Origin: Polyangium spumosum
GTDB lineage: Bacteria > Myxococcota_A > Polyangia > Polyangiales > Polyangiaceae
Reading direction: 5' to 3'
DNA length: 64,000 nucleotides
Assembly (NCBI RefSeq): GCF_009649845.1
Contig: NZ_WJIE01000019.1
Span: forward strand, 1-64,000
Part shown: positions 1-64,000 of the stretch, piece after piece
Layout: each line of letters opens with the position of its first letter
Numbering within the stretch: the stretch's first letter is position 1
Translations under genes and position numbers: made by a program
Notes under the pieces: generated by a model
What the model saw: the letters and a program-made list of their open reading frames with translations, nothing else
Told to the model about the DNA's origin: nothing
The model's database searches: none

Positions 1-226
1 TCTTCGACTCGTACTCCACGTGCGCAGCCGCGATCGTGACCGTCTTCGTCTCGTCGCGAACGGTGCCGCCCTTGGCGATGTCGGCGTACTTGATCTCTTT
101 CGCAAGCTTCTGCTTGGACTGGACCTTCACGATGGCCGCCGTGAGCGTGGTCTTGCCGTGATCGATGTGACCGATCGTGCCGACGTTCACGTGAGGCTTG
201 GTTCGAGTGAATTTCTCCTTGGCCAT
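1..226 (-). CDS. tuf: Elongation factor Tu, N-terminal part (cut by window edge)
   Basis: EF-Tu is the cytoplasmic GTPase that delivers aminoacyl-tRNA to the ribosome. The 75 visible residues begin [20 protein letters not shown] and contain the P-loop [10 protein letters not shown], followed by a switch region ([20 protein letters not shown]) and [11 protein letters not shown]-like text typical of EF-Tu. The ATG at 226 is preceded on the minus strand by an AGGAGA ribosome site. The rest of the gene lies left of position 1. It sits 64 bp downstream of a four-tRNA cluster and is probably co-transcribed with it. The identity is clear. Whether this copy corresponds to tufA or tufB cannot be told from sequence, but the tRNA context is that of tufB. 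Confidence 0.97.
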
Positions 227-290
227 CGTTCTGTCTCCTGACGGTTGCCGACCGAAGCGGTCGCGCTCGCTGTCCTTTCCCTGCGTTTAC

Positions 291-366
291 TGGAGCCCAC
301 CATCGGGATTGAACCGACGACCTCGTCCTTACCAAGGACGTGCTCTACCGACTGAGCTAGGTGGGC
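291..366 (-). tRNA. thrT: tRNA-Thr (GGT)
   Basis: The minus strand folds into a 76-nt cloverleaf with acceptor stem GCCCACC/GGTGGGC, anticodon stem CGTCC/GGACG, loop TTGGTAA with anticodon GGT, T-loop TTCAATC and an encoded 3' CCA. It is the last tRNA before tuf. Confidence 0.97.
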
Positions 367-385
367 ATGGAGCCGATTCCGGCGG

Positions 386-458
386 AGCGGGCGACCGGGT
401 TCGAACCGGCGACGTTCAGCTTGGAAGGCTGACGCTCTACCAACTGAGCTACGCCCGC
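386..458 (-). tRNA. glyT: tRNA-Gly (TCC)
   Basis: Minus-strand cloverleaf of 73 nt: acceptor GCGGGCG/CGCCCGC, anticodon stem TCAGC/GCTGA, loop CTTCCAA with anticodon TCC, T-loop TTCGAAC. The CCA end is not encoded (the DNA reads CCG), so it must be added by tRNA nucleotidyltransferase. Confidence 0.96.
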
Positions 459-546
459 AGATAGAGCTCGGGGGGAGTCCCCCGTTCTCGTTCCACGTAA
501 CCGACTGTCTTGGCTCCGCGGGTCGAGACGCCAATCAGCGTCTCGG

Positions 547-629
<83 letters not shown>

Positions 630-760
630 AGATTGTCACAGCTCGCGAGATCCAAGGGCTCGCGGGTCCCCTCTCTACTCTGTTTCGGTCGGTTCGTCTC
701 CTGAGATTTTTGGATCCCGTTCGTCCGAGCCGTCCTGATACTTCGCCCTCGACGGTCCGG

Positions 761-836
761 TGGAGCTGACGAGGGGACTTGAACCCCTAACCCCCTGCTT
801 ACAAGGCAGGTGCTCTACCGGTTGAGCTACGCCAGC
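761..836 (-). tRNA. thrU: tRNA-Thr (TGT)
   Basis: Minus-strand cloverleaf of 76 nt with encoded CCA. Acceptor GCTGGCG/CGTCAGC with one G-T pair, anticodon stem CCTGC/GCAGG, loop CTTGTAA with anticodon TGT, T-loop TTCAAGT. It is the first gene of the tRNA-tuf unit. Confidence 0.96.
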
Positions 837-882
837 GAGTTCCTCCCTCGAAGACAGACGTGTCCCGTCAAAGGGGAGCAGG

Positions 883-911
883 CTCTTAGCCCCTTGCTTT
901 TGACATGTCAA
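883..911 (-). promoter_or_regulatory. Candidate promoter of the tRNA-tuf operon
   Basis: On the minus strand a perfect -35 TTGACA (906-911) is followed, after exactly 17 bp, by TAAGAG (883-888) as a -10. Transcription would start about 40 bp before the first tRNA. The -35 is embedded in the perfect 12-bp palindrome TTGACATGTCAA (900-911). The -10 is weak, as often seen in GC-rich genomes. The rest of the 837-1118 gap shows nothing else recognisable. Confidence 0.5.
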
Positions 912-1118
912 GCCGGTTGGGAGGTTTTGTGATCCGCGCTCGGCCCCCGGCCCCACGGAGAGCCCGGAATCCATGGGAGACACGGCAGGGCCCGAACCGA
1001 GGCAGCCTGGATCGCGGCTCCCGAAGCCAGGAGCCCGGCCGAGGCACGATCCTCGCGACGCGTTCTTCCGCATCTTCTTGCACCACACGCACGCATCTTG
1101 CGATGCTCGCGGCGCGTC

Positions 1119-3050
<1,932 letters not shown>

Positions 3051-3153
3051 CGGCAAGGGCGCGCCCCTCCCCCATCACCTCCCCCTCCCTCGACAGGCAC
3101 GTCGGCCGGCCCTAGGTAGGAATTCGCCCTCGTGTCGCCGCGTTTTGACGCGC

Positions 3154-3182
3154 TTGACGCCCGTTCGACGCGGGTGCTAGAT
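3154..3182 (+). promoter_or_regulatory. Candidate sigma-70-type promoter
   Basis: TTGACG (3154-3159), a 17-bp spacer and CTAGAT (3177-3182) lie in the 293-bp gap upstream of the small DUF5678-like gene. Otherwise the gap 3051-3343 holds no supported gene; a GGGCGCGCCC palindrome lies near 3060. Confidence 0.35.
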
Positions 3183-3343
3183 GGATCTTGCGAGCGATGA
3201 CGCTCGGCAAAAGCCTCTGTTCGCCGGTTCGGCGCAGCGTGTCAAAGGCGACGAGCTGCACATCGCAGCCAAAGTCGGCGCCGATGCCGAGCGGCAGAGG
3301 AGAAGGTCGTTCACGGGCAATGGGCAGTAGACGCCGCGGAGCC

Positions 3344-3610
3344 ATGCGGATGACGTGGCTCGACATGTGCCGCTCCGACGAATATCGGGGGCGGTGGGTC
3401 GCACTCGACAACATCGACTACGAAGACGGGTCGTCCCAACCCCAGCAGGCCGACGTCGTCGACAGCGACGAGGACCTCGGGGAGTTATGCAGCAGGATGC
3501 GCGAGTCCGACCGGACGGCTTGCGCGATCCTGTACTGCGAAGACGACTCGTTCGCGCCGCCCGCCCCCAGGCGGGCCGCCGCGCCGACGCGAGGTGCAGC
3601 GCACCGGTAG
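3344..3610 (+). CDS. Small DUF5678-like protein
   Basis: 88 aa. The segment EYRGRWVALDNIDYEDG near the N-terminus resembles the DUF5678 core (E-Y-x-G-x-WVAL-x), followed by an acidic stretch and a C-terminal Pro/Ala/Arg tail. ATG 3344 has GGAG about 7 bp upstream; an in-frame upstream extension to 3188 lacks any conserved look and was left out. Function is unknown. The family match is by eye only. Confidence 0.55.
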   Translation: MRMTWLDMCRSDEYRGRWVALDNIDYEDGSSQPQQADVVDSDEDLGELCSRMRESDRTACAILYCEDDSFAPPAPRRAAAPTRGAAHR

Positions 3611-3744
3611 ACAGACAGATCGGCCGAGATCCCGCCTCGACTCCCCCTCCTTTTTTCCTCCGAAACCCCGAAATCAGAAGCCGCCCCGAAGGACGCTCCC
3701 CCGAGCGCGTCGGGTCGATCGTTTGAGCTCCAGCGATGGTGGCT

Positions 3745-5205
3745 CTAACGAAGGATCGGCTTGAGCGTGGGTTTGCCGTCCTTCATCACCACGCTGTAGT
3801 CGACCGATTTCTGCGGGTGGGAGGCCTTGAGCTTCTCGGCCTGCTGGCGGAGCTGCTTGGCGAGCCCCTCGTAGGTGACGCCCGCGGTCGACTCCTTCGC
3901 CGCGCGCTTGGCCTCGACGTATTGCGCGTAAATCTGGCGGATCCGCGCGTCGGAGAGGTCCTCGGACGAACCCTGGGGCGGGCGAGGACGCTGCGGCGCG
4001 GGGCGAGGTCCAGGCTGCGGGCGCGGCTCGGGTGAGGCCGAGGCCTCCGGAGGCGGCGGCGGCGCTTCGGCCGGGGGCTCGGGCGGCGGCGGCGCGACGA
4101 CCGCGCGCATGTTGCGGCTGCTCTTTCGACGCGAGGACGGCGCCGCCACGCTCGGCGCGGGTTCGTCGGAGACGGTCGGGATCTGGACGGCCCGCGTGCG
4201 TGTGCTCGAAGGCCGGCGTCGCGAGGGAGGCGCTTTCGGCTCGCGGGCGTCGAGGTCGAAATCGAGGTCGAGCGGGCGCGCAGAGGCCGGCCCCGCCATG
4301 GCCGCTTTGCCTTGCTTGGCCTGGGCCGCGAGCTCGGCGACGCGGCGCTTGCCGAGGTCGGGCGAGGACGGCTGCGGACGTCGCGCGGCCGGCGTTTCGG
4401 CCGGCGGCAGAGCCTCGGCGGGCTTCATTTCCACGGGTTTGGCCGCGGACGGCGCCTCGACGGGGCGGCGCATCATCATCATGAGCGGCACGGGCTCGGG
4501 CTTCTTCGCGGGCACGGGAGGCGGCGGCGCGGCCGGTTTGCCCGCGGGCGGCGGCGGCGGTGGTGGTGCGGCCGGTCGGCTGGGCGCGGGTGGCGGCGGC
4601 GGCGGCCTTCCGACGGGCGGCGGCGGCGGCGCGGCGGGCTTCGGGGGCAGAGGGGGCGGCGGCGGCGCGGCTCTCGCGGGCGGAGGCTCTGCGGTCGTGA
4701 TCTCGAGCGCGTCGTCGGCGAGCTCTTCGTCCGTGAGCTCCTCGGCGTCGTCGGCGAGCAGGTCCTCGTCGGCGAGCATCTCCTCGTCGATCGTGAGCGC
4801 CTCTTTGCGGATGCGGGCGCGGCGCTCTTCCTGCGCGGCGGCGAGCTTCGTGTACTTCTCTTTTTGCTTCTTGCCGAGGATCGTGAGCGCGTCTTTCGCG
4901 CCGAAGCGCGCGGCCGCGCGGAGCACGTCGCGCTGGTAGGTGCCGTTCTCGATCTCGCGCGCGACGCGGCCCCAGTACTGCTGGAAGGTGTTGTAGCGCT
5001 GGATCAGCGTCTGGAACTTGAAGCGCAGCGCCGTGTTCCGGATCTGCGCGCGGCGCAGGAGCATGATGCGCCGCTCGAGCTCCTTGCGCGGGACGAGGGG
5101 CTCGAGCTTCTCGATGCCGAGGAAGTACTGCTCGTAGAGCGCCCGCACCCGCTCGAGTCGGCTGTCGAGATCCTCCAGGGCTCGTTCGACCTCGGCGTGT
5201 TCCAT
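3745..5205 (-). CDS. MXAN_5187-like protein of unknown function
   Basis: 486 aa. The N-terminal 150 residues are helical and charged (LRFKFQTLIQRYNTFQQYW...). The middle, about 165-410, is low complexity: acidic, then long Pro/Ala/Arg tracts. The C-terminal 70 residues (SDARIRQIYAQYVEAKR ... VDYSVVMKDGKPTLKPI) are compact again. Both ends match what I recall of the myxobacterial MXAN_5187 C-terminal-domain family, whose function is not established. It starts only 4 bp after the stop of the upstream lipoprotein gene, so the two are probably one operon. No signal peptide is seen; cytoplasmic location is inferred. Confidence 0.75.
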   Translation of the reverse strand: MEHAEVERALEDLDSRLERVRALYEQYFLGIEKLEPLVPRKELERRIMLLRRAQIRNTALRFKFQTLIQRYNTFQQYWGRVAREIENGTYQRDVLRAAARFGAKDALTILGKKQKEKYTKLAAAQEERRARIRKEALTIDEEMLADEDLLADDAEELTDEELADDALEITTAEPPPARAAPPPPPLPPKPAAPPPPPVGRPPPPPPAPSRPAAPPPPPPPAGKPAAPPPPVPAKKPEPVPLMMMMRRPVEAPSAAKPVEMKPAEALPPAETPAARRPQPSSPDLGKRRVAELAAQAKQGKAAMAGPASARPLDLDFDLDAREPKAPPSRRRPSSTRTRAVQIPTVSDEPAPSVAAPSSRRKSSRNMRAVVAPPPPEPPAEAPPPPPEASASPEPRPQPGPRPAPQRPRPPQGSSEDLSDARIRQIYAQYVEAKRAAKESTAGVTYEGLAKQLRQQAEKLKASHPQKSVDYSVVMKDGKPTLKPILR

Positions 5206-5209
5206 GCGG

Positions 5210-5974
5210 TCAGAGCGGCGTCACCTTCAGGTTGTCGAAGCAGACCGGGACTTCCCAGTCGTTGAAGCCGAAATGCTCGTGCCCAGGGCCCGCGAGCGGC
5301 TCCGGATCGGTGAACGTGAAGTACTCGACGCCGTTGATCGACCACACGATCGTCTTGCCGTCCGCGCGCTCGATCTTGAACCGATAGGATTGCCCCGCGG
5401 AGACGGGGCGCTCGCGCTCGTCGTCGCTCTTCGGGTCGACGTCGATCTCGAGCCGGTCGTCGCCGTGCTCGTCGATGCGCGCGAGGACGTGCTTCGAGTT
5501 GCGCCAGCCGCCGAAGATCGCGAGGTAACTCGTGGCGTTCGTGTACGACGTGCTCGTGGCGCCGCTCTGCCCGTCGCCCCAGAGCTCGACCTTGAGGTCG
5601 CCGATCGGGCTCTCGGCGTAGGCGTCGAACTCGATGCGCGCGTTCACGGGCAACCTGCGGCGCAGCCAGACGCCGCGGTTTCGCGCGTTCTTGCCGCAGA
5701 GCTTGCCGCCGTCGATGCGCCAGCCGGGCGAGAGCGCGTTCCAGTCCTCGCCGAGCTCGGCGCGGTCGAAGGTGTCCTCCCAGGGCGCGGTGATCGGCGG
5801 GCCGGGCGGGACCAGGGGAGCGGACGGAGCCTTGGTTTGTGGGCGCGTGGAGGCCGGACGGGCGGGCTGCGCGGCGCCGGCGTCGGCCGTCGTGGGAGGC
5901 CCTTCGGGCACACACGAAACGAGCGTGAGCGAGAGGAGGGCGCACGCGCCGAACGTGGTCGCTCGTCTGAGCAC
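5210..5974 (-). CDS. Lipoprotein with concanavalin/LamG-like domain
   Basis: 254 aa. A short signal peptide ends in lipobox LVSC (Cys near residue 18), then a Pro/Ala linker, then a beta-rich domain (WEDTFDRAELGEDWN ... FGGWRNSKHVLARIDEHG ... YFTFTDPEPLAGPGHEHFGFNDWEVPVCFDNLKVTPL). This is the layout of concanavalin-A-like jelly rolls such as 3-keto-disaccharide hydrolase/LamG domains. Start GTG 5974 directly precedes the signal sequence; the long open frame further upstream runs antisense to lgt and hisIE and is not credible. It is the first gene of a two-gene unit with the MXAN_5187-like gene. A sugar- or glycan-binding role is inference. Confidence 0.75.
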   Translation of the reverse strand: MLRRATTFGACALLSLTLVSCVPEGPPTTADAGAAQPARPASTRPQTKAPSAPLVPPGPPITAPWEDTFDRAELGEDWNALSPGWRIDGGKLCGKNARNRGVWLRRRLPVNARIEFDAYAESPIGDLKVELWGDGQSGATSTSYTNATSYLAIFGGWRNSKHVLARIDEHGDDRLEIDVDPKSDDERERPVSAGQSYRFKIERADGKTIVWSINGVEYFTFTDPEPLAGPGHEHFGFNDWEVPVCFDNLKVTPL

Positions 5975-6028
5975 GGCGGCATCGTAGCAGCAGGTGGGGC
6001 TCCACCAAAAGGGCCGCGATCGGCGGCG

Positions 6029-6056
6029 ACGCTTGCCCGGCCCTTGGGGCAAGCGT
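6029..6056 (+). promoter_or_regulatory. Perfect 10-bp hairpin in the lgt leader
   Basis: ACGCTTGCCC (6029-6038) and GGGCAAGCGT (6047-6056) pair perfectly around an 8-nt loop. The stem ends immediately before the AAGGAAGGG ribosome site and 15 nt before the lgt ATG, so it could modulate translation or mark the end of a divergent unit. It is not followed by a T run. Confidence 0.5.
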
Positions 6057-6070
6057 AAGGAAGGGCGGCC

Positions 6071-7510
6071 ATGCATCCGATCCTGTTTCGCGTGCCGCTC
6101 CCGAGCACGACGCTGCCCCTCCTCTGGGTCCTCTGCGCGCTCGCGGGGGTCGCGGCGATCGTCGCGATCTACCAGCTCGTGACGAAGAACAGGTCGTTCG
6201 CGATCGGCGCGGGCGGCGCGGCGCTGGCCCTCGGCGCCGCCGGGTTCGTGTTTCGCGAGACGACGGTGCCCGTGGGCCCGCTGCCCATCTACAGCTACGG
6301 CGTCATGCTCGGCCTGTCGCTCGTCGTGGGCTGGTACTTGACGCTCGGGCTCGCGGAGCGTGATGGCCTGCCGAAGGAGCTGATGGCGAACAACTACGTG
6401 GTCACGGCCGTGGCCGCGGTGGTGGGCTCGCGCATCCTGTACATCGTCACGAACCTCGGCGAGTTCGAGTCGCTCGGCGCGATGCTCGACGTGCGCAAGG
6501 GCGGGCTCGTGGCGTACGGCGGCTTCCTCGGCGGGTTCATCGGATCGCTCGTGTTCCTGCGGCGGCACGGGATCCCGCTCTTGCCGTGGGCCGACGTGGC
6601 GGTGCCGAGCCTGGCCTCGGGCCTGATGATCACGCGCGTCGGCTGTTACCTCTTCGGCTGCGACTTCGGCCATACGCTCTCGAAGACGGCGCCCGCGTGG
6701 CTGCAGAAGCTCGGCACGTTCCCGCGCTGGGATCCTTCGCTGATCCCGACCCCGACCGGCGCGCCCGGCGGCTCGCCGGCGTGGATCCAGCACGTGAAGA
6801 AGCACCTCATCGAGGACGACGCGACGGCGTCGCTCCCGGTGCACCCGACGCAGATCTACGAGTCGCTCGTGGGCGTGTCGCTGCTCGTGCTCCTGCTCGT
6901 CTCGCGGCGGTACCAGAAGTTTCGGGGTCAAATCTTTCTGATCTTCACGTTCGCCTACGGCGTCGGGCGCTTCTCGCTGGAGATGCTGCGCGCGGACGAC
7001 GAGCGCGGCTGGATCCCGCCCTCGCTGCCGGAGCACATCCTCATCCCGCTCGCCTTCGTGCTCTTCGGCGTGGGTTACGTGGTCGGCGTCTCGAAGATGG
7101 TCGAGAACCCGACGATGCGCCGCCTGACGCAGGTGCTCGCGTTCGTGCCGGCCGTCGTGCTCTTCTTCGCGCTCCGGCCCGAGTCGTTCGGCACATCGGA
7201 GACGATCCAGCTCTCGACGTCCCAGGCGGTGGCGCTCGGCACGGGCGTCGCGGCGGCGTTCGCGTTCTCGGTGTATCACCAGGCCGCGCTCGCCCACCCC
7301 GAGGCCGCGATGGCGATCCCGCTGCCGACGATCGTCGACGACGAAGCCGACGAGGACAAGTCCGAGAGCAAGGTCGCCGACGAGGACGAGGACGAGGACG
7401 AGGACGAAGACGAGGCGCCGAAGGTGGTCGCGACCAAGAAAAAGAAGAAGAAGAAGAAGCCGGTGGAGGAAGAGCGCTCTTCCGAGCCGCCGCCGTCCGA
7501 GGAGAGCTGA
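6071..7510 (+). CDS. lgt: Prolipoprotein diacylglyceryl transferase with charged C-terminal tail
   Basis: 479 aa inner-membrane enzyme that transfers diacylglycerol from phosphatidylglycerol to the lipobox Cys of prolipoproteins. Supporting motifs: LPIYSYGVMLGL, GGLVAYGGFLGG (Lgt signature region), RVGCYLFGCDFG (RxGC) and HPTQIYES, spread over at least seven hydrophobic helices. It is much longer than a usual Lgt (about 260-300 aa). It has extra membrane segments at both ends and a cytoplasm-type tail with an uninterrupted DEDEDED run followed by eight lysines (encoded around 7380-7460). AAGGAAGGG precedes ATG 6071. It lies 3 bp before hisIE. The many lipoproteins in this window are its expected clients. 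Confidence 0.93.
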   Translation: MHPILFRVPLPSTTLPLLWVLCALAGVAAIVAIYQLVTKNRSFAIGAGGAALALGAAGFVFRETTVPVGPLPIYSYGVMLGLSLVVGWYLTLGLAERDGLPKELMANNYVVTAVAAVVGSRILYIVTNLGEFESLGAMLDVRKGGLVAYGGFLGGFIGSLVFLRRHGIPLLPWADVAVPSLASGLMITRVGCYLFGCDFGHTLSKTAPAWLQKLGTFPRWDPSLIPTPTGAPGGSPAWIQHVKKHLIEDDATASLPVHPTQIYESLVGVSLLVLLLVSRRYQKFRGQIFLIFTFAYGVGRFSLEMLRADDERGWIPPSLPEHILIPLAFVLFGVGYVVGVSKMVENPTMRRLTQVLAFVPAVVLFFALRPESFGTSETIQLSTSQAVALGTGVAAAFAFSVYHQAALAHPEAAMAIPLPTIVDDEADEDKSESKVADEDEDEDEDEDEAPKVVATKKKKKKKKPVEEERSSEPPPSEES

Positions 7511-7513
7511 CAC

Positions 7514-8176
7514 GTGGAGCTCGCCTGGGGCGAGGCGGGGCTGATCCCCGCGATCGTGCAGGACAGGCTCACGGGGCAGGTGCGCATGCTCGCGTACATG
7601 AACCGCGCAGCCCTCGAACGGACGATCGAGACCGGGCGAGCGACGTTCTTCAGCCGATCCCGCGGCGCGCTCTGGGAGAAGGGCGAGACGAGCGGAAACA
7701 CGCTCGCCGTCGCGGCGATCGTCGCGGACTGCGACGCCGACGCGCTGCTCGTGCTCGTCGATCCAAAAGGGCCGACGTGCCACACGGGCAAACCCGCGTG
7801 TTTCTTCCGCCGCGTGGGCGAGGGCGGGGGCGCCGCGGAGACCGGCGTGGACGCCGCGGCGTTCCTCGAGGTGCTCGAGCGCGAGATCGAGGCGCGGCGC
7901 ACGTCGAGCGCGGAGAGGAGTTACACGCGCTCGCTGCTCGACGGAGGGCCGGCGAAGATCGGCGCGAAGATCCGCGAGGAAGCGGACGAGCTCGTCCGCG
8001 CGATCGAGGGCGAGGACGACGGGCGCGTGGCGAGCGAGGCCGCGGATCTCGTGTACCACGTGCTCGTGGGGCTCGCGTCGCGAGGCGTCGCGATGCGCGA
8101 GGTCGTGCAGGTGCTCGCGGCGCGCGCGGGCACGAGCGGGCACGAGGAAAAAGCGAAACGATCCGAGCCTCGCTGA
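7514..8176 (+). CDS. hisI: Bifunctional phosphoribosyl-AMP cyclohydrolase / phosphoribosyl-ATP pyrophosphatase
   Basis: 220 aa; catalyses the second and third steps of histidine biosynthesis in the cytoplasm (HisIE fusion). The N-terminal HisI half shows VRMLAYMNRAAL, FFSRSRGALWEKGETSGN, the metal-binding DCDADALLVLV and GPTCHTG. The HisE half begins at about 125 with YTRSLLDGGPAKIGAKIREEADELVRA and ends with an Ala/Glu-rich helix. Start is GTG 7514, just after the lgt stop, so translational coupling is likely. No other his gene is present in the window. Confidence 0.95.
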   Translation: MELAWGEAGLIPAIVQDRLTGQVRMLAYMNRAALERTIETGRATFFSRSRGALWEKGETSGNTLAVAAIVADCDADALLVLVDPKGPTCHTGKPACFFRRVGEGGGAAETGVDAAAFLEVLEREIEARRTSSAERSYTRSLLDGGPAKIGAKIREEADELVRAIEGEDDGRVASEAADLVYHVLVGLASRGVAMREVVQVLAARAGTSGHEEKAKRSEPR

Positions 8177-8242
8177 CAGACGCGACGTGAGGCTCGACCA
8201 TGCTGCCGGAAGAGGCCGCGGGTCTGGTAGTGTCGGTCTGCG

Positions 8243-9139
8243 ATGACCGGCTTTCGGCCCGCGGGGGCGCCGCAATCCCCCTTCCGTGAGCCTCCGAAGC
8301 TGGAGCTCGGACCCTTGTCGGTCGGGCTGCATCAAGCCGCGTCACGCGTGATGAAGCGCCTGCCGAGCGGAGGGCGCATCGTGCGGCAAGCACCCGCGCG
8401 GCGCGCGGCGCACACGCAAGGCGCGCTCGGGTGCACGGGGCTCGTGCTCGCCGCGAGCGCCGCGTTCATCGCGGTCACGACGGGGTGGCTGCCGCGCTCG
8501 CACCTCGAGGTCGCGATCGTGGTGGCCACCGTGATCGCGGCCGGCGCCTGCCTCGCGGCCGTGCTCCGCGCGCTGGATCGCGCGCGGCCTCTGCCCACCT
8601 GCGAGGGCGAGCCGGTGGGGCACGCCGCGCGGCTCGTGGCGCAGAGGCTCGCGCGGCTCTCGACGTGCGCGACCGAGGACGCCGCGCGCTTCGGGCCGAG
8701 GCGGATCAACGCGCTCCGGCGCGCGCTCGCGGCGGCCGCAGAGCCCGCGCTCGCGACGTGGATCCCCGACGACGTGCGGGGTCGGGCCGAGCTCTTGCTC
8801 GCGCGGGCCATCGTGGCGCAGGCGCGCCCCGGGTGGACGCGGGACGCCGCCCTACGCGCCGAGGTGCGGAGCCTGCTCGTGCGGGCGACGAAGCACCTCG
8901 ACGAGCCGTCCGTGGCCGAAGCGGACCTCGTGGCGCTCGACGCGGCGCCGCTGCCGCCGAAGGACGAGGCGACGGGCGCGCGCGGCAGGGAGCCGCTCCG
9001 GCGGCGCTCGCGGCAGAGGTTCGCGTCCGAGCCGCGCGGGGTGGTGGACGAGGGCGCGGCCGAGGAAGAGGCCCAGCACGAAGAGAACCACGCGCGGGCG
9101 AGGCGACTGAGGGAACGGCGGGCCGACGTGATACCCTGA
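8243..9139 (+). CDS. Two-helix membrane protein of unknown function
   Basis: 298 aa. Two hydrophobic segments (GCTGLVLAASAAFIAVTTGW and AIVVATVIAAGACLAAVL, about 64-105) form a hairpin, followed by a 190-residue Arg/Ala/Glu-rich presumably cytoplasmic region without recognisable motifs. ATG 8243 is used; an in-frame ATG at 8351 would also keep the membrane hairpin. I do not recognise a family. The plus-strand reading is preferred over a long minus-strand frame because only this frame gives membrane helices and natural composition. Confidence 0.55.
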   Translation: MTGFRPAGAPQSPFREPPKLELGPLSVGLHQAASRVMKRLPSGGRIVRQAPARRAAHTQGALGCTGLVLAASAAFIAVTTGWLPRSHLEVAIVVATVIAAGACLAAVLRALDRARPLPTCEGEPVGHAARLVAQRLARLSTCATEDAARFGPRRINALRRALAAAAEPALATWIPDDVRGRAELLLARAIVAQARPGWTRDAALRAEVRSLLVRATKHLDEPSVAEADLVALDAAPLPPKDEATGARGREPLRRRSRQRFASEPRGVVDEGAAEEEAQHEENHARARRLRERRADVIP

Positions 9140-9187
9140 GCCGGCGCTCTGCTCCTTCCTTCTGCCTTCTGCCGGCACAGGTGCACG

Positions 9188-11119
9188 ATGAAGCTCCCCC
9201 GCTTGCGCTCCTTCGGCCTCGGGCTCTCGCTGCTCGCGACCGCCGCCTCGATCCCGCTGGCCTGCTCGCCCGACTCCGGCATCACGCCGAACGGCGCGGG
9301 CGCGAGCGGCGGCGCGTCGTCGTCCTCGTCCGGCGCGGGCGCGGGCGGCGAAGGCGGCTCGCTCTTCGTGGACTCGGGCGGGACGTGCGGCGATCCGACC
9401 GACAAGGACAAGGACCTCATCGCCGATTTCCTCGAGCTCGGCCCGGACAAGGACACCGACGAGGACGGCACGCCCGACGCGCTCGACAACGACAGCGACG
9501 ACGACGGCGTGCTCGACGCGGACGAAGCAGCGAACCCCTTCCTGCTCCCGGACGAGCCTGGACAGACCCGCGACGACGCCTGTGATCCGCTCGCGGACTC
9601 CGACGGCGACGGCGATCCCGACGTGCGGGACCTCGACAGCGACAACGACGGCGTCTCGGATACGCAGGAGTCGAGCTACGACGCGGACGGCACGAAGGGC
9701 TGCCGCGTGCGCATCGACTGCGACGAGGATGGCGTCATCGATCTCGTGGAGATCGCGGCAGGCTCGAGCCCGACGGAGAAGGGCTCGGTCCCCGCGGACG
9801 CGGGGCTCTACTTCGTCCTGCCGTACCAGGGCGGCCCGCAGAGCAAGGACTTCACCTTCTCGACCGGCGTCGCCAAGGCCGACATCTACTTCCTCATCGA
9901 CACGACGGCGTCGATGCAGCCCGCGATCGACAACCTCAAGACGTCGATCGACACCGAGATCATCCCGACGATCCTGAACGGCGACCCGGCCGCGAGCCCG
10001 CCGATCCCGGCGATCGGCGACGCGTGGATCGGCGTGGGCGAGGTGCGCGACGTGCCTTGGCTCCCGTACGGGCAGGACGGGGATGCCCTCTATCGGTACC
10101 GCTTCCAGGTTGGTGCTCAAACGATCGCCGGGGACGTCGCGCCGCCCGTGTTCGACGGGCAGAAGTACACGGCGCCGGCCGCGACGAAGCAGATCCTCGG
10201 CACGCTCACGGCCGGGGGCGGCGGCGACGCGCCGGAGGGCACGACGCAGGCGCTCTGGCTCGCGGCGACGAACCCGAACAACTACGCGCTCACGATCGGC
10301 GGGATCTGGAACTACCCGCACTACACCTGCCCGCTCGCGGGCCATTTCGGCGCGCCCTGCTTCCGGCCCGAGTCGCTGCCGATCTTCGTGCTCGTCACGG
10401 ACGCCGCGTTCCACAACGGGCCAAACGCCGTGAACCAGTACGACGGCGCGAAGGTGGGCGGGACCGTGAAGACGTACGGCGACGCGGTGAGCGCGCTGAA
10501 CACGATCAACGCGAAGGTCGTCGGCGTGCCCGTCGCGACGGGCAGCCCGGGCGCGGCGCGGGCCGACCTCACGGACCTCGCCACGAAGACGGGCAGCCTC
10601 TACCACGACCCCGCGTTTGGCGGGAAAGACTACCCGCTCGTGCCGAAGACGGACGTGGGCAGCGGCTCGGTGTCGACGGAGATCGTGCGGCTGCTCGGCC
10701 TGCTCGCGGGCTCGGGCCTGCACGACGTGACCACGGCGCACGAGAACTACGCCTGCGACGGCGGCGTGGATTGCACGGGCGACGGCGTGCCGGACCTCGC
10801 CTACCAGAACCCGCCGGTCGATCAGGGGATGGCGCCCTTCGACGCGAGCACGCTCATCACGAAGATCGAGACGCTCGAGAGCCCGGCGATGCCCCTGCCC
10901 TACGCGAGCCGCACGGAGAGCACGTTCTACGCGCTGCAGGGCGACGCGCCGGTGAGCTTCCGCGTCCACGCCGAGAACACCACGATCAAGCCCGCGACCT
11001 TGCTCGTGATGCGCGCCTTGATCCGCGTGCGCACGCCCGAGGGCCAGGTCCTCGGCGGCAAGAACGGGATCAAGCTCGTGTACTTCGTCATCCCGCAGTA
11101 CATCCCCAAGGTGAAGTGA
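9188..11119 (+). CDS. Lipoprotein with thrombospondin-3-like calcium repeats and a VWA domain
   Basis: 643 aa. Signal peptide with lipobox PLAC (Cys26), a Gly/Ser linker, then Asp-rich calcium-binding repeats of the type DTDEDGTPDALDNDSDDDG and DSDGDGDPDVRDLDSDNDG (about 75-170). A von Willebrand A-like domain follows, with KADIYFLIDTTASMQPAI as its MIDAS start and LPIFVLVTDAAFHNGP as the third metal loop. It is probably surface or periplasmic and calcium-binding. Its stop overlaps the GTG start of the Omp85-like gene by 4 bp, suggesting that the lipoprotein and the barrel work together. Confidence 0.88.
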   Translation: MKLPRLRSFGLGLSLLATAASIPLACSPDSGITPNGAGASGGASSSSSGAGAGGEGGSLFVDSGGTCGDPTDKDKDLIADFLELGPDKDTDEDGTPDALDNDSDDDGVLDADEAANPFLLPDEPGQTRDDACDPLADSDGDGDPDVRDLDSDNDGVSDTQESSYDADGTKGCRVRIDCDEDGVIDLVEIAAGSSPTEKGSVPADAGLYFVLPYQGGPQSKDFTFSTGVAKADIYFLIDTTASMQPAIDNLKTSIDTEIIPTILNGDPAASPPIPAIGDAWIGVGEVRDVPWLPYGQDGDALYRYRFQVGAQTIAGDVAPPVFDGQKYTAPAATKQILGTLTAGGGGDAPEGTTQALWLAATNPNNYALTIGGIWNYPHYTCPLAGHFGAPCFRPESLPIFVLVTDAAFHNGPNAVNQYDGAKVGGTVKTYGDAVSALNTINAKVVGVPVATGSPGAARADLTDLATKTGSLYHDPAFGGKDYPLVPKTDVGSGSVSTEIVRLLGLLAGSGLHDVTTAHENYACDGGVDCTGDGVPDLAYQNPPVDQGMAPFDASTLITKIETLESPAMPLPYASRTESTFYALQGDAPVSFRVHAENTTIKPATLLVMRALIRVRTPEGQVLGGKNGIKLVYFVIPQYIPKVK

Positions 11120-12606
11120 GCGCGCGTTCGCTCGTCTTCATCGCTGCGCTCGTGATCACGGCGGCGACGCCCTCGCTCGCCGTGGCGGCCGATCCTCCCG
11201 CGAGCGCGACGGCTGCTCCCGAGGCGCCGCAGCGGGCGCGCCTCCGGTACACGCTCGAAGGGATCGAGCTGCGCGGCAACGTCCGCACCGCGGGGCGCGT
11301 CGTGCTGCGCTACGTGAAGTTCCGCGCGGGGGATCTGCTCGACGTGGACGACCCGGAGCTCGAGCTCACGCGCTACCGGCTGCTCGGGACGGGGTTTTTC
11401 GCGCAGGTGGATCTCAGCCTGCGCAAGGGATCGCGGCGCGGGGCGGCCGTGCTCATCATCGAGGTCGTCGAGCGCAACACGCTCGTCGTGCAGAACCTGT
11501 GGGCCGGCGTCGCCGCGGACGAGGACACGGCCGGCAACGCCCGCCCGCTCTCGGCCTTCCTCGGCGTGCAGGTGGCCGAGACGAACCTCGCGGGCACGGG
11601 CATCACCCTCGGCGCGGGCGTCGCGCTCGCCGCCGATCAGTACGCGTTGCGCACGAGCTTCGTGGATCCCTCGTTCGTCGGGACGGGCTGGTCGGCCGCG
11701 CTCACCGTGCTCTACAACGACGCGCGCGACTTCTTCGGCAACCGCGAGGTCCTCTTCGAAGCGCCGCAGATCGCGCAACGCGAGGTGACGGACTACGCCG
11801 TCGTGGCCTATCGCCGCTTCGGCGCCACGGTCGGGACGGGCCACGATCTCGGCGTCTCCTCGTCCTTCGCGTTCGACTACCACCTCGAGCAGATCGACGC
11901 GACCGTGCCCGTCGCGGCCTCGCACATGCGCGGCCTCTCGCGCGAGCCGATCGACTTTTCGATCCAGCCGGGCCGCAGCGTGCTCTCCACGGTGCGCGGC
12001 ACGCTCACGTACGACACGCGCGACGCGCCGTTCCTGACCGCGCGTGGCACGCTCGCGCAGGCCTCCGTGACGGTGGGGCTGCCGGGCAGTGATTACAGCT
12101 TCCAGAAGTTCGAGGCGACGCTCCGGCGCTGGTGGCGGCTGCCGTGGCGGCACGTCGTGCGCTTCGACGTGTACGCCGGCGCGATCGCGGGCGACGCGCC
12201 CTTCTTCGAGCAGTTCTACGTCGGAGATTTCACCGACCTCTTGCCCGATCGCCTGCTCGCGCTGGCGCCCGATCGCAGGCAGCCGCCGAACCTGCTCGGC
12301 ACGGACATCATCGAGGTCCGTTACGGCGATCTCGCCGCGAAGATCGAGGGCGAGTACCGCATCCCGCTCTACACGGGGCGCGAGTCGGTCTACGGCGTGG
12401 ACCTCTTCGCCTCGGCGGGCCTCTACGCGGTGGCCACGCATCGCGAGATCACGAACCCGCCGACGGGTTACGAGGGCTGGTCGCGCCTGCCCGTCGACGT
12501 CACGGGCAACCTCGGCTTGCGCCTCGACACGAAGCTCGGCGGCGTCTCGCTCGCGTTCTCGAACGTGCTCGGGCTCGTGGCCGCGCGCAACGGGGAACGC
12601 AAATGA
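11116..12606 (+). CDS. Omp85-family outer-membrane protein (POTRA plus barrel)
   Basis: 496 aa. GTG 11116 overlaps the preceding stop (GTGA) and gives a clean signal peptide (SLVFIAALVITAATPSLAVA). One POTRA-like module follows (YTLEGIELRGNVRTAGRVVLRYVKFRAGD ... GTGFFAQVDLSLRKGS), then a long region of alternating beta strands ending in the short tail RNGERK. That is the BamA/TamA plan with only one visible POTRA. A role in inserting or secreting an outer-membrane or surface partner is inferred, and the adjacent VWA lipoprotein is the obvious candidate. Its stop overlaps the next ATG by 4 bp. Confidence 0.85.
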   Translation: MSARSLVFIAALVITAATPSLAVAADPPASATAAPEAPQRARLRYTLEGIELRGNVRTAGRVVLRYVKFRAGDLLDVDDPELELTRYRLLGTGFFAQVDLSLRKGSRRGAAVLIIEVVERNTLVVQNLWAGVAADEDTAGNARPLSAFLGVQVAETNLAGTGITLGAGVALAADQYALRTSFVDPSFVGTGWSAALTVLYNDARDFFGNREVLFEAPQIAQREVTDYAVVAYRRFGATVGTGHDLGVSSSFAFDYHLEQIDATVPVAASHMRGLSREPIDFSIQPGRSVLSTVRGTLTYDTRDAPFLTARGTLAQASVTVGLPGSDYSFQKFEATLRRWWRLPWRHVVRFDVYAGAIAGDAPFFEQFYVGDFTDLLPDRLLALAPDRRQPPNLLGTDIIEVRYGDLAAKIEGEYRIPLYTGRESVYGVDLFASAGLYAVATHREITNPPTGYEGWSRLPVDVTGNLGLRLDTKLGGVSLAFSNVLGLVAARNGERK

Positions 12607-13286
12607 CGCGGCGGGCGGCGCTCTTCGCGCTGGCCCTCGCCGCCCTCTTCGCCCGGGCAGAGACCGCGCGCGCGGAGCCGCCGAAGACGCCGGCGTCGCT
12701 GCCGTCGAGGAGCGCGACCTTCGCGCTCGAGGCCAAGCAGGCGGTGATCAGCGTGGCGTTCCGCGACGTGGTCGACGCCGAGATCCAGAAGAAGCTCTCG
12801 AGCGGCCTGCCCACGGTGATCGTGCTCCGCGCCTGGATCTTCCGCGAGGGCGGCGCCGAGCCCGTCGCGCTCACGGCGAAGACCTGCCGCGTCGTCTACG
12901 ATCTCTGGGACGAGGTGTTCCGCGTGCAGATCACGCAGCCCGGAGGCCTCGTCGACACCGTCGCCGTCAACATCGAGGGCGTGCTGCGCCAGTGCGCCGA
13001 GGCCCGGAAGCTTCGCTTGATCGAGCGCTCGCAGCTCGACGACGCGGGCCGTTATTTCGTGGCCGCGCTCGTCGAGGTGAACCCGATCAGCCAGGAGACG
13101 CAGGAGCGCATCAAGCGCTGGGTGACGCGCCCGAAGGGCTCGGCCGCGATCGGCCCGGGCGACTCGCTCTTCGGCTCGTTCGTGGGTCTCTTCGTCGCGC
13201 GGATCGGCGACGCGGATCGGAAGCTCGCGTTCCGGACGCAGGTGTTCACCCCGCCGAACCCGCCGCCTCCCGAGAAGAAGCCTTGA
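12603..13286 (+). CDS. Secreted DUF4390-like protein
   Basis: 227 aa. A signal peptide (RRAALFALALAALFARAETARA) is followed by a beta-rich domain: AVISVAFRDVVDAEIQKKL, SGLPTVIVLRAWIF, CRVVYDLWDEVFRVQI. The pattern 'ineffective at rest, sub-domain with SGLP' recalls DUF4390 periplasmic proteins, but this is a weak visual match. ATG overlaps the Omp85 stop (ATGA). Third gene of the VWA-lipoprotein/barrel operon; probably periplasmic. Confidence 0.7.
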   Translation: MTRRAALFALALAALFARAETARAEPPKTPASLPSRSATFALEAKQAVISVAFRDVVDAEIQKKLSSGLPTVIVLRAWIFREGGAEPVALTAKTCRVVYDLWDEVFRVQITQPGGLVDTVAVNIEGVLRQCAEARKLRLIERSQLDDAGRYFVAALVEVNPISQETQERIKRWVTRPKGSAAIGPGDSLFGSFVGLFVARIGDADRKLAFRTQVFTPPNPPPPEKKP

Positions 13287-13313
13287 AAAAAGGAAGGTCG
13301 GTTGGGAGCGCGC

Positions 13314-15554
13314 TCAGGCGCAGAGCGCCGCGATCTCGGGCTCTCGTTCCATCCTGTGGGGCGCTTCGGCGGCCTCGTCGCCTCCCCGCACGACGGCCTC
13401 GAACGCGCTGCGCAGCTTCGACTTCGTGCGGGCCTCGAGCTGGCGCACGCGCTCGCGTGAGACGCCGAGGCGGCGGCCGAGATCCGCGAGGCTCACCTCG
13501 TCGTCCTCGGAGAGCAGCCGCTCCTCCACGATCAGCCGCTCTCGTGGATCGAGCGCCTTCCACACCCGGCCCACCACGCCGCGCACGAACGCGTCGCGCT
13601 CCGCGCTCGCCGTGAGGTGCTCCGGATCCGACGACGGATCCCGGAGCGTCTCCAGCAGCGTGGGCCCTCCATCCGCGTGCGACTGCGCGTCGAGCGACGC
13701 GTCGCGCGCCCCGACCCTCTGCGACATCGAGCGGATCGAGTCCTCCGTCGTCTGGAACCGGGTCGCGAGCAGCGCGTCGATCGACGCGTCGCCCTCGCCG
13801 AGCTGCATCTCGAGCTTCGCCCGCTCGCGCCGCAGCCGGAAGAACGTCCTCGACACGAGCGCCCCCGTCCCGCCGCCGACGATGCTCCACTCGCGGAGCA
13901 GGTGGTCCACGATATAGGCGCGGATCCAGTAGATCGCGTACGTCTTGAAGCGCAGGTTGCGCGACGGCTCGAAGCGCCGCACCGCCTCCAGGAGGCCGAG
14001 GTTGCCCTCCTCCACGAGGTCCGCGAGCTGCATCCCGTAGCCCCGGTACTGCGAGGCCACCTTCACCACGAACTGCAGGTGGCTCTCCACGAGCGCGTTC
14101 CCTGCCGCATGATCTCCCTCGCGCCGATAACGCCAGGCGAGCTCGAGCTCGGCCTCGCGATCGAGCACCTGATACCGCTGAATGGCCGCGCGATATGCCC
14201 CGAACGGCGACTGCGCCGAGGCCGAGAGCGAGCTCTCGGACCGCGGCCTCTGCAGCGCCGAATCAGGGCGCGGTGCTTTTGGGGCGAGGCCGCTCCTTGG
14301 GCGCACCTCGGAGTCCGCAGGTGGATCCGACGAGGGTGGCGGCTCGGCTGCGCGTTCGTCGCGCGCCGCTGCTCCGAAGACGTGCTCGTTCGGCACGCGT
14401 GTCGCCGGGGCGCCGTCGAGGTGCAAGAGGGCGCGGTAAATAAAGCCGCGCGTCCGCTTCTTGTGACCACCGAGGATCGGCTGGATCGTGTTCGGGCTCG
14501 TCGTGTAGCCGAGCGCCTCGACCTCGCGCGAGATCTGGATCGCGAGCTTGCGCATGGTCATGCCCGGGTGCGTGACCACGTATTTGCGGGCGAGCTCCGC
14601 GATGGGCGCGGCCTTGACCCACGCGAGATCGAGCTCGGCGCCGGCCGGCGGCGGGGCCTTCGTCTCGAGGTCCTGGGACGCGCTCGTCGCCGTGTCTGCG
14701 CGCAGGATCGACTCGATCGCGCTCGACATCGAGCGCCTCACGCGACGCGCGCGGCCGTCGACGAGCTTCTGGACGTGCGGCAGCCCGATCACGATGCCTC
14801 GCTCGGCGAGCCTCTGCTTCAGCAGGATCGCGAGCCTGCGTGACGACGGCTCCTTGCGCTCGATCTTCCAGGCCTTCGCGAGCTCGTGGATCCGGCGCGC
14901 GTTCTCGAAGGCGCGGCCCTCCTGCGCGCCGCGGATCTCGCGCGACATGCTCTCGATCCGCGCCTCGGCGTCGGCCGGCGACGTCACCCCGTCGTGGCAG
15001 AGCAGCGAGAAGAGCGCGTCCTGGATCTCGCGCCGGACGAGGCGCTGCTTGCCGGCGAGGATGCTCTGCAGCGAATCGACGTTGAGGCGGATCCCGATCT
15101 GCTCGAGCTCCTCGCGCAGGCGGAAGGCGAGCGCGCGCTTCGATCGCTCGGGGTGCAGGTAGAGCCAGAGCTGCGCGAGGGGCAACATCCGCTCGCAGGC
15201 GATGTACGTCGGCGTCGTCGCCGCGGACGCGCCGGAGAGCCCGGCCTCGGCGAGGGCCTGCTCGATCGCGGTGACGGCGTCCTCGCCGCCGGCGTCCGCG
15301 ATCACCTCGCGCAGCGCGCGCTCCACCTCGGGCGGCACCGTCGCCACGGAGCCCGAGAGCTGCCGCTTCAGCGTGCGCAGGTGGTAGCGGATCCCGCGCC
15401 CGGCGAGCCGCTCGCGCAGCTCACGCGCGAGGGCCTCTCGCGACAGGCTCGGGCTCCGCTGCAGGTGCAGGGCCGCCGCAGCTCGGAACGCGGCGCCCGG
15501 GATCCGCTCGGGCGTGTCTGCAATCGCCGCCGGCATCGTCACGCTCATCTCCAC
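13314..15554 (-). CDS. RpoH-like sigma factor fused to four N-terminal repeat domains
   Basis: 746 aa. Residues ~450-746 are a complete sigma factor of the RpoH type: FGAYRAAIQRY, LVESHLQFVVKVASQYRGYG, LVEEGNLGLLEAVRRFEP, FKTYAIYWIRAYIVDHLL (region 2), and SLADLGRRLGVSRERVRQLE (region 4.2 helix-turn-helix). Residues 1-380, absent from ordinary sigma factors, hold four degenerate repeats about 96-100 residues apart. Each has the core 'L..RL...G-I/Y-x5-LQxILxG-x4-V/TRRxIxxALxxLL' (core at 54-85, 154-185, 253-284 and 349-379). A Pro/Ser-rich linker (~383-450) joins the halves. GTG 15554 has AGGGAGG six bases upstream; ATG 15548 is the alternative. It presumably directs a stress or developmental regulon; the repeats may be sensory, oligomerising or DNA-binding. 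Confidence 0.9.
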   Translation of the reverse strand: MEMSVTMPAAIADTPERIPGAAFRAAAALHLQRSPSLSREALARELRERLAGRGIRYHLRTLKRQLSGSVATVPPEVERALREVIADAGGEDAVTAIEQALAEAGLSGASAATTPTYIACERMLPLAQLWLYLHPERSKRALAFRLREELEQIGIRLNVDSLQSILAGKQRLVRREIQDALFSLLCHDGVTSPADAEARIESMSREIRGAQEGRAFENARRIHELAKAWKIERKEPSSRRLAILLKQRLAERGIVIGLPHVQKLVDGRARRVRRSMSSAIESILRADTATSASQDLETKAPPPAGAELDLAWVKAAPIAELARKYVVTHPGMTMRKLAIQISREVEALGYTTSPNTIQPILGGHKKRTRGFIYRALLHLDGAPATRVPNEHVFGAAARDERAAEPPPSSDPPADSEVRPRSGLAPKAPRPDSALQRPRSESSLSASAQSPFGAYRAAIQRYQVLDREAELELAWRYRREGDHAAGNALVESHLQFVVKVASQYRGYGMQLADLVEEGNLGLLEAVRRFEPSRNLRFKTYAIYWIRAYIVDHLLREWSIVGGGTGALVSRTFFRLRRERAKLEMQLGEGDASIDALLATRFQTTEDSIRSMSQRVGARDASLDAQSHADGGPTLLETLRDPSSDPEHLTASAERDAFVRGVVGRVWKALDPRERLIVEERLLSEDDEVSLADLGRRLGVSRERVRQLEARTKSKLRSAFEAVVRGGDEAAEAPHRMEREPEIAALCA

Positions 15555-15581
15555 GACCGACCTCCCTGCCCCCACCTGAAC

Positions 15582-15610
15582 ACTAGACAAACATACTCGC
15601 GTCTCGTCAA
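15582..15610 (-). promoter_or_regulatory. Candidate promoter of the repeat-fused sigma gene
   Basis: Minus strand: TTGACG (15605-15610), 17-bp spacer, TCTAGT (15582-15587), about 28 bp before the proposed GTG start. The same spacing and a similar -10 occur at 3154-3182. The remainder of the divergent gap up to 15723 shows no other clear site. Confidence 0.45.
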
Positions 15611-15723
15611 CGTTATACAAAGGCTGAAGGCACGCACCCTCCAGTGTCAAGTCGGAAATTATTAAGATTGCGCAAAGGTTGAACCAAGCTTGTACAACCG
15701 GGAGGTGTGGTAAACGGGACCTC

Positions 15724-16329
15724 GTGCGGTACTTGCCGGTGGAAGTGGATGTTCAGGGGCGCGAGGCGCTCGTCGTCGGCGCGAGCGTCGAGGTCGTGTC
15801 CAAGGTCGAGCGGCTGCTCGAGGCGGGGGCGCGGGTCGTGGTCGTCGCGTCGGGGGAGGTCGATCCGGCGATCACGCGGCTCGCGGCCGAGGGGCGGGTC
15901 ACGCTCGAGCGGCGCGAGGCCTCCGCGGCCGACATCGACGGCAAGGTGATCGTGTACGTGGCGACCACGGAGGACGGCCGCGCCGCGCCGTTTCACGCCC
16001 GCGGGCTCGTGGAGGGGCGGCTCGTGTGCACGCTCGACAGGCCCGAGCTGTCGACGTTCGTGAACCCGGCGGTCGTGCGCGCCGCGGGCCTCACGATGAC
16101 GTTCGCGACCGGCGGCACGAGCCCGGGGGCGCTGCGGCGCATCCGCGAGGACCTCGAAGCGCTCTTCGCGGATCCGAGGTTCGCGCGGTTCCTCGAGGCC
16201 CTCGCGGGCCTGCGGGAGCGGCTCCCCCGAGGCGAACGCGCGGCGCGGATGGCCGAGGCCGTGAAGGGGTTTGCCGTGGAAGCGAGGCTTCGTTTTCCCG
16301 AATGGATCGATCGGGGCGAGGAGCCCTGA
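15724..16329 (+). CDS. Siroheme synthase N-terminal domain protein (precorrin-2 dehydrogenase)
   Basis: 201 aa. It matches the CysG N-terminal/Met8p family, which oxidises precorrin-2 to sirohydrochlorin with NAD and may chelate iron. Evidence: YLPVEVDVQGREALVVGAS at the N-terminus, a Rossmann fold (VERLLEAGARVVVVASGEV), VYVATTEDG, the STFVNPAVVRAAGLTMTFATGG stretch typical of the dimerisation/active-site part, and SPGALRRIREDLEALF. The uroporphyrinogen methyltransferase half of CysG is absent, as in many bacteria. Start GTG 15724 begins the conserved part; TTG 15679 is in frame. It diverges from the sigma gene. The gene would supply sirohaem or feed into cobalamin synthesis. Confidence 0.85.
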   Translation: MRYLPVEVDVQGREALVVGASVEVVSKVERLLEAGARVVVVASGEVDPAITRLAAEGRVTLERREASAADIDGKVIVYVATTEDGRAAPFHARGLVEGRLVCTLDRPELSTFVNPAVVRAAGLTMTFATGGTSPGALRRIREDLEALFADPRFARFLEALAGLRERLPRGERAARMAEAVKGFAVEARLRFPEWIDRGEEP

Positions 16330-16461
16330 CGCACCCGCCTGGTGGAAAGGCCACGGACCATGCGTCCAGGGCTGCTCAAACCTCTTGTGTCGCGCGGGCC
16401 GCGGGAGTTATCTCAGCGAAACTCAGAGTTCCAAGCAGAGACGAGTGAGGAGGGCTTAGAT

Positions 16462-17628
16462 ATGCGATCGAGTTCGGGCCGGCTGACGTCGTTGCACACG
16501 GCAGCAGTGCTCACGAGTCTGTTGGCGCTCACGGCGTCTCCGGCGGCGTTCGCGCAGGCCAAGGCTCCTGCCGCCGCGCCCGCAGCGCCCGCGAAAGACG
16601 CGAAGGCCGCCGCCGCCGCTCCCGCGAAGGACGCGAAGGCCGCCGCCGCTCCCGCGAAGGACGCGAAGCCAGCGAAGCCTCTGACCGAGAAGCAGAAGAG
16701 GGACCTCGCCACGAAGCTCATGAAGGACGGCGACGCCGCCTTCGAGAAGGGCGAGTACCAGGCCGCGTACGACGCGTACAAGGGCGCGGACGACACGCTG
16801 CCGGGCCTCAACGCGAAGTTCAAGGCCGCGGTCGCGCTCGAGAAGCTCAACAAGGTGCAGGAGGCCGTCGCGGCCTACCAGGGCTTCATCGCGGCGATCG
16901 ACGAGCAGACCGCCGACAAGAAGAAGAAGTTCGATCCCAAGAAGTGGGAGGACCGCGTCAACGAGGCGAAGGGCCGGATCGAGGCGCTGCAGAAGACGCC
17001 CGCGACGGTCAAGTTCGCCACGACGCCGGAGACGGCGCAGGGCCTCATGGTCGCGGTCGATGGCAAGGAGCCCGTGCCCGCCGGCGAGATGAAGCTCGAT
17101 CCGGGCAAGCACACGCTCGTGTACTCGGCCAAGGGCTTCATCACGTCGCAGCCGCAAGAGGTCGACGTCGCCTTCGGTGAGACGAAGGAGCTCCCGGCGC
17201 CGGCGCTCGAAGCCGAGCCGCCGCCTCCGCCGCCTCCGCCGCCTCCGCCGCCTCCGCCGCCTCCGCCGCCCGAGCCGGCCGTCCCGCCGCCGCCGCCGAA
17301 GTCGTACGTCCCGGCGTACGTGACGCTCGGCCTCGCGGGCGTGGGCGCGGTCGTCGGCACGATCTTCGGCGTCTCGGCGCTCAGCGCGAAGAGCGACTTC
17401 GAATCGGACCCGACGGTCGACAACGCCGACAGGACCGATCGCAACGCGCTCATCGCGGACATGTCGTTCGCCGTGGCCCTCACGTTCGGCGTGACGGGCG
17501 CGGTGCTGCTCTTCGGCGGCGACGACAAGCCCGCGCAGCAGACGGCCACGACGAAGCTCTACAAGCCGATCGTCGCGCCCTTCGTGGGCCCGACGGGCGG
17601 CGGCGGCGTCGTGTCGTTCAAGTTCTGA
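16462..17628 (+). CDS. Secreted TPR/PEGA protein with poly-proline linker
   Basis: 388 aa. Signal peptide to about residue 31 (ASPAAFA), then a repetitive Lys/Ala segment built on AAPAKDAK, a TPR-like helical region (DAAFEKGEYQAAYDAYKGADDTLP, ~85-170), a PEGA-type beta domain (GLMVAVDGKEPVPAGEMKLDPGKHTLVYSAKGF), a run of about 18 prolines, and two hydrophobic helices (AYVTLGLAGVGAVVGTIFGV and a second at ~335). GAGGAGGG precedes ATG 16462. It is a paralogue in architecture of the protein encoded at 51445-52512. Probably periplasmic and membrane-tethered at its C-terminus; function unknown, cell-envelope role inferred. Confidence 0.85.
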   Translation: MRSSSGRLTSLHTAAVLTSLLALTASPAAFAQAKAPAAAPAAPAKDAKAAAAAPAKDAKAAAAPAKDAKPAKPLTEKQKRDLATKLMKDGDAAFEKGEYQAAYDAYKGADDTLPGLNAKFKAAVALEKLNKVQEAVAAYQGFIAAIDEQTADKKKKFDPKKWEDRVNEAKGRIEALQKTPATVKFATTPETAQGLMVAVDGKEPVPAGEMKLDPGKHTLVYSAKGFITSQPQEVDVAFGETKELPAPALEAEPPPPPPPPPPPPPPPPPPEPAVPPPPPKSYVPAYVTLGLAGVGAVVGTIFGVSALSAKSDFESDPTVDNADRTDRNALIADMSFAVALTFGVTGAVLLFGGDDKPAQQTATTKLYKPIVAPFVGPTGGGGVVSFKF

Positions 17629-17641
17629 TCGAGCGAGCGCC

Positions 17642-18601
17642 ATGAAGGCACGGAGCACTCGAACCTGGGCAAAACTCGCGCTCGCCACGGGTTTTGCCCT
17701 CTCCGTCGGCACGGGCTGCGAGCTCGTCGCGTCGGTCGATCGGGAGAAGATCCCGGTCGGCGAAGGCGGCGCGGGCGGCGCCGGTGGCACGGGCGGCCAG
17801 GGCGGCCAAGGCGGCGTGGGTGGCTCCGGCGGTCAGGGCGGTCAGGGCGGTCAGGGCGGCCAAGGCGGCGTGGGTGGCTCCGGCGGCATGGGCGGCGCGG
17901 GTGGCAGCATGGGATCGTGTGTGGATCCCGCGCTCGATTGTCCCGCGCCCTCGGGCCCGTGCGTGGCCGCGATCTGCGACGCGAACCAGAACTGCGCCGA
18001 GGATCCGGCGCCGCAAGGCTCGCCCTCCTCGAACGAGGCGGCGGGCGACTGCAAGCAGCACACGTGCGACGGCGCAGGCGCCGAAGAGGTCACCGACGAG
18101 GCCGCGGGGACGACGTGCGGAGACGCCACGCAGTCCTGCGCGAACGGCGTCGCGAACGGGCCCGACACCTGCGACGGCGCAGGCACGTGCCAGGCGAACG
18201 ACGACGTCGCATGCGCGCCCTACGCGTGCGGCGCGACCGCCTGCAACACGGTCTGCGCGGTGGACGGCGACTGCGCGGCCGACGCGTACTGCGACGGCGG
18301 CATGTGCGCGCCCAAGGCGACGAACGGCGCCGCCTGCGTGATGTCGAACGCCTGTCAGAGCGGCTTCTGCACGGACGGCGTCTGCTGCAACAGCACGTGC
18401 GACGGCCTCTGCCTCGCGTGCAACGTCGCGGGCACGGTGGGCATGTGCACGCCGGTCCCTGCGAACACGCCCGATCCGGCCTGCGGCGCAGGCGAGGCGT
18501 GCAGCGACGCGACGACGTGCCTCAAGATCGCCGGTTCGCAGTGCACGACGAACGACGAGTGCATCTCCAACCAGTGCCTCAACAACGAGTGCCAGCCGTG
18601 A
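17642..18601 (+). CDS. Cys-rich lipoprotein with Gly-repeat linker
   Basis: 319 aa. Signal peptide with lipobox VGTGC (Cys26), a ~45-residue linker made of GGxGGxGG units (GGQGGQGGVGGSGG), then more than 30 cysteines arranged in small modules such as SCVDPALDCPAP, TCDGAGTCQAN, CQSGFCTDGVCCNSTCDGLCLACN. This is the myxobacterial Cys-rich surface lipoprotein type, presumably disulphide-bonded outside the cell. It starts 13 bp after the PEGA protein and ends at a T-tailed hairpin. A second member lies at 36709-37692 and shares the SGFCxDGVCC module. Confidence 0.85.
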   Translation: MKARSTRTWAKLALATGFALSVGTGCELVASVDREKIPVGEGGAGGAGGTGGQGGQGGVGGSGGQGGQGGQGGQGGVGGSGGMGGAGGSMGSCVDPALDCPAPSGPCVAAICDANQNCAEDPAPQGSPSSNEAAGDCKQHTCDGAGAEEVTDEAAGTTCGDATQSCANGVANGPDTCDGAGTCQANDDVACAPYACGATACNTVCAVDGDCAADAYCDGGMCAPKATNGAACVMSNACQSGFCTDGVCCNSTCDGLCLACNVAGTVGMCTPVPANTPDPACGAGEACSDATTCLKIAGSQCTTNDECISNQCLNNECQP

Positions 18602-18611
18602 GTTGTTGACG

Positions 18612-18657
18612 CGCGGGGGCTGCGCTCGGACGAGTTGAGCGAGCCCCCCGCGTTTTT
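18612..18657 (+). terminator. Intrinsic terminator, also a dispersed hairpin element
   Basis: An outer stem CGCGGGGG/CCCCCGCG and an inner stem CGCTC/GAGCG separated by a small internal loop are followed by TTTTT (18653-18657). It ends the plus-strand lipoprotein gene, just before the convergent hflX stop. The core 18615-18649 is 28/35 identical to a hairpin at 50792-50826 on the other strand. Confidence 0.8.
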
Positions 18658-18661
18658 CCCT

Positions 18662-20497
18662 TCAAACCCGCAGCGTCGTCCGCCGGTATCGCTTCCCCGA
18701 CGTGAGCTCGGCGAGCGTGGTCAGCGACGTCGCCTCTGGCTCGGCCGACTCGCCCTCCGCGGCCTCGTTGCCCGGAGCTTCCTCCGACGCCGCGTCCTCC
18801 TCCACGTCGTAGGCCGGCACCGTCCTCGCCTGCTCCCAGCGATCCTTCAGTCGATCGGCGATCGTCGCGAGCAACGCGCGTGTCGTCTCGCGGCTCGTCG
18901 CGGACACGAGCACGGCGCCCTTGTGGCCGAAGAGCAGCCTCTTCGCCTCACCCTTCTCGACGAGGTCGACCTTGTTGAAGACCAGGATCCGCGGGATCGA
19001 CGAGAGCCCGAGCTCGCCGAGCAGCTCCTCGGTCGTCGCGATGTGCTGGTCGTACGCCGGGTCGCTCGCGTCGACGACGTGCAGGATCAGGTCCGCGTCG
19101 GCCGCCTCCTCGAACGTCGCGCGGAACGCGGCGAAGAGGTCCTTCGGCAGCTCGCGGATGAAGCCCACGGTGTCCGTGAGGATCACCTCGCGCTCCTCCG
19201 GGAAGCGGATGCGGCGCGAGCGCGTGTCGAGCGTGGCGAAGAGCTTGTTCTCCGCGATCGTGTCCGAGCCCGTGAGCGTGTTGAGCAGCGTGCTCTTGCC
19301 CGCGTTCGTGTAGCCGACGATGCTCACGATCGGCACGTCCTTGCGGGCGCGCTTGCGGCGCCGCTGCTCGCGCTGGCGCGAGAGCTTCTTGAGCTGCGCT
19401 TCGAGGAAGGAGACGCGCTCCTTGGCGCGGCGGCGGCCGATCTCGAGCTTCGTCTCGCCGGGGCCGCGCCCGCCGATGCCGCCCGTGAGGCGCGAGAGCG
19501 AGTCGTCCTTCATCGCGAGGCGCGGCAACGCGTACTTGAGCTGCGCGAGCTCGACCTGGAGCTTGCCGTCGGCGGACTCGGCGCGTTGCGCGAAGATGTC
19601 GAGGATGAGCTGCGTCCGATCGATGACCTTGAGGTCCGAGTGCTTGGCGATCGCCGAGGCCTGCGAGGGCGTGAGGTTGCGATCGAAGACGAGCGTCGTC
19701 GCGTCGAGCTCGGCCGCGCGCAAGACGATGTCGTCGAGCTTGCCCTTGCCCACGACGAGGCGCGGATCGATCTTCTCGCGGAGCTGCACGACCGAGTCGA
19801 CGACCAGGGCGCCCGCGGTGCGCGAGAGCTCGGCGAGCTCGCGCAGGCTGTCCTCGGCCTCCGCGTAGGCGCCTTGTTTCGACTTCTCCGCCACGTGCAC
19901 GAGGATCGCGCGGCCGTCCTTCGCGTGCGTGACGATGCGCGACCGGCGGGCGAACTCGTCCTCGAGCGCGCTGATGAGCTCGCCGAAGTTGAGATCGATG
20001 CGGCCGATCGGCAGCGGATCCACGCGCCGATAGGGCAAACCATTTCGAGGATCTTCGCCCTCCGCGACCGGCGACGGCGGCGTGTTGTACGCGAGATCCA
20101 TCGTCTTCGCCTCGCCCTCGGGCGAGAGCTGGATCGCGGCCACGAGGTCGAGGCGCAGGCGCACGAGGTCGACGATGTCGTCGCGCGTGAGCTGCTCGTT
20201 GTAGAGGTGCGTGTGGACGAGGCGGAGCGCGCGGAAGCGCCCCTCGGCGGCGCGCAGGCGGCCGATGTCGGGGAGCATGAGCTTCGTCGCGTCACCGACG
20301 ATGACGTAGTCGATGACGCCCGATCGATGCACGAGCGCGCCGACCTGACGGCCCGTCTCGTGCGAGGCCTCGGCGAGGGATTTGACGAGCTCCGGCGTGG
20401 CGACGTGCTCGAGGGGCACCCTGCGCCGGTAGATACGCTCGAGCAATCGAACCGCGTGCGGGCTCAGGCCCGTGGTGTTTCCGTAGATCTGTTGCAT
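18662..20497 (-). CDS. hflX: GTPase HflX
   Basis: 611 aa ribosome-associated GTPase that rescues or splits stalled ribosomes. N-terminal HflX domain: GGIGGRGPGETKLE and a long coiled-coil linker (RAKERVSFLEAQLKKLSRQREQRRR). G domain: P-loop GYTNAGKSTL, DTVGF, FNKVDL. The N-terminal ~190 residues are an additional HflX-type segment (LVHTHLYNEQLTRDDIVDLVRLRLDLVAA), making it longer than E. coli HflX (about 426 aa). The C-terminus carries an acidic Glu-rich tail. ATG 20497 (MQQIYGNTTGLSP) is the last start before the conserved part; the open frame upstream lies antisense to the kinase gene. Confidence 0.95.
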   Translation of the reverse strand: MQQIYGNTTGLSPHAVRLLERIYRRRVPLEHVATPELVKSLAEASHETGRQVGALVHRSGVIDYVIVGDATKLMLPDIGRLRAAEGRFRALRLVHTHLYNEQLTRDDIVDLVRLRLDLVAAIQLSPEGEAKTMDLAYNTPPSPVAEGEDPRNGLPYRRVDPLPIGRIDLNFGELISALEDEFARRSRIVTHAKDGRAILVHVAEKSKQGAYAEAEDSLRELAELSRTAGALVVDSVVQLREKIDPRLVVGKGKLDDIVLRAAELDATTLVFDRNLTPSQASAIAKHSDLKVIDRTQLILDIFAQRAESADGKLQVELAQLKYALPRLAMKDDSLSRLTGGIGGRGPGETKLEIGRRRAKERVSFLEAQLKKLSRQREQRRRKRARKDVPIVSIVGYTNAGKSTLLNTLTGSDTIAENKLFATLDTRSRRIRFPEEREVILTDTVGFIRELPKDLFAAFRATFEEAADADLILHVVDASDPAYDQHIATTEELLGELGLSSIPRILVFNKVDLVEKGEAKRLLFGHKGAVLVSATSRETTRALLATIADRLKDRWEQARTVPAYDVEEDAASEEAPGNEAAEGESAEPEATSLTTLAELTSGKRYRRTTLRV

Positions 20498-20632
20498 TCG
20501 AGGGTGGTTCGAGGGCCGAAGCTCCGAGCGACGGAGCAGATCCCCCGAGCATGACTTCGTGCTTCCTTTCCTTACATAACGCACGGATCCCCGGCGCGCG
20601 AGAGGCAGCGCCTTGGTACCGTGCAGCCGGAC

Positions 20633-21607
20633 ATGGGTGTTTTCACGGCACTGTCGCTCGAGGAGGCCCGGGCGCTCGGCGCGCGCTTCGGCCTCGTGGT
20701 CACGGGCGCGCGTGGGCTCGACGCGGGCAGCGTGAACACGAGCTACGAGCTCACGATCGAAGGCGGGAGCCGGGTCTTTTTGCGGATCTACGAGGGCGCG
20801 AGCGCGGGCGTCGCCGCGCAGGAGGCGCGCCTGCTCGTGCACCTCGCCACGCACGGCGTGCCCACGCCCGCGCCCTTGCCCCTCGCCTGCACGAGCGGGT
20901 CGTTCGTGGCCGAGCACGCGGGCAAACCCGCGATCGTCTTGCCGTGGATCGACGGAGCGTCCATCTGCCAGCGCGGCGTGACCGACGCGCACGCGCGCGC
21001 CGTCGGGGAGGCGCTCGCGCGTGTGCACCTCGCAGGCGCGAGCTTCGCCGAGCCGCTCGTCACGCGCTTCGGCCCCGCGGACCTCGCGGCGCGGCTCGCG
21101 AGCCTGCACGAACGAACGGACGTCCCGGGGCACGTCCGCGTGGTCCTCCCCGAGCTCGATCGTCGGCTCGAACGTCTCTCTTCGCCGTCGGACCTCGGCC
21201 CGACCGTGCCCGTGATTCACGCCGATCTGTTCCGGGACAACGTGCTTTTCCAGGGCGGCGCGCTCGCCGCGGTCCTCGATTTCGAGAGCGCGTCGAGCGG
21301 CTCGGCCGCGTTCGACCTCATGGTCACGGTGCTCGCGTGGTGCTTCGGCGACGAGCTCGATCGAGGCCTCGCGCGCGCGCTCGCGTCCGGATATTCCGCG
21401 GTCCGCGCCCTCTCGGACGACGAGCGAGCGGCGCTCCTCGACGCCGCGCTCTTCGCGGCGCTTCGTTTCACGATCACGCGCATCACGGACTACGAGCTGC
21501 GCCCGCGTGGACGATCGATGTTCAGGGATTACCGTCGCTTCTTGGCGCGCGCCGCGGCGATCGATGCGCTCTCCGCGCGTGGGCTCGTCGAGATGCTCGA
21601 TGTGTGA
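20633..21607 (+). CDS. Homoserine kinase-like (ThrB type II / APH family)
   Basis: 324 aa. MGVFTALSLEEARALGARFGL at the start, GLDAGSVNTSYELTIEGG, the kinase-like Brenner motif VIHADLFRDNVLF and AVLDFESASSG are the marks of the ThrB2 branch of the aminoglycoside-phosphotransferase fold, which phosphorylates L-homoserine in threonine synthesis. ATG 20633 starts the conserved MGVFT; the GTG at 20621 would add four residues. Stand-alone gene, divergent from hflX. A different small-molecule kinase activity cannot be excluded. Confidence 0.85.
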   Translation: MGVFTALSLEEARALGARFGLVVTGARGLDAGSVNTSYELTIEGGSRVFLRIYEGASAGVAAQEARLLVHLATHGVPTPAPLPLACTSGSFVAEHAGKPAIVLPWIDGASICQRGVTDAHARAVGEALARVHLAGASFAEPLVTRFGPADLAARLASLHERTDVPGHVRVVLPELDRRLERLSSPSDLGPTVPVIHADLFRDNVLFQGGALAAVLDFESASSGSAAFDLMVTVLAWCFGDELDRGLARALASGYSAVRALSDDERAALLDAALFAALRFTITRITDYELRPRGRSMFRDYRRFLARAAAIDALSARGLVEMLDV

Positions 21608-21693
21608 AGGACGTGTAAAGCTCTCTTGATTTTCTGGTTCGATCCCGGGGCGGCGGTTGCGCCGTGAGAGGCGCCCCGTTACCTTCGAGGACC

Positions 21694-22587
21694 ATGGCAC
21701 AAGTGGGGACGCTCGATTTCAAGGGCTTCATCGAGGACCGCAAGGAGAAGCGCGCCGGCGGCGTGGACGGGGGTGGACACGCGTATGCGTACGTCTCCGA
21801 TCGGAACACGCGCGCCGCGTTCGACAAGATGAAGCCGGTCGAGCTGGCCGTCGCCGCCTCGGTCCGGTTCTTCAAGGCCGTCGGCAAGAGCGACCTGCTC
21901 GGCCACGCGGTGAAGGTCGGGCCGAACCAGTTCCCGCGCGTGCACGGCATCGCCGCCGAGTGCGCGCAGACGCTCGGCATCACGACGCCCACCGTCTACA
22001 TCGTCAACGACCCGCGCATGAACGCCGCGACGTACGGGACGAACGACGACTCGTTCATCATGGTCCACTCGGCGCTCGTCGATCACTTCTCCGACGAGGA
22101 TCTGCGCAACGTCATCGGCCACGAGTGCGGCCACATCCACAACAGCCACGTCGTGTACCTGACGGCGATGCACTACCTGAAGGTCATGGCGTCGCGCTGG
22201 CTCGGCCCGCTGGTCGAGCCGGCGATGATCGCGCTCTCGAGCTGGTCGCGCCGCGCCGAGGTGACGTGTGATCGCGCGGGGCTGCTCTGCTGCAAGAGCC
22301 TCGACGTCGCCACGCGGACCTTCGCGAAGCTCGCGCTCGGATCCACGAAGCTTTATGCCGAGCTCAACATGGACGCGTTCCTCGCGCAGTACGAGGAGGG
22401 CAAGGACGGCGTGGGTCGCTACCGCGAGCTGATGGCGAGCCACCCCTACCTGCCGAAGCGCGTGATGGCCCTGCGCACGTTCGCCGAGAGCGAGCTCTAC
22501 AAGAAGCACGTCGGCCAGGAAGGCCCCGGCCTCACGATGGAAGAGGTCGACGAGAAGGTGCACGAAATCATCAAGGTGGTTGGGTAG
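21694..22587 (+). CDS. M48-family zinc metallopeptidase
   Basis: 297 aa. The zinc site HECGH (HExxH) lies in NVIGHECGHIHNSH, with the third ligand region RRAEVTCDRAGL (ExxxD type) downstream, as in M48 peptidases of the HtpX/Ste24 group. Unlike HtpX there are few clear membrane helices; one weak hydrophobic stretch lies around WLGPLVEPAMIALSSW. ATG 21694 (MAQVGTLDFKGFIEDR). The gene ends 9 bp before the dynamin-like GTPase gene, so the two are probably co-expressed. Role in membrane or protein quality control is inference. Confidence 0.9.
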   Translation: MAQVGTLDFKGFIEDRKEKRAGGVDGGGHAYAYVSDRNTRAAFDKMKPVELAVAASVRFFKAVGKSDLLGHAVKVGPNQFPRVHGIAAECAQTLGITTPTVYIVNDPRMNAATYGTNDDSFIMVHSALVDHFSDEDLRNVIGHECGHIHNSHVVYLTAMHYLKVMASRWLGPLVEPAMIALSSWSRRAEVTCDRAGLLCCKSLDVATRTFAKLALGSTKLYAELNMDAFLAQYEEGKDGVGRYRELMASHPYLPKRVMALRTFAESELYKKHVGQEGPGLTMEEVDEKVHEIIKVVG

Positions 22588-22596
22588 GAGCGCACG

Positions 22597-24366
22597 ATGC
22601 TCGAGACATTCCGCACACGTCAGGTCGAAGTCACCCGAGCCCTCCGTGGGATCCTCTCGATCGCCGGACGCGTCGGCGCCCGATCGCTCGCGGGCCGCCT
22701 CGGCGGCGATGTCGTCGACAAGCTGGAGGCCGATCGCTTCCACCTCGTCGTCGTCGGCGAGTTCAACCACGGCAAGACCACCTTCGTGAACGCGCTGCTC
22801 GGCGCCGAGGTGCTGCCCGTCGGCGTGACGCCGACGACGGCGGTCATCCATCACCTCGAGTACGCGCCCGAGCCCCGCGCCGAGCTCGTGCGTGTCTCGG
22901 GCGAACGCACGAACATGCCCTTCGAGGAGGTCCGCAAGTTCGCCGTCGGCCAGGAAAAAGGCTCCGAGAGCGCGACGAGCGAGGTGAAGCACCTCGAGGT
23001 CTTCTACCCGGCGGAGCTCTTGCGCGAGCGCGTCGTGCTCGTCGACACCCCAGGCGTGAACGACCTCTCGCTCCAGCGCGCGGACATCACCTACAGCTAC
23101 ATCCCGCGCTCGGACGCCGTGCTCTTCCTCATCGACGCGGGCCAGCCGCTCAAGGAGAGCGAGCGCGTCTTCCTCAACGAGAAGCTGCTCGGACAGTCGC
23201 GCGACAAGATCATCTTCGTCGTCACCAAGAAGGACATCTGGAGCGACGACGAGGAAGAGGAGGCGCTCGCGTACATCCGCACCGAGCTCGCCAAGCTCAT
23301 CCGCACGCCCATGGTCTTCGCCGTCAGCGCGAAGCGCGCGGCCGAGGGGCAAGCCGCGGAGAGCGGCATGCCGGAGCTGCTCTCGCACCTGACGAAGTTC
23401 CTCGCCGAGGAGCGAGGTCGCATCCTGCTCGACAACGCCCTCGGCGAGGGCCTCGAAGCAGCCCGGATGCTCAGCAAGGGCATCGACGCGCGCAGGCGCG
23501 CCGCGCAGATGTCGAGCGAGGAGCTCGCGCGGAGGATCGAGCTGCTCGAGAAGGACCTCGCGGGCCAGTCGCGCACGATCGAGGAGCGCCGCGCGGGCAT
23601 CCGCGAGGAGGTCGCCGCGATCCGCGCCTGGGTGCGGCGCGACCTCGATCACTTCGTCGACGACGTGACGCGGCAGATCCCCGACATCGTGGACAACGCC
23701 GACCCGGACGAGCTCAAGACATGGCTCGGCCCCTTCCTGGAGAAGACGTTCGCGGACTGGGCGCAGGCCGAGACGAAGGAGATCGCGACCGCGCTCGAGG
23801 CGCTCGCGGAGAAGACGATCGCGCTCGTTCGCGAAGACGCGCACGACGTCGCCAAACGCGTGGGACAAGCGCTCGGCGCGGATGTCCGGGCGCCCAGCGT
23901 GGAGGTCGACAGGCTCGGCTACGACGTGGGCATCTTCGCGCTCATGACCGTGGGCATCGGCGTCCTGTTCACGAACGTCTTGCTCGGCGGCCTGCTCATC
24001 GCCGCCTCGCCCGTGCTCGCGATGTACGTGAAGGGCAGGATCGACGTCGAGACGAAGAAACGCGCGAAGGAGCTCGCCCCGACAGCGCTGCGCGAGGCCG
24101 CCGCGCGCGTCGGCCCCAAGCTCGACGAGATGATCGGCGAGTTCGCGCAGCGGCTCGACGCGTGGGTCGTCACGGCGGGCGAGGAGCTGCACCGCGAGGT
24201 CATCGAGGTGCTCGAGGCCGCGCGCACCGAGCGAGCGGGCAAGGCGCCGGGCGTGGAGGCCGCGACGCAGGTCTGCGACGCGGAGGCGAAGGAGCTCGGC
24301 GCCGTGGTCGAGCGGCTCGAGTCGCTCCGCCGCGCGCTCTGGGCCACGGACGTGGCCGCGACGTGA
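22597..24366 (+). CDS. Dynamin-like GTPase
   Basis: 589 aa. Bacterial dynamin family: P-loop VVVGEFNHGKTTFVNALLG, switch region VTPTTAVIHHL, G3 DTPGVNDLSLQRADIT, G4 TKKDIW. A long helical stalk follows (~270-450), then a hydrophobic pair (VGIFALMTVGIGVLFTNVLLGGLLIAASPVLAMYV, ~440-480) that would insert in the membrane, and a C-terminal helix bundle. Such proteins remodel or repair membranes. Nine bases after the M48 peptidase gene. Confidence 0.92.
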   Translation: MLETFRTRQVEVTRALRGILSIAGRVGARSLAGRLGGDVVDKLEADRFHLVVVGEFNHGKTTFVNALLGAEVLPVGVTPTTAVIHHLEYAPEPRAELVRVSGERTNMPFEEVRKFAVGQEKGSESATSEVKHLEVFYPAELLRERVVLVDTPGVNDLSLQRADITYSYIPRSDAVLFLIDAGQPLKESERVFLNEKLLGQSRDKIIFVVTKKDIWSDDEEEEALAYIRTELAKLIRTPMVFAVSAKRAAEGQAAESGMPELLSHLTKFLAEERGRILLDNALGEGLEAARMLSKGIDARRRAAQMSSEELARRIELLEKDLAGQSRTIEERRAGIREEVAAIRAWVRRDLDHFVDDVTRQIPDIVDNADPDELKTWLGPFLEKTFADWAQAETKEIATALEALAEKTIALVREDAHDVAKRVGQALGADVRAPSVEVDRLGYDVGIFALMTVGIGVLFTNVLLGGLLIAASPVLAMYVKGRIDVETKKRAKELAPTALREAAARVGPKLDEMIGEFAQRLDAWVVTAGEELHREVIEVLEAARTERAGKAPGVEAATQVCDAEAKELGAVVERLESLRRALWATDVAAT

Positions 24367-24411
24367 CGATCCCGGGGGACTTGGGCCCTCGGGCCATGCG
24401 ATATTGAAGCC

Positions 24412-25143
24412 GTGCAGCTCGATTTCGCATCACGCGAGATCTCGATCAAGCTCGTCTATTACGGTCCTGCGCTGAGCGGAAAGACCACGAACCTGGTCGC
24501 TCTGCACGGCCGCGCCGGCACCGACGCGCGCGGGCGCCTCATGACGCTCGAGACGCAGGACGATCGCACGCTCTTCTTCGACCTCCTGCCGCTCACGTTC
24601 CGGTCGAAGGACGGCGACACCTCGCTGCGCATCAAGCTCTTCACCGTCCCCGGCCAGCCGATCCACGCCGCGACCCGCAGGCTCGTCCTGCAAGGCGCCG
24701 ACGGCGTCGCGCTGATCGCCGACTCGCGCGTCTCCGAGACGCAACGCAACGCCGACGCGTTCCTCGATCTCCGCCAGAACCTGCGCGACAACGGGATCGA
24801 GATCTCGAAGATGCCGCTCGTGATCCAGTTCAACAAGCGGGACCTGCCCGACATCCGCAGCGACGAGGAGCTCGCGAGGCTCGCGGCGCGCGGCAAGGAG
24901 CCCGTCTTCCGCGCGGTCGCGACCCGCGGCATCGGCGTCGTCGAGACGTTCATCTGTCTGCTCTGGCTCACGTGGCGCTCGCTCGACCAGAGCCACCAGC
25001 TCTCGCGCAAGCTCTCGATCGACGGCGACGATCTCGTCTCGACCGCGGCGCAGCAGCTCGGCGTGACGACGCCGTTCCGCGAGCTCATCGCGGCGCGGAT
25101 GGGCGGGCGGGCGGCAGGCGCCGCGCCCGGAGGCGCTCCTTGA
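24412..25143 (+). CDS. MglA-like small GTPase
   Basis: 243 aa. MglA-family Ras-like GTPase: P-loop YYGPALSGKTTNL, the MglA-specific DDRTLFFDLLPL, TVPGQ in place of DxxG, FNKRDLP as G4. In Myxococcus, MglA sets front-rear polarity for gliding and type IV pili. Here a C-terminal extension of about 45 residues (beyond the ~195 aa of MglA) ends in Ala/Gly. GTG 24412. The stop overlaps the TTG start of a histidine kinase, so the GTPase and the kinase are probably one signalling unit; no mglB gene is adjacent. Confidence 0.9.
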   Translation: MQLDFASREISIKLVYYGPALSGKTTNLVALHGRAGTDARGRLMTLETQDDRTLFFDLLPLTFRSKDGDTSLRIKLFTVPGQPIHAATRRLVLQGADGVALIADSRVSETQRNADAFLDLRQNLRDNGIEISKMPLVIQFNKRDLPDIRSDEELARLAARGKEPVFRAVATRGIGVVETFICLLWLTWRSLDQSHQLSRKLSIDGDDLVSTAAQQLGVTTPFRELIAARMGGRAAGAAPGGAP

Positions 25144-26594
25144 GTGACGAGCGCTCGGTCGACGTCGACACGCTCGGCCTCGGGCTCGGACCTCTCAGGC
25201 TCGAGGACCTCGTGGACCGCGAGGCGATGCGCGGCATGGTCGCCTCGATCGAGCAGGTCTTCGGCCTCCCCCTCCGCATCGTCTCGAACTCGGGCGTGAG
25301 CCTGGCGAGCTCGACCCACGAGGCCCCGCTCTGCGCGATGATCAACGAGGAGCCCGCGGGCCGCCGCGCGTGCGGCGCGATCGTCTCCGAGGTGAAGCGC
25401 CTGCGCGTGACGTCGAGCGACGGCGCCTCGCACGGCTGCTTCACCGGCGCGCGTTACCGCGTCGTGCCCATCGAGTACGATGGCGGCACCATCGGCCGCG
25501 CGATCCTCGGCCCGTACCTGCCTCTCTCCGTCGAGAGCGTGCCCGACACGCTTCTCGCCATCGACGGCGTCGACCCGGCCCGCGCGGCGGAGCTCCTGCC
25601 GCACATGGCGCGGGCGAGCGAGGCGACCGCGGAGACCGTCGCGAGGCACCTCGTCTCGGTGCTCGACGTGATCCTCTGGAGCGGCCACAAGGCGCTGCTC
25701 ACGTCGAAGATGCACATCGCCTCGATGCGCGAGAGTTACCGCGAGCTCTCGCAGAAAAACACGGCGCTCGAGCAGGCCTACGAGCGGCAGCAGGAGCTCG
25801 ACAAGCTCAAGTCGAACTTCCTCGCCACCATCTCGCACGAGCTCCGGACGCCGCTCACCTCGATCCTCGGCTACAGCGAGATGCTCGTGGGAGGCATCGC
25901 CGGCGAGCTCACGGGGCCGCAGCTCGACTTCGTGCAGATCATCCATTCGAAGAGTGATCAGCTCCTCAAGCTCATCATGAGCCTGCTCGACCTCTCCAAG
26001 CTGGAGAGCGGCACGGTGATGATGCGGAGGAGCGACGTGGCGATCGGCGCGGTGCTCGCCGAGGCCGCGTCGACGGTCGCGCCCACGGCCACGAAGAAGA
26101 GCGTCACGCTCACCGTGGACGCGCCCGGCGATCTGCCGCTCGTGCTCGGCGATCCGGAGCGGCTCCGGCAGGTCTTCGTGAACCTCGGCGAGAACGCCAT
26201 CAAGTTCACGCCCCCGAGCGGCACGGTGCAGTTCATCGCGCGGCAGGTGGCCACGCACGCGGACGACGGCGCGGACGACGAGCCCGGCATGGTGCTGCTC
26301 GCGCCGCTGCGGCAGATGGTCGAGGTGCGCGTGACCGACACGGGCATCGGCATCCCGGCGCCCGAGCGAGACAAGGTCTTCGACCCGTTTTACCAGGTGG
26401 ACCAGTCGTCGACGCGCGAGCACGGCGGCACGGGGCTCGGCCTGTCGATCGTGAAGCGCCTCGTCGAGGCGCACCACGGCACGGTGCACATCGAGGGCAA
26501 CGAGCCGAGCGGAGCCGTCTTCGTCGTGCGTTTGCCCGCGTCACGCCCGTCGGCGCCGCCGTCGAAGGCGGCGATCTCGGTCCGGTTCGCGTAA
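25140..26594 (+). CDS. Sensor histidine kinase with PocR-like sensory domain
   Basis: 484 aa. The N-terminal ~150 residues (LRLEDLVDREAMRGMVASIEQVFGLP, then Cys-containing PLCAMINEEPAGRRACGA and SHGCFTGARYRVVPIEYDGG) resemble PocR sensory domains, which bind small hydrocarbon ligands or metal via Cys. Then a coiled coil, H-box [13 protein letters not shown] (His233), N-box NLGENAIKF, and G-boxes DTGIGI and GGTGLGLSIV. No membrane helix, so cytoplasmic. TTG 25140 overlaps the GTPase stop (TTGA) and has GGAGG six bases upstream. No receiver protein is adjacent. Confidence 0.9.
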   Translation: MSDERSVDVDTLGLGLGPLRLEDLVDREAMRGMVASIEQVFGLPLRIVSNSGVSLASSTHEAPLCAMINEEPAGRRACGAIVSEVKRLRVTSSDGASHGCFTGARYRVVPIEYDGGTIGRAILGPYLPLSVESVPDTLLAIDGVDPARAAELLPHMARASEATAETVARHLVSVLDVILWSGHKALLTSKMHIASMRESYRELSQKNTALEQAYERQQELDKLKSNFLATISHELRTPLTSILGYSEMLVGGIAGELTGPQLDFVQIIHSKSDQLLKLIMSLLDLSKLESGTVMMRRSDVAIGAVLAEAASTVAPTATKKSVTLTVDAPGDLPLVLGDPERLRQVFVNLGENAIKFTPPSGTVQFIARQVATHADDGADDEPGMVLLAPLRQMVEVRVTDTGIGIPAPERDKVFDPFYQVDQSSTREHGGTGLGLSIVKRLVEAHHGTVHIEGNEPSGAVFVVRLPASRPSAPPSKAAISVRFA

Positions 26595-26603
26595 AGTCGA
26601 GGC

Positions 26604-27566
26604 ATGACAGCTCGAAGCTCGGAGCGAGCACGCGTCGACCTGCTCGCGCGCGTGTTCGGCACGGACGGCTCGGGCCGGACGATGCTCGGCATCGGCGACG
26701 ACGCAGCCGTGATCACGCCCGGATCGCAGCCCCTCGTGTGGACCGTCGACGCGCAGGTCGAAGGCGTGCACTTCCGGCGCGACCTCGTCTCGATGGCAGA
26801 CCTCGGCTACCGCGCGACGATGGCCGCGGCGAGTGACCTCGCGGCGATGGGCGCCTCGCCGCTCGGCATGCTCGCGGGCCTCGTGCTGCCGGAGGACGTC
26901 TCCGACGACGATCTGCGCGCCATCGCCGAGGGACAACACGAGGCGGCCCAAGAAGTTGGTACACATATCATCGGCGGCAACCTCGCGCGCGGCCGGGAGC
27001 TCTCGATCACGACGACCGTGCTCGGCGAGACGCCGCGCCCGCTCGGTCGATCGGGCGCGAAGCCCGGCGAGGTCGTGGCGATCGCAGGACCGCTCGGGCT
27101 CTCGGCGGCAGGGCTCGTGCTGATCGAGCGAGGCCGCGAAGGCGAGGCAGACGCAGCCCCAGCGGTGCGCGCCTACCGCAGGCCCGTCGCGCGTATCGCA
27201 GCAGGGCTCGCAGCGCGGGACGTGGCGAGCGCGGCGATCGACGTCTCGGATGGACTCGCGCGAGACGTGGGCCACCTGGCGCGCGCGAGCGGGGTGCGCA
27301 TCGCTCTCGATCCGACAGCGCTCGTCCGGCCCGCGCTCGCGAAGGCAGCCACGCTCGCGGGCGCGGACCCCCTCGCCCTCGCGCTTCACGGAGGCGAAGA
27401 CTACGCGGTCGTGATCACCGTCCCCGAGGACCGTCTCCCCGAGAAGGAGTTCGAGCGGATCGGGCGCGTTCTTCCGGCCGAACCCGGCGCGCGTCTGGTC
27501 ACGCTCGAGCAGCCCGACGGGACACTCGTCCCCATCGACGAGCGCGGCTACGACCACTTCGGCTGA
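26604..27566 (+). CDS. thiL: Thiamine-monophosphate kinase
   Basis: 320 aa. Phosphorylates thiamine phosphate to the active cofactor thiamine diphosphate. MLGIGDDAAVI, the DAQVEGVHFRRD loop, YRATMAAASDLAAMGASPL, GGNLARG, AAIDVSDGLARDVGHLA and HGGEDYAVV are all ThiL signatures. ATG 26604 gives the standard length. The gene follows the histidine kinase by 9 bp and converges on a lipoprotein gene. Confidence 0.95.
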   Translation: MTARSSERARVDLLARVFGTDGSGRTMLGIGDDAAVITPGSQPLVWTVDAQVEGVHFRRDLVSMADLGYRATMAAASDLAAMGASPLGMLAGLVLPEDVSDDDLRAIAEGQHEAAQEVGTHIIGGNLARGRELSITTTVLGETPRPLGRSGAKPGEVVAIAGPLGLSAAGLVLIERGREGEADAAPAVRAYRRPVARIAAGLAARDVASAAIDVSDGLARDVGHLARASGVRIALDPTALVRPALAKAATLAGADPLALALHGGEDYAVVITVPEDRLPEKEFERIGRVLPAEPGARLVTLEQPDGTLVPIDERGYDHFG

Positions 27567-27581
27567 TCGTACGCCCTCAAA

Positions 27582-28049
27582 CTAGTTGCAAGCCGCCGGC
27601 GCGCTCCCGGCCATGGTGGCGCGAATCTGGGCGAGGGCGCTCGAGCGCGGAGCCCTGCCCTCCTTCACGAGCTTCGAGGTGCTCGTGCACATCGAAGCGG
27701 CCACGGCGGCCTTCGCCTTCACGGTCGAACTGGCCTTCGCGTCCTTCGACAAGGCCGTGAGAGCCGAGCAACACCCATCAATCGAAGGCGGCGGACCCGC
27801 CGGCTTCGGGGCCTCCGTGGCCGTGGGAGCGACCGGCTGCGCCTGCGCAGCCTCCGCGGGCGCAGCGCTACCAGCCGCCGAGCCCTCCGCAGCCTGCGGC
27901 GTGTCTTCCGTGGCCTTGACCGGCGCAGGAGCGCCCGTGGGAATCGGGACGGCCTGGGGCGCCTCCTCCTCCTTCTTGCAACCAGCGAGGAGGAGCGCGC
28001 CAAGGGCGAACGTGAGCAGAGCAGAGCACACGCGAGCGGAAGTCAGCAT
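27582..28049 (-). CDS. Small Ala/Pro-rich lipoprotein
   Basis: 155 aa. Signal peptide with lipobox LLAGC (Cys24) followed by KKEEEAP, a long Ala/Pro linker, and a short C-terminal domain with four Cys (DGCCSALTALSKDAKASS ... SMCTSTS ... APAACN) that may form disulphides. No known family recognised. Convergent with thiL (15-bp gap). Confidence 0.75.
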   Translation of the reverse strand: MLTSARVCSALLTFALGALLLAGCKKEEEAPQAVPIPTGAPAPVKATEDTPQAAEGSAAGSAAPAEAAQAQPVAPTATEAPKPAGPPPSIDGCCSALTALSKDAKASSTVKAKAAVAASMCTSTSKLVKEGRAPRSSALAQIRATMAGSAPAACN

Positions 28050-28117
28050 GTCCGCCGTTTAGCCGTGTTTCGGAGCGGCCGCTACTTCTGCGCCAGGTCG
28101 CGCGAGCAGGGCCTCTT

Positions 28118-28147
28118 TGCCCCCTCTCCCGCGAGGGAGAGGGGGTT
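28118..28147. repeat. REP-like perfect hairpin downstream of nrdJ
   Basis: CCCCCTCTCCC (28120-28130), loop GCGA, GGGAGAGGGGG (28135-28145): an 11-bp perfect stem with a GNRA tetraloop. Text of this type followed by TTCGGGGTGAG is a common repeated extragenic element in many GC-rich genomes. It lies 13 bp past the nrdJ stop and could terminate or protect that mRNA. No T run is present. Confidence 0.6.
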
Positions 28148-28158
28148 CGGGGTGAGGC

Positions 28159-31488
<3,330 letters not shown>

Positions 31489-32029
31489 CTACCTGTCTCC
31501 CAAGATGGAAAACGTCGCCCGTCCGTACGAACCGCTCCGAGAATCGTACAGTGGCGACGCTGCTTCGGCAGGCCCGCGGCCCTGCCTCTGCGTTTGTTCA
31601 GGAGGAACTCGAATTCGTTTGCCGCGCCGGGCTCGTCTGACCCGGCGGGCTGCCCCGCTGCCGAGGGGTGAACCCCACAGGCAGTGTCCAGGTCGCCGTC
31701 GTAGCCCAACCCCTAGCGTCCAGGCAAGCCCTCACGAGCGAGGCGCCGGTTTCACACACGAAACCACATGAACCGCTGCGCCCCTGTGGATTTGTCCCGC
31801 TCCACCCTGGTTTTTCTGAACAAAGACCGAGATCTGGAGCGCCTCGGTTTCACTTCAGGTGGCCCCGCTTGGCAGGAAAATTCCGTTTATCATCCCACAC
31901 CAATTCCAATTCGGTTGATTTGTGTGGACCTGACGAGTGTCGGGAAACTTCGCATTGACAACACGATGCGTGGACGTTTTCGCGCGTGACGTGCGTAGCG
32001 TCGTTCCCACCCGCACACGGAGCGGAACC
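31489..32029. other. Gene-free leader region of nrdJ
   Basis: No supported coding sequence was found in this stretch. It holds a structured part on the minus strand (about 31625-31775, see next entry) and an AT-rich patch around 31870-31925 that is the likely nrdJ promoter area, though no convincing -35/-10 pair could be named. A plus-strand TTGACA at 31955 has no matching -10. Confidence 0.6.
31625..31775 (-). promoter_or_regulatory. Candidate cobalamin riboswitch in the nrdJ leader
   Basis: Reading the minus strand, the elements come in the order expected of a B12 riboswitch: GTGTGAAACCGGCGCC (31742-31757), GGACACTGCC (31680-31689, the same ten bases found in the E. coli btuB leader core), a nested hairpin CTGCC..GGGG-TTCA-CCCC..GGCAG, then a B12-box-like hairpin CCGGG-TCAGACGAG-CCCGG (31627-31645). 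The B12 box deviates from consensus, and the whole was judged by eye without a covariance model. A B12 sensor upstream of a B12-using enzyme would be unusual for an off-switch. Confidence 0.35.
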
Positions 32030-32054
32030 AGAAAAACGCGGATCCAGCGGGATC
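32030..32054 (-). terminator. Intrinsic terminator of sppA
   Basis: Minus strand: CGGATCC, loop CGCT, GGATCCG (7-bp perfect stem, 32037-32054), then CG and TTTTT. It lies 12 bp beyond the sppA stop. Confidence 0.85.
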
Positions 32055-32066
32055 CGTTGGGAAATC

Positions 32067-33833
32067 TCACGTGACGTCGAGCCAGGTTCGTCCATCCGAA
32101 CCCCACGGCTCGTAGAGGAGGACCCGCTCGCTCGACGCGAGGTTCAACCCGAGCAAGGCGCGCTCGGCCAGCGCCGAGAGGCCGATGACGCCAAGCGCCG
32201 AGGCCGCCGCCCGCGCCACACGCGAAGCCGCCCGCGCCGGCACCTCCCCCCGCGGCGGCTGCACGAGCCGAGGCAAAAGCGCCCCGACCCCCGCGAGCGA
32301 CGACGCCCGCGCGACCGCGTCCGAGAGCCCCCCGAGCTCGTCCACGAGCCCGTGCGACCGCGCCAGCGACCCGCTGTAGATGCGGCCCTGCGCGAGCTTG
32401 TGGATGTCCTCGAAGCTCCGGCCCCGCCCCCGCGCGACGACGCCCACGAACGTCCGGTAGAAGGCGTCGACCTCGGACTCGAGCACCCCACGCTCGGACG
32501 CGTCGAGCGGCCGGACCGGCGAAAACAGGTCGGCGCGCGCGCCACGTTTCACGACGTCGGTCGAGACGCCGACCTTCTCGAGGAGCCCCCGCAAGACGAA
32601 GTGCGCCGACACGACGCCGATCGAACCGGTGATGACCTGGGGCTCGGCGACGATGACGCGCGCCGCCGCCGCCACGTAGTAGCCGCCGCTCGCCGCGACG
32701 TTCGAGAGGTACGCGACGACCGGCTTCTCCTTCGCGAGCAGCTCGACCTCGTGGTGGATGCGGTCCGAGGCGACCGCGCTGCCCCCAGGCGAGTCGATGT
32801 GCAGGACGACGGCCGCGACACGCGGGCTCTGCCGCGCCGCCCGCAAGGCCCGGACGATACGCTCCTCGACGGCGAGCTTGCCGAGCGCGAAGCGGCTGCG
32901 CGAGACGATGGGCCCGTGCACCTCGACGATGCCCACGACCGGCCTCGGCAAGAGCGGGCGGAAGGCGAGCTTCCGACGCGCCGCGAAGTACCGACCCGCA
33001 GGCACCCAGCGCGCCGAGGGTGGAGGCTGCTTGCCGAGCAACGTCTCGACCTCGTCCTCGTACGCGACCGCGTCCACGAGGCCGAGCTCGACGGCGCGGG
33101 TCGCTCGGTACGGCGCCTCGTCGACCCAGCGTGACGCGGCGGAGACGTCTCCGCCGCAGCGCTCCGCGAGCGCCCGGACGAGCGCGTCATGCCGCGCCCC
33201 GAGCACCTCCCCGAGCTGCTCGCGTTGCGCCTCGCTCATCGTGTCCCGCACGAGCGGCTCGGCGGCGGCCTTGTACGTGCCGCGGGCGAAGACCTCGGGC
33301 TCGACCCCGATCTCGGCGAGCGCCCGGCGCAAGTACCGCCCCGTCGCCGCGTACCCGATCGGCGCGACGAGCGTCTCCGGCCCGACCACGACGCGGCGCC
33401 CCGCGCTGGCGAGGTACATCGCGTCGTTGTCCGCGCCCATGGGCAGGTAGAAGACGACGTCCTTGCCCGCCGCGCGCAGGTCCGCGAAGATTTTGCGCAA
33501 CGAGGCGAGCACGCTCGGGCCCGCGCCGAAGCCGTCGAGCCGCACGAAGAGCCCCGCCGCCCGGTCGTCGTCGCGGAGGAGCCCGCAGAGCTCTTGCACC
33601 CGCGTCACCGAGAGCGGATGCCGCGCGCGCTGGACGAGCCGCGCGAGCCCGCGTGGCCGCACGGGCAAGGTGTCGACGACGGGCCCGTCGAGGTCGAGCA
33701 CGACGTAACCACCCTTGGGGATGGCGAACGCGCGCCGCAGCCACGCGAGGGGCAAGACGAGGAGGAGCAGGAGGTTCGTGAGGACGGAGCGCAGCAAGGG
33801 GGCCTTCGCATCCTTCGGCAGGGACCGGCGCAA
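32067..33833 (-). CDS. sppA: Signal peptide peptidase SppA (long form)
   Basis: 588 aa membrane-bound serine protease that degrades cleaved signal peptides. One N-terminal membrane helix (SVLTNLLLLLVLPLAWL). Two tandem Clp-like domains: the catalytic Lys is in GTYKAAAEPLV (Lys188) and the nucleophile Ser in SNVAASGGYYVAA (Ser382), the same arrangement as E. coli SppA (K209/S409). VLHIDSPGGSAVASD and SIGVV are also typical. TTG 33833 is chosen: GAGGG lies seven bases upstream, and no ATG/GTG precedes the helix in frame. It diverges from the RNase J gene, which also starts at TTG. Confidence 0.93.
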   Translation of the reverse strand: MRRSLPKDAKAPLLRSVLTNLLLLLVLPLAWLRRAFAIPKGGYVVLDLDGPVVDTLPVRPRGLARLVQRARHPLSVTRVQELCGLLRDDDRAAGLFVRLDGFGAGPSVLASLRKIFADLRAAGKDVVFYLPMGADNDAMYLASAGRRVVVGPETLVAPIGYAATGRYLRRALAEIGVEPEVFARGTYKAAAEPLVRDTMSEAQREQLGEVLGARHDALVRALAERCGGDVSAASRWVDEAPYRATRAVELGLVDAVAYEDEVETLLGKQPPPSARWVPAGRYFAARRKLAFRPLLPRPVVGIVEVHGPIVSRSRFALGKLAVEERIVRALRAARQSPRVAAVVLHIDSPGGSAVASDRIHHEVELLAKEKPVVAYLSNVAASGGYYVAAAARVIVAEPQVITGSIGVVSAHFVLRGLLEKVGVSTDVVKRGARADLFSPVRPLDASERGVLESEVDAFYRTFVGVVARGRGRSFEDIHKLAQGRIYSGSLARSHGLVDELGGLSDAVARASSLAGVGALLPRLVQPPRGEVPARAASRVARAAASALGVIGLSALAERALLGLNLASSERVLLYEPWGSDGRTWLDVT

Positions 33834-33983
33834 CGTAGACCCTCGAAGGCCGAGGCGGTAGATCGGCCGGCGCTTCGTCGTGGGAAGGAAGGGCCAGACC
33901 GCCCAGGGCGCGTTATGCTCGGCGGCGGCGAGCGGGCCGATGGCGGCGCTCGAACGCGACCTGGCGAGAAGGAGCGCTTTTCG

Positions 33984-35690
33984 TTGAACGACCCGCAGAG
34001 CGGCACAGCCCCCCCTCCCCCGCGCAGAAAAGGCGACGGATCCCTGCGCGTCATCCCCCTCGGCGGGCTCGGCGAGATCGGGATGAACTGCATGGCGCTC
34101 GAGCAGGGCGACGACGTCGTCCTGGTCGACTGCGGCGTCACGTTCCCGACGACCGATCTCGGCATCGACACGTACCACCCGCGCTTCGATTACGTCATCG
34201 GACACAAGGACCGCGTCCGCGCCGTGGTGCTCACCCACGGGCACGAGGACCACATCGGCGGGTTGCCTTATCTGCTCGCGCACCTCGACGAGGACGTCCC
34301 GGTCTACGGGCCGGCGCACGCGCTCGAGCTGGTCAAGCACAGGCTCGCGGAGCACGGGTATGGCGAGGGCGAGGTCGAGCTCATCCCGGTCGCCCCGCGC
34401 AAGACGTACGAGGCCGGATCGTTCTCGTTCGAGCCCATCCGCGTCACGCACTCCATCGTCGACGCGGTGGCGCTCGCGTTCCGGACGAGGGCGGGCCTCG
34501 TGGTGCACACGGGCGACTTCAAGCTCGACCCCACGCCGCCCGACGGCGAGCTGACGGACGAGGCGCGGCTCGCCGAGCTCGGCGACGAGGGCGTCTCGCT
34601 CCTGCTCTCCGACAGCACGAACGTGGACTCGCCCGGCCGATCGACGAGCGAGCTCTCCGTGGGCCAGACGCTCGAGGAGATCGTCACGCGCGCGAAGACC
34701 CGCGTGGTGATCGGGATGTTCGCCTCGAACGTGCAGCGCCTCGCCGTGCTGGCGAAGGTCGCCGTCGCCACGCGGCGGCGCATCTGCTTGCTCGGCCGCA
34801 GCGTGCAGGCCCACGTCCGCGCCGCCGAGATCGTCGGCCGCCTCCGCTTCCCGAGTGACCTGCTCGTGCCACCCGAGCACCTCGGCTCGATGCCCCGCGA
34901 CCGCGTCCTCATCGTCGCGAGTGGCACGCAGGCCGAGCGCATGAGCGCGCTCGTCCGCCTCGCGGCCGGCACGCACCCGCTCTTGCGCCTCGACCCGGGC
35001 GACGTCGTCGTGCTCTCGAGCCGCATCATCCCGGGCAACGACCGGCCGGTCTTCGAGATGATGGGCGACTTCTTGCGGATGGGCGTCGACCTGAAGACGT
35101 GGCTGACCGACCGCGGCGTGCACGCGAGCGGGCACGCGCACCGCGAGGAGCAGACGCGTATGATCGAGCTCTGCCGGCCGCGCTCGTTCGTGCCCGTGCA
35201 CGGCACCTACCACCACCTCGTGCGGCACGCCGCGCTCGCCCGCGAGGTCGGCGTCTCCGACGTGCTCGTCGCCGAGAACGGCGAGGTGGTCGAGCTCGGG
35301 GAGGAGCGGTCCCTCGCCAAGGCCGCGCGCGTGACCGTCGGCAAGGTCGCGACCTACGGCGGCGACGAGCTGCCGGACGAGGTGATCCGCGAGCGCGCGC
35401 AGCTCGGTCGGTCGGGCGTGGTGATGGTGTCGCTCGTGCTCGACCGCCGCGGCGGCGTCGCCGCCCCGCCCCGCGCGGTGCAGCGCGGCGTCGTCGATCA
35501 CGAAGAAGGGGCCTCCGAGGTGATGCGCGCCGCGTCGCTCGCGGTCTCGCGCGCGGTGACGGACGCGGACGGGCGAACGCGGGCGAGCGACGAGGGCATG
35601 ACCGAGGTCGTGCGGCTCGCCGCGCGCCGCGTCATCGAGGCGAAGACGGGGCGCAGGCCGATCGTGCTGGTCACGCTGTCGCGGGTATGA
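33984..35690 (+). CDS. rnj: Ribonuclease J
   Basis: 568 aa. Metallo-beta-lactamase/beta-CASP 5'-3' exo- and endoribonuclease for mRNA decay and RNA maturation. LRVIPLGGLGEIGMNCMALE, VDCGVTFP, zinc motif LTHGHEDHIGG, HTGDFKLDPTP, SDSTNVDSPGRS, VASGTQAERMSAL, SSRIIPGND and HASGHAHREE are diagnostic. Start TTG 33984 has AAGGAG nine bases upstream and begins a short Pro-rich leader. Its TGA overlaps the ATG of the CHAD gene. Confidence 0.96.
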   Translation: MNDPQSGTAPPPPRRKGDGSLRVIPLGGLGEIGMNCMALEQGDDVVLVDCGVTFPTTDLGIDTYHPRFDYVIGHKDRVRAVVLTHGHEDHIGGLPYLLAHLDEDVPVYGPAHALELVKHRLAEHGYGEGEVELIPVAPRKTYEAGSFSFEPIRVTHSIVDAVALAFRTRAGLVVHTGDFKLDPTPPDGELTDEARLAELGDEGVSLLLSDSTNVDSPGRSTSELSVGQTLEEIVTRAKTRVVIGMFASNVQRLAVLAKVAVATRRRICLLGRSVQAHVRAAEIVGRLRFPSDLLVPPEHLGSMPRDRVLIVASGTQAERMSALVRLAAGTHPLLRLDPGDVVVLSSRIIPGNDRPVFEMMGDFLRMGVDLKTWLTDRGVHASGHAHREEQTRMIELCRPRSFVPVHGTYHHLVRHAALAREVGVSDVLVAENGEVVELGEERSLAKAARVTVGKVATYGGDELPDEVIRERAQLGRSGVVMVSLVLDRRGGVAAPPRAVQRGVVDHEEGASEVMRAASLAVSRAVTDADGRTRASDEGMTEVVRLAARRVIEAKTGRRPIVLVTLSRV

Positions 35691-36625
35691 ACACGGAAGG
35701 CTTCGCCCACGAGCTCGTCGCCGCGGCGCTCCACGCGCTCATGAGCGACGCGCGCGCCGCGCGGGAGCGGGTGCTTTTGACGTCGGCCTCTCCTCCGGCA
35801 GGGTCCGCGGAGAGCGGCGCGGACGAGGAGGCGCTGCACGACTTCCGCGTCGCGCTCCGGCGGATGCGCACGATCCTCCGCGTCGCGCGTGAGCTCTTCC
35901 GGCGCAAGCGGCTCGCGCGGATCGAGGGCGAGATCCGGTACCACGCGCAGGCCACGGGCGCGCTGCGCGACGAGGAGGTCCTGCGCGAGACGCTCGGCGC
36001 GCTCGACCTCTCCCCGGAGGCGCGCGCCGAGCTCGACGCCTGGCTCGCCCGTCGCGCCCGCGCCGTGAAGAACGAGCACGCCGCCGTCACGCGGTTGCTC
36101 CGCGACGGCCCACGCGAGCGGGTCCTGGCCTTCCCCGGCGGCAAACGTGTCCGTCGCCTGGAGCGCTCGTTCGAAGCGCTCGCCGCGCGCCTCGACGGCG
36201 ACGCGCCGCGCCTCGTGCCCACCTCGGACCTCGGGCACGTGGTGCTCGATCGCGCCGCGCGTGACGTGGCGAAGTGGGCGCTGCGGGACGTCGCCGACGC
36301 GGACGCGATGCACGAGCTGCGCATCCGTTACAAGCGGCTGCGGTACACGGCCGACCTCTTCGCGGCGCCGCTCGGCGCGACGGCGACGCGCCTCGCCAAG
36401 CAGGCCGCGCGCATGCAGAAGCACCTCGGCGAGCTGCACGACATCGACCAGGCGCGGCTCACGCTCTCTCGCGCGCGCGGCCTGGGCCCGGCCACGAAAG
36501 GCGCGGTCGTCGCGGCGCTCCACGCCTCTCGGGTCGCGTGTGCTTCGAAGGTCGAGCCGCACCTCGTGAAGGCGCGGACCCTCGCGGATCGTGTGCCGGA
36601 CGACGAGCCTCCTGTCGCCGTGTGA
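35687..36625 (+). CDS. CHAD-domain protein
   Basis: 312 aa. Helical domain with conserved His/Arg/Lys patches: EEALHDFRVALRRMRTILRVARELF near the N-terminus and AMHELRIRYKRLRYTADLF with LGELHDIDQAR near the C-terminus. These are the signatures of CHAD domains, which bind inorganic polyphosphate. ATG overlaps the RNase J stop (ATGA). No CYTH domain is attached. Polyphosphate binding is family knowledge; a link to RNA decay is inferred from coupling only. Confidence 0.92.
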   Translation: MNTEGFAHELVAAALHALMSDARAARERVLLTSASPPAGSAESGADEEALHDFRVALRRMRTILRVARELFRRKRLARIEGEIRYHAQATGALRDEEVLRETLGALDLSPEARAELDAWLARRARAVKNEHAAVTRLLRDGPRERVLAFPGGKRVRRLERSFEALAARLDGDAPRLVPTSDLGHVVLDRAARDVAKWALRDVADADAMHELRIRYKRLRYTADLFAAPLGATATRLAKQAARMQKHLGELHDIDQARLTLSRARGLGPATKGAVVAALHASRVACASKVEPHLVKARTLADRVPDDEPPVAV

Positions 36626-36708
36626 GCGCTCTCCTGCGTCCGTTCTCGACGTGGTACCGTCGGCGCATCCTTTCCAGTCGGGCCCGCGCGCCCGAGCGAG
36701 GTGATGCC

Positions 36709-37692
36709 GTGCAACGCTCCGCGATCCTGACCGCAACGCTTCTGTCGGCCCTCGGACTGACCTACCTGGGCTGTACCCAAGACTTCAACCAGTTCGAGCC
36801 CACCGGCAGCCCTGGAGGCGGCGGGAGCTCGTCGAGCACGATGAGCGGCCCCGGCGGCATGGGCGGCATGGGCGGCGTGGGGGGTGCCGGCGGCATGGGC
36901 GGCGTGGGTGGCGCCGGCGGCATGGGTGGCGCCGGCGGCATGGGCGGCATGCCCTGCCAATCTCCCGCGGACTGCCCGATGGACACGGCTTGCCGCGACT
37001 GGAGCTGCGTCCAGGGGATGTGCGCGGCCGACGACGAGGCGGAAGGCACGGGCCTGCCCGACCCGATGGCTGGGGACTGCAAGGACCTCGAGTGCGACGG
37101 CATGGGCAACGCGGTCGAGGTCGTCGACGACGCCGACCCGCCGGGCGGCGACGGCAACCCCTGCACCACCGCGGCCTGTGTCGCCGGCATCCCGATGCAG
37201 GTGAACGACCCGCAGGGCGACACCTGCCCCGACGGCGTCTGCAACGGGACCGGCATGTGCGTCGAGTGCGTCGACGCCGGCGATTGCACGGGCGACAACC
37301 CCACCTGCCTGCCCGACAACACCTGCATCTCGTGCAGCGACGGCGAGATGAACGGCGACGAGACCGCCGTCGACTGCGGCGGCAAGTGCGGCAAGTGCCC
37401 CGCCGAGGCATGCGCGGCCAACGCCGAGTGCAAGAGCGGCTTCTGCGCGGACGGCGTCTGCTGCGACGCGGCCTGCGACGGGGACTGCAAGTCGTGCAAG
37501 CTCACGGGGAGCGAGGGGACCTGCACCAACGTCCCGCAAGGCATGACCGACGACACGCCCGCGTGTATGGGCACGATGGCCTGCGACGGCGCCGGCGTGT
37601 GCAAGCTGGCGAATGGGGAGACGTGCACGAACGGCGGGCAGTGCGCGAGCGGCAACTGCATGGGCGGCGCGAACAAGACCTGCGCGCCCTGA
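36709..37692 (+). CDS. Cys-rich lipoprotein with GGMGG repeat linker
   Basis: 327 aa. Signal peptide with lipobox TYLGC (Cys near 22), linker of GGMGGVGGAGGMGG units, then about 40 Cys in modules (CQSPADCPMDTACRDWSC, CVECVDAGDCTGDNPTC, CKSGFCADGVCCDAACDGDC). Same architecture as the protein at 17642-18601. GTG 36709 has GAGGTG six bases upstream. Presumably an outer-membrane surface protein; function unknown. Confidence 0.85.
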   Translation: MQRSAILTATLLSALGLTYLGCTQDFNQFEPTGSPGGGGSSSSTMSGPGGMGGMGGVGGAGGMGGVGGAGGMGGAGGMGGMPCQSPADCPMDTACRDWSCVQGMCAADDEAEGTGLPDPMAGDCKDLECDGMGNAVEVVDDADPPGGDGNPCTTAACVAGIPMQVNDPQGDTCPDGVCNGTGMCVECVDAGDCTGDNPTCLPDNTCISCSDGEMNGDETAVDCGGKCGKCPAEACAANAECKSGFCADGVCCDAACDGDCKSCKLTGSEGTCTNVPQGMTDDTPACMGTMACDGAGVCKLANGETCTNGGQCASGNCMGGANKTCAP

Positions 37693-37708
37693 CGACGTAG
37701 GCGACGCG

Positions 37709-37736
37709 GCGCCGGGTCTCCGCGGAGGCCCGGCGC
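37709..37736. terminator. Hairpin between convergent genes
   Basis: GCGCCGGG (37709-37716) and CCCGGCGC (37729-37736) pair perfectly, with TCCGCGGA inside able to extend the fold. It lies in the 59-bp gap between the convergent Cys-rich lipoprotein and cyclophilin genes. No T run is present, so its role as a bidirectional terminator is inferred. Confidence 0.55.
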
Positions 37737-37751
37737 TCGCTCGCGCTGCGA

Positions 37752-38321
37752 CTACTGCCGGAAGATCTCGACCCGCTCGAGGATCACGTCCTGCGCCGGC
37801 CGATCCCCGGGCCCGCGCTGCACGTTCGCGATCTTGTTGACCACGTCGAGGCCACTCACGACCTTGCCGAAGACCGAGTGCCTTCGGTCGAGGTGCGGCG
37901 TCGCCTTCTCCGTGATGAACCACTGCGACCCGTTCGTCGCCGGCCCGCTGTTCGCCATCGAGAGCACGCCCGGCCCGTCGTGGCGCAGCTCCGGGTGGAA
38001 CTCGTCCTCGAAGCGGTAGCCCGGCCCGCCCGTGCCCCAGCGCGGCGCCATGTCCGCGTGACGCGTGAGCGGATCGCCGCACTGGATCATGAAGTTCGGG
38101 ATCACGCGGTGGAAGCGGACGCCGTCGTAGAGCGGGCCCTGCTGGGTCTGCCCGGTCTTCGGGTCCTTCCAGGCGAGCGCCCCGGTCGCGAGCGCGACGA
38201 AGTTCTGCACCGTCTTCGGCGCGCGCTCCTCCTCGAGCCGGAGCACGATCTCGCCCTGCGTCGTCACGAGCCGCGCGTGGAGCTGCCCTTGGCCGGGCAC
38301 GTTGATGGCCGGAAATTCCAT
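37752..38321 (-). CDS. Peptidyl-prolyl cis-trans isomerase, cyclophilin type
   Basis: 189 aa cytoplasmic (no signal peptide) prolyl isomerase. TTQGEIVLRLEEERAPKTVQNFVALA, the active-site strand GVRFHRVIPNFMIQCGDP, FEDEFHPELRH, GVLSMANSGPATNGSQWFIT and FGKVVSGLDVV cover the whole cyclophilin fold with the catalytic Arg and the substrate-pocket residues. Short N-terminal extension MEFPAINVPGQGQLHA. It lies 36 bp downstream of the thiolase gene on the same strand. Confidence 0.95.
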   Translation of the reverse strand: MEFPAINVPGQGQLHARLVTTQGEIVLRLEEERAPKTVQNFVALATGALAWKDPKTGQTQQGPLYDGVRFHRVIPNFMIQCGDPLTRHADMAPRWGTGGPGYRFEDEFHPELRHDGPGVLSMANSGPATNGSQWFITEKATPHLDRRHSVFGKVVSGLDVVNKIANVQRGPGDRPAQDVILERVEIFRQ

Positions 38322-38357
38322 GTCTCTCTCCTCTTCCTCTACCCGGGGTCGTCCCCC

Positions 38358-39581
38358 TCAGACCTTCTCGAACAGAGCCGCGATCCCCTGCCCCACGCCG
38401 ATACAGAGCGACGCGAGGCCGAGCTTCTTGTCGCGCGCCTTCATCGCGTGCACGAGCGTGCAGGCGATCCGCGCGCCCGACGAGCCGATCGGGTGACCGA
38501 GCGCGATCGCGCCGCCGTTCACGTTGACGCGTGACGGGTCGAGCTCCAGCGTGCGCACACACGCGAGCGCCTGCGCCGCGAACGCCTCGTTCAGCTCGAC
38601 GAGGTCCACCTCCGAGGCGGAGAGCCCCGCGCGCGCGAGCAGCTTCTTCACCGCGGGGATCGGCCCTTCGCCCATCAGGCTCGGGTCCACGCCGGCCGTC
38701 TGGCTGCCGAGCAGACGCGCGAGCGGCGTCACGCCGAGCTGCTCCACGACCTCCGCCGAGGCGAGCAAGAGCGCCGAGGCGCCGTCGTTGATCGGCGACG
38801 CGTTGCCCGCCGTCACGCTGCCGCCCTTCTTGAACACCGCGGGCAGCTTGGCGAGCGCCTCGAGCGTCGTGCCTTCCCGCACCGACTCGTCGCGCTCGAA
38901 GAGCACGGGATCCGCCTTCTTTTGCGGGATCGGCACGGGCACGACCTCCGCCGCGAAGGCCCCGCTCTTCCACGCCTCGGCGGCGCGGCGCTGCGACTCG
39001 ACGGCGAAGCGGTCCTGATCCTCGCGGCCGATGCCGTACTTCTCGGCGACGTTCTCGGCCGTCTCGCCCATCGAGATCAGCGGGAAACGCGCCTTCATGC
39101 GCGGGTTCTCGTAACGCCAGCCGAGCGTCGTGTCGTAGACCGGCGGCGGGTTGCGGTCGAAGGGCTGGGCCTGCTTCGGCATGGAGAACGGCGCGCGCGT
39201 CATGCTCTCGACCCCGCCCGCGATCACGCACGACGCCTCGCCCACCGCGATCATCCGCGCCGCGTCCGCCACCGCCTCGAGGCCCGAGCCGCAGAGCCGG
39301 TTCACCGTCACCGCCGGCACCTCGTACGGCAGGCCGGCGATCAGGAGCGCCATGCGCGCCACGTTGCGGTTGTCCTCGCCCGCCTGGTTCGTCGCGCCGA
39401 ACACCACGTGATCGAGCCGCGCCGTGAGCGCCTCGTTGCGCCTGGCGAGCGCCGACACGACGTGCGCCGCGAGGTCGTCCGGACGCACGCTCGCGAGGCC
39501 CCCGGCGTACCGGCCGATCGGCGTGCGGACGGCGTCGACGACGTAGACGGGCCGAGGCAAAAGAGTCGATCGCGTGCTCAT
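38358..39581 (-). CDS. Thiolase, 3-oxoadipyl-CoA thiolase (PcaF/PaaJ) type
   Basis: 407 aa. Catalytic Cys97 in [12 protein letters not shown], the His of [11 protein letters not shown] and the second Cys in CIGVGQGIA. The segments [19 protein letters not shown] and CIGVGQG (rather than CIGGGQG) are those of beta-ketoadipyl-CoA thiolases, so degradation of 3-oxoadipyl-CoA to succinyl-CoA and acetyl-CoA is the best guess; general acetyl-CoA acyltransferase activity is the alternative. No pca/paa partner genes are nearby. ATG 39581 gives the standard length. Confidence 0.9.
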
Positions 39582-39771
39582 GGGAGGGACTCTAGTCCCA
39601 AGCCCCGAAGCTTCGCAAAGCTTCGTGACGAGACCCATCGAACGTCGGAGACGGATGGTGCGGCCGCGGCACGCCTCCGACGAGCCTTTTTGCCGCGTAT
39701 TTCGGTGCGAATGAGGGTACGCTTTCGAGACGTCAACGCGTGGGGGGAGCGCCGCGCAACGACGGATCGCC

Positions 39772-42700
39772 ATGCAAAGCACCGAGCATCGAGCGCGCGA
39801 GCCCGGTCCGACCGAGGAGCAACTCGCCTTCCTGGCGCGAGCCGGCGAGCGGCTGTCGACGAGCCTCGATCTGCGCACCACGCTCGCGAACCTGGCCCGC
39901 CTGAGCGTGCCGACGCTCTGCGACTACTGCGTCATCGACCTGCTCGAGGAAGACGGCCACCTGCGCCGCGTCGAGGCCATCCACGTCGACCCCGCGAAGG
40001 AGCACCTCCTCGCGGGCCCGCCGTCGCCTCGCGAGAGCGGCCCCTGGTTCGCCGAGGTGGGCCCGAGGCTGCTCACGTGTGGCGAGCTCTTGCTCACGCC
40101 CAGCAACGACGGCGGCCCCGGCCCCCGCAGCCACCCCTTCCTGCCCGCGACCACCCTCGGGACGATCTCCTCGATCTGCGCGCCGCTCGTCGCCTCCGGC
40201 CGCGCGCTCGGCGTGCTCACGCTGGCCACGGCCGACTCGGGCCGGCGCTACGGCCCGGCCGACCTCGCGATCGCCCAGGACCTCGCCCGGCGCGCCGCGC
40301 TCGCCATCGACAACGCGCGCCAGCACGCCGCCGAGCACCACGCCCGCGAGGTCGCCGAGCGCGCCGCCGCCCGCACCTCGCGCCTGCAGACGCTCACCTC
40401 GAGCCTCTCCGCGGCCCTCACGCCCGCGCAGGTCGCCGACGCCGTGCTGCAACAGGGCCTCGTCGCCGTCGACGCCCGCGCCGCCGTGCTCGCCTTGCGC
40501 ACGCAGGACGGCGGCCTCGAGGTCACGGGCTCCCTCGGCGTCTCGCCCGGCCGGTTCTCGCGTGGCGCCCGCCTGCCCGAAGACGCGCGTGGCCCGCTCG
40601 CCGAGGCCGTCCGCCGCAAGCAGCCGCTCTGGCTCGAGTCCGAGGCCGCGCTCGCCGAGCTCGGCCCGAGCGCCGAGCTCGACCCCGAGGGCCCCGATCC
40701 GCCGAGGGCCGTCGCCTGTTTGCCGCTCCTGCTCGAGGACCGCGCCATCGGCGCGATCGCCTTCTGCTTCCGCGAGCCGCGCGCCCTCTCGCACGAGGAT
40801 CGCTCGTTCTTGCTCACGCTCGCGCGCCAGTCGTCGCAGGCCATCGAGCGCGCGCGCCTCTACGAGGCCACCGAGCGCGCCCGCGCCGCCGCCGAGCTCG
40901 CGACCTCGCGCCTCGTCGCCCTCCAGCGCATGACGGCGGCGCTCTCCGACACGATGAGCCGCATCAAGGTCGCCGAGACCATCGTCGACCACGTGCGCGA
41001 CATGCTGCCGAACTGCAAGGCCATCGTCGCCACCGTGTCCGCCGACGGCGCCCACCTCGACCTCGTCCGCGCCATCGGCCACACGCGCGACACGCTCGAC
41101 CGCTACGACTCCACGAAGCTCGCGTTCGCCTCGCCGCTCACGGACGCCGTCCGCACCCAGGCGCCGCTCTTCTTCGACGACTTCGAGGCCTACCGCGCGC
41201 GTTACCCGCACCTCGTGAGCGGGGCCGTCGACGAGCCCATCTGCATCGCGGCCGTGCCCTTCGTCGTCGAGGACCGCGCCATCGGCGGGCTCTCGCTCCG
41301 GTTCCACCGATCGGGCCAGCGCGCGATCGAGGACAACGCCTTCATCCTGCACCTCGCCCGCACCTGCACCCAGTCGCTCGAGCGCGCCTACCTCTACGAG
41401 GCCGAGAAGAAGGCCCGCGCCGAGGCCGACGTCGAGCGCAGGCGCCTCGCGTTGCTCGCCGAGGCGAGCGCCGTGCTCGCCGCCTCCCTCGACCCTGCGG
41501 CCATCTCCGAGGCGCTCGCGCGCGTCGCCGTGCCGACGTTCGCGAGTTACTGCATCGTCTGCAGCCTCGACGAGGACAGCACCCCGCAGTTCGTGAACGC
41601 GCTGCACGAGGATCCCGAGAAAGAGGCGCTGCTCCGCGACATGCGCACGCGGTACCCCTTCGGCAAGGACCACCCGATCACCGAGGCCGCGCGCACGGGC
41701 AAGGCCAAGCTCTCGCGTGTCATCGACGACAGCGTCCATCGCGCCATCGCGGCCGACGCGGAGCACCTCGAGCTCCTCCGCCACGTCGACACGACCTCCT
41801 CGATCGTCGTGCCGCTCATCGCGCGGGGCCACGCCCTCGGCGTGCTCTCGTTTGGCGTCTGCGGCGCGCGCAGCCGCTACGGGCAGGCCGACCTCGCCCT
41901 CGCCGAGGAGCTCGGCCAGCGCGCCGCGCTCGCGCTCGACAACGCGCGCCTCTTCCACGAGGCGCAGGAGGCGAGCCGCGTGAAGGACGAGTTCCTCGGG
42001 GTCGTCTCGCACGAGCTGCGCACGCCGCTGAACGCCATCCTCGGCTGGGCCCGCATGCTGCGCACCGGCGCCGTCCGCGAGGGCAACCAGCCTCGCGCGC
42101 TCGAGTCGATCGAGCGCAACGCCGTGCATCAGGCCAAGCTCATCGACGACCTGCTCGACGCCTCGCGTATCACGGCGGGCAAGCTCCGCCTCGACCCCTC
42201 GATCCTCGAGCTCGGGCCCGTCGTCGAGGCCGCGGTCCACTCGGTCACGCCTGGCGCGACGAACCGCGAGATCACGCTGCACACCTTCGTCGACCCGAGC
42301 AGCGTCCCCATCTTCGGTGATCCGAGCCGGCTGCAGCAGGTCGTGTGGAACCTGCTCTCGAACGCGATCAAGTTCACCCCGAAGGGTGGGCGCATCGACG
42401 TGCGGCTCGCGCGCGCGGGGGACGAGGCGGTGCTCGTCGTGACCGACAGCGGCCGTGGCATCCGGGCCGAGCTCTTGCCGCACATCTTCGAGCGGTTCCG
42501 GCAGGGCGACGGCACGCTCACGCGCGCCTCGGGTGGCCTCGGCCTCGGCCTGTCGATCGTGCGTCACCTCGTCGAGGCGCACGGCGGCACGGTGCGGGCC
42601 GAGAGCGACGGGCCGGACACGGGGGCGAAGTTCACGGTGAAGCTCCCGCTCGCCAAGCCGCGCTCGATCCCGGCGCAGGGCCCGCCCGCGGACGAGCGCC

Positions 42701-43101
42701 GCGCCGAAAAACGCGCGCTCGCGGGTCTGTCGATCCTGGTCGTGGACGACGAACCGGACGCGCGGGAGATCCTCTCGGAGATCCTCGACCTCGCGGGGGC
42801 GAACGTGAAGACGGCCGCCGACGCGGCCGAGGCGTTACGCATCCTGTCGGACTTCGTGCCCGACGTTCTCGTCTCGGACCTCGCGATGCCCGGCGACGAC
42901 GGCCTGTCCTTGATCCGCAAGATCCGGAGCCGCACGCCGGATCGGATCGCGACGGTGCCGGCGATCGCGCTGACGGCGTACACGCGCCCCGAGGATCGGG
43001 TGCGCGCGCTCAACGCGGGGTTTCAGATGCACGTGCCGAAGCCGGTGGACCCGACGGAGCTCGTGGTGACGATCGCGAGTTTGCGGACGCTGCTCGCCTG
43101 A
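39772..43101 (+). CDS. Hybrid histidine kinase with four GAF domains and a receiver
   Basis: 1109 aa, no membrane helix. Four GAF-like modules (about 20-180, 205-360, 385-540, 560-720); the first and fourth are close to each other ([17 protein letters not shown] versus [17 protein letters not shown], and both end RYGxADLAxAxxLxxRAALAxDNAR). Then H-box [17 protein letters not shown] (His747), N-box [10 protein letters not shown]-boxes, and a C-terminal receiver with phospho-acceptor Asp1036 ([13 protein letters not shown]) and Lys in HVPKPVD. ATG 39772. A multi-input cytoplasmic sensor. Followed by the 43-bp tandem repeat. Confidence 0.93.
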
Positions 43102-43119
43102 CCTCACCCACCCCCCCAC

Positions 43120-43333
43120 GGCGCCTCTCGAGAGCCCACCCGGGGCTAAACAACCTGCCTTCGGGGCCTCTCCACAGCCTCCCCGGGGCTCAAAACCCCC
43201 CCCGAGGCGCCTCGCGACAGCCCACACGGGGCTCAAAAACCCCCCCGCGGCGCCTCTCGACAGCCCAGCGGGGCTAACGAACTTGCCTTCGGCGCCTCTC
43301 GACAACCTCCCGGGGCTCAAAACCCCCCCCCGC
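43120..43333. repeat. 43-bp tandem repeat, five units
   Basis: Unit starts at 43120, 43163, 43206, 43249 and 43291 (spacing 43, 43, 43, 42). Each begins GGCGCCTCTCGACAGCCC or a close variant and contains AGCCC...GGGGCT, which can form a short hairpin. The 3' part of each unit has two alternating forms: CTAAACAACCTGCCTTC-like in units 1 and 4, and CTCAAAACCCCCCC in units 2, 3 and 5. It fills the gap between the convergent hybrid kinase and cytochrome b genes. Confidence 0.85.
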
Positions 43334-43340
43334 CGCCACC

Positions 43341-45092
43341 CTACTTCCCCGCCTGCTCCTGCACGAACGCCGCGAGCAGCCTCCGATCCTTCTCCGAAAG
43401 CTTCTCCTTGAACGCCGGCATGTGCCCTTCCAGCTTCGGATCCATCGCGCCCTTCGGGTACGCCGCGCCGCTGCCCGGATCATCGATCTGCGCGAGGATC
43501 CACGGCACCGACGCCCAGCCGCGCAGCTCCGGCCCGAGCGTGTCCTCGTCGTCCGTCTTGCCGTCGAGCCGGTGGCAACTCGTGCATCGTTGCGACACGA
43601 GCTTCTCGCCCGGCATGCCCTCGCCCTTCTTCCCTTGCGCCTGCGCCGCGAGGAAGTCCGTGATCGCCTCGAGGTCCTCCGGCTTCATCGCCGTGAACGC
43701 CGCCGCCGCCTCCGGGTCCGCCGGTGGCTTCGTCATGCTCGGCATCTCGCCCTTGAACGGCGTCTTGCCGAAGAGCGTGTCGTGGTCGGGCTCTTCCATC
43801 ACCCGCTTCGCCCACGCCTTCGTCCCGAAGCCCGTCAGATCCGGCGCCGTGTCCTTGCCCTGCGGCGGACCCAGATCCCCCATGCGATGGCAACTCGCGC
43901 AGTGCTGCTCGAAGAGCGCGACACGACGCGTCTCCGGGTGGTTGCGCAACATCGCGAGCGCGCCCTCCGGCGGCACGCCCTCCGCGGCCAGCACGAGCGA
44001 CTTCGCGCCTTGCGCCTCGGCCTTCGCCACCGCCTTGCCGAACGCCGCGTCGGCCGCGTCCGTGCGCATCGACGCGAACGTCAACACACCCGCCGCCAGG
44101 CCAAACAGGCCCACCGGCACGAGCAGCGGCAGCCGCTTCATCACGCCACGATCCGCCTTCTTGTCGAGCAGCGGCAACACGAACAGGTACCCCGCCACGA
44201 GCCCCGGGATCACCACCGTCGCGATGAGCTCGAGCTTGCCCGGGAAGGGCTTGCGCATCTCGTAGAGCGCGAGGAAGTACCACTCGGGCCGCGCCGGGTA
44301 GTCGCTCGTCGGATCCGCGGGCGCGTCGAGCGGCGCGCCGTGCTTCATCCACGTGAGCGCCACGATCACCCCGAGCGCGCCGAGCGCCACGATCACGTCC
44401 CGCGCCGCCTGCGTCGGGAAGTACCGGTCCGACTTCACCGCGTCCGCAGGCTTCGCCAGCGCCGGCCCGTGCTTGCGCGAGAGCCACACGTGTTTCGCCG
44501 CGATCCCGCCGAGCAGGAGCGGCAAGACCACCGTGTGCAACGTGTACAGGCGCGAGAGCGTCATGTGCCCCGGCGTGCCCCCGCCGAGCAGGAGCTGCTG
44601 CAAGACGCCGCCGACCACGGGCACCGTCCCGATGATCCCCGTCTCGACGCGCAGGCCCCAGAAGCCCCGCTGATCCCAGCGCAACGGGTTACCCGTCAGC
44701 GCCGCGACCACGATCACGCCCACGAGCGCGAGCGAGAGCCAGTACGTCACCTCGCGCGGCTTGCGATACGCGCCCCGCACGATCGCGTACCCCACGTGGA
44801 TCACCCCGAGCACGATCGCCGCCTGCGCGCCGAACTGGTGCAGGCCTCGCACGACCCAGCCCCCAGGCACCTTCTGCTGCAGGTACGAGACGCTCGCCCA
44901 CGCCGTCGTCGCGCTCGGCGAATACACGGTCATCATCAGGACGCCCGTCACCGCCACGAGCACGAGCACGAAGCCGAGCGCCGCGCCCCACGCGTACGCG
45001 AAGCGCGCCCCGCCGGGCACCGTGGCCTCCACCAGCTTGCGGACGATCGCGCGGTAGCCCGTGCGTTCGTCGAGCCAATCGCCGAGCTTCAC
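43341..45092 (-). CDS. Cytochrome b fused to two c-type haem domains (bc complex)
   Basis: 583 aa. The first ~370 residues are a full cytochrome b: haem-ligand helices (VRGLHQFGAQAAIVLGVIHVGYAIV and LHTVVLPLLLGGIAAKHVWLSRKHG) and the quinol-site motif RPEWYFLALYEM, with about eight membrane helices. A linker leads to two CxxCH haem c sites (CASCH at 398-402, CTSCH at 503-507) in what would be the periplasm. It thus joins cytochrome b and a dihaem cytochrome c in one chain and, with the upstream Rieske protein, makes a quinol-oxidising complex. GTG 45092 has a perfect AAAGGAGGT and overlaps the Rieske stop (GTGA). Confidence 0.93.
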   Translation of the reverse strand: MKLGDWLDERTGYRAIVRKLVEATVPGGARFAYAWGAALGFVLVLVAVTGVLMMTVYSPSATTAWASVSYLQQKVPGGWVVRGLHQFGAQAAIVLGVIHVGYAIVRGAYRKPREVTYWLSLALVGVIVVAALTGNPLRWDQRGFWGLRVETGIIGTVPVVGGVLQQLLLGGGTPGHMTLSRLYTLHTVVLPLLLGGIAAKHVWLSRKHGPALAKPADAVKSDRYFPTQAARDVIVALGALGVIVALTWMKHGAPLDAPADPTSDYPARPEWYFLALYEMRKPFPGKLELIATVVIPGLVAGYLFVLPLLDKKADRGVMKRLPLLVPVGLFGLAAGVLTFASMRTDAADAAFGKAVAKAEAQGAKSLVLAAEGVPPEGALAMLRNHPETRRVALFEQHCASCHRMGDLGPPQGKDTAPDLTGFGTKAWAKRVMEEPDHDTLFGKTPFKGEMPSMTKPPADPEAAAAFTAMKPEDLEAITDFLAAQAQGKKGEGMPGEKLVSQRCTSCHRLDGKTDDEDTLGPELRGWASVPWILAQIDDPGSGAAYPKGAMDPKLEGHMPAFKEKLSEKDRRLLAAFVQEQAGK

Positions 45093-45670
45093 CCGACCTC
45101 CTTTCGCTCCGCGATCCCCTGGCGGAAGAGCTTGAAGTCCACCTCGACGTTGCCCTCCACGACACGCACCGTGAGCGGATCCATGTCGCGCGGGCTCGGC
45201 CCGGCCTCCGCGGCGCCCGCGAGCGAGAACCTCGAGGTGTGGCACGGACAAAAGAAGCTCTTCTTGTCGGCGTTCAGGTCGATCGAGCAGCCGAGGTGTG
45301 GACACACCGCGCTGAGCGCCGTCACGCCCTCGCCCTTCTTCGTCAGCCAGATCGAGCCGAGGAGCTGGTCCCTCGTCACCGTGTACGCGTCGCGCTCGTC
45401 GCCGACGACCACGACCCGACGTGGCTCGCCCTCCGTCAGGTCCGCGAGGCGACAAACCCGCATCCACCGCGCCGCGCCCGCGCCACCCTCGGACGACGGC
45501 GCCAGCATCTTCACGGCCGGGACCACGATCGCGCCCGCATAAGCCGCGCCGCCCAGCGCGCAGAGCACCTTCAGCGCTCCACGCCTGCCGCCGTCCACGC
45601 GCGACGGCTCGTCCGGGCGATCGGCACGCGGCGGCTCGACGCCGAGGTCGTTTTGCATTGGCTCCGCCAT
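45089..45670 (-). CDS. Rieske iron-sulfur protein of the bc complex
   Basis: 193 aa. One N-terminal anchor helix (ALKVLCALGGAAYAGAIVV), then the Rieske domain with the [2Fe-2S] ligands in CPHLGCS and CPCHTSRF. It transfers electrons from quinol to the c-type haems. A twin-arginine-like RRGA lies before the helix, compatible with Tat export. ATG 45670 has GGAGGAGA nine bases upstream; ATG 45658 is the alternative. First gene of a two-gene operon with the cytochrome b-c fusion; divergent from the BamA/TamA-like gene. Confidence 0.94.
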   Translation of the reverse strand: MAEPMQNDLGVEPPRADRPDEPSRVDGGRRGALKVLCALGGAAYAGAIVVPAVKMLAPSSEGGAGAARWMRVCRLADLTEGEPRRVVVVGDERDAYTVTRDQLLGSIWLTKKGEGVTALSAVCPHLGCSIDLNADKKSFFCPCHTSRFSLAGAAEAGPSPRDMDPLTVRVVEGNVEVDFKLFRQGIAERKEVG

Positions 45671-45739
45671 CTCGTAGGCTCTCCTCCGCCACGCGCGCTC
45701 TCGCGCGGCAGCCCGAAGGATAACCGAGGGGGAGGCCAC

Positions 45740-48010
45740 TTGACGCAGAACAGGAAGAGGTCCCGCGTCGCCTCGAGCAGGCTCCCGCCGCTCGCCCTGC
45801 TCCTCGTCACGTCCACGGCGTGCCAAACCACGCCGCCCAAGACCCCGACGTGTAACCCGCGCGACCTCTCCGGCTGCATCATCGAGGAGGTCGACGTCCT
45901 CGGCAACGAGACCATCCCCGACGCCGCCATCAAGGAGCGTATCGCCACCGCCGAGAGCTCGCACCCCCTCGGCGGCGTCCTCCAGGGCATCCCCATCCTC
46001 GGCCTCAGCGACGTGCTCGCCGTCGAGTACGAGCGCTTCGACCGCTTCGTCCTCGAGCGCGACCTCGCCCGCATCGAGCGTTACTACCGCACCCGCGGCT
46101 TCTACGAGGCCCACGTCACGGCCGGGCGCGTCATGCGCCGCAAGTCCGACGGCAAGCTACGCGTCGAGATCGTCGTGCGCGAGGGCAAACCCGTCACGAT
46201 CCGCAAGGTCGACCTCGCCTGGGTCGACTGGCGCCTGCCCGAGGCCGCCGACGTCACCCGCGCCGTCACCGAGGCGAAGAACACCCTCGACCCCGGCAAG
46301 CGCTTCGAGGAGGACGGCTACGAGGCCACGAAGAAGGCCATCACCCGCACCCTCACCGACCGCGGCTTCCCCTACACGAGCGTCCGGGGCGACGTGAACG
46401 TCGACCTCGTCGCGCACAAGGCCGACGTCACGTACACGATCGAGCTCGGCCCCCGCGCCACCTTCGGCGACATCCGCATCGTTGGCCTCGGCGAGCTGCC
46501 CGAAAAACCCATCCGCGCCGCCCTCGGCTTCAAAAAAGGCGACCCCTTCTCCACGAAGACCCTCGCCTCCGCCGAGCGCGCCCTCGCCGATTTCGGCATC
46601 TTCGGCGCCATCGACGTCCGCCCCGAGCTGCCGCCCGAGGGTGAGCCCCGCACGAGCACGATCCCCATCACCATCCTCGTCGAGCCCGCCGCGTTACGCG
46701 CCGTCAAGCTCGGCTTCGGCGCCGAGGCCGGCGGCCGCGTCGAGGCGCACGGCTCGGCGAGCTGGGAGGACCGCAACTTCCTCGGCGGCCTGCGCCGCTT
46801 CGCCATCGAGGCCCGCCCGGGGCTCGTGTTCTACCCGAACGCCCTCTACAACCTCGTCGTCGCGCGCCCGAGTTACGTCCTGCCCGAGATCCGCCTGCGC
46901 TTCGAGCTCCGCCAGCCCGGCGTCTTCGAGCCACGCACGCAGGCCGTCCTCCGCGGCGCGGCCAACGTCTATCGCCCGCTCAACATCATCTCCGCGCCCG
47001 CGCCGGGCTCACCCGAGGCCAAGGAGCCGCCCCTCGGCTACCGCGAGGCCGCCGTCACCCTCGGCCTCGAGCGCCGCTTCTCCGACTTCACGCATTACCT
47101 CGGGCAGTTCATCCACGTGCAATACGACGACCCGTTCCTCTACTGGAACGACGCCGTCCCCGAGGGCTTCACCCGCCTGCTCTTCACCTACCTCGAGACC
47201 GTGGGCACCCTCGATTTCCGGCAGAACGACCGCGGCGAGGTCGATCGTATCGCCCCGCGGCGCGGCGTGTACCTGAACCTCAACGCCCAGCTCGCGGGGT
47301 ATTTCCTGCCCGGCGACGCCGACGACGTCCGCCTGCGCCCCGAGCTCCGGGCCTACGTGCCCGTCGCCAAGCGCGTCACCCTGGCCTTCCGCCTCGGCGG
47401 CGGCTTCCTCATCCCGCGCTCGGACGACTTCGCCCGGGCCCTCTCCATCATCGAGCCCAAGGCCCGCGCCCGGCAACGGCCCGACGCGAACGACGACGGC
47501 GTCGTCGACGGCACGAACATCCCGCTCGACGACCTGCGCCGCTCCCTGCAGCTCCTGCAGTTCCGCGGCTTCTACAGCGGCGGCCCCAACTCGAACCGGG
47601 GCTACGTCTACAACGGCGTCGGCATGCACGCGAGCGTGCCCCTGCGGGACACGGCGCGTGGCTCGGTGCCTCCGTGGGCCGCGACGGGTGGCCTGACCTT
47701 GTGGGAATCCGCGCTCGAGCTGCGGCTCTCGTTCACCGAGAACCTCGGCGCGATCCTCTTCCTCGACGCGAGCGACGTGCGGCCAGGGCTCGCCGAGCTT
47801 CGCCTCGACCGCCCGCACCTGTCCGCGGGCCTCGGCTTGCGTTATGCGACCCCGGTCGGGCCCGTGCGTGTCGACGTCGGCTACCGCGTCCCCTGCGCCC
47901 AGCAGATCGGGATCTGCGACGAGGCCGAGCTCGGCTACGACGTCGGGGTCTTCGGTTATACGGGGGGATTTCCGATCGTCACGACGATCGCGATCGGCGA
48001 GGCTTTTTGA
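45740..48010 (+). CDS. BamA/TamA-family outer-membrane protein
   Basis: 756 aa. Signal peptide with a possible lipobox (VTSTAC). Two to three POTRA-like modules: IIEEVDVLGNETIPDAAI, VTIRKVDLAWVDWRLPEAAD, and ATFGDIRIVGLGELPEKPI...FGAIDVRPEL. Then a long barrel ending in the C-terminal Phe expected of a BAM-inserted protein (TTIAIGEAF). The barrel contains SGGPNSNRGYVYNGVG near the end, resembling the conserved RGF/Y loop of Omp85 proteins. TTG 45740 follows GGGGGAGG at six bases. Shares a 69-bp divergent promoter region with the Rieske gene. Inferred role: assembly or translocation at the outer membrane. Confidence 0.9.
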   Translation: MTQNRKRSRVASSRLPPLALLLVTSTACQTTPPKTPTCNPRDLSGCIIEEVDVLGNETIPDAAIKERIATAESSHPLGGVLQGIPILGLSDVLAVEYERFDRFVLERDLARIERYYRTRGFYEAHVTAGRVMRRKSDGKLRVEIVVREGKPVTIRKVDLAWVDWRLPEAADVTRAVTEAKNTLDPGKRFEEDGYEATKKAITRTLTDRGFPYTSVRGDVNVDLVAHKADVTYTIELGPRATFGDIRIVGLGELPEKPIRAALGFKKGDPFSTKTLASAERALADFGIFGAIDVRPELPPEGEPRTSTIPITILVEPAALRAVKLGFGAEAGGRVEAHGSASWEDRNFLGGLRRFAIEARPGLVFYPNALYNLVVARPSYVLPEIRLRFELRQPGVFEPRTQAVLRGAANVYRPLNIISAPAPGSPEAKEPPLGYREAAVTLGLERRFSDFTHYLGQFIHVQYDDPFLYWNDAVPEGFTRLLFTYLETVGTLDFRQNDRGEVDRIAPRRGVYLNLNAQLAGYFLPGDADDVRLRPELRAYVPVAKRVTLAFRLGGGFLIPRSDDFARALSIIEPKARARQRPDANDDGVVDGTNIPLDDLRRSLQLLQFRGFYSGGPNSNRGYVYNGVGMHASVPLRDTARGSVPPWAATGGLTLWESALELRLSFTENLGAILFLDASDVRPGLAELRLDRPHLSAGLGLRYATPVGPVRVDVGYRVPCAQQIGICDEAELGYDVGVFGYTGGFPIVTTIAIGEAF

Positions 48011-48283
48011 TCAGCCTTCTTCTTCTTCGACGCTCCACGTCGCGAGCGCGGTGATCCCGATGGCCGTCGCGCACAACACGCAGAGCGGCGGCTCCTCGTA
48101 GCGGACCTCGTCTCCTCGGGTCCACACGTACAGCCCTCGCCCTGCCGGCTCGCCTTCGATGGGCTCCGAGCAGGCGTCGCACCGGAGCTCGCTCGCATCC
48201 TCCGGCGTCTCGCGCGCCTTCAGCGCCACGTCGGCCAGCGAATCGATGGCCATGGAAAAAACCATGTTTCGCGGTTGCTCCAT
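48011..48283 (-). CDS. Small zinc-binding protein (CxxC...CxxC)
   Basis: 90 aa. Two CxxC pairs (CDAC near residue 35 and CVLC near 69) would hold a zinc ion in a treble-clef or ribbon; the rest is short and acidic. GGGAGG lies just before ATG 48283. Its stop and that of the convergent BamA-like gene abut, sharing the palindrome TGATCA. No family recognised. The 48284-48412 gap upstream shows nothing clear. Confidence 0.7.
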   Translation of the reverse strand: MEQPRNMVFSMAIDSLADVALKARETPEDASELRCDACSEPIEGEPAGRGLYVWTRGDEVRYEEPPLCVLCATAIGITALATWSVEEEEG

Positions 48284-48412
48284 CTGCCTCCCTCGGTCCG
48301 GCGACCGCCCGAATCTAGCTCAGGCTCTCGTCGGACGCACGTGCTCCGGAACGAGGGGGGGTGGACCAGGCGATTCCTGGTTGGAATCGAGGGAATCGCG
48401 GAGCTTGCGTGA

Positions 48413-50701
48413 TCAGGCCTCGGCCTGAGCTTCCGCCTCGGGCGCAGCCTTCTTCGACTTTTCCTTCTTCGTCCCGCCTTCGAGGCAGCTCTCGAGGAGG
48501 AGCTCGGCGACGTCGAGCTGACGGACGCTCTCTTCCTTGCCGTGCGCCTTGAGCCCGTCGGAGATCATCGTCGTGCAGAACGGGCACGCGGTCGCGATCG
48601 TCTTCGCCTCCGTCTGCAGGAGCTGGAGCGTGCGCTTCACGTTCACGCGGTCCTTGTTTTGCTCCTCCATCCAGAACTGCGCGCCGCCCGCGCCGCAGCA
48701 CAGGCCCTTGCTGCGGTTCCAGCCCTCGGCCTCGACGAGCTCCACGCCCGGGATGCTCTTCAGGATGTCACGCGGCTGCTCGTACACGTCGTTGTAGCGG
48801 CCGAGGTAGCAGGAGTCGTGGAAGACGACCTTGCCCTTCACCGCGTTCTTCGGCTTGAGCTTCCGCTCCGCCACCAGCCCGAGCAGGTAGTCCGTGTGGT
48901 GAACGACCTCGAACTTCGCACCGAAGTCGGGGTACTCGTTCAGGATCGTGTTGAAGCAGTGCGGGCAGGCCGTGATGATCTTCTTCACGCCGCCCTGGTC
49001 CTTGTAGCCGTTCAGCGTGGCCACGTTTTGCTCGGCCAGCATCGCGAACAGGTACTCGTTGCCCGCGCGCCGCGCCGGGTCGCCCGTGCACGTCTCCTCC
49101 TGCCCGAGGATCGCGAAGTCCACGCCCGCCGCCTGGAGCAGCCGCGCCGTCGCCCGCGCGATCTTCTTCGCCCGGTCGTCGTAACTCGCCGCGCAGCCGA
49201 CCCAGTAGAGGACCTCGGCCTTCGGGTTGTCGCTCATCATCGGCACGTCGAGCCCCTCGGCCCAGTTCGCGCGATCCATGCGGGCGAGGTTCCACGGGTT
49301 GCCGTTGACCTCCATCGCCTGGAACGGACCGTTGAGCTGCGCCGGGAACTCGCCCTTCACGAGCACCAGGTGCCGCCGCATCTCCACGATCTTGTCGACG
49401 TAGCTGATCATCACGGGACACTGCTCTTCGCAGGCCCGGCACGTCGTGCAGGCCCAGAGCACGTCCGGGTGGATCACGTTCGCCACGAGATCCTGGTTCG
49501 CCTTGCTCTCGCCGCTCGCCTCGGCCGGCGCCTCCTCCGAGACCTCGCCCTCGGGCCGCGGCAGCGCTCCGCCGATCACGTCTTTCTTGTGCTTCTGCGC
49601 GATGAGCTCGTTGTCGTGTTCGTAGAGGTGGTCGCGCAGGTTGAGCGTGAACTGCTTCGGCGAGAGGAGCTTGCCCGTCTTGTGCGCGGGGCAGTTGTCG
49701 GAGCAACGCCCGCACTCCGTGCACGTGTAGAAGTCGAGGATCGCCTTCCAGGTGAAGTCCTGGATCTTGTTCGCGCCGACGGGCTCGGCCTTCTCGGGCT
49801 CCTCGGCCGTCTTCATGACCATCTCGCCGATGGCCTCCGCGCTCGGCGCCATCAGCGGCAGACGGCCGCGCGGCGTCACGTCGCGGAAGAAGACGTTGAA
49901 GACCGCCGTGATGACGTGGAAATGCTTCGAGTACGGAAGGATGTTCGCGAAGACGAGGACGAGCGTGGCGTGTGTCCAGAACCCGGCCTTCGCGAGGATC
50001 ATCAGCGTGTCGCGTGGCACGCCCGCGAGCAGCGTCGCGAAGAGCGAGCCGGCCGGCGAGGGGAACGGCGCCCAGCCGAGCGCCTGCGTCGGCGCGGGCC
50101 CGAGCGGGGCCACGACGTCACGCACCTTCGCGCAGTACTCGGGCTCGAGGTTCGAGCCGGTGCAGCCCGCGAGGCCCTTGTGGTGCAGGACCATGGCGGC
50201 GCCGTCGTAGAGCATGTCCGCCACCATCATCGTGATGATGATGCCGAGGATCAGGATCGCCTCGCCCGACTTCGTCATGCGGGGGTCGACCTTGATCACG
50301 CGGAAGTACAGGAAGACGAGCGCGCCGACGATCACGAGCGACGCGATCACGTCCTTCAGGAACTCGTACGCGTGGCCGAGGGGCAAGCCGAGGAAGCCCT
50401 CGGGCCCGAGGATGAAGAGGTTGAACGACGGGTCGAAGCCGCGCCCCCAGAGGATGATCGACCGGGCCAGGAGCACCACGAAGCCCAGGAAGATGAGCAT
50501 GTGGGCGGCCCCGGCGAGCCGGTAATAATGCATCTTCTTCTGGGCGAGCGCGTAGATGGCCGTGCCCTTCACGCGCTCCGGGACGTCGTCGAAACGATCC
50601 TCCGGCCGCCCGACACGGAGCAGCTCCCACCGCCGGCCTGCGCTGTACGCGAAGGCCCCGGCGAGGCCGAGGATCATGAGAAACATCATGAGCGGATTCA
50701 T
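48413..50701 (-). CDS. Membrane Fe-S oxidoreductase, HdrD/FadF-like
   Basis: 762 aa. The N-terminal ~300 residues have six to seven membrane helices of the NarI/HdrE cytochrome-b type. Next come two [4Fe-4S] clusters (CTECGRCSDNCP at ~327-338 and CTTCRACEEQCP at ~418-429), then two CCG domains of the heterodisulphide-reductase type (YWVGCAAS ... and HDSCYLGRYN ... GLCCGAGGAQFW). A Lys/Glu/Ala tail ends the protein. Such fusions carry electrons between the quinone pool and soluble donors, for example electron-transfer flavoprotein in fatty-acid oxidation; the partner here is unknown. ATG 50701 is used; an in-frame start at 50761 would add 20 residues. Confidence 0.9.
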   Translation of the reverse strand: MNPLMMFLMILGLAGAFAYSAGRRWELLRVGRPEDRFDDVPERVKGTAIYALAQKKMHYYRLAGAAHMLIFLGFVVLLARSIILWGRGFDPSFNLFILGPEGFLGLPLGHAYEFLKDVIASLVIVGALVFLYFRVIKVDPRMTKSGEAILILGIIITMMVADMLYDGAAMVLHHKGLAGCTGSNLEPEYCAKVRDVVAPLGPAPTQALGWAPFPSPAGSLFATLLAGVPRDTLMILAKAGFWTHATLVLVFANILPYSKHFHVITAVFNVFFRDVTPRGRLPLMAPSAEAIGEMVMKTAEEPEKAEPVGANKIQDFTWKAILDFYTCTECGRCSDNCPAHKTGKLLSPKQFTLNLRDHLYEHDNELIAQKHKKDVIGGALPRPEGEVSEEAPAEASGESKANQDLVANVIHPDVLWACTTCRACEEQCPVMISYVDKIVEMRRHLVLVKGEFPAQLNGPFQAMEVNGNPWNLARMDRANWAEGLDVPMMSDNPKAEVLYWVGCAASYDDRAKKIARATARLLQAAGVDFAILGQEETCTGDPARRAGNEYLFAMLAEQNVATLNGYKDQGGVKKIITACPHCFNTILNEYPDFGAKFEVVHHTDYLLGLVAERKLKPKNAVKGKVVFHDSCYLGRYNDVYEQPRDILKSIPGVELVEAEGWNRSKGLCCGAGGAQFWMEEQNKDRVNVKRTLQLLQTEAKTIATACPFCTTMISDGLKAHGKEESVRQLDVAELLLESCLEGGTKKEKSKKAAPEAEAQAEA

Positions 50702-50789
50702 GGCGCGCGTTCTCCCGGGGAAACGGTCCCTGTTGTAGGTGGCGGAGCGGCGGCGCGTCAACCCGAGCGATGCCGCGCGTCACGGGGGT

Positions 50790-50828
50790 TTGGGGGCGTA
50801 GCTCGGCTTGTCCGAGCGTAGCCCCCAA
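50790..50828. repeat. Dispersed hairpin element (second copy)
   Basis: TTGGGGGC (50790-50797) pairs with GCCCCCAA (50821-50828), GCTCGG pairs with CCGAGC inside, with a symmetric GTA/GTA internal loop and a 5-nt apical loop. On the minus strand the core aligns over 35 bases to the terminator hairpin at 18615-18649 (28 identities). It lies downstream of the 50852 lipoprotein gene and may terminate that operon. Confidence 0.75.
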
Positions 50829-50851
50829 GCGTTGACCAAATCGGACCGCGA

Positions 50852-51463
50852 TCAGAGCGTGAACTCGAACGACTTCTCTTCGGTGCCCGGCCCGGGCGAG
50901 AGCTCGACGACCATGCCGAACGGCCGCTGCCCCACGCGCGCGCCGAGGCGCACCCGCACCGGCGCGGCCGCGCCGTTGAGCTTGTCGAGGCGGATGACCA
51001 CGCGATACCGGCCGCGCTTCGGCTCGCCTTCGGAGAGGAAGACGTTCTCCACGTTCTGGCCCTGGCACTCGTTCTCGGACTGCGGGCAATCCCGGTCCTT
51101 CACGAGGCCCGTCGAGGTCGGCTCCCCGACCCGCGCGAGCTCGCCGCCGACGTCGTAGACGTTGAGGTCCACGTCCGCCTCCACCACCTCCCACGCGATC
51201 ACGAACTGCAGGATGCCCGTGTGCAGCCCGCAGCCCTCGTCGATGACGCCGTTGCAGTTGTCGTCCCGCGCGTCGAAGCACATCTCGACGCCCGTCGGCG
51301 TACACGCGGTCTCGAGCACCACGCCCTCGCTCGCCTTGACGTCGCGCACCTTGAGCGCGTCCCGCGGCGGCGGAGGCGGCACCTCGATACAAGCAGGCGC
51401 CACGAACGCAAACAACACGAGCGCCGCGCCCAGGCGGCGGCTCGTCAGAACGTGCCCGCGCAC
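50852..51463 (-). CDS. Lipoprotein with YfaP-like domain
   Basis: 203 aa. Signal peptide with lipobox VAPAC (Cys25), Pro-rich linker, a CNGVIDEGC motif common in myxobacterial surface proteins, then a beta domain (VVEADVDLNVYDVGGELARVG ... DRDCPQSENECQGQNVENVFLSEGEPKRGRYRVVI). The 'DVDLNVYD ... ENVF ... GxYxV' pattern resembles YfaP/DUF2135 proteins by eye. Its start overlaps the end of the upstream PEGA gene by 19 bp. Last gene of a kinase - PEGA - lipoprotein operon. Function unknown. Confidence 0.75.
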   Translation of the reverse strand: MRGHVLTSRRLGAALVLFAFVAPACIEVPPPPPRDALKVRDVKASEGVVLETACTPTGVEMCFDARDDNCNGVIDEGCGLHTGILQFVIAWEVVEADVDLNVYDVGGELARVGEPTSTGLVKDRDCPQSENECQGQNVENVFLSEGEPKRGRYRVVIRLDKLNGAAAPVRVRLGARVGQRPFGMVVELSPGPGTEEKSFEFTL

Positions 51464-52512
51464 GACACCCCGAGGCCCCCGAGCGGCCCGCAGCCGAACG
51501 AGCGGATCCCGGTCTTTGCCGGCAAAGCCTCGTCCTTCGGCTTCGCGGGCTCATCCACGGCGAAGATCGTCAGCACCACGCCCCCCGCGGCGAGCACCGC
51601 TGCGCCGATGCCGAGGCCCAGGCTGACCGTGCGCAACGTCCGCGCGTCGTTTCCATCCGCCTCGATCACCTGGCGATCGAGCTGGCAAAACGCCGCGTCC
51701 CCGCGGTTGCAGTTCGCCCCGTACTCCGCCGTGTGGATCTCGATGTCGCGGGCGACGTTGTTCGCGAGGTGCATCGACACGAGGCCCGCGCCGAGCGCGC
51801 CGAGCCCGAGCCCCACGCCCGCGCCCGCCGTCGCGATCCCGATCGTGCGTTGATGCGGGATCCAGTTCTTCTTGGCCGGCGGCGGCGGAGGCGGCGGAGG
51901 CGGCGGAGGCGGCGGCTCTTTTTTGATCTCCTTCGGATCGATCGAGAGCGCGAGCGGCTTGCCGCCTTCGAGCTCGATCTCCTGCACGTCGTCCTCGTGC
52001 TCCGGCGCGCTCACCACGACCTTGTGCTTGCCGGGCTCCATCCAGAGCGGCTTCGAGAGCGGCAGATCCACGGCCGGTTTGTCGTCGACCGCGAGCTTCG
52101 CCCCGGGCACCTTCGACGTCACCTCGAGCACGCCGATGTGCGCCATCGCCTTCGCGAGCTCGGCGTTGACGTCGGTCTTGTCCTCCTCCGACAAGGGCGC
52201 GACGTCCGAGGCGAGCGCGGCTTCCATGGCCTCGGCCGCGGGGATCCACCGCTCCAGCGCGAGTAGCGAGTAGCCGATCATGCGGATGATCTGCGCGCTC
52301 GGGTAGAGCGCCTTCGCCTGCTCGAAGAGGTTCAGCGCCTTCTCGAACTGGCCCGCGCGGTACTCCTGGAGCCCCTCGGAAGCGGCCTGCCGCGCGAGCT
52401 GGATCTGGGCCTGCGGGGTGTCGGCCGCGGCCGGTCGTGCGAGCGGCGGCGCGGCGAGGCAGGCAGTGGCGACGAAGGCAATGGCGAGCGAACGCCGGCA
52501 GAGCTCGTTCAT
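51445..52512 (-). CDS. Secreted TPR/PEGA protein with poly-proline linker
   Basis: 355 aa. Signal peptide to about residue 30 (ARPAAA), TPR-like region (EYRAGQFEKALNLFEQAKALYPSAQIIRMIGYSLLALERW), a PEGA-like beta domain (VPGAKLAVDDKPAVDLPLSKPLWMEPGKHKVVV), about 14 prolines, then two hydrophobic segments (GIATAGAGVGLGLGALGAGLV and LGLGIGAAVLAAGGVVLTIF) flanking a Cys-containing loop. Same plan as the protein at 16462-17628. Its ATG touches the stop of the Ser/Thr kinase (TGATG), so it is translationally coupled to it; it may be a kinase-linked envelope component. Confidence 0.85.
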   Translation of the reverse strand: MNELCRRSLAIAFVATACLAAPPLARPAAADTPQAQIQLARQAASEGLQEYRAGQFEKALNLFEQAKALYPSAQIIRMIGYSLLALERWIPAAEAMEAALASDVAPLSEEDKTDVNAELAKAMAHIGVLEVTSKVPGAKLAVDDKPAVDLPLSKPLWMEPGKHKVVVSAPEHEDDVQEIELEGGKPLALSIDPKEIKKEPPPPPPPPPPPPPAKKNWIPHQRTIGIATAGAGVGLGLGALGAGLVSMHLANNVARDIEIHTAEYGANCNRGDAAFCQLDRQVIEADGNDARTLRTVSLGLGIGAAVLAAGGVVLTIFAVDEPAKPKDEALPAKTGIRSFGCGPLGGLGVSCAGTF

Positions 52513-54470
52513 CAGAACTTGATGTTACCGACCTTCGGAGCGACGGTACTAGAAGGCTTCGGTTTGACCCCGCCGATCTTGGGGGCCGTGGCGGCCACCA
52601 CACCCGTGGGCTTGGTCGTGGGCGCGGCCGTGGCAGACGGCTCGGCCGTGGCCGCGGGTTCGAGCTCGATCTCCTCGGGCTCGGCCGTCGCCTCGGGTTC
52701 GGCCGTCGGCGCGGCCGTGGCCTCGGTCGTCGGCGAAGGCGCGGGCGGCGGCGCGGGTGGCGGCGGGGCCGGTTCGGCGGTCGGCGCGGCGGCCGTCTGC
52801 GTCGTCGTCGCCTGCGCGGCGGGCGCGGGCCCCGCGGCCTTGCCCTTGAACACGAAGTAGAGGCCCCCTGCGCCCGCCAGGCCGAGCACGATGAGGAAAC
52901 CCGCGAACACGGCGCCGAGCTTCGGCTTGGAGGACTGCGTCGTGGCGCCGGCCTGCGTCGAGTAGAGCGGCGCGCCCGTCGTCCCCGGCGGGATCGTCAC
53001 GCGGGGCATGGGCCCGCCCGACTGCGACAGGCCCATCGCCGCGAGCTGCGCGGCCGTGGCGCCCGACTGCGAGACCGCCGCGGGGTTCATGCCGGGCGGC
53101 AAGGGCATGCCCGACTGCGACAGGCCCGCGGCGGGCACGCTCGTGCCTGGGATCGACATGCCCGGCGGGATCGACCCGCCCGCCACGCTCATGCCGTACA
53201 TCGGCATGCCTTGCAGCGCTTGCCGGACCTGCGCGGAGGCCGAGAGATCGCCCGGGCTCGGCATGTCCAGGCTCGTCGGCTGCGCGGCGTAGTTCACCCC
53301 GAGCGCCATGGCGAGGGCCTGGGTCTGCTCGACCGCGTTCGTGAACCGATGCTCGACCTCGCGGGCGCAGGCCTTGGCGAACCAGGCGTCGAAGCGCGGG
53401 CCGAGGTGCGGCGCCATCGTGCTCGGCGGGACCATCGGCTCGTAGAGGATCTGCCCGATGAGCGCGGCCATGCCCTCGGCCGACCAGTAGTTTTTCCCGG
53501 TGAGCAAGCGGTACGCGATGAGGCCGAGGGCCCAGAGATCCGCGGCCGGCCCGACCTTCGAGGCCTGCCCGCGCGCCTGCTCGGGCGACATGTACCAGGG
53601 CGTGCCGAAGATCGCGCCGTCCTGCGTGAGCTCCTTGGCGTCGCTCTGATCGACGAGCTTGGCGATGCCGAAGTCGAGGATCTTCACGAGCGGCGTGCCG
53701 TCCTCGCGTTGCGTGACGATGAGGTTCGCCGGCTTGAGATCGCGGTGCACGATGCCGAGCGCGTGCGCCTTGTCGAGCACGCGCGCGACCTGCTTCAGGT
53801 AGACGACGACCTCGCCGGCGGGCAGGGCGCCACGTTGCTTGAGCTCCGAGCCGAGATCGCGGCCCTTGAGGAGCTCCATCACGATGAAGGGCACGCCGCC
53901 GATCTCGGGGGCGACGTCGGCGTCGATGACACGCACGACGTGCTCGCTGCCGATGCTGACGGGCGCGCGCGCCTCGGTGCGGAAGCGCTCGACGGCGCCG
54001 GGGTTGTTCGCGACCGACGGGTGCAGGAGCTTGAGCGCGCAGATCTCGCCCGTGTTCGTGTGACGAACGGCGTAGACGGCGCCCATGCCGCCGCGGCCGA
54101 TGAGCTTCTCGACGCGATAACGGCCCTGGATCACGAGCCCGGGCTGGAGATCCCCTGCCTGCGGGTTCACGGGCTCGCCGACGTCGGGCACGGCCGGAGC
54201 GCCGGCGGCGGGGCGGGGCGCGGGGCGCGCGGCGGCTGGCTCCGGAGCGGCGTCCGCGGCGCTCGGGAAGGGCACCGTGGCGACGGCGGAGGGCACGGGC
54301 GCGGCGGCGTAGACGGGCGGCGCGGGCGCTGCCGGCGCGGCGGGCATCGGGGCCGTCCCCCCACGTGCCGAGGCCGGCCTGGGAGGCGGCGGCGGACGCG
54401 AAGGAGTACCGGGCGCGGCGGGTGAAGCGCGAGGCGGCGCGGGCGGTTTCGGCGGCGGAGGAGCAGGCAC
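52512..54470 (-). CDS. Membrane-anchored Ser/Thr protein kinase
   Basis: 652 aa. Pro/Ala-rich N-terminus (~1-105), kinase domain (~110-375): [47 protein letters not shown]. Then a Ser/Gly/Met/Pro-rich segment ([20 protein letters not shown]), one membrane helix ([19 protein letters not shown]) and an Ala/Thr/Glu/Pro-rich outer tail. GTG 54470 has GGGAG five bases upstream; further upstream in-frame starts would run into the divergent ATPase gene. Heads an operon with the PEGA protein and a lipoprotein, which are candidate partners or substrates. Confidence 0.9.
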
Positions 54471-54634
54471 GAGGACTCCCGGACGATCGAAGCAGCCGAC
54501 AATCGTCGTTCCGCAGAGGCTATAGGTTTTCGACGAAGGGGGCAAGCGAGGTGCTCGCGCCTCGCCTCGTGGCGCTCTTTCCGTTGCGCGGCTCTCGCGA
54601 GGGCCCTCCGAGTTCACTAGACTCGGCGCGCAAG

Positions 54635-55687
54635 ATGAAGGTGACCCGGCTCGGACTGCGAAATTTCACGGTGTTCTCGGACGTGACCTTCGAGTTCGCC
54701 CCTGGGGTCAACGTCTTCATCGGCGAGAACGGGACCGGCAAGTCCCACGTCCTCAAGCTCATCTATGCGCTCACGGAGGCGACCCGCCGCTTTGCCGCGC
54801 GTGGAAGCCTGGAAGACGGGCTCGAACCGACGCTTCCCCACCTGGTCCAGGGCATGCTGATGGGCGTCTTCCAGCCGGACGCCTTGAGTAGCTTCCTCCA
54901 GACGGTCCCCGGCCACTCGACCCTCACGCTCGAATGGGAGCGCGCCCGGCTGGAGGTCACGCTGGACGCCGGTCCGAGATCCACGGTGACGGCGACCGCC
55001 GAGGGTTCGATCGCCGAGGTGGGCCGGCCCCTCTTCATCCCGCCACGCGAGGTGCTCTCGATCTTCCCGGGGTTCGTCGAGGCTTGGCTCAACCGCGAGT
55101 CGGCGTTCGATCGGACGTACTTCGATCTCTGCGTCGCGCTTGGCCTCAAGCCGCTCCGCAAGGGAGGGCCGAAAGCGCTGCTCGACCCGATCGAGGACGA
55201 GCTCGGAGGCAAGGTCGTGATGCAGGAAGGACGATTCTACCTGGACTACGGGCTCCCCATGGAGATGCCCATGGTCGCCGAGGGGGATCGCAAGCTCGCG
55301 ATGATCGCCTGGCTCCTCATGAACGGCTCGCTCTCGGAGAATGCCTACCTGCTCTGGGACGAGCCCGAGGCGAACCTCAACCCGAAGCGCGCCCGCCTGA
55401 CCAGCGACACGGCCGCGGGCCTCGCCCACGCGGGCGCGCAGGTCTTCCTCGCGACGCACGATTATGCGCTCACCTCCGAGCTCTCCCTGAAGGTCGACAC
55501 CGGAGCGCTCGGGGCAGGCGAAGCCGCGTTCCACGCGCTCCGACGCGCTGGTGAAGGCCCCTCGGTCGTCGCGGAGCGTGGAGAGAAGCTCGCCGAGCTC
55601 CAGAACAACGCCATCCTCGATGCGCTCGCGTCGCTGCACGCACGGGAGCAGGAGGCCCTCTTCGCAGACGAGAAAGCGGCGCAGTGA
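54635..55687 (+). CDS. AAA-family (ABC/SMC-like) ATPase
   Basis: 350 aa. Opens [24 protein letters not shown] and has Walker A GENGTGKS (30-37), a long insertion of about 200 residues, Walker B with catalytic Glu in [13 protein letters not shown] (D242-E243) and a switch His in FLATHDYAL (H275). This is the compact AAA_15/21, RecF/OLD-like ATPase type common in DNA repair and phage-defence operons. ATG 54635 is used. The following gene starts inside its stop codon (GTGA), so the two products are made together and probably form a complex. Confidence 0.88.
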
Positions 55688-56244
55688 AGAGGACCATCGA
55701 CGTCGAGCGCATCCGCTTCTCGTTCGGCGAGAGCTGGACGGTGGTCGAGAAGTGGGACGACAGCCCTCCGTACCGCAAGGGCATCCATGGGCTCGACGGC
55801 ACGAAGGCCGTGGACATCGTCGGCGTGCGGGGCGGCGACCTCTACCTGATCGAGGTGAAGGACTTCCGAGGCCACGCCATCGAGACGAAGAAGCGCCAGC
55901 CGAAAGAGCTCCCCCTGGCCATCGGCTGCAAGGTCCGCGACACCGTCGCCGGCCTGGTCGGAGCAAACAGGCAGGGTCGAGAGTCGTGGGTCGAGACCTG
56001 CGCCCAACTGCTCCTGAACGCCAAGCGGCGCGTCCACGTGATCGCCTGGATCGAGGACCCGGACCTTCGCGCGCCAGAACCCCTCGGCAAGAGGCTCATG
56101 TGGCAAAACACGCGGGCCAAGGAGCTCCGCCAGCGCCTCGCTTGGCTCACGCCCCGCGTCCACGTGGCGAGCCGACTCGAACCCGCGGTTCTTGCAGACG
56201 TGGACGCCGAAAACCTACCGGGCGTCGGCGGCGGCCCCGGCTGA
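55684..56244 (+). CDS. PD-(D/E)XK-like putative nuclease
   Basis: 186 aa. The central motif KAVDIVGVRGGDLYLIEVKDFRG places Asp44 before a strand and Glu57-Val-Lys59 on the next, the classical D...ExK metal site of restriction-endonuclease-like folds. Preceding helices (SWTVVEKWDDSPPYRKGIHG) and a following helical half (RESWVETCAQLLLNAKRRVHVIAWIED) fit that fold. No family name recognised. GTG 55684 overlaps the ATPase stop by 4 bp. Nuclease activity is inferred from motif geometry alone; a non-catalytic partner of the ATPase is the alternative. Confidence 0.7.
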   Translation: MKRTIDVERIRFSFGESWTVVEKWDDSPPYRKGIHGLDGTKAVDIVGVRGGDLYLIEVKDFRGHAIETKKRQPKELPLAIGCKVRDTVAGLVGANRQGRESWVETCAQLLLNAKRRVHVIAWIEDPDLRAPEPLGKRLMWQNTRAKELRQRLAWLTPRVHVASRLEPAVLADVDAENLPGVGGGPG

Positions 56245-56246
56245 CA

Positions 56247-56993
56247 CTACCCCGCCTCCTCGACCGCGAGCGCATCCTCCCCGAGCGAAATCCCGTTCGC
56301 GAGGAGGATCTCCGCCGCATGATCGATCGTGAGGATCATCGCGCGGGCCTGCAGAGCGCGTTGCTCGTCCTCGGGCAGATCGCCGGGCCGCGAGGAGGTC
56401 GCGTGCTGGAGGAGGATCGCGGCGGTGACGCTGACGTTCAGGCTCTCGACGAAGCCACGCATGGGGACGCGCACGCTGCGCTTGCAGGCGGCGACGAGCT
56501 CCTCGTGGATGCCGTCGCGCTCGTTGCCGAGGACGAGGCAGAGCTTGGGGATCGAGCGCAGGTCCTCGGGCAAGAGCTCGCCCTGCGGGTGGGTCGCGAC
56601 GAGCTCGTGGCCGGAGGCGGCGAGCACGTCGAGGGCGGCGTGGCTGGTCGGGTAGGTGCGGACGTGGACCCACTGCTCGGAGCCGCGGGCGACCTGGCGG
56701 GCCGCGAGGAAGGAGATGCCGCCACGCTCGACGACGTGCAGGCGCTGGACGCCGAACGCGTCACAGGAGCGCAGGACGGCCGCGCCGTTGTGCGGGTCGT
56801 AGGGCGCGTCCATGAGCACGGTGACGGAGCCGAGGCGGGAGGAGAAGACCGCGTCGAAGCGAGCCTTGCGCTCGGGCGTGAGGAAAGGACCGAGCACGCG
56901 GACGATCGCGGCATGGTCGAGGCCGGCGAGCCGAGCGAGGAGGCGCTTCTGCGCGAGCTCGACCTGGATGGCGTGAGGGGTCCTGCGGCGCAT
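56247..56993 (-). CDS. TrmH/SpoU-family RNA 2'-O-methyltransferase
   Basis: 248 aa. SPOUT knot motifs: motif 1 DAPYDPHNGAAVLRSCDAFGVQRLHVV (Asn/Arg), motif 2 LCLVLGNERDGI, motif 3 VPMRGFVESLNVSVTAAILL. These are the tRNA guanosine-18 2'-O-methyltransferase (TrmH) signatures, and the N-terminal helical extension also fits TrmH. ATG 56993 is chosen; an in-frame extension upstream would run into the 42-bp repeat array. Convergent with the nuclease-like gene (2-bp gap). Confidence 0.9.
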   Translation of the reverse strand: MRRRTPHAIQVELAQKRLLARLAGLDHAAIVRVLGPFLTPERKARFDAVFSSRLGSVTVLMDAPYDPHNGAAVLRSCDAFGVQRLHVVERGGISFLAARQVARGSEQWVHVRTYPTSHAALDVLAASGHELVATHPQGELLPEDLRSIPKLCLVLGNERDGIHEELVAACKRSVRVPMRGFVESLNVSVTAAILLQHATSSRPGDLPEDEQRALQARAMILTIDHAAEILLANGISLGEDALAVEEAG

Positions 56994-57027
56994 CGCGGGG
57001 CGGGGATAGCACGGGGGGAGCGGCGGT

Positions 57028-57337
57028 CGACAGGCCTTCGAGATGGCCCGAGCCATCCCCGAGCCCTGTCGACAGGCCTTCGACATGGCCCGAGCCATCC
57101 CCCAAGCCCCGCCGACCAGCCTTCGAGATGGCCCGAGCCATCTCCGAGCCCCGCCGACCAGCCTTCGACCTCACCCGAGTCATCTCCGAGCCTCGCCGAC
57201 CAGCCTTCGAGATGACCCGGGTCAGCTCATGAGCCTCGCCGACCAGCCTTCGAGCTGGCCCGAGCCATCTCCGAGCCCTGTCGACCAGCCTTCGACCTCA
57301 CCCGGGTCAGCCCCGAGCCTCGCCGACCAGCCTCACC
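57028..57337. repeat. 42-bp hairpin tandem repeat, about eight units
   Basis: CGACCAGCCTTCG or CGACAGGCCTTCG recurs at 57028, 57070, 57113, 57155, 57197, 57240, 57282 and 57324 (spacing 42-43). Most units contain a small inverted repeat; the arms vary together, for example TGGC-CCGA-GCCA in several units but TGAC-CCGG-GTCA in another, so pairing is kept. The array lies between the start of the TrmH gene and the stop of the PAS-STAS gene and just touches the latter's 3' end. Confidence 0.88.
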
Positions 57338-58214
57338 GCCCCCCGTTCATCGCATGCGCGATCCCGCTCTGCACCGTCGCGCGCGTCACCACGCCGCCGA
57401 GATCGGCCTGCAGCGCGACGAGCGCCTGCGCCACGTCGCGGCGGATGCCCGTGAAGACCACCTTCGCGCCCAAAAGCTGCACCGCACGCGCCGCGCGGAC
57501 GAGCGCGTCCGCCACCTGCGAGTCCACCACCGCCACGCCCGTGATGTCGAGGATCACCGTCCGCGCGCGCCGCTCCGTCACCCCCCGGAGGAGCACGTCC
57601 ATCACCTGCTGCATCCGCTGCGAGTCGAGCACGCCGATGAGCGGCATCACCACGATCTCGTCCGTCACCGGGATCAGCGGCGTCGAGAGCTCCGCCAGCG
57701 CCGCCGCCTGCGCCTCGATCACCGCCTGCCTCCGCGCGGCGTCGACGAGCGCCTGCTCCGCCTGCTTGCGAAGGGTGATGTCACGCGCGACGAAGATCAC
57801 GGCGTCGTCGGACAGCGGCGAGATGTTGCCGCTGAAGAAGATCTCCTTGTCGCCGATGGGCAACGAGTACTCCACCGTCATGAGCGCCTTCGCCGAGAGC
57901 GACGCGCGGATGTGCTCCAGGAAAAACGTGGCCATCTCCGGCGGCATGACCTCGTCGAGGCGCTTGCCGACGAGGTCCTCGCTCGGCCTGTAGAGAAGAT
58001 CGGGGCACGTGGGCGCGATCTTCAGGTACCGCCCCTCCCCGTTCATGACGATCACCACGTCCGTCATGGCCAGGAACATCGCCCGGAGCTCCGACGCGGC
58101 GGCGCGCGCCGTCACGAGCTCGGCCTGGAGCGCCGCGACGTGGGCGCGCAGAGCCTCGAGCTCCGCCGAACAATCCTTCTCGTCGTGCACGCAGCGCTCC
58201 GTCGAGGACGTCAT
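57333..58214 (-). CDS. PAS-STAS protein (RsbR-like), copy 1
   Basis: 293 aa. Coiled coil (~15-55), PAS domain (MFLAMTDVVIVMNGEGRYLKIAPTCPDLL, ~60-170), then a STAS domain (STPLIPVTDEIVVMPLIGVLDSQRMQQVMDVLL ... VILDITGVAVVDSQVADALV). This is the arrangement of RsbR co-antagonists of stressosomes; the phospho-acceptor position reads DSQ here and DTQ in the neighbouring copy. ATG 58214 has AAGGA seven bases upstream; a start at 58280 is also open. Strongly similar over its length to the next gene, indicating tandem duplication. Confidence 0.88.
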   Translation of the reverse strand: MTSSTERCVHDEKDCSAELEALRAHVAALQAELVTARAAASELRAMFLAMTDVVIVMNGEGRYLKIAPTCPDLLYRPSEDLVGKRLDEVMPPEMATFFLEHIRASLSAKALMTVEYSLPIGDKEIFFSGNISPLSDDAVIFVARDITLRKQAEQALVDAARRQAVIEAQAAALAELSTPLIPVTDEIVVMPLIGVLDSQRMQQVMDVLLRGVTERRARTVILDITGVAVVDSQVADALVRAARAVQLLGAKVVFTGIRRDVAQALVALQADLGGVVTRATVQSGIAHAMNGGR

Positions 58215-58329
58215 GATCATGTCCTTCCCGCACGCCGCACAGCTTGTAAAGCCCGAGAAAACAAGGCGCAGGCATGTCAATGATATGGCGTGCGTGCGAT
58301 TGCCGAGCGGCCTCGCAGGACTCCCGAAA

Positions 58330-59187
58330 TCAACGCGATGCGCTCATCGCGAAGGCGATCCCGCTCTGCACCGTCGCCCGCGTGACCACGCCGCCCATGT
58401 CGGCCTGGAGCCCCACCAGCGCCTGCGCCACGTCACGGCGGATGCCCGTGAACACGACCCGCGCCCCGACGAGCTGCACCGCGCGGGCGGCCCGGACGAG
58501 CGCATCCGCCACCTGCGTATCCACCACCGCGATGCCCGTGATGTCGAGGATCACCGTCCGCGTGCTCTTTTCGGTGACGCCTCGGAGCAACACGTCCATC
58601 ACCTGTTGCATCCGCTGCGAGTCGAGCATGCCGATCAGCGGCATCACCATGATCTCGTCGGTGATGGGGATGAGCGGCGTCGACAGCTCGGCGAGGGCCG
58701 CCGCTTGCGCCTCGATCACCGCCTGCCTCCGCGCGGCCTCGACGGACGCTTGCTCGCCCCGCTTCCGATCGCTGATGTCGCGCGCGACGACGACCACCAC
58801 GTCGTCCGACATCGGCGTGATGTTGGTGCTGAAGAAGGCCTCCCGATCACCCGCCGGCAGGGTGTACTCCACCGTGACGAGCCCCTTCCGCGCGAGCGCC
58901 GCGCGGACGTTGGACAGGAGGAAGTCCGCCATCGGCTTCGGCATGACCTCGTGCAGCGTCTTGCCGAGCAGGTTGTCGCTCGGCTTGTAGAGGAGATCCG
59001 GCACGGTGGGCGCGATCTTCAGGTACCGCCCCTCCCCGCTCATGACGATCACGATGTCCGTCATGGCCGTGAACATGGCCCGGAGCTCCGCTTCGGCTTC
59101 ACGCGCCGACGCGAGCTCCTTCTCGACGGCCTCGAGCCGTGCACGAAGCTCCGCCACCTCTCCGCCCTGGTCGAACTGAGCGCCCAT
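58330..59187 (-). CDS. PAS-STAS protein (RsbR-like), copy 2
   Basis: 285 aa. Same order as copy 1: coiled coil (AELRARLEAVEKELASA), PAS (MFTAMTDIVIVMSGEGRYLKIAPTVPDLL), STAS (VMPLIGMLDSQRMQQVMDVLLRGV ... ILDITGIAVVDTQVADALV), with GIRRDVAQALVGLQADMGG at the end. A putative phospho-threonine (DTQ) is present. ATG 59187 or ATG 59199 are both possible. It diverges from the ECF sigma gene, so an anti-sigma or partner-switching link is worth considering, but no RsbT/RsbS-like gene is next to it. Confidence 0.87.
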   Translation of the reverse strand: MGAQFDQGGEVAELRARLEAVEKELASAREAEAELRAMFTAMTDIVIVMSGEGRYLKIAPTVPDLLYKPSDNLLGKTLHEVMPKPMADFLLSNVRAALARKGLVTVEYTLPAGDREAFFSTNITPMSDDVVVVVARDISDRKRGEQASVEAARRQAVIEAQAAALAELSTPLIPITDEIMVMPLIGMLDSQRMQQVMDVLLRGVTEKSTRTVILDITGIAVVDTQVADALVRAARAVQLVGARVVFTGIRRDVAQALVGLQADMGGVVTRATVQSGIAFAMSASR

Positions 59188-59338
59188 CGTTTCGTACATC
59201 CCCCAGCGAGCGCGCGCTGTCCATACCCACATGATAAGGACAGTGGGACTGTACCCGCGCGCCCCGTCGTGAGGGCCGCGAACGATGGATTTGGCAGGTT
59301 TCTGGACAAATTCGGCGCTTTCGGCCTCTTCATCGCTC

Positions 59339-60025
59339 ATGCTGCCCACCGACTCCGATCTGCTCGCGCGATGGCGGGACGGCGACCGCCCATCCGGCGC
59401 GATGCTCTTCCAGCGTCACTACGCCGCCATCGCCCGGTTCTTCCACAACAAGGTCGACGACGGAGCCCGCGACGAGCTCGTCCAGCGGGTGTTCTTGGGT
59501 TGTCTGGAGAACCTTCGTCGCTTTCGCGGAGAGGCGAGCTTCAAGACGTATCTCTTCGGAATCGCCCACCACGTCCTGGGGGATCACCTGCGGACGCGCG
59601 CCCGCAAAGGCCGGCGCGAGGATCCGGCGCTCGACGTCGACAGCATGTCCGTCCACGATCTGGGGCAATCGCCGGAGAGGCCGATGGTCGAGCGGCAGGA
59701 GCAACGAATCCTGCTCGAAGCCCTCCGCCGGATCCCGCTCTGTCATCAGGTCGCGCTGGAGCTGCATTACTGGGAGCAGCTCACCGCGGCCGAGATCGGC
59801 GTCGCCCTCGGCATACCGCTCGGCACGGCCAAGACCCGGCTCCGCGAAGGCCGCCACGCGCTCGAAATCGCCATCTCCAGGATCGATGCGTCCGGGGAGT
59901 CCCTCCAGAGCACGCTCGACGATCTCGAACAATGGGCCGCGCGGGTGCGTCCGCGCCTCGAAAAGACCCGAGGCGAGCGCCCCTCGACGACGGAGGCCGA
60001 GCAGCCCCTCCAGCGCGCCTCATGA
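59339..60025 (+). CDS. ECF-type sigma factor
   Basis: 228 aa. Region 2: AMLFQRHYAAIARFFHNKV, ELVQRVFLGCLENLRRFRGEASFKTYLFGIAHHVL. Region 4: LRRIPLCHQVALELHYWEQLTAAEIGVALGIPLGTAKTRLREG. A C-terminal tail of ~40 residues follows region 4. The usual region 2.2 'DLVQEVF' acidic residues are replaced by ELVQRVF, i.e. a basic residue near the core-binding surface. ATG 59339 is used; an upstream in-frame start at 59285 is open. Its stop overlaps the ATG of a Ser/Thr kinase, the layout of sigma factors controlled by phosphorylation. Confidence 0.9.
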   Translation: MLPTDSDLLARWRDGDRPSGAMLFQRHYAAIARFFHNKVDDGARDELVQRVFLGCLENLRRFRGEASFKTYLFGIAHHVLGDHLRTRARKGRREDPALDVDSMSVHDLGQSPERPMVERQEQRILLEALRRIPLCHQVALELHYWEQLTAAEIGVALGIPLGTAKTRLREGRHALEIAISRIDASGESLQSTLDDLEQWAARVRPRLEKTRGERPSTTEAEQPLQRAS

Positions 60026-63000
60026 ACGAGCACGCCGAGGAGCGCCTTCGCAAGGCCGTGCTCGAAGCGAAGCTCTTCGGCGAGCCGCACGACGCTCCGC
60101 GGATCGGTCGGTTCATGTTGCGGAGGAGAATCGGCGCCGGCGCCATGGGGGCGGTGTACGAGGCGCACGACGCGCAGCTCGATCGGCTGGTGGCGATCAA
60201 GCTCGTGCGGCGCGAGGACGAGGCGAACGCGCGCACGGACCGATTGCTCCGCGAGGCGCGAGCCCTGGCGCGGCTCTCCCATCCCCACGTGATCACGGTG
60301 TACGAGGCGGGGCTCTGGGAGGGCGGGCTCTTCGTGGCGATGGAGCTCGTGCGCGGAGGGACGCTCCAGGAATGGCTCGACGCGCGGCCGCGAGGCGCAC
60401 GCGAGGCGCTGGGGATGTTCCTGGCCGCGGGCCGGGGGCTCGCGGCCGCGCACACATGTGGCTTGATCCATCGCGATTTCAAGCCGGGAAACGTGCTCGT
60501 GGGCGAGGACGAACGGCCGCGGGTCGCCGATTTCGGTCTGGTGCGGCTCACGGGGGAGAGCTCGTCGAATGAAGGAGAGAGCCCGGCGATCGCGGACATG
60601 TTCTCGACGGCGACGGGCGCGGTCCTCGGCACACCGGCGTACATGGCGCCGGAGCAACTGGAGGGCGCGCGTGTCGACGCGCGCGCCGATCAATTCAGCT
60701 TTTGCGTGGCCCTTTACGAGGCGCTCTGCGGGGCCTCGCCCTTCGCCGGCGAGGCGCGGGCGGAGCGGCGGCGGCGCATCCACGAAGGGGACGTCACGCC
60801 GCCCGCGGAGGGCCGAACCCCGCCTCGCCGGGTGATCGAGGTGGTCCGTCGAGGGCTCTCGGCCGATCCCGAGGCCCGCTATCCGTCGATGGACGCGCTG
60901 CTCGACGCGCTCGAAGCGGCCGGGCGGCCGGCCTTTCCCCGCGGGGCGTCGCTCGCGGGCGGCGCGCTCGCAGCCGCCCTGGGGCTCGGGGTCGCGATGA
61001 TGGTTGGCAGGACGAACGTCCCCGTCCCGCAGGAGGCGCCGCCCTTCACGTACGCCGATGCGCCGCGCGACGCGGCCCTCCTCTCGGCGGCGCGGCGCGT
61101 GGCGCCGAGGGATCCGACGGTGGCGGCGCTGCTCCTTCTGGAGGTGGAGGCGCCGGAGCGGCATCGGGAATGGTCGGCGCTGGCGGCGGACGTGCTTTCC
61201 CAGCCGCTCGCTCGATTCATCTGGAACGACACGCGGCTCTCGACGACGACGCCGGGCAAGGACGTGGTCTTGCTGCACGACCTGAACGGGGCCCTCCTCG
61301 CGCGCTCCCCGGACAGCGGGCGGGAGCTCTTGCGGCGAAGCGGCGGGGTGTGGGGAATGGTCCATCCGCGGGGCGACGAGCTGCTCGTGCAGACGCGGCA
61401 AGGACTGGAGGCGTGGCCCCTCGGACGAACGACGGAGGCGCCGTCGTGGCGCGGCGCGAGCCCGAAGCTCGCCGCGGTGTCGGTCGGGCAGGGGCGCGAG
61501 CTCTTCGCGGTCGCGACCGACGGCTCGGTGCTGCATTGGGACGAGACGCGCCCCGCGGCGCCGGCTGTGCTGCGGACGGTGGGCAAAACGAGCACGATCG
61601 CGTCGACGGCGATCCTGCCCGAGGCGGGTGTGGTCGGCGTGTTCTGGCCGGGACAATCGATCGACGTCTGGCCTCTCCGAGGGAGCGCGCCTCCGCGTCG
61701 GCTGGAGGTCGGGCGCGAGGGGTTCTCCGCCGCGTCCCTCTCGAATTCGGGAGACGCGGCCGTCGGCTTCGAGGATGGGAGCCTTCGCCTCTTCTTCGCG
61801 GGGTCTCGCGCGCCGATCACGATCCGGGGGCACACGAGCAAGATCCGGCACGTCCGCTTCAGCGACGCGGGAGAGCGGCTCGCGGCGTGGGCGGAGGACG
61901 GGACGACGCGTGTATGGGACGTGAAAACCCCACAATCGCGGGAGACGCCCACGGTGCTGCCCGCGCACGAGGCGACGCGAGCGCTGATGGATGCGGAGGG
62001 CCGGGTGTTGCTGTCGGGGTCGATGGACAAGACGGGTGTGGCGCGGGCCTGGAACCTCGCGACGCGGGAGGTCGTGGTGCTCCGGGGTCACGCCGAGGAC
62101 GGGGGCCACGTCACGCTGAGCCCCGACGGGACGTGGGCGTTCAGCGGCTCGATTCACAACACGGCGCGGGCCTGGCGGCTCGCTTCGGCCACGACGGCGC
62201 ACGCATTCGGGCATGCCGCGCCCATCTGGGCGGCCGAGGTGCATGGCGACCGGCTGGCGACGGCGTCCCAGGACGGGACGGCGCGCATCTGGCACATCGG
62301 GGAGGCGGGCGCGCCGCGCGAGGCGGCGGTTTTACCGAGCGCTCCGGCGACGCGCGTGTTTCTCGCGACGTTCAGCCCGGATGGCAGGCGGGTGGCGACG
62401 AGCTCGAACGACGGCAAGGCGCGTCTCTGGAACACGGACGGGAGCGGCGCGGCGGTGGTGCTCGACGGGCACGAGGAGTGGGCGTATGCGCTCTCGTTCG
62501 CGCCCGACGGCCGCGCGTTGTTCACCGGGTCGAAGCGCGGCTGCATCCGGCGTTTTCGTGTCGAGGGCGGCGCGCCGGAGATCGTTCATTGCCAGGCGCG
62601 CCAGCAGGGGATCCCGACGCAGGTCAATCACATCACGCTGAGCCCGGACGGGCGGCTCGGGGTGGCGGCGCTGGCGAGTGGTCACCTCGTCCTGTGGGAG
62701 AATGGCGGAGCGGAGGTCTCGCGCGCGCCCCGGGTGATCCCGGCGCACGGCGACGTGGCGCAGGCGCTCGCGTTCAGCCCGGATGGGCGAAGGCTGGTGA
62801 GCGTGGGCCGGGATCGGAAGGTGCGTGTATGGGACCCGGCATTCGATACGGCGCCGCGGGACCTCGTGGGGCATGAAGGCGCGGTGTATCACGCGCGCTT
62901 CAGCCCGGATGGGCGAAGGCTCGTGACGAGCTCGGCGGACGGGACGGCGCGGATATGGCCGATCGAGGGGGAAGAGGCGCCGGTTGTCCTGAAGGGGCAC

Positions 63001-63354
63001 GAGGGCTGGGTGGTATGGGCTGAATTCGACGGGGCGGGGCGGCGCGTGGTGACGTCATCGTACGACGGGACGGCGCGGCTATGGAACCTGGACGAGCCCA
63101 CGACGCCGCGCGTGTTGCGAGGTCACTGGGGCCCCTTGCGATATGCGGCATTCGCCCGGGAGGGGCGGCGGGTGATCACGGCGTCGATGGATGGGACGGT
63201 CCGGAGCTGGGACGTGACGGAGGAGCCGGTGGAGCGCCTGCAAAAACGCCTGCGGGAGGCGACGCGGGCGTGTTTGTCGGCGCGGCAACGCATGAAGCTG
63301 CTCGGGGAGGACGCGACGGCGGCGGCGGCGCGGGCGTCGGGGTGTGAGCGGTGA
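60022..63354 (+). CDS. Ser/Thr protein kinase with WD40 propeller repeats
   Basis: 1110 aa. Kinase domain (~30-300): IGAGAMGAVYEAHD, Lys60, HRDFKPGN (Asp152), DFGLVRL, GTPAYMAPEQ. One membrane helix (ASLAGGALAAALGLGVAMMVG, ~310-330). The remaining ~750 residues are beta-propeller, with clear WD40 units from ~590 on (GHTSKIRHVRFSDAGERLAAWAEDGTTRVWD; FSPDGRRLVTSSADGTARIW and others), probably two propellers in the periplasm. ATG overlaps the ECF sigma stop (ATGA). It probably senses an outside ligand and phosphorylates the co-encoded sigma factor. Confidence 0.93.
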   Translation: MNEHAEERLRKAVLEAKLFGEPHDAPRIGRFMLRRRIGAGAMGAVYEAHDAQLDRLVAIKLVRREDEANARTDRLLREARALARLSHPHVITVYEAGLWEGGLFVAMELVRGGTLQEWLDARPRGAREALGMFLAAGRGLAAAHTCGLIHRDFKPGNVLVGEDERPRVADFGLVRLTGESSSNEGESPAIADMFSTATGAVLGTPAYMAPEQLEGARVDARADQFSFCVALYEALCGASPFAGEARAERRRRIHEGDVTPPAEGRTPPRRVIEVVRRGLSADPEARYPSMDALLDALEAAGRPAFPRGASLAGGALAAALGLGVAMMVGRTNVPVPQEAPPFTYADAPRDAALLSAARRVAPRDPTVAALLLLEVEAPERHREWSALAADVLSQPLARFIWNDTRLSTTTPGKDVVLLHDLNGALLARSPDSGRELLRRSGGVWGMVHPRGDELLVQTRQGLEAWPLGRTTEAPSWRGASPKLAAVSVGQGRELFAVATDGSVLHWDETRPAAPAVLRTVGKTSTIASTAILPEAGVVGVFWPGQSIDVWPLRGSAPPRRLEVGREGFSAASLSNSGDAAVGFEDGSLRLFFAGSRAPITIRGHTSKIRHVRFSDAGERLAAWAEDGTTRVWDVKTPQSRETPTVLPAHEATRALMDAEGRVLLSGSMDKTGVARAWNLATREVVVLRGHAEDGGHVTLSPDGTWAFSGSIHNTARAWRLASATTAHAFGHAAPIWAAEVHGDRLATASQDGTARIWHIGEAGAPREAAVLPSAPATRVFLATFSPDGRRVATSSNDGKARLWNTDGSGAAVVLDGHEEWAYALSFAPDGRALFTGSKRGCIRRFRVEGGAPEIVHCQARQQGIPTQVNHITLSPDGRLGVAALASGHLVLWENGGAEVSRAPRVIPAHGDVAQALAFSPDGRRLVSVGRDRKVRVWDPAFDTAPRDLVGHEGAVYHARFSPDGRRLVTSSADGTARIWPIEGEEAPVVLKGHEGWVVWAEFDGAGRRVVTSSYDGTARLWNLDEPTTPRVLRGHWGPLRYAAFAREGRRVITASMDGTVRSWDVTEEPVERLQKRLREATRACLSARQRMKLLGEDATAAAARASGCER

Positions 63355-63461
63355 TGCAGGACGAACCCGCGTGCTGATTTTCAAATCCCGGGCGGGGGGA
63401 TCGGCGACTACCGGGACATGACGTGCGCGACGCACGGCATGGACCATCGAGAGGTTGTCGC

Positions 63462-64000
63462 ATGGGTGCTTCATTCGCCGCGTACGCGCGGCTCGGTCGG
63501 ACGCGTGTCTCCACGGGCGTCCTGTTTGCTTCGCTGATGACGGCGTGCCTCGCCTCCGGGTGTGGTGACGCCGGGTGGAACGAGCTCGCGGAGGGGGAGA
63601 CCGCCACGTCCATCGAGGCGATCACCTACAGCGCCAAGGCCATGAGCACGGCGCGATACGCCGCGACCGGGACCGTGCTCCCCGATGGCCGGGTGCTCGT
63701 CGCCGGCGGGCGGAACAGCAGCTCGGCGGCGCTCTCGTCGGCGCAGATCTACAATCCGGCGACGGATGCGTGGTCGTCCGCGGCGAACCTGCCCGCGGCC
63801 CGCACCCGGCACACCGCGACGCTGCTCGGAGGCGGCCGGGTCCTCGTCGCAGGCGGGAGCACCGGGAGCAACACGGCCAGCACGTCGTACCTCTACAACC
63901 CGAGCACGAATGCATGGACCACCGGCGCGGGCATGTCCGTGGCGCGCGAGGAGCACACCGCGACGCTGCTCGCGAATGGCAAGGTCCTCGTCGTCGGCGG
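63462..64000 (+). CDS. Kelch-repeat lipoprotein, 5' part (runs off the window)
   Basis: 179 residues visible, no stop. Signal peptide with lipobox LASGC (Cys ~38), then at least three Kelch motifs of about 47 residues (MSTARYAATGTVLPDGRVLVAGG; ARTRHTATLLGGGRVLVAGG; AREEHTATLLANGKVLVVGG), each with the Gly-Gly and the later YNP...W strand. Such myxobacterial Kelch lipoproteins are secreted beta-propellers of unknown role. GAGAGG precedes ATG 63462 by seven bases. Confidence 0.9.
   Translation, partial: MGASFAAYARLGRTRVSTGVLFASLMTACLASGCGDAGWNELAEGETATSIEAITYSAKAMSTARYAATGTVLPDGRVLVAGGRNSSSAALSSAQIYNPATDAWSSAANLPAARTRHTATLLGGGRVLVAGGSTGSNTASTSYLYNPSTNAWTTGAGMSVAREEHTATLLANGKVLVVG

Follow-up and report, generated by a model that had tools for sequence, protein, structure and literature searches.

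A sigma factor of Polyangium spumosum carrying four tandem N-terminal repeats, a candidate built-in DNA-binding array

Results

The array sigma gene and its upstream region

The window, that is, the whole stretch of 64,000 nucleotides of the soil myxobacterium Polyangium spumosum that was analysed, carries on its minus strand a gene at 13314..15554 that encodes a protein of 746 aa composed of a four-repeat array, a linker and a sigma-70 body, referred to below as the array sigma. The gene was delimited from its open reading frame, its GTG start codon at 15554 and the GGGAGG located six bases upstream of that codon. Orthologues in four other genomes of the genus are full-length and 83-86% identical to the 746-aa protein. 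The repeats R1, R2, R3 and R4 are encoded at 15288..15488 (residues 23-89), 14988..15188 (residues 123-189), 14691..14891 (residues 222-288) and 14403..14603 (residues 318-384), and are followed by the motif RVPNEHV (14379..14399, residues 386-392), by the linker (14229..14378, residues 393-442), which is of low confidence in the structure model, and by the RpoH-like sigma-70 body (13395..14228, residues 443-720), all on the minus strand. The counterpart of RVPNEHV reads RIPPEHI in an RpoD-type fusion of another genus (genome G135), and the motif is gone in Polyangium sp. 6x1.

Upstream of the gene, on the same strand, lies a motif cluster at 15668..15698 in which GTTGTACAA (15698-15690), TTGGTTCAA (15687-15679) and TTTGCGCAA (15676-15668) succeed each other in 11-bp steps. 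A promoter-proximal motif, TTTGTATAA, is found at 15613..15621 (minus strand), 66 bp from the second upstream site, and a putative promoter core, recognised by eye, occupies 15582..15610 (minus strand) with TTGACG (15610-15605), a spacing of 17 bp and TCTAGT (15587-15582). A terminator-like hairpin separates the upstream cluster from the promoter-proximal motif (15624-15644, minus strand; one found, against a mean of 0.2 in shuffles). The intergenic stretch that separates the array sigma gene from its divergent neighbour is AT-rich; the neighbour matches NAD_binding_7 and is by its sequence a precorrin-2 dehydrogenase. Further along, 17642-18601 of the window encodes a protein that looks secreted and that combines a Cys-rich part with a long stretch rich in Gly (GGxGGxGG); it has no Pfam match at E<=0.001.

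The sigma body is nearest to RpoH

The C-terminal 280 residues are nearest to RpoH (E 2.5e-71) and the sigma match begins at residue 443-452, in line with the first-pass annotation of this DNA, which had let the sigma body start near residue 450. Membership of the sigma-70 family is clear from Pfam, with Sigma70_r2 at 66.5 bits for a cut-off of 24 (residues 488-556) and Sigma70_r4 at 41.6 bits for a cut-off of 24.1 (residues 667-715). The RpoH models themselves are missed, TIGR02392 with 240.5 of 323.1 bits and NF005143 with 238.9 of 241 bits, whereas two paralogues of the same genome (L002 and L003) exceed the NF005143 cut-off with 249.7 and 286.1 bits. Compared with RpoH/sigma-32 as defined by these two models, the array sigma thus shares the nearest body but differs by its length, its four N-terminal repeats and its scores below the cut-offs. 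A repeat-free, second RpoH-like sigma factor above the NF005143 cut-off (L002 on contig C20 of P. spumosum, with L042-L046) is present in all six Polyangium genomes and is the closest counterpart of the array sigma's body.

In a tree of 13 sigma bodies, in which the program flagged long branches, the fusions of Polyangium fall among RpoH-like proteins and that of G135 among the RpoD type, a split with support of 100/100. The body of the P. spumosum array sigma is sister to an RpoH-like paralogue of its own genome, while the G135 body joins a housekeeping RpoD (L005) at 93/93.

Four related repeats precede the sigma body

The repeat cores read GIRYHLRTLKRQLSG at residue 54, GIRLNVDSLQSILAG at 154, GIVIGLPHVQKLVDG at 253 and GYTTSPNTIQPILGG at 349, so that the four related segments are present where they had been claimed. 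R1-R4 align without gaps over 67 residues, all within residues 23-384 and with spacings of 100, 99 and 96. All six repeat pairs score above shuffled sequences (Z 4.3-8.1, 2000 shuffles each), and the best ungapped 35-residue self-matches of 62, 59, 55 and 42 can be compared with a maximum of 46 and a 95% point of 38 in shuffled N-termini (n=200). When each repeat in turn was left out, a profile of the other three scored the missing fourth at 21.4-57.8 bits, compared with 5.6 bits for the best of 300 shuffled N-termini. Two details of the original description had to be adjusted. The repeat is real, but the conserved unit measures 67 residues and the remainder of each domain of about 97 residues is variable linker; and the basic V/TRR motif of the shared core holds for R2-R4 but not for R1, which reads VATVPP instead. 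The array as a whole is basic, with 58 K+R against 40 D+E.

Pairwise dN/dS values amount to 0.17-0.45 for the array and 0.12-0.25 for the sigma body, and judged by these ratios the array is under purifying selection. The five pairs that involve Polyangium sp. 6x1 are placed at the upper end of the array values (0.34-0.45), which may reflect some relaxation of selection on the array in that strain.

Searches with the repeats against Pfam, NCBIfam, PHROGs and PADLOC gave no model at its curated cut-off, and a known curated family was rejected on this ground; none of the sigma-factor domain profiles of Pfam and NCBIfam claims the repeat region. The view that the repeats are unrecognised and foreign to the RpoH family is therefore upheld. 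Among matches below cut-off, PADLOC contributes a single one within the repeats, to a type I specificity subunit (E 0.016), and no Pfam HTH model reaches its gathering score, the best being HTH_31 with 21.2 of 27 bits in the protein of genome G144. HTH_12 matches three of 15 repeats weakly (best 0.0013). Run against the sequences of solved structures, the repeat profile has a designed PPR protein at the top (E 7.5e-5 summed, with 1-2 bits for each repeat), and DEP domains are also among the best (helices H1-H2 of the DEPTOR DEP domain, domain E about 0.01). No Pfam PPR model matches the repeats at its cut-off. A DEP or winged-helix identity was likewise set aside, the weak DEPTOR and HTH_12 matches being retained only as a sign of an HTH-class fold.

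The repeats are predicted to share one helical fold

AlphaFold2 was run on the array alone with seven sequences in the alignment and gave a model with a mean pLDDT of 81.5 in which the four repeats are predicted as one and the same small helical domain, not as unrelated folds. In each repeat the first three predicted helices measure 13-14, 14 and 8-9 residues, and the fourth 10-29 residues. The pTM of 0.36 means that the mutual placing of the repeats is not fixed by the model. A model of the full-length protein reached a pLDDT of 53.9 and was left out of the fold search. Across genera, conservation is highest in the loop after helix 3 (54% and 57% in two comparisons), followed by helix 3 itself (53% and 44%, the latter level with helix 2).

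With Foldseek no match below E 0.59 was obtained in the PDB. The top row is PPR10 (E 0.59, probability 0.09) and is followed by EspR (probability 0.80), POU, HigA and XRE chains among others. A slower structural aligner, applied to the 302 candidates of Foldseek itself, returned 29 chains at Z of at least 5 with a maximum of 6.7. Nearly all of its first 30 rows (Z 4.7-6.7, a size that according to the aligner's own caution can reflect a common arrangement) are by title lambda-repressor-like HTH proteins, including HNF-1A, ClgR, POU2F3, Brn2, EspR, HigA and DdrO, and no PPR chain occurs among its best 50 rows. Viral structure models gave best rows at E 0.015-0.07, CI-type and other repressors included. 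The predicted fold is probably nearest to the lambda-repressor/POU type of HTH, the persuasive point being the uniform list of matches at a middling Z. Each repeat would thus be a small HTH domain of the lambda-repressor/POU-specific type in which the second helix and the turn are lengthened.

The array is found on two sigma classes and without sigma

When the N-terminal 445 residues were used as query, 22 of 59 genomes matched at E<=1, six of them strongly (all Polyangium) and 16 weakly. The frames read at the weak single-sequence matches outside the genus (L023-L026, L028-L030 and L037 not among them) belong to kinases, an HSP90, fatty-acid oxidation proteins, a ketosynthase and others, and were rejected as orthologues; a weak match in the genome of P. 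spumosum itself (C3:743593) is also a kinase. A profile of the repeats found several repeats each in six Polyangium genomes and in G135 and G144 among 183 genomes of the order. At E<=0.1 some match was seen in 63 of the 183, those beyond the eight being single and weak. A profile of the array retrieved the same eight among 108 genomes of the family. In a phylum sample of 377 genomes, 28 matched at E<=0.005, four of them (Polyangium) with four repeats and the others with single weak matches; the best of the single weak matches in the order and phylum scans reached 3.3e-4. A collection of 84,980 species, scanned by way of short conserved peptides so that distant relatives can escape, gave 34 matching stretches. 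Six of these belong to relatives, namely Polyangium sp. 15x6, y55x31 and 6x1, P. fumosum, and the MAGs CSMAG_262 (G135) and bin.255 (G144). In the searches made, the array is thus confined to the Polyangiaceae, where the repeat-profile search and phyletic survey proposed earlier placed it in six Polyangium genomes and two MAGs. Phage, plasmid and viral-contig collections gave no match (tblastn for phages and plasmids), and an origin from phage or plasmid was dropped as a candidate.

Four ARRANGEMENTS of the array are seen: on an RpoH-like sigma, alone with the body lost, on an RpoD-like sigma, and as a free three-repeat protein. The first is that of five Polyangium genomes. In Polyangium sp. 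6x1 (G001) the four repeats are intact and the sigma body is cleanly absent. The loss spans the region from the linker to 28 bp beyond the stop codon, the frame runs antisense into the convergent neighbour, and the best sigma elsewhere in the genome is a 47% paralogue. A TTGACA box that is present upstream in the five other Polyangium genomes has also been lost in 6x1. In G135, R1-R4 and RIPPEHI are followed by a sigma body with regions 1.2, 2, 3 and 4, for which the best NCBIfam model is RpoD (360.9 of 555 bits). In G144, R1-R3 constitute a free protein in an open frame of 325 aa. A UvrA-type ABC gene follows after approximately 50 bp, a gap too short for R4 or a sigma body. Between the genera the repeats match position by position. 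Judged from these genomes, one array is combined with two sigma classes and also exists without sigma, which suggests a portable steering module.

A phased motif lies at the gene's own promoter

Allowing at most one mismatch, TTTGTACAA occurs at two distinct places in the window, both upstream of the array sigma gene. In each of the six species it is more numerous than in dinucleotide-shuffled sequence (0 of 1000 shuffles for four species, with P 0.002 for P. spumosum and 0.033 for 6x1). With two mismatches allowed, as in TTGGTTCAA and TTTGCGCAA, which have two each, TTTGTACAA-like sites are 66 bp apart in all six. The upstream cluster shows a periodicity at lag 11 with P 0.01-0.06 in five species and 0.38 in one, and 11 is the top lag in three of the six. 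A linear array of HTH units lying along one side of the helix would fit steps of 11 bp, although the six sequences are related to each other. The pattern TTTGTNNAAYGTT has 12 matches across the six genomes, eight of them upstream of the array gene, compared with three for the reversed control, and a paired-site pattern matches nowhere but upstream of the array gene, in two of the six genomes. Polyangium sp. 6x1 retains TTTGTTCAA in the same phase despite its lost sigma body, with weaker sites upstream. The motif overlaps positions resembling -10/-35 elements. A consensus promoter scan gave no promoter-like site at the array sigma gene, and neither G135 nor G144 has the motif within one mismatch ahead of its array gene.

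Single-site and tandem patterns also match away from the array gene. For the tandem pattern TTGTNNANNNTTTGTNNANNG the six genomes give 10 matches and the control none. Three of the ten are at the array gene and seven elsewhere: five touch the start of one lipoprotein-like gene, one is upstream of a redoxin gene of P. spumosum and one is unassigned. A wider regulon, as sought with the motif patterns, was not adopted: the paired sites are limited to the array gene and the single and tandem matches are scattered elsewhere. At the redoxin gene (Pfam Redoxin), CTTGTACAAAG, an element akin to the motif at the array gene, is positioned 56 bases before the start codon in all six Polyangium orthologues (L159-L164), in each behind an invariant TTGAC (P 0.007-0.018 each). 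Because this placement coincides in part with a -10-like position, CTTGTACAAAG may be read by the sigma part. Divergently oriented beyond CTTGTACAAAG at the redoxin locus of P. spumosum (G000:C5:687715) are two Hsp20-like genes, identified by eye. At the lipoprotein-like gene, in five Polyangium genomes (L137, L139, L140, L141, L144), the tandem pattern abuts the start codon inside an inverted repeat whose arms covary in an operator-like manner (TGTCTAC/GTAGACA in three species, TGTACAC/GTGTACA in another). A further locus (L136, G005:C209:40870) carries GTTGTACATGGTTTGTACAACGTT, which closely resembles the upstream cluster of the array gene; it is present in one genome, apparently intergenic and with no clear gene nearby.

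Discussion

The question left by the first-pass annotation was whether the repeats bind RNA, DNA or a ligand or act as a built-in anti-sigma module. DNA binding is favoured here, by the predicted HTH-like fold and by the specific, conserved promoter motif, and a self-regulated sigma factor is plausible from the sequence data. With moderate confidence we propose a sigma factor with a built-in, sequence-specific and activator-like DNA-binding array that probably controls itself. This reading starts from the repeats and their conservation, from the occurrence of the array on two sigma clades and without sigma, from the motif at the gene's own promoter and from the fold predicted to be common to the repeats. 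Four HTH units in a row would be joined by a flexible linker to the RpoH-like sigma body, and the array would bind phased TTTGTACAA-like units that form an operator next to the promoter and thereby bring or hold the attached holoenzyme there, which would combine activator and sigma in one polypeptide. The likely targets would be the gene's own promoter, leading to autoregulation, and perhaps that of the redoxin gene. We infer the binding of DNA, the array rather than the sigma part as reader of the motif, the recruitment, and the sign of the regulation. To be set against binding by the array are the middling Z values, a Foldseek list that is headed by a PPR protein and has no PDB match below E 0.59, the PPR and DEP profile matches, the absence of a Pfam HTH match at cut-off and a motif that sigma itself could read. 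The seven of ten tandem matches away from the array gene, the modest 11-bp periodicity and the lack of the motif upstream in G135 count against it as well.

More tentatively, the array may be a portable unit of four HTHs that reads successive operator steps of 11 bp, one turn each, and that has become attached to two sigma classes in the Polyangiaceae. The fusions would then read promoters twice, with the array and with regions 2 and 4, under feedback on their own genes, and the body-less form of 6x1 would be a pure repressor or competitor. We regard this extended version as possible but doubtful.

The motif might instead be part of a promoter read by the sigma body, with the array serving another purpose, such as contacting proteins or oligomerising by way of its HTH-derived domains. 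TTGAC-like -35 elements beside the motif at the promoters of both the array gene and the redoxin gene would fit such a role, TTGTCTAG and TTGTACAA might represent two versions of a single -10 region, and the array genes of G135 and G144 are without the motif upstream. Yet the consensus scan found no standard promoter at the array gene, and 6x1 keeps TTTGTTCAA in phase after losing its sigma body; this last is a mild objection, since the upstream sites of 6x1 are weaker and its TTGACA box is gone. On balance we consider a promoter motif read by sigma alone unlikely.

Less probable still is a role of the array as a built-in anti-sigma or autoinhibitory element, folded back onto the sigma body until a signal such as a ligand, proteolysis or a nucleic acid releases that body. 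Among ECF sigma factors, fusions to regulatory or anti-sigma domains are known (PMC8999054), and no separate anti-sigma gene was recognised by Pfam among the nine neighbouring ORFs. The modularity of the array speaks most against this alternative, as its presence on two sigma classes and on its own, with three or four repeats, is hard to square with an inhibitor fitted to one body. An RNA-binding, PPR-like helical-repeat array that links the sigma factor to a signal in RNA form is very improbable: PPR proteins head both the Foldseek rows and the profile matches among solved structures, but a unit of four helices in 67 residues plus linker is unlike the PPR hairpin of approximately 35 residues, and the leading rows of the slower aligner are HTH proteins.

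Several known systems can be compared with a sigma factor that carries its own DNA-binding array. Lambda-repressor-like and POU-specific HTH proteins (EspR, ClgR, HNF-1, POU2F3, HigA) are alike in predicted helix order and are the nearest structural matches; the array differs in having four such units in tandem on a sigma factor, in its longer helix 2 and turn, and in lacking a Pfam HTH match at cut-off. The ECF fusions (PMC8999054) likewise have a regulatory part appended in one chain, whereas the part added here resembles a tandem DNA-binding array and the body is of the RpoH or RpoD type, not ECF. MzaA (NF041931, PDLC02203), the product of mzaA of the MZA anti-phage system and a sigma factor according to PMC9523054, also has a long N-terminal part, its profile covering 726 positions. 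The match to NF041931 is confined to the sigma part, with 104.3 bits here and 270.3 in G135 for a cut-off of 800, and relatives of MzaA were absent at E<=1e-130 from 235 genomes. The nine ORFs neighbouring the array sigma gene, checked for mzaBCDE by Pfam, belong to other Pfam families or to none. Sigma factors have been modelled as derived from an ancestor with four HTHs (PMC4802759), which likewise places four HTH units in an initiation factor; in that model the HTHs are sigma itself, while here an extra array stands ahead of a sigma body with which no sequence kinship was detected. One Sorangium is credited with 109 sigma factors (PMC3696898). None of the papers found by our searches of the open-licence PMC literature describes a sigma factor with HTH units arrayed in tandem.

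The sequences described above provide a natural comparison set, in which the array precedes either an RpoH-like or an RpoD-like body, stands without a body or occurs as a three-repeat protein. Steering of a sigma factor by a fused HTH array is thereby directly testable, which would be useful for engineered sigma factors. In bacteria the choice of promoter is normally divided between the sigma factor and separate activators. If our reading is true, a sigma factor with a covalently attached tandem DNA-binding array would unite both roles, with a specificity set by a swappable module.
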